This document shows, piece after piece, positions 1 through 33,870 of a stretch of DNA of 33,870 nt. A model generated the notes under the pieces. It saw only the letters and a program-made list of their open reading frames with translations, was not told where the DNA came from and searched no databases. The translations under genes and the position numbers were made by a program. This DNA comes from a bacterium (GTDB taxonomy: Bacteria > Acidobacteriota > Terriglobia > Terriglobales > Acidobacteriaceae), in assembly GCA_026225095.1 (NCBI GenBank), contig JAMFSC010000044.1:1-33870 (forward strand), in the 5' to 3' direction. Every line of letters starts with the position of its first letter. Position 1 is the stretch's first letter.

Positions 1-23
1 TTCACCAGAAGCTTTTTGTGCGC

Positions 24-80
24 AGAATGTGGGCCGTTGCATGGAAAAACTGGACAGCGGGCGCAAATTTCGAAAGTGGT
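24..80 (+). repeat. Dispersed repeat, copy A
   Basis: The 34-base core (24-57) matches copies at 25083-25116 (same strand) and 32073-32106 (opposite strand). All three share an identical TGGAAAAACTGGACAG. Copies A and B differ at only two core positions, and their similarity continues to a shared CGAAAGTGGT at 71-80 and 25129-25138. In one frame each copy reads W-x-x-x-W-K-N-W-T, so it could be a relic of a coding module or an RNA/DNA structural element. No flanking inverted repeats or transposase are visible. Confidence 0.75.
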
Positions 81-181
81 CTGCGATGGTGCGTTTATCG
101 CGCGGATGTAGTCCTCCGGGGAGTCCCGGAGCCGGTTCGCAGTCCGGCACCCGGACCCAGGGCCGAGGCTCTTATGTAGCG

Positions 182-327
182 GGCCTTCGGCCTTGAGGGC
201 CTCAGTGACCGGAAACCACAGCAACCAGAGAAATGCTCTAGAGGCCGTGTCCTGCGGACGGGCCCGCTGCGCGTGGGTGGTCACGGGGCCTTCGGCAAGA
301 CCTTCGTGACTTGTATCCCGCTTCGCG
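182..327. repeat. Cluster of triloop mini-hairpins
   Basis: Five short palindromes with three-base loops occur in 146 bases: GGCC-TTC-GGCC (182-192), GTCC-TGC-GGAC (249-259), CGC-TGC-GCG (265-273), GCC-TTC-GGC (288-296) and CGC-TTC-GCG (319-327). The fourth is enclosed by a longer pair, GTCACG (280-285) and CGTGAC (305-310). On the minus strand, the sense strand of the upstream MFS gene, the loops read GAA or GCA. No T-tract follows, so this is not a canonical intrinsic terminator. Confidence 0.55.
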
Positions 328-362
328 TGGGACTTCCATTGGTCGGTGGGAGTCTTCGGGAG

Positions 363-1826
363 TTAGTCGGTGATGGCTTCGGCGGTTTCAAGGGATGCGG
401 CGGCGCGAGGATGCTCGGCGCGGAGGGGCAGGCGAAGAGCAGCGGCCGCTCCGGCAAGGTGGATGGCGCAGAGGACCCAGAAGGTCGCGACGAATGCCTT
501 GGGTACGGCCCCCGGGTGGGTCGTCATCTTGTGGTGCAGGAAGAGGGCGAGGAGGGTGGTGGCGATCGGTCCGCCCAGTCTTTGCGCGATGTTGATGGAT
601 GTGGTCGCGACGGGGATGAGGGACTTGGGGATTCCGGCGTAGGCTGCGGCGATGGATGGGATGTTGATGGCTCCCATGCCTGCTCCGCGGACGAAGAGGG
701 CGAGGCAGAGGACAGGCAGTGGGAGTCCGGGGGCTCCGAAGAAGGCGAAGGGCAGGGTTCCGAGAAGGGAGATGAGCGCCCCGGTGACGGAGACGCGGCG
801 GGAGCCGAATCGCTCGGTGAGCGTGCCCATCATGGGATAGGAACAGAACATGCCAAGGGCGCTTGGAGCCAGCAGGAGGCCGGTACTGCCGGGGGAGCGG
901 TGCAGGACTTCGATCAGGTAGAGGGGCGTCAGGAGGCCGCCTCCGAAGCTCATCGCGTTTGAGAGGAACTGGGTGGAGGCGGCGGCGGAGAAGGTCCTGG
1001 TGCGGAAGAGGTTGAGGTCGATGAGTGCTTTGCTGCCGAGGCGGCGGGCGTGAAAGACGAAGGCGGCGAGGAGGGTTAGCGCGGTGGCGAGTTCGGCGAT
1101 GCTGAGGCCGCGGACGGCGGGGTTGGCGCTGAACGATTCGAGGGCGTAGAGAAAGAGGACCAGGCCGGGTGGAAGGAGCAAGAAGCCGAGGAGATCGAAG
1201 GTGCGGGGCCTGATCTCGTGGGAGTCGCGGGGGAGGATCCAGAGGGCGAGCGCGATGGCGACGAGGCCAATGGGGATGTTGATGAGGAAGATCCAGCGCC
1301 AGCTTGCGTGCTGAAGGATGAAGCCAGCGAGGACGAGGCCAAGCAGTGGTCCCATGAGGATCGGCATGACCATCAGACCCATGACCCGCGCCAGGTGACG
1401 GCCGGCAACGCGGGCGATCATCATCTGGGCCATGGGAGCGAGGAGACCTCCGGCCATGCCCTGGAGGACACGGAAGGCGACCAGGCTCGATGCGGACTGG
1501 GCGGTGCCGCAGAGGAGAGAGGTCAGGGTGAAGAGGGTGAAGCAGGCGAGATAGACGCGCCTGGCTCCGAGGCGATCGACCAGCCAGCCGCTCAGCGGAA
1601 GCATGAGGGCAAGGGCGAGGAGATAGCCCGTGGTGACCCACTGGATCTGGGTGAGCGGTGCGTGGAGCTGGCGGCCGAGGGTGGCGAGCGAGACGTTGAC
1701 GACGGTGGAGTCGAGCGTGCTCATCAGGGGCCCGAAGATGACCACGGCGGAGATCTTCCATACTATCGGGTCGATGGCGCCGGTTGAGCCGGGGGGTTCT
1801 TTTCGGGCTGCCTGGGTTGAGCTCAT
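363..1826 (-). CDS. MFS drug efflux transporter, DHA2 (EmrB/QacA) type
   Basis: A 487-residue inner-membrane protein with about 14 hydrophobic segments, as expected for DHA2 proton-coupled multidrug exporters. The family motif LDSTVVNVSLATL is at residues 38-50 and the MFS motif-A loop GWLVDRLGARR at 80-90. The chosen ATG (1824-1826) overlaps the stop codon of the upstream isochorismatase-type gene as ATGA, implying translational coupling. The frame stays open further upstream, but that part reads as basic low-complexity sequence and lies inside the neighbouring gene. The pair faces a TetR regulator whose candidate operators lie at 2431-2477, so expression is probably ligand-induced. The substrate cannot be read from sequence; drugs or aromatic metabolites are typical for the family. 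Confidence 0.92.
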   Translation of the reverse strand: MSSTQAARKEPPGSTGAIDPIVWKISAVVIFGPLMSTLDSTVVNVSLATLGRQLHAPLTQIQWVTTGYLLALALMLPLSGWLVDRLGARRVYLACFTLFTLTSLLCGTAQSASSLVAFRVLQGMAGGLLAPMAQMMIARVAGRHLARVMGLMVMPILMGPLLGLVLAGFILQHASWRWIFLINIPIGLVAIALALWILPRDSHEIRPRTFDLLGFLLLPPGLVLFLYALESFSANPAVRGLSIAELATALTLLAAFVFHARRLGSKALIDLNLFRTRTFSAAASTQFLSNAMSFGGGLLTPLYLIEVLHRSPGSTGLLLAPSALGMFCSYPMMGTLTERFGSRRVSVTGALISLLGTLPFAFFGAPGLPLPVLCLALFVRGAGMGAINIPSIAAAYAGIPKSLIPVATTSINIAQRLGGPIATTLLALFLHHKMTTHPGAVPKAFVATFWVLCAIHLAGAAAALRLPLRAEHPRAAASLETAEAITD

Positions 1827-2401
1827 GCGCCGAGTGCCTTGAGAATCTCTTCGGTCTTGCGGACGCGACCCATCATGGGGAAGACCTGAGTCGTAGCGAA
1901 GGTGTGCCATTCGGGGCTGAAGGTTCCCATGGCGTCCTCGACGAAGACGAGCTGGTAGCCCATGTCGTGAGCGGCGCGTGCGGTGGACTCGACGCCGATG
2001 TTGGTCGCGATGCCGGCCATGAGGATGGTCCTGATGTTGCGGCGGCGGAGTTGCTGGTCGAGATCGGTGCCGTAGAAGGCTCCCCACTGGCGCTTGGTGA
2101 TGACGACGTCTCCGGGCTGGTGGCCGCTTTCGGCGACGAGCTGGGAGGCGATGGGCGGCGGGGGTGGGGCGGTGGGGTCGGACATGGGGGCGGCGTCGGT
2201 GGCGGGGCGGAGGATCTCTGCGAGCTCGACGCGGACGTAGACGGCGGTGCCACCAGCGGCGCGGAGGGCGGCGGCGAGTTGGGCGGAGCGGGAGACGATT
2301 TCGGACCCGGGATAGGGCTGGATGGGACGGCTGACGATGCCGTTCTGGAGATCGATGAAGATGGCGGCGGTGGTCTTGGGGTCGAGTTCTAGCGTTGGCA
2401 C
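1823..2401 (-). CDS. Isochorismatase-fold hydrolase family protein with Cys-to-Gly at the nucleophile position
   Basis: 192 residues, the usual size of isochorismatase-like hydrolases. With the GTG start at 2401, Asp17 (in IDLQNG) and Lys103 (in TKRQWGAF) fit the catalytic Asp and Lys. The position where cysteine hydrolases such as nicotinamidase carry Cys is Gly136 (IATNIGVESTAR). True isochorismatases of the EntB type also lack the Cys, so a non-cysteine hydrolysis or a non-catalytic role is possible. I chose the GTG because AGGAG lies 8 bases upstream and the product begins MPTLELD; a TTG nine codons earlier has no such site. It overlaps the MFS gene by ATGA and is probably transcribed from the TTGACA/TATTAT promoter at 2458-2487. 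The substrate is unknown. Confidence 0.88.
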   Translation of the reverse strand: MPTLELDPKTTAAIFIDLQNGIVSRPIQPYPGSEIVSRSAQLAAALRAAGGTAVYVRVELAEILRPATDAAPMSDPTAPPPPPIASQLVAESGHQPGDVVITKRQWGAFYGTDLDQQLRRRNIRTILMAGIATNIGVESTARAAHDMGYQLVFVEDAMGTFSPEWHTFATTQVFPMMGRVRKTEEILKALGA

Positions 2402-2430
2402 GGTCGTGGCTCCTGGATCGATTGGCAATG

Positions 2431-2444
2431 TGAGGATCGCCTCA
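2431..2444. promoter_or_regulatory. Candidate TetR operator O1
   Basis: TGAGGATCGCCTCA, an imperfect inverted repeat (TGAGG-n4-CCTCA). It has the same half-sites as the perfect palindrome at 2464-2477, with the two centres 33 bp apart. It lies just downstream of the predicted start point of the isochorismatase/MFS promoter, where a bound repressor would block transcription. Confidence 0.6.
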
Positions 2445-2457
2445 TGTTTCTTGTCCT

Positions 2458-2487
2458 ATAATATGAGGATGTCCTCAGATTTGTCAA
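2458..2487 (-). promoter_or_regulatory. Sigma-70-type promoter of the isochorismatase-MFS operon
   Basis: On the minus strand, TTGACA (2482-2487) and TATTAT (2458-2463) are separated by 18 bp. The spacer contains the perfect palindrome at 2464-2477. The opposite strand carries a consensus TATAAT at 2457-2462 that could serve the divergent TetR gene, although no good -35 is seen for it. Confidence 0.65.
2464..2477. promoter_or_regulatory. Candidate TetR operator O2
   Basis: TGAGGATGTCCTCA, a palindrome with perfect 6-bp arms and a 2-base centre. It sits inside the -35/-10 spacer of the minus-strand promoter and next to the plus-strand TATAAT. Binding of the adjacent TetR protein here would repress the operon and probably the regulator's own gene. 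That the protein binds this site is inferred from position and symmetry. Confidence 0.65.
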
Positions 2488-2516
2488 AGACGGGAGACTT
2501 TACAGCGTCCACAGTG

Positions 2517-3116
2517 ATGGCGAAGACGGCTCGGCGGGTTCCGCAGCAGGTGCGTGGGGAGCGGCGGGTGGCGGAGCTGCTGGAGGCGGCGGCGGAGGTA
2601 TTTGCCGAGGCGGGGTACGAAGCGGCGACGATGACGGCGATGGCGGAGCGCGCGGGGGCTTCGATTGGCGCGTTGTATCAATACTTTCCGAACAAGGAGG
2701 CGGTGGTTCGGGCGCTGCGGGCGCAGTATGGCGAGGAGATGGCGGCGCGCTGGACTCCGCTGGCCGCTGAGGCATCGCGGCTGACGGTGGCGGAGCTGGT
2801 AGACCGGATGTTCGAGGTGATGGTGGAGATGATGGAGGCGTGGCCGGCGTATCTGACGCTGTTGGGTGCTCCGGGAAATTACAAGCGGGATCCGGCTGCG
2901 CGGAATCGGTTGCGGGAGCACTTCGCGGAGGTGTTTCGGCAGAAACGTCCGCAACTGGGGAAGGAAGAGGCGTTCCGGGTGGCGAACGTCGCGTTGCAGT
3001 TGGTGAAGGGCATGAATCCGCTGTACGCGGAGGCGTCGGCAGAGGAGCGGGTGGAGCTGGTGCGGGAGTTCAAGATGGCGTTGGGAGGCTACCTCGGGGC
3101 TCGGCTGGGCGGGTGA
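2517..3116 (+). CDS. TetR/AcrR family transcriptional regulator
   Basis: A 199-residue repressor-type protein. The N-terminal helix-turn-helix spans about residues 17-63, ending in the family hallmark GALYQYFPNKEAVV. The C-terminal half is an all-helical ligand-binding region resembling TetR_C variants. I chose ATG 2517 because the frame upstream overlaps the promoter and operator region (TATAAT at 2457-2462), so the earlier ATGs at 2463 and 2469 would lie at or before the likely transcription start. Divergent orientation and palindromes in the shared promoter point to control of the isochorismatase-MFS operon and probably autoregulation. The ligand is unknown. Codons end strongly in G, unlike genes after 22 kb. 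Confidence 0.92.
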   Translation: MAKTARRVPQQVRGERRVAELLEAAAEVFAEAGYEAATMTAMAERAGASIGALYQYFPNKEAVVRALRAQYGEEMAARWTPLAAEASRLTVAELVDRMFEVMVEMMEAWPAYLTLLGAPGNYKRDPAARNRLREHFAEVFRQKRPQLGKEEAFRVANVALQLVKGMNPLYAEASAEERVELVREFKMALGGYLGARLGG

Positions 3117-3134
3117 GCGAGCTGGGCTGGATGC

Positions 3135-4040
3135 TTATCGTCCCACGCCTGGGGTCCAGGTCTGGCCCTCGACGGCGTAGACCGGATCGTCGGCCTGGCG
3201 CAGGTCCGGGAACTCGGCGCGATGCTCGGTCATGACCAGGCAGGAGACGAGCGCGTCGAACGCATCTTCGCTGGCCCGGGCTTTGGAGAGGACGGTGCGC
3301 GAGAGCCCGGCGAACGCAGGGGATTCAACCCTTCGCCGGGCGAGGTAAGCGGTTCGCGCAATCTCGGAGCTCTTGTGGACGCGACCGGTCATCAGGCGGG
3401 AGTACATCTCGACGACCATGGGAAACGTGGGACGATCGAACGGCCAGACTGAAAAGCCTGCCTCCCGCAGGCGCAGGAGATAGGGGATTCCGCGGAGCGA
3501 GCCTGTCCCAACGCTGCCGGAGCCGCCGATCTGGAAGGGCGATTTGGGCGCTATGCCAAGCACGCGCTCGGCCTTGGCGGGGTCGGCGATCTGCGCGACG
3601 ATCTTGACCTCCATATCGGTGCGGCGCATCATCCGGTGCATCTGGTCGCCGCAGAACTCGAAGGGTTTCTTCTTCGGCTTGCCCCAGAAGCGGTGGTCCA
3701 TGCACTCGGGATGCAGCCACTGCTCGCCCTGTCCGCTGGCGACGCTGTGCCAGAACTCGATCGCGGATTCCACTCCGTGCTCGGCCAGGAACCACGCCGG
3801 ATAGCTGAAGATGAAGTCGAAGCCGACGACCATGCGCGGCGTCTTCTGGCTGAGCGCGACCAGCCAGTCGGAGAGTTCGTCGCGGGTGCGGCCGCCTTCG
3901 AGCGTGACGTCTCCACCCATTGTTTTGCCCCTGGGGAAGGAGGTCCAGACTCCGGCCCAGATCTTCTTCCTCTGCCCCGGTCCCTTGTCGCCGGACCAGT
4001 CGACCGCCACGACTCGATCCAGACCCGATGCGAGGCTCAA
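3135..4040 (-). CDS. DUF429-like, RNase H-fold predicted nuclease
   Basis: A 301-residue protein without signal peptide or membrane segments. The N-terminal beta-hairpin RVVAVDWSG (Asp14), the central VGFDFIFSYP (Asp75) and the C-terminal SEDAFDALVSCL (Asp259, Asp262) resemble the acidic strand/helix motifs of DUF429-type RNase H-fold proteins, so metal-dependent nucleic-acid cleavage is possible but unproven. The likely start is TTG at 4040, overlapping the recX stop codon (TTGA); no ATG is available before the conserved VAVDWSG. Co-translation with recX suggests a link to DNA repair, though it may simply be operon packing. It converges on the TetR gene 18 bp away with no visible terminator. 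Confidence 0.65.
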   Translation of the reverse strand: MSLASGLDRVVAVDWSGDKGPGQRKKIWAGVWTSFPRGKTMGGDVTLEGGRTRDELSDWLVALSQKTPRMVVGFDFIFSYPAWFLAEHGVESAIEFWHSVASGQGEQWLHPECMDHRFWGKPKKKPFEFCGDQMHRMMRRTDMEVKIVAQIADPAKAERVLGIAPKSPFQIGGSGSVGTGSLRGIPYLLRLREAGFSVWPFDRPTFPMVVEMYSRLMTGRVHKSSEIARTAYLARRRVESPAFAGLSRTVLSKARASEDAFDALVSCLVMTEHRAEFPDLRQADDPVYAVEGQTWTPGVGR

Positions 4041-4609
4041 TCTTCGGCTCTCTCATCCGGCTCGGCGTAGGAGTCCGAGTCGCTGCCGCCCACGCCCGGA
4101 ATCATCTCCTCCGGAACCTCCCAGGCGCGCAGCAGCTTGAAGATCGTACCGGAGGAGTAGCCGGCGCGGATCAGCCGGTTCATGACCCGGACGGTCTCCT
4201 TCTGGTCTCCGGGCTGCTTCATGCGTTTGCGTCGGCAGAAGTCCCGCGCCAGCGCCACCTCGTCGGCCTCATCGTAGGCTGCGCCGAGCGCGGACTGCGC
4301 CGTCTCCTTGTCGATTCCTTTGAGCGAGAGGTCCTGCTGGACGCGCCTGCGGCCGAAGCCCTGGTTTTCCTTGCGCATGCGCGTGTAGTCGGCCGCGAAC
4401 CGGGTGTCGGAGAGGTACTTCAACTCCACGAGCCGCTCGACCACGCGATCCATCGCGCTTTCGCCAGCCTCGCCCGGTTCGGCGCGGGCCCGCATCAGCC
4501 TGCGCAGATCGCGCTCCGTTCGCATCTTCACCGAGAGCGACTTCACCGCGTACTCGAACAGCCCGGCCTCACCCACGGGTTCGCGCGGCTTGGCCCTCTG
4601 GAACGCCAT
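4037..4609 (-). CDS. recX: Regulatory protein RecX
   Basis: 190 residues, within the RecX range of about 150-270. RecX binds RecA filaments in the cytoplasm and modulates recombination and the SOS response. The typical three-helix repeats are visible: an early segment with RTERDLRRLM, the central LKYLSDTRFAADYTRMR, the FGRRRVQQDLSLKGI segment, and a C-terminal third repeat around YSSGTIFKLL. The tail is acidic. The ATG at 4609 has GGCGGG just upstream and, further out, a TATAAA, so the leader may be very short. recA is not nearby. The stop overlaps the start of the DUF429-like gene. Confidence 0.88.
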   Translation of the reverse strand: MAFQRAKPREPVGEAGLFEYAVKSLSVKMRTERDLRRLMRARAEPGEAGESAMDRVVERLVELKYLSDTRFAADYTRMRKENQGFGRRRVQQDLSLKGIDKETAQSALGAAYDEADEVALARDFCRRKRMKQPGDQKETVRVMNRLIRAGYSSGTIFKLLRAWEVPEEMIPGVGGSDSDSYAEPDERAED

Positions 4610-4650
4610 CCCGCCAGTTTATACCGGCGGCATCTGGCCCAGTCGCAGAC

Positions 4651-6243
4651 TTACTCCTCCCGGCTCCTGCGACGGTCCGGTCCGAACTCGCGGCCGGACT
4701 CCCGGGTCCACGAGCCGGAGCCCCACGGTGGCGCATCCTTGACGACGCCCCCGCTGCCACCCGTCTCGTCGATGGTCCTCCGCAACGGCAGCTCGACCAC
4801 GACCGCCGCGCCGTGCGGATGGAGATTGAACGCCGTGATCTCCCCACCATGCTCACGCGCGATCCCGTAGCAGATTGACAGTCCAAGTCCCGAACCGCTG
4901 CCAGGCTGCCGGGTCGTATAGAAGGGGTCGAAGGCGCGCCCGGGCTCGGGGAATCCTGGTCCGGTGTCGCTCACGATCAAGTGCATGGTGATGCCGTCGT
5001 GGCTCGCGGTGAGCCGAATCGTCGGCATCAGGTCCGCAGCGTCCACACCCTGTGGAAGCGCGCTCGTCACGCTCGGCGTGGATACGGCGTCGGTCGCGCG
5101 CCGCCGCTCCTGCGCGCTTGCAATTGACTGTGCGGCATTGTTCAGCAGATGCTCCAGCATGAGGCGCAGGCGGTCCCGCTTTCCCCTCACGGGTGGCAGG
5201 CTATTTCCGGTCTGGAGGACGAGTTTCACGCCACGCTGCTCCAGTTTCTCCAGGCAGGCTCCGGCCAGCTCAGCCATCAGCGCACTGACATCCACCGGCT
5301 CATCCTGCTCTGCCACGGGACGCCAGAACTGCAACAGACTCTGCACCGTCTCCCGCATCCTCTTCGCCTCGAGGATGATGGTCTCCGCATCCTTCCTGAC
5401 CCGGATCTCGCTCGATGTCTCCGCAATGAGCTCGGCAAATCCCAGCACAGCCGTCAGCGGGTTGTTCAACTCGTGCGCGACGCCGCCGGCCAGCTGACCC
5501 AGGCCTGCCAGCTTTTCGGCACGCATCAACCGTTCGTTCAAGGATGCATTTTCGAGCGTTCGCGAGATCTTCATCGCCAGCGTCTCGAGCGGCGGCATCG
5601 CTCTTTGCACACCGCCGGGCCGCTCGTTGAGCGAGCTATCCGCGCAGACCGCCAGCGCACCCAGGATGATGCCCGTCTGACCGCGGAACAGCGTCAGAAT
5701 CATTCTCCGGCAACCTGTCGGTGTTTGCATCCCCCGATCCAGACCGCTGTCGTTATAGGTATCCTGCGGCCCCATCATCACCACGAAGTTGCCCGGACCA
5801 AGTCGGTCCGGCCGCGTCACCTCATCCGGACCGCCCGGACCCAGGCCTCCCTCCCGCCGCACCACGCCGCGTCCCCAGGATTGCAGCGAATCGACTGTCA
5901 GATCGTCCATGCCCGCACTCGCGGCAACATAAAGCGTTCCCTCCGGATCCCGCACCAGCATCGCCACCTTGTGGAATGCGCTCTTCTCCGCGACGGCGCG
6001 GCACACCCGCAGGGCCAGCGGTTTGGGGCTCGCGCCTGGAGAGAGGGAGGCGTCCAGACGTGCGTAGGCCTCCAGTTCCTCGCGCATTGCTCGTTCCCGC
6101 TCGCCCTCGCGCATCTGCTTCCGCATCTGCACCCACATCACCCGCACCACCACCACCGCCGCCAACAGCAGCAGGCCACCCGCCGCGCAGAGCCACACCT
6201 CCAACCCATGAGGAATGAGCCGGTCCAGCCACGACGGCACCAT
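4651..6243 (-). CDS. Sensor histidine kinase (orphan)
   Basis: A membrane-anchored kinase of 530 residues from this start. One N-terminal transmembrane helix is followed by a short basic coiled linker, a GAF-like sensor region, then HisKA and HATPase_c domains. Numbering from an alternative ATG at 6276 (541 aa): TM about 27-47, phospho-acceptor His268 in GGVAHELNNPLTAVLG, N-box LLNNAAQS (Asn380), G1 DTGPGF (Asp437), F-box FDPFYTT, and G2 GSGLGLSI (about 461). An extended low-complexity loop of about 30 residues sits between the N and G1 boxes. The start is ambiguous; I prefer the ATG at 6243, preceded by GGAAGGGGAG. No response regulator is adjacent, so the partner is unknown. The C-terminal 35 residues are charged and not part of the ATPase fold. 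Confidence 0.9.
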   Translation of the reverse strand: MVPSWLDRLIPHGLEVWLCAAGGLLLLAAVVVVRVMWVQMRKQMREGERERAMREELEAYARLDASLSPGASPKPLALRVCRAVAEKSAFHKVAMLVRDPEGTLYVAASAGMDDLTVDSLQSWGRGVVRREGGLGPGGPDEVTRPDRLGPGNFVVMMGPQDTYNDSGLDRGMQTPTGCRRMILTLFRGQTGIILGALAVCADSSLNERPGGVQRAMPPLETLAMKISRTLENASLNERLMRAEKLAGLGQLAGGVAHELNNPLTAVLGFAELIAETSSEIRVRKDAETIILEAKRMRETVQSLLQFWRPVAEQDEPVDVSALMAELAGACLEKLEQRGVKLVLQTGNSLPPVRGKRDRLRLMLEHLLNNAAQSIASAQERRRATDAVSTPSVTSALPQGVDAADLMPTIRLTASHDGITMHLIVSDTGPGFPEPGRAFDPFYTTRQPGSGSGLGLSICYGIAREHGGEITAFNLHPHGAAVVVELPLRRTIDETGGSGGVVKDAPPWGSGSWTRESGREFGPDRRRSREE

Positions 6244-6477
6244 ACTCTCCCCTTCCGGTACCATCGCTCGCATCATCGCTGCCTCTCACTTCCCCTTGGT
6301 GCTGCATCTATCGTCTAATCGTTTCAAGCAGGCGCGTCTGCGAGTAAACTCCCAGCGGGTCCGATCCGTCGAACCAGCAGCGATCGAGCCACTCCGAAAT
6401 CCGTCAAGAGACCACAAACGAGTGACACGGCGCTCGATTTAGACCTAACCCGCAACGCACGGAGACCGTCCACCCAC

Positions 6478-7422
6478 ATGCCGACATCCCGAACCGCCAA
6501 AGCCGTCCGCAACCACTTCCTTCTATTTGTTCTCCTCCCGATATCGGCGCAGGTGGCCTCTGCCCGTGTTCTTGTACCGCATGCGATCACCCCTTTGGTA
6601 ACCTCCGCGCTTGCCTCCGGCGATTCCAGCCAGGATCCCGCCGGATTTGGTCCGCTGGACCCCGCGCCTCCCGCGAACGGTCTCACGCCCGAGCAGATCA
6701 TCCAGAAGTTCGCTGCGCGCGAGAGCGTCTTCGATAAGGCGCGGCAGAACTATCTCTTCCGCCAGACCGTCAAGGTCGACACCATCAACGACGATAACGG
6801 CAAGGTCGACGGCGAGTACCAGCAGGTCACCGACATCAGCATCTCGCCCCAGGGCAAGCGCGAAGAGCACGTCGTCTTCGCCCCGCAGAACACGCTCGAG
6901 CGCGTGATGATGTCGCCTGCCGACTTCCAGGACATCGAGCACAGGCTCCCCTTCGTGCTCACCACGGAGCAGCTTCCCCAGTACGACATCGCCTATCTTG
7001 GGAGGCAGAAGATCGACGAACTCGACACGTACGTCTTCGACGCCAAGCCCAAGGTGCTGGAGAAGGGCAAGCGTTACTACCAGGGTAAGGTTTGGGTGGA
7101 TCAGCAGGACTTCCAGATCGTCCTGGTCAACGGAAAGAATGTCCCTGACGACAAGCGCAAGGGACACGAAGACCTTTCCCCGCCGTTCACGACTTACTAT
7201 GAGCAGATCGACGGTCAGTTCTGGTTTCCCACCTACACCAAGGCGGAGGGTACCCTGCACTTCGCGGCCCAGAACGGCGCCCTGTCGCAGGAGGTGCACC
7301 TGAAGACGATCGTTCGCTACACGGACTACAAGCGCTTCCGCGGCTCGGCCCGTATCGTCAGCACCGGCGAGGTTGAAAACAATACCCCGGAGACCCCTGC
7401 CCCGCCACCACCCAGGAAATAG
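6478..7422 (+). CDS. Exported LolA-like outer-membrane lipoprotein-sorting family protein
   Basis: A 314-residue exported protein. The N-terminus has a basic start, a hydrophobic stretch (about residues 13-27) and an Ala-rich cleavage region, then a Pro-rich linker to about residue 68. The rest is beta-strand rich with repeated Tyr/Gln/Trp strands (YYQGKVWVDQQDFQIVLV, FWFPTYTKAEGTLHF), resembling the LolA/LolB-like fold annotated as outer membrane lipoprotein-sorting protein in Acidobacteriota. It ends in a proline-rich tail. It would act in the periplasm; carrying a lipid or lipoprotein is a family-level inference. It is divergent from the histidine kinase across 234 bp in which I find no strong promoter. 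Confidence 0.7.
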   Translation: MPTSRTAKAVRNHFLLFVLLPISAQVASARVLVPHAITPLVTSALASGDSSQDPAGFGPLDPAPPANGLTPEQIIQKFAARESVFDKARQNYLFRQTVKVDTINDDNGKVDGEYQQVTDISISPQGKREEHVVFAPQNTLERVMMSPADFQDIEHRLPFVLTTEQLPQYDIAYLGRQKIDELDTYVFDAKPKVLEKGKRYYQGKVWVDQQDFQIVLVNGKNVPDDKRKGHEDLSPPFTTYYEQIDGQFWFPTYTKAEGTLHFAAQNGALSQEVHLKTIVRYTDYKRFRGSARIVSTGEVENNTPETPAPPPPRK

Positions 7423-7430
7423 CGGCTCTG

Positions 7431-7460
7431 CTGCCAAACCTGTCGCGGTAGGGCTAGGAT
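7431..7460 (+). promoter_or_regulatory. Weak candidate promoter before the FAD oxidoreductase
   Basis: CTGCCA (7431-7436) and TAGGAT (7455-7460) with an 18-bp spacer, four of six consensus matches each. It is placed so that transcription would begin shortly before the GTG at 7482. The weak match makes this tentative. Confidence 0.3.
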
Positions 7461-7481
7461 GGTGTGCGACCGAGGTGCGCC

Positions 7482-8573
7482 GTGTCGCAAGGGAACGAGG
7501 TGGACGTGTTCGTGGTCGGAGCCGGGCCCGGGGGCTTGGCCTGCGCGATCTCGGCTGCGCAGCGCGGAATGCGGGTACGGGTCGTGGATGCGGCGCGGGA
7601 CGGTCCGGTCGACAAGGCATGCGGGGAAGGATTGCTGCCGGATGCAGTGGACGCGCTGGCCGGGCTGGGTGTGCGGCTGGGGTTCGGGCAGGAGCTTCGG
7701 GGGATCCGGTTTCATGGCTTCGGCCGGGTTGCAGAGGCCCGGTTTCCCGGCCGCCCGGGGCTTGGGATCAGGCGCACGGAGTTGCATCGGGTGATGCTCG
7801 AACGGGCGCTGGAGGCGGGGATTCGGGTGGACTGGGGGATGGCGCTTCGCGGGTCGGCCGGCGAGTTGGAAAGAATCGCAGCGCGCTGGGTGATCGGGGC
7901 GGATGGGGGACAGTCACGGGTGCGGGCCGCGGCACGGCTCGAAGGCAGGGTGACGACACGGAGGGTGGGGCTGCGGCAGCACTTTCGCGTGGTGCCGTGG
8001 TCGGAGTGCGTGGAGATCTTCTGGGCGGAGGGAGCGCAGGCCTACGTGACCCCGGTGGCGGCTGGCGAGGTAGGGGTAGCGTTTCTTTCGCGGCGTAGAT
8101 TTCAGACCGTCGCGGATGCGCTGGAGCTCTTTCCGGATCTTCAACGACGTCTGCGCGGAGCCGCGACCACGAGCAGCGCACGCGGTGGGACAACGCTGAC
8201 AAGGCAACTTCGTTGTGTGACGGATGGGCGGCGGGTGGCTCTGCTAGGCGACGCCTCCGGGTCGGTTGACGCGATTTCGGGGGAGGGGCTGAACCTCTGC
8301 TTTAGGCAGGCGGAGGCACTGGCGGAGGCGATGGTTTCGGGCAAACTCGACGCGTATGAGGCGGCGCATCGGCGGATTTTGCGCACGCCGCGTCTGATGG
8401 CAGACGCGCTGCTCTGCATGGATCGCTTTGAGGTCGCGCGGAGGGGCGCGATGGCAGTGCTGGCGGGCGTTCCCGGGGTGTTTCGCGGGCTGCTTGCGTT
8501 GCATGTGGGGGGGAGAGGCGGGCATCCACCTGATATTTCCGAAGTGGGGCCGATCCTGCATCGAAGCAGGTAG
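7482..8573 (+). CDS. FAD-dependent oxidoreductase, geranylgeranyl-reductase-like
   Basis: A 363-residue soluble flavoprotein. The N-terminal Rossmann motif VVGAGPGGLACA (residues 11-22) binds the FAD adenosine part; WVIGADGGQS (about 136-145) and ALLGDASGSVDAISGEG (about 253-269) match the second and third FAD motifs of the p-hydroxybenzoate hydroxylase/geranylgeranyl reductase superfamily. Members hydroxylate aromatic or polyketide substrates or reduce isoprenoid double bonds. The GTG at 7482 is preferred over GTG 7464 because GAGG is six bases upstream and less precedes the Rossmann strand. The ACP and ketosynthase genes follow directly, so a role in modifying a carrier-bound acyl chain or its product is likely. 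The substrate is unknown. Confidence 0.85.
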   Translation: MSQGNEVDVFVVGAGPGGLACAISAAQRGMRVRVVDAARDGPVDKACGEGLLPDAVDALAGLGVRLGFGQELRGIRFHGFGRVAEARFPGRPGLGIRRTELHRVMLERALEAGIRVDWGMALRGSAGELERIAARWVIGADGGQSRVRAAARLEGRVTTRRVGLRQHFRVVPWSECVEIFWAEGAQAYVTPVAAGEVGVAFLSRRRFQTVADALELFPDLQRRLRGAATTSSARGGTTLTRQLRCVTDGRRVALLGDASGSVDAISGEGLNLCFRQAEALAEAMVSGKLDAYEAAHRRILRTPRLMADALLCMDRFEVARRGAMAVLAGVPGVFRGLLALHVGGRGGHPPDISEVGPILHRSR

Positions 8574-8609
8574 ACTGGGCTCTCGAGTGGGCTGTCTGGG
8601 CGGAGGTGG

Positions 8610-8864
8610 ATGTTGGTTCCTGACGATTTACAGACGCGATTGATTGGCCTGATCGCGGAGTCGAAGAAGGTGGGTCCGGAGACGATCGGACCGGATACCA
8701 CGTTCGAAGAGTTGCACATCGATTCGCTCGACAAGATCAACCTCTCGTTCTCCGTCGAGGAGGCGTTTGGGGTCGAGATTCCGGACGCGGCGATTGGAAC
8801 GATTCGCACGGTGGGGGATATGGTGGAGGGGGTTCGAGGCCTGGTCGCTGCCAGGGTGGCGTGA
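8610..8864 (+). CDS. Acyl carrier protein
   Basis: 84 residues, typical ACP size, with the phosphopantetheine attachment site HIDSLDKI (Ser39) and the acidic helices expected around it. It would carry acyl intermediates for the ketosynthase encoded immediately downstream. GGAGG precedes the start closely; TTG at 8613 would give better spacing than the ATG at 8610, so the start is uncertain by one codon. The last codons overlap the ketosynthase start as GTGA. As no other fatty-acid synthesis gene is adjacent, this is probably a specialised ACP rather than the housekeeping acpP. Confidence 0.92.
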   Translation: MLVPDDLQTRLIGLIAESKKVGPETIGPDTTFEELHIDSLDKINLSFSVEEAFGVEIPDAAIGTIRTVGDMVEGVRGLVAARVA

Positions 8865-10072
8865 CGCGGCGGGTGGTGGTGACGGGCATGGGTTGCGTCA
8901 CGCCGATCGGGTCATCGGTGGAGAGCTTTCGGGATTCGCTGTTCGCCGGGCACTCGGGGATTGCGGACCATGTCTTCACCGATCTGCCGGATGGTCGGAC
9001 CTCTGGACTGAAGTTCACCCGGACCGCTCAGGTGCAAGGCTTTGACCCAGCCGCGCAACTCGCGTCGGCGCAGGTGACGGGAACCGAGCGGTCTTCGCAG
9101 ATGGCGCTGGTGGCGGCCGCGCAGGCGATGGGCGAGAGTCGCCTGGTTGCGGCGTACGGTGGAGACCGGGTGGGGGTGGTGCTCGGCTGCTCGACGGGCG
9201 GACGGTCTGCGGAGGAGCCGGAGACGGCGAAGCTCTACACGGTGAACGCGAGGGTGCATCCGCTGACCGTGATCCGGTCGATGGCTTCTGCGGGGGCGAG
9301 CCAGGTGGCGATCGCGCATGGGGTGCGTGGGCCGGTGCTGAATCTTTCGACGGCGTGTGCGTCGGGTACGCACGCGCTCGGGATGGCCTTCCACATGGTG
9401 CGGGCCGGGATGATGGAGGCGGCGATCGCGGGCGGGCATGAGGCTCCGCTGACCTTCGGGTTTCTGCGCGCTTGGGATTCGATGCGGGTCGTCTCGCCGA
9501 CGCGGTGCAGGCCGTTTGCAATGGATCGCGATGGCATGACGCTGGGGGAGGGAGCGGCGATCTTCTGCCTGGAGACGCGGGACGGGGCGCTGGCGCGGGG
9601 GGCGACGATCTATGGTGAGATCGTGGGATTTGGGATGTCGTCCGATGCGAGCCACATTACGCAGCCGGATCCTGCGGGAGCAGCCTCGGCCATGACCAGC
9701 GCGTTGGCCGATGCTGGGTTGAAGGCGGAGGCGGTCGGCTACGTGAACGCGCATGGGACGGGTACAGCCGTCAACGATGCCGCGGAGGCGGAGGCGCTGC
9801 GGCGCGTCTTCGGTGCAGGGACGGTCCCGGTGAGTTCGACCAAAGCGCAGCATGGGCATTCGATTGGAGCGACTGGCGCGATGGAGGCGATGGTCACGCT
9901 GTTGGCGTTGCGAGATGGCCTTCTGCCCTCGACGGCGGGGCTGATGGCCGCGGACGAGACGCTTGGGCTGGACCTCGTGATGGGGGCGGCGCGGCCTGCG
10001 TCGTGCGAGTTTGCGATGTCGAACTCGCTGGCGTTTGGCGGGTTGAACGCGGTGCTGTTGTTTCGTCGATAG
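8861..10072 (+). CDS. Beta-ketoacyl-ACP synthase, FabF/KS-II type
   Basis: A 403-residue condensing enzyme with the complete Cys-His-His site: Cys166 in LSTACASGTHA, His298 in NAHGTGT and His333 after Lys328 (STKAQHGHSIGA). The Claisen condensation it would catalyse extends an acyl chain held on ACP. GTG 8861 overlaps the ACP stop codon (GTGA), so ACP and ketosynthase are made in step. The window lacks the partner ketoreductase, dehydratase or chain-length factor, and the housekeeping fab genes are not here. That favours a specialised lipid or small polyketide pathway using the upstream FAD enzyme. Confidence 0.92.
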   Translation: MTRRVVVTGMGCVTPIGSSVESFRDSLFAGHSGIADHVFTDLPDGRTSGLKFTRTAQVQGFDPAAQLASAQVTGTERSSQMALVAAAQAMGESRLVAAYGGDRVGVVLGCSTGGRSAEEPETAKLYTVNARVHPLTVIRSMASAGASQVAIAHGVRGPVLNLSTACASGTHALGMAFHMVRAGMMEAAIAGGHEAPLTFGFLRAWDSMRVVSPTRCRPFAMDRDGMTLGEGAAIFCLETRDGALARGATIYGEIVGFGMSSDASHITQPDPAGAASAMTSALADAGLKAEAVGYVNAHGTGTAVNDAAEAEALRRVFGAGTVPVSSTKAQHGHSIGATGAMEAMVTLLALRDGLLPSTAGLMAADETLGLDLVMGAARPASCEFAMSNSLAFGGLNAVLLFRR

Positions 10073-10135
10073 GGCAGGAGAAATCTTTTCCGAGCGCGAA
10101 CGCGGGCTGGCCGTCTATCGCTTAGAAGGTGACGG

Positions 10136-10708
10136 ATGACGTCGGCGATCGGGGAATTCGGCTTGGGATGGATCGAGCGAGAGCAAGCATGCGATGAGCC
10201 GGAGATCGCGGTTCTGGTCGCAACCTTCTCGGGTCTGCTCTATCGTCTGGCGTACTCGGTGCTGCGCAACCGGGCCGAGGCGGAGGACGTGGTGCAGGAG
10301 ACGTTTCTGCGCGTGGTTGAGCAGAGGTCGCGGCTTTCCACGATCCGGGAGTTTCGGCCATGGCTGGCCCGCATTGCGTGGAATCTCGCCCTCGACCGAC
10401 GGAGGAAAGTTCAGCCGGAGCAGATGGACGAGGTGCTCGCTGAGGGCCTGCTCTCGTACGGAAGGCCCGCCGATGTGGCGCTGGCGGACGCCGCGTATGT
10501 GCGCTGCGTGTTGGAGGCGCTCGACCGGCTGCCGAAGGCGGAACGCGAGGCGCTTCTGCTGGCGGCGATTGAGGATCTGACGACGGCGGAGATTGCGGTG
10601 ATGCTGAAGCGGTCGGAGTCGAGTGTGCGGTCGCTGATCTTTCGGGCAAGGACGCATCTGCACGAACGGCTGGAGCGGTTGGAACAGAGAACAGGAGGCA
10701 CGGCATGA
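10136..10708 (+). CDS. ECF-type RNA polymerase sigma factor
   Basis: A 190-residue sigma-70 family protein with only regions 2 and 4. Region 2 is about residues 27-92 (NRAEAEDVVQETFLRVVE, then RPWLARIAWNLALDRRR). Region 4 is about 120-175, with the helix-turn-helix LTTAEIAVMLKRSESSVRSL. The stop overlaps the next gene as ATGA, the standard arrangement for an ECF sigma and its membrane anti-sigma factor. The target regulon is unknown, and I found no convincing ECF-type promoter in the 63 bp upstream. Confidence 0.92.
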   Translation: MTSAIGEFGLGWIEREQACDEPEIAVLVATFSGLLYRLAYSVLRNRAEAEDVVQETFLRVVEQRSRLSTIREFRPWLARIAWNLALDRRRKVQPEQMDEVLAEGLLSYGRPADVALADAAYVRCVLEALDRLPKAEREALLLAAIEDLTTAEIAVMLKRSESSVRSLIFRARTHLHERLERLEQRTGGTA

Positions 10709-11268
10709 CGGATCGCGAGATGGAGGAAGGCCGGGAGGAACGGGTGGACGCGGTGCTGCGTTCGCTTGGCCAGGCACAGGTTCCGGAGGGGATGGAAGCG
10801 CGGATCCTGAGCCGTCTGAAGGAGCGCCGTGAGGTCCCGGAGCGATCGGCCTGGCTGCGGTCTCGGCCCGTGTGGGCTTTGGCTGGAGCGGGCCTCGCGG
10901 CGGTGCTGCTGTTGGCGTTGTATGGGCTGCGGCCATCGCGTACGGTTCCGGCGCATGGATCGATCGCGGCCGTGGCGGCCGTGGCGGTTGGGTCGTCACG
11001 TGCTGTACCACGGGTTGCGCCGCCGGCTCGCGTTGCGCCTGTCAGGCGCGTCGGCAAGCATCGTCGAGTGAGGCCGGCGGAGTCTGCTTCGTTCCCCGCA
11101 CCGGAGGCGCCGTTGACTCAGCAGGAGAGATTGCTGCTCGCCATCGCACATATCAACCAGCCTGCGGTGCTCGACGCACTCGACCCTACACGGCGGGCTG
11201 CAGTCGAGGCCCAGGATGACCACGACTTCAAAGCTTACGTTGCAAGTGTTCACCATGGAGGTCTCTGA
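10705..11268 (+). CDS. Single-pass membrane protein, probable anti-sigma factor
   Basis: 187 residues: a charged cytoplasmic N-terminus (about 1-55) containing VPEGMEARILSRLKER, one transmembrane helix (about 57-74), then an Ala/Pro/Arg-rich periplasmic stretch and a C-terminal helical part (PLTQQERLLLAIAHINQPA). There is no zinc-finger HxxxCxxC, so it is not a classic ZAS anti-sigma; the anti-sigma role is inferred from topology and the ATGA overlap with the sigma gene. Its own stop shares a base with the ATG of the next exported protein, so the three are co-translated. Confidence 0.65.
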   Translation: MTDREMEEGREERVDAVLRSLGQAQVPEGMEARILSRLKERREVPERSAWLRSRPVWALAGAGLAAVLLLALYGLRPSRTVPAHGSIAAVAAVAVGSSRAVPRVAPPARVAPVRRVGKHRRVRPAESASFPAPEAPLTQQERLLLAIAHINQPAVLDALDPTRRAAVEAQDDHDFKAYVASVHHGGL

Positions 11269-11819
11269 TGAAATTCGCCCAAATACTACTCGCCTCCACG
11301 TTATTACTCTCCGCGCCGCTGGCTCATACCCAGGAGAAGGCGGCTCCCGGAGTCGATACACCGAAGGCAGACGTTCATACCTACCGGGTTCTCTTCACCC
11401 TCACCGAGATGGAAGCGGGAAAGCGAGTTGGACTGCAGCATGTGTCTATGACTGCCAACGCAGGTTCGGGTACCGCGACGATCAAGATCGGCAGCCGTGT
11501 TCCGATCTCGACGGGCAGTTATTCGTCGGGCGATCCAGGCAAGGGCAGCCAACTCCAGATGACCTACCTCGATGTGGGATTGAGTATCTCGGTGCAGCTG
11601 CGGGAATTGGGTTATGGGATCGACGCGACGACCAAGATTGAACAATCGAGCCTTGGCGAAGCGCCTGCGGCTACCCCTGCTGACCCCGTCATCCGCCAGA
11701 CCATGGTCCAGAACAACGCGATTCTGTCTTTGGGCAAGCCCTTGATTCTTGGTTCCCTCGACATTCCCGGGAGCACACGGCATATGGATATCGAGGTGGT
11801 GCTCGAGCGCGTTCCCTGA
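11268..11819 (+). CDS. Small exported protein, possibly secretin-like beta domain
   Basis: 183 residues with a clear signal peptide (MKFAQILLASTLLLSAPLAHTQ, cleavage near residue 21). The mature part is beta-rich; its end (ILSLGKPLILGSLDIPGS, then a final strand DIEVVLERV) loosely resembles beta-lip segments of secretin-type proteins, which is only a suggestion. It overlaps the preceding anti-sigma-like gene by one base (TGATG), so it belongs to the sigma module and may be the periplasmic sensor or an output. A hairpin terminator candidate follows at 11843. Confidence 0.6.
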   Translation: MKFAQILLASTLLLSAPLAHTQEKAAPGVDTPKADVHTYRVLFTLTEMEAGKRVGLQHVSMTANAGSGTATIKIGSRVPISTGSYSSGDPGKGSQLQMTYLDVGLSISVQLRELGYGIDATTKIEQSSLGEAPAATPADPVIRQTMVQNNAILSLGKPLILGSLDIPGSTRHMDIEVVLERVP

Positions 11820-11842
11820 CGGACTGACGAGTCGTGACCCAA

Positions 11843-11874
11843 TGCCCCGCGTTCCCGGCGGGGCGTTGCTGTCT
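11843..11874 (+). terminator. Hairpin terminator candidate
   Basis: GCCCCGC (11844-11850) and GCGGGGC (11858-11864) form a perfect 7-bp stem with a 7-base loop, followed by GTTGCTGTCT, a poor U-tract. It stands directly after the sigma/anti-sigma/exported operon and before the ABC operon, the expected place for a terminator. Confidence 0.55.
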
Positions 11875-12011
11875 GCGCTGGGCGGGCGAATCGAAGTGCC
11901 TCAAGGCCGACGAAGATTAAGCTTTGCCGTGCCGAGAAAAACCGTTACCTTTCATGCATCGGCACTGATTCGCTTTCAAGACTTCGCTTCCATCAAGGAT
12001 CCCGACCCTCC

Positions 12012-12902
12012 ATGGCATTGCGCATCAGCAATCTCTCCAAGACCTATAGCAACGGCGTGAAGGCGTTGCAGAATCTCTCGCTCACTATCGGCAACAATAT
12101 GTTCGGGCTGCTGGGGCCAAACGGTGCGGGGAAATCGACGCTCATGCGCACCATCGCCACGCTGCAGGAGCCGGACACCGGAGAGATCTTTCTCGATGAC
12201 CTGAACGTGCTGAAGGAGAAGGACAAGGTGCGGGCGCTGCTCGGCTATCTCCCGCAGGAGTTTGGCGTCTATCCCAGGATGTCCGCCTCCGACATGCTGC
12301 ACCATCTGGGCGTGATGAAGGGCATCACCAACGCCGGCGAGCGCAAGGAGATCGTCGACGCGCTGCTGCAACAGACCAACCTGTGGGACTCGCGGAAGAA
12401 GAACCTCGGCACATATTCAGGCGGCATGAAGCAGCGCTTCGGCATCGCGCAGGCGCTGCTTGCGAACCCCAAGCTGATCATCGTCGATGAGCCGACGGCC
12501 GGGCTGGACCCTGCGGAGCGCAACCGCTTCCTGAATCTTCTGGGGTCGATCGGGCAGAACACGGTGGTGATCCTCTCGACCCATATCGTGGGAGACGTGC
12601 GCGAGCTCTGCCCCCGCATGGCCGTGATCGCGGGCGGACAGGTGCTGCTCGAAGGCGCGCCGGCGGAGACGCTCGAGACCCTGCATGGGCGGATCTTCTC
12701 GAAGATCGTCGCGAGCCAGGCGGAGATGACCGCGGTCGGCGAGGGCCACACGGTCGTCTCGACGCAACTGACCGGCGGTCGGCACGAGGTGAGGATCTAC
12801 TCTGAGACGGACCCCGGCGCGGAGTTCGTGCCGGTCGAGCAGAATCTCGAGGATGTCTACTTCCTGACCATCAAGCAGCCGAAGCCGTCAGTCGCGGCGT
12901 AA
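12012..12902 (+). CDS. ABC transporter ATP-binding protein
   Basis: A 296-residue ATPase subunit with Walker A GPNGAGKS (35-42), Q-loop Gln82 (YLPQEFG), signature YSGGMKQR (135-142), Walker B LIIVDE (155-160) and H-loop His191. This subfamily (CcmA/NatA-like) drives ABC-2 type exporters. The C-terminal about 80 residues form the usual accessory domain, ending in EDVYFLTIK. The next gene, 64 bp downstream, encodes the fused permease/peptidase and is presumably its partner. The substrate is unknown. Confidence 0.93.
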   Translation: MALRISNLSKTYSNGVKALQNLSLTIGNNMFGLLGPNGAGKSTLMRTIATLQEPDTGEIFLDDLNVLKEKDKVRALLGYLPQEFGVYPRMSASDMLHHLGVMKGITNAGERKEIVDALLQQTNLWDSRKKNLGTYSGGMKQRFGIAQALLANPKLIIVDEPTAGLDPAERNRFLNLLGSIGQNTVVILSTHIVGDVRELCPRMAVIAGGQVLLEGAPAETLETLHGRIFSKIVASQAEMTAVGEGHTVVSTQLTGGRHEVRIYSETDPGAEFVPVEQNLEDVYFLTIKQPKPSVAA

Positions 12903-12966
12903 GCATTCCATCCTCGCTTCCACTCTGCGCCTCGCCAAGCGAAGCAGCCTTCCAAGGAAATCGATC

Positions 12967-15900
12967 ATGGGTATGTTCCTGAACTTCTTTCTCTTCGAGT
13001 TGAAGCTTCGCGCAAGAGGCGCGCTGGCTTACTCGTTCTTTGCGCTCTTCTTCCTGCTCGGCTTTCTGGCCGTCGCAGCGGAGGACTTCATGATGGGGCC
13101 GGGCAAGGTGCTGCTCAACGGTCCCTACGCGACGGCGCAGCTGCAGATGCTCTTCTCGTTCTTCGGCATGATCCTGATGGCCGGGATCTTCGGCCCGGCG
13201 ATCCTGCGCGACTTCCAACTAAATACGTATCAGCTTCTCTTCACGAAGCCGCTTGGCAAGTTTGCCTACCTGGGCGGACGGTGGGCCGGATCGTTCGTCA
13301 CCACGGTGCTGGTCTTTAGCGGACTCATCTTCGGTGAATTCGTCGGCTCGCTCGCGCCATGGGCGGACCATACGCGTCTTCTGCCGGTCAACGGCGCACT
13401 CCTGCTGATGCTGGTGAAGACCTTCCTCCAGTTTCCGCTGATCCAGATCTTCTTCCTTGGATCGCTCTTCTTCTGCGTCGCGGCGCTCACCCGGAAGCTG
13501 GTGATCGTCTACCTGCAGGGCGTCGCCCTGTTCGCGCTCTACCTCGTCTACATCGGCGTTGTGGTGGCGACCCGCTCCTTCGACCGCTTCTGGCCGTCCG
13601 TTCTCGATCCCATCGGCAACATCATGCTCGATGGCGTCACCCGCTACTGGACGGTCGCCGAGCGCAACAGCCTGCTCCTGCCATGGCACGGTGTCTTTCT
13701 CTATAACCGGCTCATCTGGTGTGCGGTTGGAATCGCCGCCTTGCTTGTGACCTATCTCCGCTTTCCCATGCAGGCCGAGGCCCTGACCAGGAGCCGCACC
13801 CGCAAGCTGAAGCCCGATGCCGAGAAAGACGAGATGACCGGACCGCCCCGGGCCACCTTTCATGTCGTGCTGCCGAAGATCACGCAGGTCTTCGGCCATG
13901 CGACCAGCGTGCAACAGTTTCTCTCCCTCACGCGCGTGCGGATGAAGAACATTCTGTCGGAGCTTCTCTTCTGGGCTCTATGCCTGGTGATGATCGTCCT
14001 GAACCTGTTGAACGGCCACTTCGCCGGACGCATCAACGGACAGAACGTCTGGCCGGTGACCTACCTGATGCTGCAGACGGTTGAGGGAAACTCGATCCTG
14101 CTGCTGTACATCATCGTTACGATCTACGCGGGAGAGTTGATCTGGCGCGAACGCGATACCAGCTTCGAGTTGATTCACGATGCCTTGCCGTTCGCCGGAT
14201 GGATCGACTGGATGAGCAAGTTCGCCGCGCTGTGCATTATCCAGCTTGTGGTCCTGACGATCGTCATGCTGACGGGAGTCTTCAGCCAGGCCGTCGCGGG
14301 CTACTACCGGTTCGAGTTCCTGCAATATTTCAAGGAGCTCTACCTGGTTACGTTCGTCATTGTGGCGACGTTCTCCCTCTTCTGCATGGTCGTGCAGACG
14401 GTGGTTACAAATAAGTTTGTCGGCCATGCCATCGCCATCGCCGTCTTCCTGATCCCAAGCTTCGTCCAGCGTTGGGGTTGGATCGACGTGCTCTACCTCT
14501 ACAACACGCCGCCGAACTACACCTACTCGGACATGAACGGGTATGGGCCCTTCGTACAGCCGCTGCTTTGGAACAGCGTCTACTGGCTGGCGTTCACGTG
14601 CCTGCTGGCGGTCTTCGGCATCGCGGTGATGCAACGCGGTATCGATGCGCCATGGCGTGATCGTCTGCGCAACGCCCGTCTGCGGCTACCGGGTCTGGCG
14701 CCCTATGCGGTCCTGTTCGCGCTGATCTCGCTTGGGAGCGGCGCCTGGATCTTTTACAACACGCATATGTTGAACGAGGTACGAACCGACCAGGAGAATC
14801 GTCACCGGCAGGCAGACTACGAACGCCTCTACAAGAAGTACCAGACGCTTCCCCAGCCGAAGATCGTCGCAGTCGATACCGCGGTCAATATCTATCCGGA
14901 GCGGCGCTCCTTCGACGCGACTGGAACCTATGTGCTCAGGAACAAGACTACGGTTCCGATCTCAGATATTCACATTACCGGATCGAAGGAGTCGATCGAC
15001 GAGGTGACGTTCGACCGGCCGTCGCACCAGACGCTGAACGACAAGAAGCACACCTACGCGATCTATCATCTGGAACAGCCGCTCGCGCCCGGCGCTGAGA
15101 TCAAGCTGTTCTTCAAGGCGTCCTACACCTCGCGTGGTTTCCGCAACAGCAACGAGCGGGCGGAGCTTGCCTACAACGGAACCTTCTTCGACAGCGAATA
15201 CTTTCCTTACATCGGATATAACCGCGGCAGCGAACTGGATAACCCGGTGCGCCGCCGCGAGGAGAAGCTCGGACCCTACCAGGAACTTCCGGAGCGCGGC
15301 GATCCGTACTACAGCAACGTCAACCTCTTCACCTCGGACGCCGACTGGATCACCTATCACACGGTGGTGAGCACCAGCGCGGACCAGATCGCCGTGTCGC
15401 CGGGCTACCTGCAGCGTCAGTGGAATGCGAGCGGTCGCAGCTTCTTCGAATACACCATGGGCAGCACGACGGTGCTCGACTTCTTCTCCTATATCTCCGG
15501 TCGCTACGATGTGAAGCGCGATATCTGGAACAATGCTGGCCAGCAGGTGAAGATCGAGGTCTACCACGATCCTCGGCACGAGTTCGACAATGACGACATG
15601 ATCGCCGCGTCGAAGGCAGGGCTCGATTACTTCACGAAGAACTATGGCCCCTATCAGTTTGCACAGTACCGCGTCCTCGAGTTTCCACGTTACCGCGGCT
15701 TCGCTCAATCGTTCCCCAACACCATCCCGTTTTCAGAGGGCATCGGCTTTATCGGGCGCGTCGAGAAGCCGGACGACATCGACTTCACCTACTTCGTTAC
15801 AGACCATGAACTCGCGCATCAGTGGTGGGCGCACCAGTTGATCGGCGGCCAGGTGAAGGGCTCGAACATGATGTCCGAGAGCTTCGCCGAATATTCTGCC

Positions 15901-16581
15901 CTGCGGGTGATGGAGAAGCGGTATGGCGCGGCGAATATGCGTAAATTTCTCCGCTACGAACTCGATGGCTACCTGCGCGGCAGGGCAGGGGAGACGCGCC
16001 ACGAGCCGCCGCTTGTGCTGGTCGATAACGAGCCGTACGTCTGGTATCAGAAGGGTTCGCTTGCGCTCTACGGGCTGTCGGACTATATCGGCGAAGACAA
16101 GGTGAACCTGGCGTTGAAGACGCTGCTCGAGAAGTACAAGTTCGCCGGACCGCCCTATCCGGACACCCGGGCCCTGAACGCTGAGCTGCGCGCCGTCACG
16201 CCACCGGAGCTGCAGTACATGGTGACCGACATGTTCGAGACCATCACCCTCTACGACAACCACACCACCAGCGCGACCTATGTCGAGACGCCGGACCACA
16301 AGTTCAAGGTCACGCTCAAGGTCGAGTCGAAGAAGCTGAAGGCGGATGGCTCAGGGAACGAGCAGCAGGCGCCGCTGAACGATCTGATTGAGGTCGGCGT
16401 CTTCAAGGGGAAGAAGGATCACGAGGAACCGCTGCATGTCGAGAAGCGTTGGATCAAAGACCCCACAGCGACCTTTGAGTTCGTGGTCGATGAGCGCCCG
16501 ACCCGGGCCGGTATCGATCCCTTCAACAAGCTGATCGACCGCAATCCGGACGACAATGTGATGGACGTCTCGAAACAATAA
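12967..16581 (+). CDS. ABC-2 permease fused to M1-family zinc metallopeptidase
   Basis: A 1204-residue fusion. The first half is membrane-embedded: two sets of about six helices (roughly residues 18-265 and 325-605) separated by a cytoplasmic loop, like two ABC-2 permease units. The second half (about 690-1204) is an M1 aminopeptidase-like domain facing the periplasm: zinc motif HELAH at 947-951, followed about 20 residues later by SESFAEY supplying the third ligand. The GAMEN exopeptidase motif is absent; FSEGIGF takes the corresponding place. AAGGA lies eight bases before the ATG. With the adjacent ATPase it should form a transporter that exports or extracts a substrate and processes it outside. 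Similar fusions are known in Acidobacteriota and Bacteroidota, but their substrates are not established. Confidence 0.88.
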   Translation: MGMFLNFFLFELKLRARGALAYSFFALFFLLGFLAVAAEDFMMGPGKVLLNGPYATAQLQMLFSFFGMILMAGIFGPAILRDFQLNTYQLLFTKPLGKFAYLGGRWAGSFVTTVLVFSGLIFGEFVGSLAPWADHTRLLPVNGALLLMLVKTFLQFPLIQIFFLGSLFFCVAALTRKLVIVYLQGVALFALYLVYIGVVVATRSFDRFWPSVLDPIGNIMLDGVTRYWTVAERNSLLLPWHGVFLYNRLIWCAVGIAALLVTYLRFPMQAEALTRSRTRKLKPDAEKDEMTGPPRATFHVVLPKITQVFGHATSVQQFLSLTRVRMKNILSELLFWALCLVMIVLNLLNGHFAGRINGQNVWPVTYLMLQTVEGNSILLLYIIVTIYAGELIWRERDTSFELIHDALPFAGWIDWMSKFAALCIIQLVVLTIVMLTGVFSQAVAGYYRFEFLQYFKELYLVTFVIVATFSLFCMVVQTVVTNKFVGHAIAIAVFLIPSFVQRWGWIDVLYLYNTPPNYTYSDMNGYGPFVQPLLWNSVYWLAFTCLLAVFGIAVMQRGIDAPWRDRLRNARLRLPGLAPYAVLFALISLGSGAWIFYNTHMLNEVRTDQENRHRQADYERLYKKYQTLPQPKIVAVDTAVNIYPERRSFDATGTYVLRNKTTVPISDIHITGSKESIDEVTFDRPSHQTLNDKKHTYAIYHLEQPLAPGAEIKLFFKASYTSRGFRNSNERAELAYNGTFFDSEYFPYIGYNRGSELDNPVRRREEKLGPYQELPERGDPYYSNVNLFTSDADWITYHTVVSTSADQIAVSPGYLQRQWNASGRSFFEYTMGSTTVLDFFSYISGRYDVKRDIWNNAGQQVKIEVYHDPRHEFDNDDMIAASKAGLDYFTKNYGPYQFAQYRVLEFPRYRGFAQSFPNTIPFSEGIGFIGRVEKPDDIDFTYFVTDHELAHQWWAHQLIGGQVKGSNMMSESFAEYSALRVMEKRYGAANMRKFLRYELDGYLRGRAGETRHEPPLVLVDNEPYVWYQKGSLALYGLSDYIGEDKVNLALKTLLEKYKFAGPPYPDTRALNAELRAVTPPELQYMVTDMFETITLYDNHTTSATYVETPDHKFKVTLKVESKKLKADGSGNEQQAPLNDLIEVGVFKGKKDHEEPLHVEKRWIKDPTATFEFVVDERPTRAGIDPFNKLIDRNPDDNVMDVSKQ

Positions 16582-16661
16582 GCTCTTTGAATGCGGATCA
16601 AGATGGGCGGGGTGGCAAGGATCGTAACCCCACGCCAAACTTCTAAGGTGTGGTTCGCATC

Positions 16662-16667
16662 TACAAT
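16662..16667 (+). promoter_or_regulatory. -10-like TACAAT immediately before glmS
   Basis: TACAAT lies six bases before the glmS ATG at 16674, which would place the transcription start at or next to the start codon. No Shine-Dalgarno sequence is present in those six bases or just upstream. The -35 region (around 16639-16645) is weak. This suggests a leaderless transcript, as an inference. Confidence 0.4.
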
Positions 16668-16673
16668 CGCAAC

Positions 16674-18632
<1,959 letters not shown>

Positions 18633-18708
18633 GCTGAAGGCTGGACATGGCGATCCGCGTAACCGGAACCTCCCCGGAAGCGTCTGACCAAAGTGAGAAA
18701 GGGTTTCG

Positions 18709-19497
18709 ATGACGAAGAGATTGCTGGTTGGGCTCTGCACCCTGGCTGTGGGGGTCGCGTGCAGTGGAAGAGGTTCGGCTCAGAGTGTACCGACGGCGAC
18801 CCAGGGGCTCGAACTTTCGGTCTTCGGCGCAGGAACTGGGACCTACACCGGACTCCATCCTCTTGACGCGGCAGGTAATCCAACTCTGCCGCAGGGTCGC
18901 AACGCCAGCATCACCGCGGGCATCGATCTCGCCTTTCGACGGTTCTACGGGTTTCGGCCTGCACTGGAACTGCGCGGGACCAAGCCATTCGATAAGGGGC
19001 TTGTGGACGGGCAGACCAGCGGCCTCATCGGGCTACGCATCATGAAGACCTACGGGCGCTTCAATCCCTACCTCGACGGCCTCTTCGGACGTGGGCAGAT
19101 CGACTATGTCAACGGCTTCATCGTGCCCAAATTAAGCTTTCGCTACGACCGCACTACCACGAACGTCTTCGTGGGTGGCGGCGGAGTCGACTTCCGCATC
19201 ACACAGCACTTCGACGCCAAGGCCGACATCCAGTTCGAGCGCTGGACGACGCCGGTAGCCACTGGATCCATCTACCCCAAACCCATCAGCCTCGGGATCG
19301 TCTACCACCTCGACTTCAACCAGTACGGCCGCCATCATGAGAAGAAAGTAAAGTACCGCCCGGAACCTGTGGTCGCCGAGCCCGTCTCGCCGCCCCCGCC
19401 GCCACCCGGCGCGCAACCACCTCTGGCCGGAACCCCCGTCCCTGCGGATACGCCGCTCCCCACGTCGTCCACATCAGCCCCACCGCCTCAGAACTAG
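18709..19497 (+). CDS. Outer-membrane beta-barrel protein with proline-rich C-terminus
   Basis: 262 residues with a signal peptide (about 1-25, ending GSAQ). Alternating aromatic/hydrophobic strands follow from about 30 to 205 (FRRFYGFRPALELRG, NVFVGGGGVDFRIT, ISLGIVYHLDF), typical of OmpA/OMP_b-brl-type eight-stranded barrels. The last 50 residues are Pro/Ala/Thr-rich. AAGG lies six bases before the ATG. The specific role is unknown. It converges with the LytTR gene, 15 bp away. Confidence 0.75.
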   Translation: MTKRLLVGLCTLAVGVACSGRGSAQSVPTATQGLELSVFGAGTGTYTGLHPLDAAGNPTLPQGRNASITAGIDLAFRRFYGFRPALELRGTKPFDKGLVDGQTSGLIGLRIMKTYGRFNPYLDGLFGRGQIDYVNGFIVPKLSFRYDRTTTNVFVGGGGVDFRITQHFDAKADIQFERWTTPVATGSIYPKPISLGIVYHLDFNQYGRHHEKKVKYRPEPVVAEPVSPPPPPPGAQPPLAGTPVPADTPLPTSSTSAPPPQN

Positions 19498-19512
19498 CGC
19501 AGAAGCGGATGC

Positions 19513-20376
19513 TCAGAGGTTGAACAGCTCCCGCAGACGCCTGGTCTGAGCCCGGCTGACGGGAATCTCCGTCTTCTTGGCGTCGTCCATACGGAGCTGG
19601 TAGGTCGACTTGAACCACGGGACCACCTCGCGGATATGCTGAATATTCACGACGAACGATCGGTGCGCCCGCCAGAAGGCCGCCGGATCTAGCTGGTCCA
19701 TCAGCTCTTCGAGTGTACGGCAGTTCGATTGCCCCTCCACCCCGGAGGTGACCACGCTGATCGCACCATCTTCGATCGAAGCAAAACAGATCTCGCGCTG
19801 ATCGACGAGCAAGAGCCGATTTTGCGCCCGCACGATCACCTTGCTGCGAGGCCGCTGCGCCGCATGGAGAGCCTGAGTCTGGGCCTGAGCCTGGGCCTGC
19901 TCCTCCACCAGCCTCAGCAGCGCATCCAGCTTCGCCCCCGCCTGCGTGTCGATTCCACCCGCAGTCGGCGCAGACGCGGTGGCGGCGGCCGTCATCCGCC
20001 CCCGGGCCTTCTCAATCGTCTGCAGCACGCGATTTCGGTCGAAAGGCTTCAGCAGATAGTCGACCGCATTCACCTCGAAGGCGCGCACCGCATACTGGTC
20101 GTACGCCGTCGCAAATACCACCTGCGGCAGCCGGGTCCTCTTCTCGAGCAGCTTTTTCAGCACCGCAAACCCATCCAGCCCCGGCATCTGGACGTCCAGA
20201 AAGACAAGATCGGGCTTCAGTGTCCGGATCAGCTCAACCGCTTCGATGCCGTTACTCCCCTGCGCCAACAATTCGATGCCGCTGGCCGACTCCAGCAAAT
20301 AGGCCAGTTCCTGCCGCGCCAGGGGCTCGTCGTCGATGATTACGGTGCGGAGTGGAATCTTGGGGGAGCTAGTCAC
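19513..20376 (-). CDS. LytTR-family DNA-binding response regulator
   Basis: 287 residues. The receiver domain (about 10-125) has acidic pocket Asp15/Asp16 and phospho-acceptor Asp61 in FLDVQMPGLDG, the conserved VVFATAYDQYAVRAFE and the lysine in YLLKPF. A linker with a Gln/Ala run (QAQAQAQTQ) leads to a LytTR domain (about 183-287) with FWRAHRSFVVNI and ending LRELFNL, which binds direct repeats in the DNA major groove. The start is GTG 20376, sharing GTGACTAG with the upstream gene's stop. No LytS-type kinase is encoded nearby; the operon partners are a sigma factor and two membrane proteins, so the phosphate source is unclear. Confidence 0.88.
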   Translation of the reverse strand: MTSSPKIPLRTVIIDDEPLARQELAYLLESASGIELLAQGSNGIEAVELIRTLKPDLVFLDVQMPGLDGFAVLKKLLEKRTRLPQVVFATAYDQYAVRAFEVNAVDYLLKPFDRNRVLQTIEKARGRMTAAATASAPTAGGIDTQAGAKLDALLRLVEEQAQAQAQTQALHAAQRPRSKVIVRAQNRLLLVDQREICFASIEDGAISVVTSGVEGQSNCRTLEELMDQLDPAAFWRAHRSFVVNIQHIREVVPWFKSTYQLRMDDAKKTEIPVSRAQTRRLRELFNL

Positions 20377-20917
20377 GATACGCGCGAAGCCTTGCCGGCG
20401 TCTGGTCCTGCGCCAGATCATGCCCGCACTGAACACAGTATACGTCTGTGATCTGAACGCTGCGGAAGCACTGTCCGCAAGCCGGAGCCATCTGGAACTG
20501 GCACTGCGGGCAGAAGTGGAAGTCCGCCGCCAACTCCGTCGTACAGTTTGGGCAGCGCGACAACACCGGCTGACGCAGCAGGAAGTACACCACCGCGCCG
20601 ATCCCGCCAGGCATCAGGATCACCAGCAGCATCCAGAGTCCGGCCGACATCTTTCGCCGCCTGACGTCCCGGCTGACATACCCGACCAGCAGCACATAGC
20701 TCGCGAATGCGGTCCCCGACGAGTACCCCATGATGATGCGCATGGGCAGCATCTCATGCCGGCCATGCGGCAGCACCTCGTGAAACAGATACTGAGTCGC
20801 GGCGAAGACAACGATGGCCAGCAGGATCGCCCATCGCGGAATCAGGCTCAGTTCGCTATCGCCGCCTCCGGTCGTCTCCATGGGCGAATCAGCAGGTCGT
20901 CTCCAGGGCAACGTCAT
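20369..20917 (-). CDS. Membrane protein with C-terminal double zinc ribbon
   Basis: 182 residues. Three hydrophobic segments (about 28-45, 60-82 and 92-115) are followed by a cysteine-rich cytoplasmic tail with four CxxC pairs: Cys122/125, 136/139, 147/150 and 161/164 (CPNC, CPQC, CGQC, CVQC). This arrangement fits a double zinc ribbon, which may bind metal, protein or nucleic acid. I chose the ATG at 20917 because it forms an ATGA overlap with the upstream gene and has GGGGGAG just ahead. It sits between the small membrane protein and the LytTR regulator, so it could be a membrane-bound sensor or tether. I do not recognise a named family. Confidence 0.75.
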   Translation of the reverse strand: MTLPWRRPADSPMETTGGGDSELSLIPRWAILLAIVVFAATQYLFHEVLPHGRHEMLPMRIIMGYSSGTAFASYVLLVGYVSRDVRRRKMSAGLWMLLVILMPGGIGAVVYFLLRQPVLSRCPNCTTELAADFHFCPQCQFQMAPACGQCFRSVQITDVYCVQCGHDLAQDQTPARLRAYRD

Positions 20918-21282
20918 CGCGTCTCCCCCCCGGCGGACCGGGCACGCACACGGCGCACCAGCGCGATAATCAGCAGCGCACCCGTCACCGGCAGAAACCA
21001 AATCAAGATAAGCGGCAGGTGAAACCGAATATCCGAGGTCGAAAGTTCATACTCGTCAAACATTAACCAGAAGGCCGTGATCAGTACGATCACCAGAGAC
21101 GAAGCAACCAGCACCGGAACCAGCAGCGACAAATTACGTCTTCTTCGGTCCTGTAGGATCCGCGCCTGAGCCCGCACCACGCGATGCGTGCGATTGATCG
21201 CGGAGCCGCGTGCCGGCACCTTCCGAGCGTTCTGATCCGGAGGACCGGCCACGAGACGTGGGCTGATCGGCGACGTGCTCAT
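20914..21282 (-). CDS. Small two-TM membrane protein, possible anti-sigma factor
   Basis: 122 residues: a basic cytoplasmic N-terminus (about 1-50, with RAQARILQDRRRRN), two transmembrane helices (about 51-74 and 88-108), and a short basic C-terminus, so both ends probably face the cytoplasm. The ATG overlaps the sigma factor stop (ATGA) and its own stop overlaps the zinc-ribbon gene (ATGA). Position suggests an anti-sigma or sigma-tethering role, but there is no HxxxCxxC zinc finger and no recognised family, so function is unknown. Confidence 0.7.
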   Translation of the reverse strand: MSTSPISPRLVAGPPDQNARKVPARGSAINRTHRVVRAQARILQDRRRRNLSLLVPVLVASSLVIVLITAFWLMFDEYELSTSDIRFHLPLILIWFLPVTGALLIIALVRRVRARSAGGETR

Positions 21283-21911
21283 CGCGCTCCCTCCCGCACC
21301 GGACGGAAGCTGCGAATCCGCTCCACATGCGGCTTCAGAGCAGCCAAACCCCTGTAAAGACGGGACTTGACAGTTGAGAGCGGAGCCTTGGTCACACCCG
21401 CGATCTCCTCAAGCGAAAGCTCCTCATGGAACCGCAGGACAAGCACTTCGCGGTAGTTCGGCTCCAGCAGAAGCAGCACCTGGGCCAGCTCCGCGGAGTT
21501 CTCCCGCGCCTGAAACTGCTCCAGCGGTGACGGTCCTTCCATCACAATCTCAAACGGCCGCTCGTCTTCCCCACCCTCGCTCATCTCATCGAGCGACGAC
21601 ATCGTCCGCTTCCGCGAGAGGTCGATCACCAGGTTCCGCGCGATCGTAAACAGCCATGTATCGAAGCGCGCCCGGCCGTCGTACTGCCCGCCCCGCACCA
21701 GGACCCTCATCCATGTCTCCTGGAAGAGGTCTTCGGCAACCTCACGCTTTCCCGTCAGAAAGATGAGATAGCGCAGCAAACGATGCTGATAGAGCTCGAT
21801 CAACCGGTCCAGCAACTCCGGGTCCTGACGCTTCAATCCACGGGCGATCACAGCATTTTCACGCTGTGTCTCGGCAACTTGCGCTGCCATCTGCACCGAA
21901 GATAGGGTCAT
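21279..21911 (-). CDS. ECF-type RNA polymerase sigma factor (RpoE/SigW-like)
   Basis: 210 residues from the ATG at 21911; a GTG at 21926 would add five. Region 2 is about 33-105 (LIELYQHRLLRYLIFL, AEDLFQETWMRVL, then FDTWLFTIARNLVIDLSRK). Region 4 is about 145-200 with EELSLEEIAGVTKAPLSTV. It heads a four-gene overlapping operon ending in a LytTR response regulator. A TAAAAT on the minus strand around 21964-21969 may be a -10 element; no RpoE-like promoter is obvious. No good Shine-Dalgarno sequence marks either start. Confidence 0.9.
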   Translation of the reverse strand: MTLSSVQMAAQVAETQRENAVIARGLKRQDPELLDRLIELYQHRLLRYLIFLTGKREVAEDLFQETWMRVLVRGGQYDGRARFDTWLFTIARNLVIDLSRKRTMSSLDEMSEGGEDERPFEIVMEGPSPLEQFQARENSAELAQVLLLLEPNYREVLVLRFHEELSLEEIAGVTKAPLSTVKSRLYRGLAALKPHVERIRSFRPVREGAR

Positions 21912-22132
21912 GGACGAGGCTTGCACAGTAATCTGACGGGCTCCGCCAAAAGAAAGTCTCTCAATATTTTAGTCGATTCACACCGTCGGCCGGGCGTGGC
22001 AGCGGCTGCCAGCAATATACGCCCGCACACGTCGGGCGCAAAGCACCGATTTCAGGACCGGCCACTTCACACCCCGCAGCCTGGCAGCTCACCGGAGCCC
22101 TCTCCCTCGCAGGCAAGCAGTAAACTGGTCTG

Positions 22133-22933
22133 ATGGAAGTTTTGTACGGTCTGCATCCGGTCGAAGAGGCCATCCGCTCCGGATCGCGCGCGCTCGAATC
22201 CGTCGTCGTCTCCCGCGAGCGCAAGGATGAGCGCCTCGAGCGCCTCATCGCCCTCTGTCGCACCGCTGGAATCACCGTCTCCACGGAGTCTCGCGAGCAG
22301 CTTACCAAGATCGCCCGCACCGATCAGCACCAGGGCGTCCTCGCCATCGTCCGCGAGCGTGCCCTCCTCTCGGTCGAAGATCTCCTCCGCGCCCCTGTCC
22401 CCGAGGTCGATGGCCGTCCCGGAAACCGGTTCTTCCTCGCCTGCGACGGCATCGAGGATCCCCATAACCTCGGCGCGCTCCTCCGCACGGCCGACGCCAT
22501 CGGTGTTACAGGCGTCATCCTCCCTGAGCGCCGCTCCGCCCCCATCACTGGAACCGTCGCGAAGACCTCTGCCGGAGCCTCCGAGCACATCCGCATCGCG
22601 CGCGTCACCAACCTCGTCCGCGCCCTCGAGGTCCTGAAGAAGAATAATGTCTGGGTCATTGGCCTCGACGAGCGCGGAACCCCCGACTATATGGACTTCG
22701 ACTTCCGTACCGACTGCGTCCTCGTCCTCGGCCGCGAGGGCGCCGGACTCCACGATCTCGTCAAAAGGACCTGCGATCACCTCCTGCGGATACCCATGGC
22801 GGGCATGGTTTCGTCTCTTAACGTGTCGGTCGCGGGCGCAGTGGTCATGTACGAGGCGGTTCGCCAGCGTCGCGAGCCCCCCGCACCCCGGGCAGCCGCC
22901 ACGCCGAAGAAGCTGAAAGGTCTTGGTTCTTGA
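22133..22933 (+). CDS. rlmB: 23S rRNA 2'-O-methyltransferase RlmB (TrmH/SpoU family)
   Basis: 266 residues. The N-terminal substrate-binding domain (about 1-85) starts with the typical VLYGLHPVEEAI. The SPOUT domain then shows the three family motifs: DPHNLGALLRTADAIGVTG (motif 1), LVLGREGAGL (motif 2) and IPMAGMVSSLNVSVAGAVV (motif 3, with the AdoMet-binding knot). RlmB methylates G2251 of 23S rRNA; other SpoU members have different targets, so the symbol is likely rather than certain. A TAAACT lies six bases before the ATG and no Shine-Dalgarno is seen, so it may be leaderless. Its stop overlaps the next gene as TTGA. Confidence 0.88.
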   Translation: MEVLYGLHPVEEAIRSGSRALESVVVSRERKDERLERLIALCRTAGITVSTESREQLTKIARTDQHQGVLAIVRERALLSVEDLLRAPVPEVDGRPGNRFFLACDGIEDPHNLGALLRTADAIGVTGVILPERRSAPITGTVAKTSAGASEHIRIARVTNLVRALEVLKKNNVWVIGLDERGTPDYMDFDFRTDCVLVLGREGAGLHDLVKRTCDHLLRIPMAGMVSSLNVSVAGAVVMYEAVRQRREPPAPRAAATPKKLKGLGS

Positions 22934-24915
22934 AGAAAGTTTTTGGTCTCTGGATATTCTGGACGCTCGGAAGCGCGCTCTGCCTTCCGCCGAAACTCCC
23001 CGCGCAGCCCCCCCAGCAGCAGCCGGCTCCGCCCGCTCCGCCCTCCGCCGAGCCCGAACAGGAGCCCGTCCACGGCACCGTCCTCTTCTCCCGCCACCTC
23101 GAATCGGAGCAGGGAACTGAGAATCCGCAAACCCCCACCCGGCCTGCCGCTTCCGTGGCGATCTCCCCGGAGGTCACCGATGCCGAGCGCGAAGCCCCCA
23201 CCATCACTTCCTACGATCTCGATGTGCACCTCATCCCCCCCCGCGCCGGCCTCGCCGCCCGGGTCCGGATGACCGTTCGCAACGACGGCCCTGACCCGCT
23301 CTCCCGTCTTGTGCTCCAGATCTCCTCTACGCTTCACTGGGAGTCCGTCTCCGGAGCCACCGAAACTGGTCGGACCTCCCTCCTGCTCGTCGAACACGCC
23401 GTCGAGACCGACGCCGATCACACCGGCCTCGCCTCCGAGGCGGTCATCGCGCTCCCCAAACCCCTTGCCCCAGGAGCAAGCTACGATCTCGCCGTCGTCT
23501 ACTCCGGCTCCATCTCCCACAGCTCCGGACGTCTCGACCGCATCGGCGTCCCCGCCGACCAGGCCGAGTTCACCGAGTGGGACTCCATCGGCAAGGAGAC
23601 CACCTCGCTCCGCGGCTTCGGCGAGGTCCTCTGGTACCCGGTCGCCGCCGCCCCCGTTTACCTTGGCGATGGAGCAAAGTTCTTCGCCGCCGTCGGCCGT
23701 GCCCGCTCCCGCTCGCGCCAGACGACCATCGGGCTCCGGCTGGCGGTCGAATACCTCGGCGAAGCCCCGCACTCCGCCTTCTTCTGCGGACGATTCGAAC
23801 GGCTCACCGCTGTCAGTGAAAACCAGGACGTTCCCGTCGCCGAAGCGCCCGGCATCGCCACCGCCGAGTTTGCCCCCCAGTTCCTCGGCTTCCGCGCCCC
23901 TAGTCTCTTCCTCACCGATCGCCCCGACGTAACCTCGGAAGACGGTCTCCTCTCCATCGTCTCAGAGACCACCGCGGCAAACTACGAAGCCGCCGCCAAA
24001 CAGGCTCAACCCCTTTTATCCGAGTGGTTTGGCGGTGCGGGTCCGGTGCAGCCCCTCCGCATTCTTGACCACCCTGGCCAGACCTTTCAGGACGGAGCGC
24101 TCCTTGTCGGGCCGATCGGACCCCAGAAGCCCACGGACCTTGCCCCTGCCCTCGCCGAAGCCCTCACCCACGCCTGGGTCCGCTCTGCTGAGCCCTGGAT
24201 CGAGGACGGCCTCGCCCAGTGGATGGTTCTCCTCTGGCTCGAGCGCACCGCAGGCCGCGAGGCAGCAGTGCACGAGCTGCAACGCGAGGCCGTGCCGCTC
24301 GCCATGGCCGAGCCCGCTATCACCGACTCAACCACCACGCTCTCCATCGGCCAGAGCCTCCTCCAGCCCCGCGACGAGATCTACTTCCGCACCAAGGCTG
24401 CCGCCGTCTGGTGGATGCTCCGATCCATCGTCGGCGATGACACCCTCAAGCAGGCCTTGCAAACCTTCGTTCGCGAGGGCCGCGAGCAACGCGGTCCAGC
24501 GCCGGGATCCAAGGTCGAGGATGATACCACCCGCCTCCAGCGCGCCCTTGAACGCAAGACAGGTTCAAGCCTTGCGTGGTTTTTTGACGATTGGGTCCGC
24601 GCCGATAAGGGACTTCCCGATCTCTCCATCGTCCAGGTCACTCCGCGCGAGCTCCCATCTAAAGGTGGCAAGAGCACCGGGTGGCTGGTTGCCGTGGAGG
24701 TTCGAAACGTTGGAGACGCCGTCGCCGAGGTGCCCGTCACGGTCCAGTCCGGGACACTCGCCGCGACCGAAAAGCTTCGCATCCCCGGTCGCTCCAGTGC
24801 TTCCACCCGCATTCTCTTCGAAAAGACGCCCGAGCTTGTCACAGTCAACGATGGCACCGTCCCGGAGCAGCGCACCGGCACCCACACCCGCCAACTCACC
24901 ATTGAACCCCGCTAG
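22930..24915 (+). CDS. Exported M1-peptidase-like protein with a degenerate zinc site
   Basis: 661 residues from a TTG overlapping the rlmB stop. A hydrophobic leader (about 5-25) is followed by a Pro/Gln-rich linker and then an M1-like N-terminal beta domain (from about 93, SYDLDVHLIPPRAGLAARVRMTV). The place of the zinc motif reads EALTHAW (410-416): against HELAHQW the first His and catalytic Glu are lost, the second His (414) remains, and the spacing to Glu425 (WIEDGLAQW) is shortened. So it is probably not an active zinc peptidase, unless the site is built differently. The C-terminal region (about 560-661) is a beta-sandwich. It probably acts in the periplasm as a scaffold or binding protein. 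Confidence 0.75.
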   Translation: MKKVFGLWIFWTLGSALCLPPKLPAQPPQQQPAPPAPPSAEPEQEPVHGTVLFSRHLESEQGTENPQTPTRPAASVAISPEVTDAEREAPTITSYDLDVHLIPPRAGLAARVRMTVRNDGPDPLSRLVLQISSTLHWESVSGATETGRTSLLLVEHAVETDADHTGLASEAVIALPKPLAPGASYDLAVVYSGSISHSSGRLDRIGVPADQAEFTEWDSIGKETTSLRGFGEVLWYPVAAAPVYLGDGAKFFAAVGRARSRSRQTTIGLRLAVEYLGEAPHSAFFCGRFERLTAVSENQDVPVAEAPGIATAEFAPQFLGFRAPSLFLTDRPDVTSEDGLLSIVSETTAANYEAAAKQAQPLLSEWFGGAGPVQPLRILDHPGQTFQDGALLVGPIGPQKPTDLAPALAEALTHAWVRSAEPWIEDGLAQWMVLLWLERTAGREAAVHELQREAVPLAMAEPAITDSTTTLSIGQSLLQPRDEIYFRTKAAAVWWMLRSIVGDDTLKQALQTFVREGREQRGPAPGSKVEDDTTRLQRALERKTGSSLAWFFDDWVRADKGLPDLSIVQVTPRELPSKGGKSTGWLVAVEVRNVGDAVAEVPVTVQSGTLAATEKLRIPGRSSASTRILFEKTPELVTVNDGTVPEQRTGTHTRQLTIEPR

Positions 24916-25082
24916 ACTCGCTTGTGAACGGGACGAGAGGTAGGACCACTGAGCGGAATTCTTCTCATCAAGTGGTCTGTTTTGCCTCATTTTGGATGCA
25001 TCGCTGTAATCGTGGTTTTCTAAAGGGGTTATGGGATACGGTCGCTGAATTGCTAATGTTTCTCCAGAGACTTTCGATGGGC

Positions 25083-25138
25083 AGAACGTGGGCCGTTGCG
25101 TGGAAAAACTGGACAGAGACGCGATTTACGAAAGTGGT
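25083..25138 (+). repeat. Dispersed repeat, copy B
   Basis: Core at 25083-25116, with 32 of 34 bases identical to copy A (24-57), followed by a looser shared part ending CGAAAGTGGT. In frame it reads RTWAVAWKNWTE. The downstream context differs from copy A after about 56 bases. Confidence 0.75.
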
Positions 25139-25288
25139 ATGTTTCGGTTTCGATTATCGGCCAGTCTGGCGACTGCGGGGGTCCTTCACTTCGTTGAGGA
25201 TGACGACGTAGAACAGACAAATGCGTCGACCCCTGGAACAGATTCGCTGAAGGTGTAGGGTTGTACGTTGGATGCCGTGGCGCTCCGG

Positions 25289-25326
25289 CCCACCTTAGCG
25301 ACGATGAGACGTGTCGCGAAGGTGGG
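25289..25326. repeat. 14-bp-stem intergenic hairpin
   Basis: CCCACCTTAGCGAC (25289-25302) pairs with GTCGCGAAGGTGGG (25313-25326) with one mismatch and a 10-base loop, followed by GCACCC. This architecture (an inverted repeat ending GGGGCACCC) resembles dispersed hairpin elements I associate with Acidobacteriota. It could end transcription from either convergent neighbour, but there is no T-tract. Confidence 0.65.
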
Positions 25327-25418
25327 GCACCCAACTCTATACCCACAGGTAATCCGCTCTAACTGTTGCGGGCGGAATCCAGGCCGACCAAAGGGAGGTA
25401 GTCCGGAAGGAGAGGTTC

Positions 25419-27143
25419 TTATCGTCCCCGTCGTCCGTTCCGAGCCGGCGCCGGAACCCGTACCGTGACTTCCCGCCAGGTCTGCGGCCCGCCCCAACCT
25501 CGCATCGCCGTCATGTCCAGCCGCATGGGTCCAGCTCCTGCCGGCTGCGGCAGCGCCTCTCGCAAACCGTCACCGAACTGAGGCAGAGCAGCGGAAAGAG
25601 CTGTCAGCCGCTCCATCGTTGCCGCTCCCGACAGGTGCAGTGTGTACCCATGCAGGTCGAAACGTCCCTCGATCACTGCCGGTTCCCTTCCGCCGAGCGC
25701 GATCGTAGCCGGCGACAGAACCACCGTCCCGACCTCATCGGGCCGGGCTACCGGATGAATTGCACGATCGTCCGCAGGCCTGCTCCCGGCCCTCCGCCGC
25801 CCGACTGCGGCTGTCACAGGAGCCTCCGCCGCCTGCCGGAAGATCAGGTCCCCCAGCACAATCGGGTTCTTCTCGTCGGGACCCGCCTTAATAGTGCCAC
25901 CCTTAACCAGCAGGTTGCCTGCGAAGCCCGTATTCTCCCCGGTCGGCCCATAGCGTATGCTTCCGCTCAGCATTCCGCCCAGCGTCAGCCGCTCGGGAAT
26001 CCGTGCGCTTACTGTCTGCAATAACGCCGCCAGATTTCCTATCGGGGTCGGTGTGACATTCGCTTCGAGCACTGCCGGCCCACGCTGGCGTATATCACCC
26101 AGTGATCCCGAAAGTCGCAGCCCCGCATCTTCCTTCGCCGCATCCGGGGGCAGACTGCACTCGACCGCCGCGAGCGAATGAAACGCGTTCGTCACCGTCA
26201 CCGCGCACGCGGTCTCGAACGAGAGCGGATGCACCGGCACAAAATCCGCCCGCCGCCATCCGTCCAGTCGCACCCGCGCCTGCATCCGGTTCCGCCCCAC
26301 CGTCCCCTGCGTGGAGACGCTCAGCGCCATATCTCCGCGCCAGCCGGCGTCCCGCCCAAGCACAATCCGGCTCATCTCACCCAGCGGAACCGCCCGCCAC
26401 TCTCCATGCAGGTCGATCGGAATCTGCTCAAACGTCGCCGCGCGCCCAAGCGTTCCGTCCACCCGCAGCAGCCCCGTCGACCCCACCGGCACGTCCGTCC
26501 GCGTGGGCTTCCCCGCGATGCGCAGGTGCCACGTCTGCGGGTCCGGCAGCCACAGGGCGAAGTCCGCATCCGTCAACGCGAACGGTGTCTTGACGTCATC
26601 CTGCTTCAGATTCAGCCGAGCCCCCGTCGCCTCGATATACGGAAACCGTGGAGCCCCCCCCGCCGACCGTTGCTCTGTCGGTGCCGCCTCCAGGCGCGCC
26701 GCCTGCAGCAGGATCGAGTCGACGTTCCACTTGCCCGCTGCCGTATGGACCAGGTTGATCGACGGCTCGGTCAGGCTGATCTTCGAAAACTCGACCCGCC
26801 GCCGCCACAGGCTGCTCACCCGAAGCGTCGCATGTACCGTATTCGCCCGAATCGTGGGCTCCGCACCGAACGCGGGGTCCTCGCTGACCACAAAGTTCTC
26901 GAGCGTAAACCCCGGAATCGGCAGAATCGTCAGGTTGATATGGTCCAGGTGAACCGGCCGCCCAAGGCTCTCCGAGATGCTCGTCGTGATCCGCTTCTGG
27001 TACTGGTTCACATTGATCAGCGGAGGCAGAAACGCCATCAGCAGAAGCGCCGTGAACACTGTCAGCAGAATCCAGATCCGCCGAAAGAACGGCGCTCGAA
27101 GGTCGACAGCGGTCTCATCGAGTTGGGTCTGGCCGGGCGTCAT
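25419..27143 (-). CDS. AsmA-family envelope protein
   Basis: 574 residues with one N-terminal transmembrane anchor (about 23-40, IWILLTVFTALLLMAFLP), then the AsmA signature region INVNQYQKRITTSISESLGRPV and LTILPIPGFTLENF. The remainder is a long beta-rich periplasmic part. AsmA-like proteins belong to the group that includes lipid-bridge proteins such as TamB and YhdP, so a role in phospholipid or outer-membrane homeostasis is plausible. The ATG at 27143 has AAGGA five bases upstream. It follows lepB by 69 bp on the same strand. The C-terminus is Arg-rich. Confidence 0.8.
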   Translation of the reverse strand: MTPGQTQLDETAVDLRAPFFRRIWILLTVFTALLLMAFLPPLINVNQYQKRITTSISESLGRPVHLDHINLTILPIPGFTLENFVVSEDPAFGAEPTIRANTVHATLRVSSLWRRRVEFSKISLTEPSINLVHTAAGKWNVDSILLQAARLEAAPTEQRSAGGAPRFPYIEATGARLNLKQDDVKTPFALTDADFALWLPDPQTWHLRIAGKPTRTDVPVGSTGLLRVDGTLGRAATFEQIPIDLHGEWRAVPLGEMSRIVLGRDAGWRGDMALSVSTQGTVGRNRMQARVRLDGWRRADFVPVHPLSFETACAVTVTNAFHSLAAVECSLPPDAAKEDAGLRLSGSLGDIRQRGPAVLEANVTPTPIGNLAALLQTVSARIPERLTLGGMLSGSIRYGPTGENTGFAGNLLVKGGTIKAGPDEKNPIVLGDLIFRQAAEAPVTAAVGRRRAGSRPADDRAIHPVARPDEVGTVVLSPATIALGGREPAVIEGRFDLHGYTLHLSGAATMERLTALSAALPQFGDGLREALPQPAGAGPMRLDMTAMRGWGGPQTWREVTVRVPAPARNGRRGR

Positions 27144-27212
27144 CACTATCCTTGTTTCTCGGCGAGCCCGTCTAAAATCCAGGCCTCATCCGAGCTTTCC
27201 GCCGCTCTCGGG

Positions 27213-28040
27213 CTACTGAACCCGATGCAGCGTTCGTTTCCAGCGCGTCTCGTCGAAGATATGCAGCAGCACATGACCGATAAACGCAATCCGTTCCCCG
27301 GCCGACTGCTTGTTGATCTGGTCCGCCGGCGTCTGGAACGACCAGTACACCAACAGCGGACGCCCCACGATATTCTCCCGCGGCACAAAGCCCCAGAACC
27401 GTCCATCCAGGCTCTGGGTACGGTTATCCCCCATCGCGAACACCTTCCCGGGAGGAACCACCAGGTCATCGCCCACAACGTGATTTGGCAGATCCTCCGC
27501 CCAAAGCGCCGTCACAAGGTCATACGGCCCCGGCTTCAAACTCGGAAAATCATCCCGATACGCGTTATACGCATCGCCATCATCCCCGGGCTTCGAGGTC
27601 TGCGGCTCATTCTGGGCCACCCCGTTCAGGTAAACGATCCCATTCCGCAGGTGGATCCGATCTCCCGGAACCCCGATTGCTCGCTTCACCAGAAACAGGT
27701 CCGGCGTCTCCGGATTCGGCTTGAAGAACACAATGACGTCCCCCCGCCGAATATCCCGATAGTGCACAAACGGAGCCCACTTCGTCTCCGGGGCAAAGGT
27801 TACCCGGTCCACCACCACATGGTCCCCGATCAGCAGTGTCTTCTCCATCGACGCCGATGGAATCTCGAAGTTCTGAAAGATGAACGCCATCACGAACAGC
27901 CCGATCGCCAGCACGCTCGAGATCGAGGCCAGCGCCTCCAACGGAGTCTCGGCTTCAGCCTTCTTCTCGGCCTGGGCGGTCCGCTCCACGCTCTCGTCCG
28001 TCCCGGGGTTTGTCGTCTTGGTGGTCAAGTTCTTCTCCAT
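27213..28040 (-). CDS. lepB: Signal peptidase I (downstream paralogue)
   Basis: 275 residues, an inner-membrane Ser/Lys protease that removes signal peptides after export. One transmembrane helix (about 38-56) precedes the catalytic Ser64 in PSASMEKTLLIGD. The general base is Lys119 in FLVKRAIGVPGD, and box E is GDNRTQSLDGRFWG. Between the lysine box and box E is an insertion with YRDDFPSLKPGPYD. It lies 30 bp downstream of a second lepB-like gene with a similar layout, suggesting tandem duplication. Confidence 0.93.
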   Translation of the reverse strand: MEKNLTTKTTNPGTDESVERTAQAEKKAEAETPLEALASISSVLAIGLFVMAFIFQNFEIPSASMEKTLLIGDHVVVDRVTFAPETKWAPFVHYRDIRRGDVIVFFKPNPETPDLFLVKRAIGVPGDRIHLRNGIVYLNGVAQNEPQTSKPGDDGDAYNAYRDDFPSLKPGPYDLVTALWAEDLPNHVVGDDLVVPPGKVFAMGDNRTQSLDGRFWGFVPRENIVGRPLLVYWSFQTPADQINKQSAGERIAFIGHVLLHIFDETRWKRTLHRVQ

Positions 28041-28070
28041 GGGGCTTCGATATCACAGTGTACCGCGCCC

Positions 28071-28895
28071 CTACCGCACCACGGTAAGCGTTCGGTCCCA
28101 GCGCGCGAAGTCGAACACCGATCGTTCATCCGGAAGCCGCGCCGCCGCGCTCACCCTGACCCGCGCGGACGTCCTCGCCGAAGCCCAATCCCCCGGCCCC
28201 GCCTCGCTCGCCGGATCGTTATCCCGCAGGCGCAGCGACAGATAGATCAGGAACGGCCGCCCCACGATCGCTCCCCTCGGCACCAGCCCCCAATATCGGC
28301 TATCCGAGCTGTCGTTGCGGTTATCCCCCAGCACGAAAAAACTGTCCGCCGGGACCACCAGGTCCCCTCGATCCACCAGCGTTCGCAGGCGCATCCACCA
28401 GCGCGCATCCACCGCCGGGTCCGGCGATCTCACATTCGGAAAGTTGTCCCGGTACACATCCGGTTGATCCCCCCGATACACCGCATACGGCTCGTCGATC
28501 AGCCTCCCATTCAGCACCACATGTCCAGCCCGCAGCCGAACCCGATCCCCCGGCAGCGCTACAATCCGTTTCACCAGGTGCATCGCAGGGTCGACCGGAT
28601 CGTGAAACACGATCACATCCCCCCTGCCCAGCGAGGGCGGCGGCATCAATCCATCGCCCGTCTCGCTCGCCACCTGCTTATCCACCAGCAGGAAGTCACC
28701 CACCAGCAGCGTCGGCTCCATGGACGCCGAAGGAATCCGAAACGGCTGAAATGTAAAGGCAATCAGGAACAAGGCCACCGAAGTCAGCACCAGCATCGAC
28801 TGTACCGCCTGCAGCAGCCCATCCTCCACCGCCTGGAGCCCCCCAGCCTCGGTGGGCGAGCCCGGCCGTCCTATCCCATCAGACTCGTTCTCCAT
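28071..28895 (-). CDS. lepB: Signal peptidase I (upstream paralogue)
   Basis: 274 residues with a transmembrane helix (about 33-50), catalytic Ser58 in PSASMEPTLLVGD, Lys109 in HLVKRIVALPGD and box E GDNRNDSSDSRYWG. Unlike its neighbour the lysine box is IVALPGD, and the C-terminal tail differs. The start ATG 28895, with GGGAGG just upstream, lies inside the 3' end of rnc (17-bp overlap); the long upstream open frame is an Arg-rich shadow of rnc. Both copies keep all catalytic residues, so both are probably active, perhaps on different substrates. Confidence 0.92.
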   Translation of the reverse strand: MENESDGIGRPGSPTEAGGLQAVEDGLLQAVQSMLVLTSVALFLIAFTFQPFRIPSASMEPTLLVGDFLLVDKQVASETGDGLMPPPSLGRGDVIVFHDPVDPAMHLVKRIVALPGDRVRLRAGHVVLNGRLIDEPYAVYRGDQPDVYRDNFPNVRSPDPAVDARWWMRLRTLVDRGDLVVPADSFFVLGDNRNDSSDSRYWGLVPRGAIVGRPFLIYLSLRLRDNDPASEAGPGDWASARTSARVRVSAAARLPDERSVFDFARWDRTLTVVR

Positions 28896-29739
28896 CCTCG
28901 CCTCCCTTCCGCGCCATGCCCTCCGAAATCCCTGCCAGCGCAATCTGCGCCGCTGCCTGCTGCGCCTGCTTCTTGGTCTGGCCCTCCGCCTCCCCCAGCG
29001 CCAGTGTCCGCTCCGGATCACCCTCCACCGGCGCCGCCACCCGGACCTCCACACGAAACCGCCTCCGATGGTCCGGACCCATCTCCGCCGTCAGAACGTA
29101 TTGCGGAGCACCCCGCCCAGCCGCCTGCAGATGCTCCTGCAACGCCGATTTATGATCCCCCACCGCGCCGCTGAACGTATGATTCCCCTGCAGGTCGATC
29201 GCCGCATCCAGCACAGGCAGCGCCGGATCGATCACATACCGGTCGATAAACCTCCGCGCCGCCTCCATCCCTCCATCCAGATAGAGCGCCGCAATCACCG
29301 CCTCAATCGCATTCGCCAGGATCGCCGGCTTCTCCCGTCCCCCGCTGTTCTCCTCGCCCTTGCCAAGCCGCAGAAAGCGCCCCAGCCCCATCCGACCGGC
29401 TACCTCTCCCAGATTCTTCCGGCTCACGATCGAAGCTCGCAGCCGCGTCAACTCACCCTCCCGCGAAGCCGGAAATCTCCGAAACAAGGCCTCCGCCACC
29501 ACGGCGCCCAGCACTGCATCTCCCAGAAACTCCAGCTGTTCATTGTCGGCGGAGGGGTCCGTCAGCATCTCGGGAGCCGTTTCCGACGAGAGCGACCGAT
29601 GCGTCAGCGCCCGTACCAGCAACTCGGGAAGCTCAAACACATGCCCAAACACCGCCTCAAGGTCACCTGAGCCCACACTCGTCGCCACGCCGAGCTTCGC
29701 CCCCGAACCTCCGCCTCCGCGTCGCGACCGTCGCTCCAT
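28879..29739 (-). CDS. rnc: Ribonuclease III
   Basis: Cleaves double-stranded RNA in rRNA maturation and mRNA turnover. From the chosen ATG it has 286 residues, somewhat long because of a Gly/Arg-rich N-terminus. The catalytic domain carries the signature NEQLEFLGDAVLG (66-78, with Glu70 and Asp74) and the second acidic motif NAIEAVIAALYLDGG. The C-terminal dsRNA-binding domain starts at about DHKSALQEHLQ and ends with KKQAQQAAAQIAL. Several upstream ATGs (up to 29823) are in frame and none has a strong Shine-Dalgarno, so the N-terminus is uncertain. Co-transcription with lepB is a common bacterial arrangement. Confidence 0.92.
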   Translation of the reverse strand: MERRSRRGGGGSGAKLGVATSVGSGDLEAVFGHVFELPELLVRALTHRSLSSETAPEMLTDPSADNEQLEFLGDAVLGAVVAEALFRRFPASREGELTRLRASIVSRKNLGEVAGRMGLGRFLRLGKGEENSGGREKPAILANAIEAVIAALYLDGGMEAARRFIDRYVIDPALPVLDAAIDLQGNHTFSGAVGDHKSALQEHLQAAGRGAPQYVLTAEMGPDHRRRFRVEVRVAAPVEGDPERTLALGEAEGQTKKQAQQAAAQIALAGISEGMARKGGEDGERV

Positions 29740-29912
29740 TGTGGCCTGCATCATCTTGCTTACCGCCGTCCTCATTCCCATCATCGGATGCGCCGAGACC
29801 GTGAGCAGCGTCCGCTCCCGCATTTCTATCTGTCATTCCCGAATGCAATCCGCGTTTCCTTGGCCGTTGGCTTCCGTCCTTGCTCTTCCGCCGGCGTTCG
29901 ACAAACAACAAT

Positions 29913-31826
29913 CTACCGCGGAGGAATGCCAGGCGCGCTCGGCTTATAAGCCTCCTTCTCCGCCTTCCCCGTCGGATCGAACGGAGCCTTGTCATCGTCT
30001 TCCTCGGTCGGCCGAGCCCGCTTCGGAGTCGCAAACGGAGCCTTCAGTCCCTTCTCCGCCGCAATCTTCGTATCCGGCGCACTATCCCGCACCGCCAGCG
30101 CCGCCTTGTACTCCTCCAACGCCTTCTTCCGGTGCTCAGGCTCCGCCTGCACGTCGTACAGACGCCCAAGATAGATATGCGACCACGCCAGCGTCCGCGG
30201 GTTCTTCGATTCCTTGATCGCCGCCTCAAAGTGCTCCGTCGCCTCGGTCGGGAAGCGCTGCATCACGCTCACCTGCCCAAGCACATAGTGCGCCTCGGCA
30301 TGGTCCCCCTTGGGGTCGTCCAGAGTCTTCTGTGCGATCTCCTCCGCATCGTCCAGCTCGCCCTTCATCAGCTTCAGCTCCGCCAGTCGAACGCCGGTGA
30401 TCGGAGCCGGAGCCCGGTGAATCGTCGCACGCGTATCCGCGACAAACACAATCTGCGACTCCTGCTTCTTCTGCCGGTCCACATCCATCCCGTACACCAT
30501 CTGCCCGATCGCCTCCTTCAGGCTCTCGGAGTCATGCTCGAGCAGAACCATCTGATCGTAGAAATAAGCCGTCAGCGCCCACCCCTCGTGCATATCCCGG
30601 TCCACCAGCTGCCGTCGCTGCGTCTCCGCCTTCCTCTCGTACGTGGCCACCTCTGCGTCGAACTTGAATCCGTCCGTCCGCTGAGTAATCGCCGCGGGCT
30701 TCACCGGCTTGGGAAAATCGAAGACCATGTTCCGCGCCTCCACCGCCCGGATCAGGCACTCCGTGATCAGGGCCGTGATATCCGACCTGTAGATAAAGTC
30801 GATCGGAGCCGCGCTCAACGGCTTCAGCAGAGGCTCCAAACGGTTCATGGCCGCGGCCCGCGCATAGATCAGCGGCTCAATCGTGTACTGCAGGTACACA
30901 TGCCGCACCTCGTCCATGTGGATCGTGCCTGCCGCATTCGGGCTCGCCACCGCGATGTAATCGTTCGCGTACAACCGCGCGTTGGTGACCGCCGGGGCCA
31001 GCATCGGCTCCAGCAGCACCAGGAACCGGCGCCCGTCATAGCTCGAAACCGGGAGCTTCAGGTAGATATTCGAAGACAGCACCATCTTCGTCAGCGGCTG
31101 GTGTACCCCATCCATCAGCGCCTGGTACTCCGGCCGATGATGGATCCAGATCGCATGCAGATGAGCGTCCTCGTTGAACTTCCGCAGCAGAGGCAGAATC
31201 TGGTCTACCTGCGCCGCATCTGCCGGAAGATCCGTCTCGCTCACCGATGGCTCAAGCGCCGGCGGCGGAGTCGTATACAGCGCCAGCGACACATACTGCG
31301 CCAGGTCCAGCCCCTTATCCGGCTGCTGATGATCCCGCAGATACCCGCACACCCCATCCCGCGCATCCCGCGCCGCGGCCGAGCCCCGCAACTCCTCGTT
31401 CACCTCGTCCCGGATGACGGCTCGCACCGGGTTCGAGTTCGCCAGGTCCGCGTCATACCCGCAGGCATTCAGCGCCACCCCGATATCGAAGAGAGGTTCA
31501 CTCGTCTCCAGCGTAATCGCCGACCCACCCGCCTCCGGCTGCGCAATCCGCGCATGCGACACGCTCTCCTGGATCGGCGCAGGTTCCCCGCTCGAACTCG
31601 AAGAAGCCGGGTTCTGCACCGCGCCGCCTGGACTGGAGCCGCTCTGCCCCGTCGCACCCGGTGTCGAAGGATTCTGCTGTCCCATGGCGGAAGCCGCCAG
31701 CGAAAGACCAAGCAAACCCACGACGCCAAGACACAAGACACGAAGGCGGGAGGGCACAAAGCCGAGACGAAGCGAACGGGAGAACGAACGGGGGACGTGT
31801 GTCATAGGGCAGGACAAGGGGGTCAT
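29913..31826 (-). CDS. Exported TPR-repeat protein of unknown function
   Basis: 637 residues from this start. An N-terminal hydrophobic stretch (LRVLCLGVVGLLGLSLAASAMG) looks like a signal peptide, followed by a Ser/Gly/Pro-rich linker. The middle (about 120-450) is alpha-helical with HMDEVRHVYLQYTIEPLIY, which I cannot assign to a family. From about 490 two or three tetratricopeptide repeats follow (AELKLMKGELDDAEEIAQKTL, AHYVLGQVSVMQRFPTEATEHF, SHIYLGRLYDVQ), a protein-interaction scaffold. The C-terminus is low-complexity. An alternative ATG lies at 31805. It probably acts in the periplasm; function is unknown. Confidence 0.7.
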   Translation of the reverse strand: MTPLSCPMTHVPRSFSRSLRLGFVPSRLRVLCLGVVGLLGLSLAASAMGQQNPSTPGATGQSGSSPGGAVQNPASSSSSGEPAPIQESVSHARIAQPEAGGSAITLETSEPLFDIGVALNACGYDADLANSNPVRAVIRDEVNEELRGSAAARDARDGVCGYLRDHQQPDKGLDLAQYVSLALYTTPPPALEPSVSETDLPADAAQVDQILPLLRKFNEDAHLHAIWIHHRPEYQALMDGVHQPLTKMVLSSNIYLKLPVSSYDGRRFLVLLEPMLAPAVTNARLYANDYIAVASPNAAGTIHMDEVRHVYLQYTIEPLIYARAAAMNRLEPLLKPLSAAPIDFIYRSDITALITECLIRAVEARNMVFDFPKPVKPAAITQRTDGFKFDAEVATYERKAETQRRQLVDRDMHEGWALTAYFYDQMVLLEHDSESLKEAIGQMVYGMDVDRQKKQESQIVFVADTRATIHRAPAPITGVRLAELKLMKGELDDAEEIAQKTLDDPKGDHAEAHYVLGQVSVMQRFPTEATEHFEAAIKESKNPRTLAWSHIYLGRLYDVQAEPEHRKKALEEYKAALAVRDSAPDTKIAAEKGLKAPFATPKRARPTEEDDDKAPFDPTGKAEKEAYKPSAPGIPPR

Positions 31827-32150
31827 AGGCCAATCTTCAACAAAATGCGGACACATCTGTTCGACGCACCGAATCATTCTACGGCAGCCACCCCACCCCT
31901 GACCCACTCATTCCACCAGACCCCACACGCCTTCGGCGCAGCGCACGGACGAGCTTAAGTGGGTCGGAGCACTATGCACGTCAATGGCCAAACCCATCAT
32001 CTCCGAAAACCTGGCGTCAGAACGCGAAAACCCGCTCCAGCCGCGCCTCCCACCACGCCCGGTGCGTGACATCTGTCCAGTTTTTCCATACAAAGTACCA
32101 CGTTCTACCCCATGCGCGGGCAACCAGTTCTGGGCAAGACGAGGGGTACC
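31827..32150. other. Intergenic gap with repeat copy C
   Basis: No gene is supported. The gap holds copy C of the dispersed repeat (32073-32106, minus strand). The same minus-strand frame continues for about 20 codons past the shared core (through AWWEARLERVFAF) and then stops, giving a short open frame but no recognisable protein. The leader of the TPR gene is in the left part. Confidence 0.55.
32073..32106 (-). repeat. Dispersed repeat, copy C (core)
   Basis: On the minus strand this matches the 34-base core of copies A and B, with TGGAAAAACTGGACAG identical in all three and several differences in the first half. It reads RTWYFVWKNWTD in the frame used by the others. The sequence after the core does not match copies A and B. 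Confidence 0.7.
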
Positions 32151-32888
32151 CTATCCCTGGACTGATATACCCGCAAAGGTCAGTACCACGCGACCTTTGA
32201 CCGGAACCCCGAAGACGCTCGCCGGTTTGAACACCGAGAGCAGCAATTGATCCACGATCTGAGACTGAATCGTCCCAGCCTCCGGTCCATCCGGCGGCGT
32301 CAGCATGTTGTAGTCGTACACGCGCCCCTGGCTGTTCACCAACGCCTCGACCACGATGGTGTTCCCGGAGCTGCCGTCCTTGCCCGAGAGCACAATCGGC
32401 CGTGGACTCACCGCCGAGTATAGGTAGTGAGGAGCCGTGATCGCTCCCAGTGGCTCATCGTTCGCGAGCACCGCATTGGGCGGAGGCACCACGCCCAGCA
32501 GAAGCGCAATCACCGCCATCAGGGTGACCGCACAGGCTACGCCAGCCGAAAGCTGGACCGAAAGCGGACGCAACGTATTCTCCCAGAATAGGGAGACCCC
32601 GTCCCGCCAGTTCGACTGCCGGGCCGCCTGCTCTCGCGAGATTGCAAGCCGCAGCCGCAATCCAAGATCCTCCGGAGCCTTCGGGTTCTTCAGCGAGGCC
32701 AGCGTCTGCTGCATCGCCTTCCACCCCTCAAACTCCTCCCCACAGGCCGAGCACCCATCCAGGTGGGCCGCAATCGTCTGCATCTCATGCCCACTGACGG
32801 CGCCATCGAGATAAGCCGAAAACGATTCGCGGATGTTGAGGCAATATTCCGGGTAAATCTGATTCTGATCCAGTGCAAGACCGCTCAT
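32151..32888 (-). CDS. Zinc-finger anti-sigma factor with TonB-C-like periplasmic domain
   Basis: 245 residues. The cytoplasmic N-terminus has a zf-HC2/ZAS-like segment with AHLDGCSACG (His42, Cys46, Cys49), the zinc motif that clamps ECF sigma factors. One transmembrane helix follows at about 115-137 (SAGVACAVTLMAVIALLLGVV). The periplasmic part (about 170-245) has strand patterns VVEALVNSQGRVYDYNML, LLLSVFKPASVFGVPV and GRVVLTFAGISV that resemble a TonB C-terminal domain; this assignment is by eye. Its ATG overlaps the sigma gene's stop (ATGA), so the pair is coupled. Confidence 0.85.
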   Translation of the reverse strand: MSGLALDQNQIYPEYCLNIRESFSAYLDGAVSGHEMQTIAAHLDGCSACGEEFEGWKAMQQTLASLKNPKAPEDLGLRLRLAISREQAARQSNWRDGVSLFWENTLRPLSVQLSAGVACAVTLMAVIALLLGVVPPPNAVLANDEPLGAITAPHYLYSAVSPRPIVLSGKDGSSGNTIVVEALVNSQGRVYDYNMLTPPDGPEAGTIQSQIVDQLLLSVFKPASVFGVPVKGRVVLTFAGISVQG

Positions 32889-33556
32889 CGCGTCGAACCT
32901 CCCGCAGTCATCGCCGCTGCCAGACTTCCGTCCGCAGACAGCAGAATCTTCAGCGCAGAGCGTCCGCGCGTCAGCCGCGACTTCACCGTCCCAAGGTTGC
33001 AGTCCAGGATCTCGGCAATCTCCTCATACGCGAAACCCTCGATCTCGCGCAGCACAACGACATTCCGGTAGGCCTCCGGAAGCTCCCGCAGCGCGGCTTC
33101 AACCCTCTCCCGCATCTGCGCCTGAACCGCATGATCGTAGGGAGAATCCCGCTGATCGGCTAGCGTGGCCGACAAACACAGGCTCTGACCGTCCTCGTCC
33201 GGTTCCGTCGACGAGTCGATCGTGACCTCCTGCCGCTTGTGCCGCGACCACCAGCGACGCTGATTGGAGGCCTCATGCAGCGCGATCCGGTAGAGCCATG
33301 TCCGCAGACTGGAGTCGCCATGGAAGCTCCGGATGCTCCGGAACACCTTCACGAACACCTCCTGCGTAATGTCGGCTGCATCCGCTGGATCCTGCAGCGA
33401 CCGCGCGATCAGGGTATAAAGCGGCTGATGATACTGGGCAATCAGCATCCCGAACGCCTGCTCCGAGCCAGCCTTCAACTCAGCCACCAGCGCAGCATCC
33501 TCCGTCCGGACTCCGATCGCACTCGCCAGATTGCTCACTGCCATGCCCGCCTGCAT
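32885..33556 (-). CDS. ECF-type RNA polymerase sigma factor (RpoE/SigW-like)
   Basis: 223 residues. Region 2 is about 30-100 (LIAQYHQPLYTLIARSL, AADITQEVFVKVFRSI, then LRTWLYRIALHEASNQRRWW). Region 4 is about 155-205 (LPEAYRNVVVLREIEGFAY, then EEIAEILDCNLGTVKSRL). AAGGA lies eight bases before the ATG at 33556, supporting that start over Met5. It is coupled to the downstream anti-sigma gene and has an RpoE-like promoter at 33673-33702, so positive autoregulation is likely. Confidence 0.94.
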   Translation of the reverse strand: MQAGMAVSNLASAIGVRTEDAALVAELKAGSEQAFGMLIAQYHQPLYTLIARSLQDPADAADITQEVFVKVFRSIRSFHGDSSLRTWLYRIALHEASNQRRWWSRHKRQEVTIDSSTEPDEDGQSLCLSATLADQRDSPYDHAVQAQMRERVEAALRELPEAYRNVVVLREIEGFAYEEIAEILDCNLGTVKSRLTRGRSALKILLSADGSLAAAMTAGGSTR

Positions 33557-33672
33557 ATCGGGTGTCCTTTACACTACGTCGTTCGGTACGCGCCTGCAAG
33601 CGCCAGGCCCAACAATCCACGAGGGGGGGTACTGCGTCGCCGGCGACCGAGTGCTCGCTCACTCTGCTGTTC

Positions 33673-33702
33673 TTAGACACCGCATTACCTCGAATTTGTT
33701 CC
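33673..33702 (-). promoter_or_regulatory. ECF (RpoE-like) promoter of the sigma/anti-sigma operon
   Basis: On the minus strand, GGAACAA (33696-33702) and GTCTAA (33673-33678) are 17 bp apart. RpoE-type promoters carry GGAACTT and GTCnAA at about this spacing. The predicted leader to the ATG at 33556 is about 110 nt. Such sites are classically recognised by the sigma factor whose gene they drive. Confidence 0.55.
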
Positions 33703-33741
33703 AATTCGGCCAACAATCTACGCTGCGGAAACCCTGCCAGT

Positions 33742-33770
33742 TTGACGGATGCCCTCCACTCCGCGACAAT
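33742..33770 (+). promoter_or_regulatory. Promoter of tRNA-Ala
   Basis: TTGACG (33742-33747) and GACAAT (33765-33770) are separated by 17 bp, five of six consensus matches each. Transcription would begin near 33777, about 17 bases before the tRNA. Confidence 0.65.
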
Positions 33771-33793
33771 AGACAGAGTCCTTCCCCAAGAGT

Positions 33794-33869
33794 GGGCCTG
33801 TGGCGCAGCTGGGAGCGCGCTTCCATGGCATGGAAGAGGTCATCGGTTCGATCCCGATCAGGTCCACCA
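33794..33869 (+). tRNA. tRNA-Ala (anticodon GGC)
   Basis: A 76-base cloverleaf: acceptor stem GGGCCTG with CAGGTCC, including the G3:U70 wobble pair that identifies alanine tRNAs; D stem GCGC/GCGC; anticodon stem CTTCC/GGAAG around the loop ATGGCAT (anticodon GGC, reading GCC); T stem ATCGG/CCGAT with TTCGATC. The discriminator is A and CCA is encoded. It has its own promoter just upstream. Confidence 0.95.
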
Positions 33870-33870
33870 A

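Follow-up and report, generated by a model that had tools for sequence, protein, structure and literature searches.

The window, a stretch of 33,870 nt, encodes on its minus strand an ECF sigma factor, two membrane proteins and a LytTR response regulator, a locus that we read, on balance, as an autoregulated sigma/anti-sigma membrane switch that, in one bacterial family, has gained the response-regulator half of a LytS/LytTR pair. This reading builds on four things seen in the sequences, namely the gene order, a promoter motif before the sigma gene, the homology of the smaller membrane protein to zinc-type anti-sigma factors, and the presence of an unlinked LytS-type kinase that co-occurs with LytTR. 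The features are, in order of transcription:

21935..21960, minus strand: ECF-type promoter, GAGACTTTC-N13-CGTC (-35 nonamer at 21952-21960, -10 element at 21935-21938)
21279..21926, minus strand: ECF sigma factor, which probably starts at GTG 21926 (215 aa); ATG 21911 would give 210 aa
20914..21282, minus strand: 122-aa two-TM protein, putative zinc-less anti-sigma factor (profile match and gene slot)
21130..21210, minus strand: juxtamembrane helix within the 122-aa protein (residues 25-51, NRTHRVV region), supported by conservation and a structure model
20369..20917, minus strand: 182-aa membrane protein with a PLDc_N-like TM region and a C-terminal double zinc ribbon (Pfam, alignment, and the same position in 39/40 of the loci chosen across the class)
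20426..20554, minus strand: four CxxC pairs of the zinc-ribbon protein (residues 122-164; eight cysteines)
19513..20376, minus strand: LytTR response regulator (receiver and LytTR domains, Asp61 intact; Pfam Response_reg 5e-25, LytTR 4e-22)

Results

An old sigma factor and membrane protein module

The four genes, which a preliminary description had placed at 21911-21279, 21282-20914, 20917-20369 and 20376-19513, are indeed chained by the overlaps ATGA, ATGA and GTGACTAG. Among the products, Pfam recognizes the sigma factor (Sigma70_r2 and r4_2) and the 287-aa regulator (Response_reg and LytTR), and gives no convincing match for the 122-aa protein. A scan of the window for sigma70-type promoters found none (0.6 in shuffled sequence), and a terminator scan gave a single candidate, which falls within the LytTR gene (2.5 in shuffled sequence).

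The order of the sigma factor, the 122-aa protein and the zinc-ribbon protein is kept in all 58 genus relatives fetched, which is beyond chance, and a start codon at the -4 spacing is available at the first junction in 54/58 of them and at the second in 48/58. The order recurs across the wider class, where the sigma gene directly precedes a small membrane gene and the zinc-ribbon gene in 39 of the 40 loci chosen. These three genes hence appear to constitute a module that is old in this class of Acidobacteriota. The conservation check proposed for the whole operon thus has a divided outcome: the LytTR gene lies downstream on the same strand in 56/58 relatives, but the four-gene set is not one ancient unit.

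The product of the first gene, taken as 210 aa, shows Sigma70_r2 and r4_2 (with the overlapping r4) above the cut-off (5e-16 and 4e-12 for r2 and r4_2) and no further domain, the composition of an ECF sigma factor. The motif GAGWCTTTT-N13-CGTC stands upstream of it in 57 of the 59 genus loci (the 58 fetched relatives and the window) and in 37/39 wider loci, against 1.2 expected; as judged from sequence alone, the operon is preceded by a putative autoregulatory promoter. The distance from this promoter makes the GTG at 21926, 12 nt after the C of the -10 element, a more probable start than the ATG at 21911 given earlier, and the sigma mRNA is possibly leaderless. A comparison of sigma residues with the change of the -10 element from CGTA to CGTC yielded a sole suggestive position, N78/D78, which fails in the window itself (it has D) and was discarded.

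In the window's own genome, one strict copy of the motif away from the sigma locus lies, by eye, 41 nt upstream of an oxidoreductase-like frame (L276), and a second precedes frames no longer than 62 aa (L277).

The 122-aa protein as a probable reduced anti-sigma factor

In other families, and in some genera of the window's family, the small protein in this gene slot is a zinc-type anti-sigma factor with an HxxxCxxC motif. That motif is present in the middle gene of 24/24 loci (L135-L158), in 0/6 and 0/9 proteins of two intermediate sets, and in neither the window's protein nor any of its 58 genus relatives; yet the motif-bearing, intermediate and genus proteins are all connected by profile matches as a graded series. 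The zf-HC2 model itself scored above its cut-off in one of four motif-bearing proteins scanned and below it in three. A direct comparison of the 122-aa family with the zf-HC2-type proteins of the same slot gave an hhalign probability of 96.6 (E 6e-10) over 104 columns, which include the TM helices, and these can inflate such scores. By homology, then, the 122-aa protein is predicted to descend from a zinc-type anti-sigma factor, and this descent makes sigma binding plausible.

The series further indicates that the window's lineage has lost the zinc motif and retained the conserved helix before the membrane. Residues 25-51 are the best-conserved part of an otherwise variable protein, and a single-chain structure model (mean pLDDT 74) predicts two helices, with a helix spanning residues 25-80 running into TM1 and an unstructured N-terminus. 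A homologous helix, a membrane anchor and a gene that follows the sigma gene align the protein with the class I anti-sigma factors.

The LytTR regulator and an unlinked LytS-type kinase

The regulator combines a LytTR domain with a receiver that bears a phosphorylatable aspartate, as expected of a two-component regulator; Asp61, already noted as intact in the window, belongs to a motif kept in 58/58 relatives. Its best NCBIfam match is BtsR, below the cut-off of that model. The earlier statement that the unit lacks a histidine kinase is misleading, given that a LytS-type (PF06580) kinase is encoded elsewhere in the genome. An ortholog of this kinase, 71-87% identical, is present in 20 chosen other genomes, in none of which does the 4-10 kb fetched around it hold a LytTR match. 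Among 299 genomes scored at the cut-off, 239 have both kinase and LytTR, 13 neither, 32 the kinase only and 15 LytTR only, a co-occurrence for which the Fisher test ignores phylogeny. No kinase-regulator pair closer than 15.8 kb was found in the 114 genomes compared of the 239 with both. Of 60 genomes, 12 encode precisely one kinase of the PF06580 family and one LytTR regulator; the genome of the window carries another LytTR gene besides, with no kinase adjacent to it. From the co-occurrence we infer that the unlinked kinase may pair with LytTR.

Discussion

A proposed mechanism

We propose that at rest the 122-aa protein would hold the sigma factor at the membrane through its cytosolic helix, with the zinc-ribbon protein assisting or acting as a sensor. 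A signal would free the sigma factor, which would then transcribe its own operon from GAGWCTTTT-N13-CGTC and so amplify itself. In the window's family, where we infer co-transcription of the LytTR gene, sigma activity would also raise the amount of the regulator, which the unlinked LytS-type kinase may then phosphorylate. With its dose set by the sigma factor and its phosphorylation by the kinase, LytTR output would need both inputs. If this holds, sigma/anti-sigma and two-component systems could be joined in series by one gene moving into a self-activating operon; the stepwise series from a full zinc-type anti-sigma factor to a single helix would offer a way to probe the minimal needs of an anti-sigma factor; and the spread of the module across a class of soil bacteria that are common yet little studied would give experiments a concrete entry.

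We also put forward, tentatively, a narrower version, in which the sigma factor has nearly a single target: the module would be a membrane-gated dose switch for a cargo gene at the operon's end, here LytTR (an AND gate in which the sigma factor sets amount and the kinase phosphorylation), with the anti-sigma factor pared down to one membrane-anchored helix. The ground for it is that, in the genus, copies of the strict promoter exceed background nowhere but in front of the sigma factor's own operon.

Alternative readings

ECF regulons usually contain divergent promoters, and a sigma factor that runs a wider regulon through promoters deviating from its own, with LytTR a minor target, would fit that pattern. 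The class-wide search leans this way, with 16 of 57 strict sites found outside the sigma locus (6 in the control) and one of them identical in two related genomes, although some of the 16 may be sigma-locus fragments on other contigs. Within the genus, neither the strict motif (10/40 sites elsewhere, 25 in the reversed-pattern control) nor the relaxed one (72/99, control 120) exceeds the control, and we regard the wider regulon as somewhat unlikely. A little less likely still is that LytTR is a mere neighbor, which in one family came to lie next to the sigma operon but is not co-regulated. Such a history would suit the loose linkage: the 8-nt overlap between the zinc-ribbon and LytTR genes occurs in just 2/59 loci (window included), the spacing reaches 977 nt, LytTR is inverted in L077 (whose genome holds three LytTR genes) and relocated in L082, and it is unlinked to the module in several genera of the same family. 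These observations dispose of the claim that all four genes form one translationally coupled unit. Moreover, 127 of 254 LytTR-bearing genomes lack a zinc-ribbon match, and LytTR is to that extent independent of the module. With the start codons that we chose, the spacing in the 58 relatives drifts over 1 overlap, 26 gaps of 0-20 nt, 22 of 21-100 nt and 7 above 100 nt, besides the inverted and the moved gene. Against mere neighborhood stand the same-strand adjacency in 56/58 relatives and the 26 short gaps of 0-20 nt. So does the scarcity of a promoter-like element: a sigma70-like TATACT precedes 15/20 unlinked LytTR genes, whereas TATACT or TATAAT lies upstream of only 3/59 in the genus, a scarcity partly expected since that stretch is mostly coding. 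The ECF motif precedes 0/20 unlinked LytTR genes and was not convincingly found before the displaced ones of L077 and L082. LytTR as a second output of the operon, as first suggested, is possible within the window's family, where it lies within ~1.1 kb of the module in 15/20 chosen loci, and unsupported beyond it (0/20 loci of other families).

A different division of labor, in which the role of main anti-sigma factor, or of co-anti-sigma factor, falls to the zinc-ribbon protein instead of the 122-aa protein, would recall the extra membrane proteins encoded with SigY in Bacillus. That operon has the arrangement SigY-YxlC-YxlD-YxlE, with PLDc_N in YxlD and YxlE and, to our knowledge, neither a double zinc ribbon nor LytTR. 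It likewise joins an ECF sigma factor to an anti-sigma factor and further negative regulators of sigma-Y, YxlC, YxlD and YxlE being listed as antisigma factor, component and negative regulator, respectively. The zinc-ribbon protein is also the better conserved (mean column identity 70% versus 44%), and PLDc_N matches 31/33 of its members (best E 2e-5), the match in the window being weak and below the curated cut-off. Its double zinc ribbon, described from the outset, is recovered by Pfam, with the eight cysteines invariant in 33/33 aligned proteins and at least four CxxC in 58/58 relatives; a structure model (mean pLDDT 61) is too weak to use. Nevertheless, in distant relatives the classical zinc-type anti-sigma domain occurs solely at the slot of the 122-aa protein, and we consider this arrangement improbable. 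Hardly credible is a LytTR Regulatory System, in which a membrane protein directly inhibits LytTR without a kinase. The LytTR gene does adjoin small membrane proteins, as in those systems (PMC6193735), but they are described there as distinct from two-component systems, and we rejected the idea on the intact receiver of the regulator. Further, a kinase co-occurs with LytTR, the membrane genes are retained also in genomes that lack LytTR or encode it at another place, and the direct repeats anticipated upstream of 21911 did not appear in the region searched (21911-22130; at least 8 bp, exact 6-base seeds). A PhyR-type partner switch was also dismissed, as only the receiver and LytTR domains rise above the cut-off, with no sigma-like domain.

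Relation to known systems

The switch that we favor resembles the class I zinc anti-sigma systems (ChrR, RsiW; PMC7406223) in having a membrane anti-sigma gene after the sigma gene and a promoter motif before its own operon, and the distant relatives of the 122-aa protein share with them an Hx3Cx2C domain and a following helix. Unlike these, the window's protein lacks the zinc-bearing N-terminal part, retains the helix next to the membrane, and is followed by a third membrane gene and LytTR. A very short cytosolic part is also known from CnrY, a class II anti-sigma factor of Cupriavidus whose last helix binds sigma region 2 (PMC7406223), a likeness in layout. Two short cytosolic helices wrapping the sigma factor mark that class; our single-chain model shows one long helix (residues 25-80) and an unstructured N-terminus, and the 122-aa form would, unlike CnrY, have been reached by reduction from a zinc-type anti-sigma factor.

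We found no paper that joins an ECF sigma factor, LytTR and Acidobacteria, and none describing this operon; the sigma factor may already have an ECF group number. In Granulicella sp. WH15 under high sugar, lytR and sigW transcripts are reported to rise, lytR also in the proteome (PMC7074687), changes that cannot be assigned to this operon from that account.

A receiver-LytTR regulator with a PF06580 kinase is the make-up of LytS/LytTR systems such as BtsS/BtsR and YpdA/YpdB (cf. PMC5552118, PMC10653868), unlike which the kinase and regulator are not neighbors in the 114 genomes compared here and the regulator is encoded in an operon with a sigma factor. In Streptomyces coelicolor, too, an ECF sigma factor shares one pathway with a two-component system (SigE-CseBC), but the direction is reversed: there the two-component system controls the sigma factor (PMC8999054), whereas here the sigma factor would control the response regulator.

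Conservation of the four-gene locus

The locus of the window is a real and conserved switch consisting of a sigma factor, a putative anti-sigma factor (a role assigned by homology) and a zinc-ribbon protein, with the LytTR regulator as a family-specific passenger. It combines components of known kinds in a new variation and does not constitute a new category of system. Its features are:

Minus strand: ECF sigma factor gene, recognized from its sequence and Pfam
Minus strand: gene for a 122-aa two-TM protein (tm2)
Minus strand: gene for a 182-aa membrane protein (zr) with four CxxC pairs at its C-terminal end
Minus strand: gene for a receiver-LytTR regulator with Asp61 present
Upstream of the sigma gene: ECF-type promoter motif, GAGACTTTC-N13-CGTC

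The overlaps between these genes are those of the preliminary description, and the sigma gene probably starts at a GTG at 21926. The gene order singled out there recurs in relatives: in 58/58 genus loci fetched besides the window, sigma is followed by tm2 and zr, and in 56/58 the LytTR gene comes next on the same strand, the exceptions being an inverted copy (L077) and a moved one (L082). Start codons that would give the -4 spacing exist between sigma and tm2 in 54/58 loci and between tm2 and zr in 48/58, and the spacing between zr and LytTR varies widely, exceeding 100 nt in seven loci. By eye, inverted repeats (GTTGCAGGTTG/CAACCTGCAAC or GTTGTCAGTTG-like) lie in the zr-LytTR gaps of four loci (L038, L080, L081 and L088), where they are perhaps small repeat elements that spread the genes apart; in L077 (genome G058), also by eye, the inverted LytTR gene is preceded by a hairpin-like repeat and its T-rich tail.

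A single-sequence query with the 122-aa protein matched 59/100 related genomes, namely 59/60 of the genus (the window's own included) and 0/40 others. The 79 named matches are mostly from Granulicella, Edaphobacter and other Acidobacteriaceae, with Terriglobus and Bryocella; three are metagenome bins labelled otherwise (two Rhodanobacteraceae and one Verrucomicrobia). The class is Terriglobia.

The small membrane protein as a probable reduced anti-sigma factor

In the loci L135-L158, the product of the middle gene has an HxxxCxxC motif in its N-terminal part (24/24) and a C-terminal membrane part, for which a simple hydropathy threshold predicts two TM helices in 12 and one in 12. Among four of these proteins scanned, zf-HC2 scores above its cut-off in one and below it in three; it was not found in two intermediate proteins scanned. 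The motif occurs in 0/58 genus and 0/15 intermediate proteins, which retain the helix before TM1. Since four of the 24 motif-bearing loci (L135-L138) belong to the window's own family, the motif was probably lost inside the family. Profile comparisons yield probabilities of 100, 98.7 and 97.2 for the steps within this series, and 96.6 (E 6e-10) between its ends, genus tm2 and zinc-type, or 95.8 with larger sets, all scores including a contribution from the TM helices. These comparisons indicate that the 122-aa protein descends from a zinc-type anti-sigma factor.

According to PMC7406223, class I anti-sigma domains contact sigma region 2 through their helix 4, which a flexible linker joins to a three-helix bundle with the zinc site. 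In our reading, the window's 122-aa protein retains only the helix corresponding to helix 4; its structure model has a single helix running from residue 25 through TM1 to 80 (mean pLDDT 74). The window also holds a second ECF sigma gene with a canonical zf-HC2 anti-sigma gene, the two overlapping by 4 nt, so the zinc type is kept elsewhere in the same genome:

32885-33556, minus strand: second ECF sigma factor gene
32151-32888, minus strand: zf-HC2 anti-sigma gene

The zinc-ribbon protein

All eight cysteines of zr are invariant in 33/33 aligned members, and PLDc_N matches 31/33 at E values up to 0.01, the window's match lying below its cut-off. The charge of +4 in the TM2/TM3 loop favours a cytosolic loop, which, together with three full TM helices, would place the ribbon outside; in the structure model the third helix is split into two short pieces at low confidence. 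The protein may act as a sensor, a co-anti-sigma factor or an effector.

The sigma module predates its link to LytTR

The zr profile matches 133/299 genomes of the class, in 40/106 genera, although the weakest matches may be paralogs. Among 40 wider loci hand-chosen from these matches, 39 have a sigma gene directly upstream with a small membrane-protein gene between (the exception is L126), whereas a LytTR gene lies within ~1.1 kb in 15/20 loci from other genera of the window's own family versus 0/20 from other families, some of the latter on short stretches. In L132, from a same-family genome, the zr gene is present in two tandem copies. LytTR orthologs occur at the cut-off in 254/299 class genomes, 127 of these without a zr match. 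Thus, the sigma module and the regulator, each widespread in its own right, became linked in a single family, and the module predates the link.

An unlinked LytS-type kinase

The window's genome encodes two LytTR regulators and a single LytS-type (PF06580) kinase, the latter on another contig. The other LytTR gene lies at L275:4998-5753 (contig C163), and no LytS-type kinase match was found in the 10 kb read around it. Exactly one PF06580 kinase and one LytTR, that of this locus, are encoded by 12/60 genus genomes. PF06580, the family covered here, is one of several kinase families, and the partner could come from another. Orthologs of the kinase (71-87% identity) are present in 20/20 other genomes with a chosen, fetched kinase locus, and the surrounding 4-10 kb contains no match to LytTR. 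Of the 299 class genomes, 239 have both kinase and LytTR, 32 only the kinase, 15 only LytTR and 13 neither (p 3e-5, by a statistic that ignores phylogeny); both are missing in 11 listed genomes of the family f4. The nearest kinase-LytTR pair in 114 genomes compared, of the 239 with both, is 15.8 kb apart.

Promoters and transcription

We scanned 250 nt 5' of the assigned sigma start (37 nt for L068) for an exact CGTC with at least 6/9 of the -35 nonamer, and found a site in 57/59 genus loci; 55 of these sites have a 13-nt spacing and the other two a 12-nt one. This CGTC-only scan gave no site in L040 and L073, though by eye L073 seemingly has a CGTA form. In 43/57 sites, the distance between the C of CGTC and the assigned start codon is 13 nt, which, given typical ECF promoter spacing, suggests a leaderless mRNA. 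With CGTC or CGTA allowed, 37/39 wider loci have a site, against 1.2 expected from Markov-shuffled sequences and 1 on the reverse strand. The putative -10 element is CGTA in 23/23 sites of L135-L158 and CGTC in 14/14 of L119-L134, marking a lineage switch.

For LytTR, a promoter of its own has to be weighed against read-through from the sigma promoter. TATACT is the best-scoring site before the start in 15/20 unlinked LytTR genes, several with a TTGAC-like -35, versus only 3/59 genus LytTR genes with TATACT or TATAAT within 350 nt upstream, including the window's, whose -35 is poor. Part of this difference is expected because the stretches upstream of the genus genes are mostly coding. Together, the scarcity of such sites and the short same-strand gaps favour read-through from the sigma promoter.

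In the 60 genus genomes, the strict motif occurs at 40 sites (30 at the sigma locus, 10 elsewhere; control 25) and a relaxed one at 99 (27 at the sigma locus by comparison with locus places; control 120), so the genus shows no sign of a broader regulon with strict sites. For the class-form motif, the 299 genomes yield 57 sites, of which 41 fall at the sigma locus, as assigned by comparison with the places of zr-profile matches, and 16 elsewhere (control 6). The latter are a small excess, to which sigma loci broken up between contigs may contribute. Two congeneric genomes carry identical copies of a strict ECF promoter outside the sigma locus (G300:C97:1058-1084 and G240:C90:200-226), possibly marking a second sigma target.
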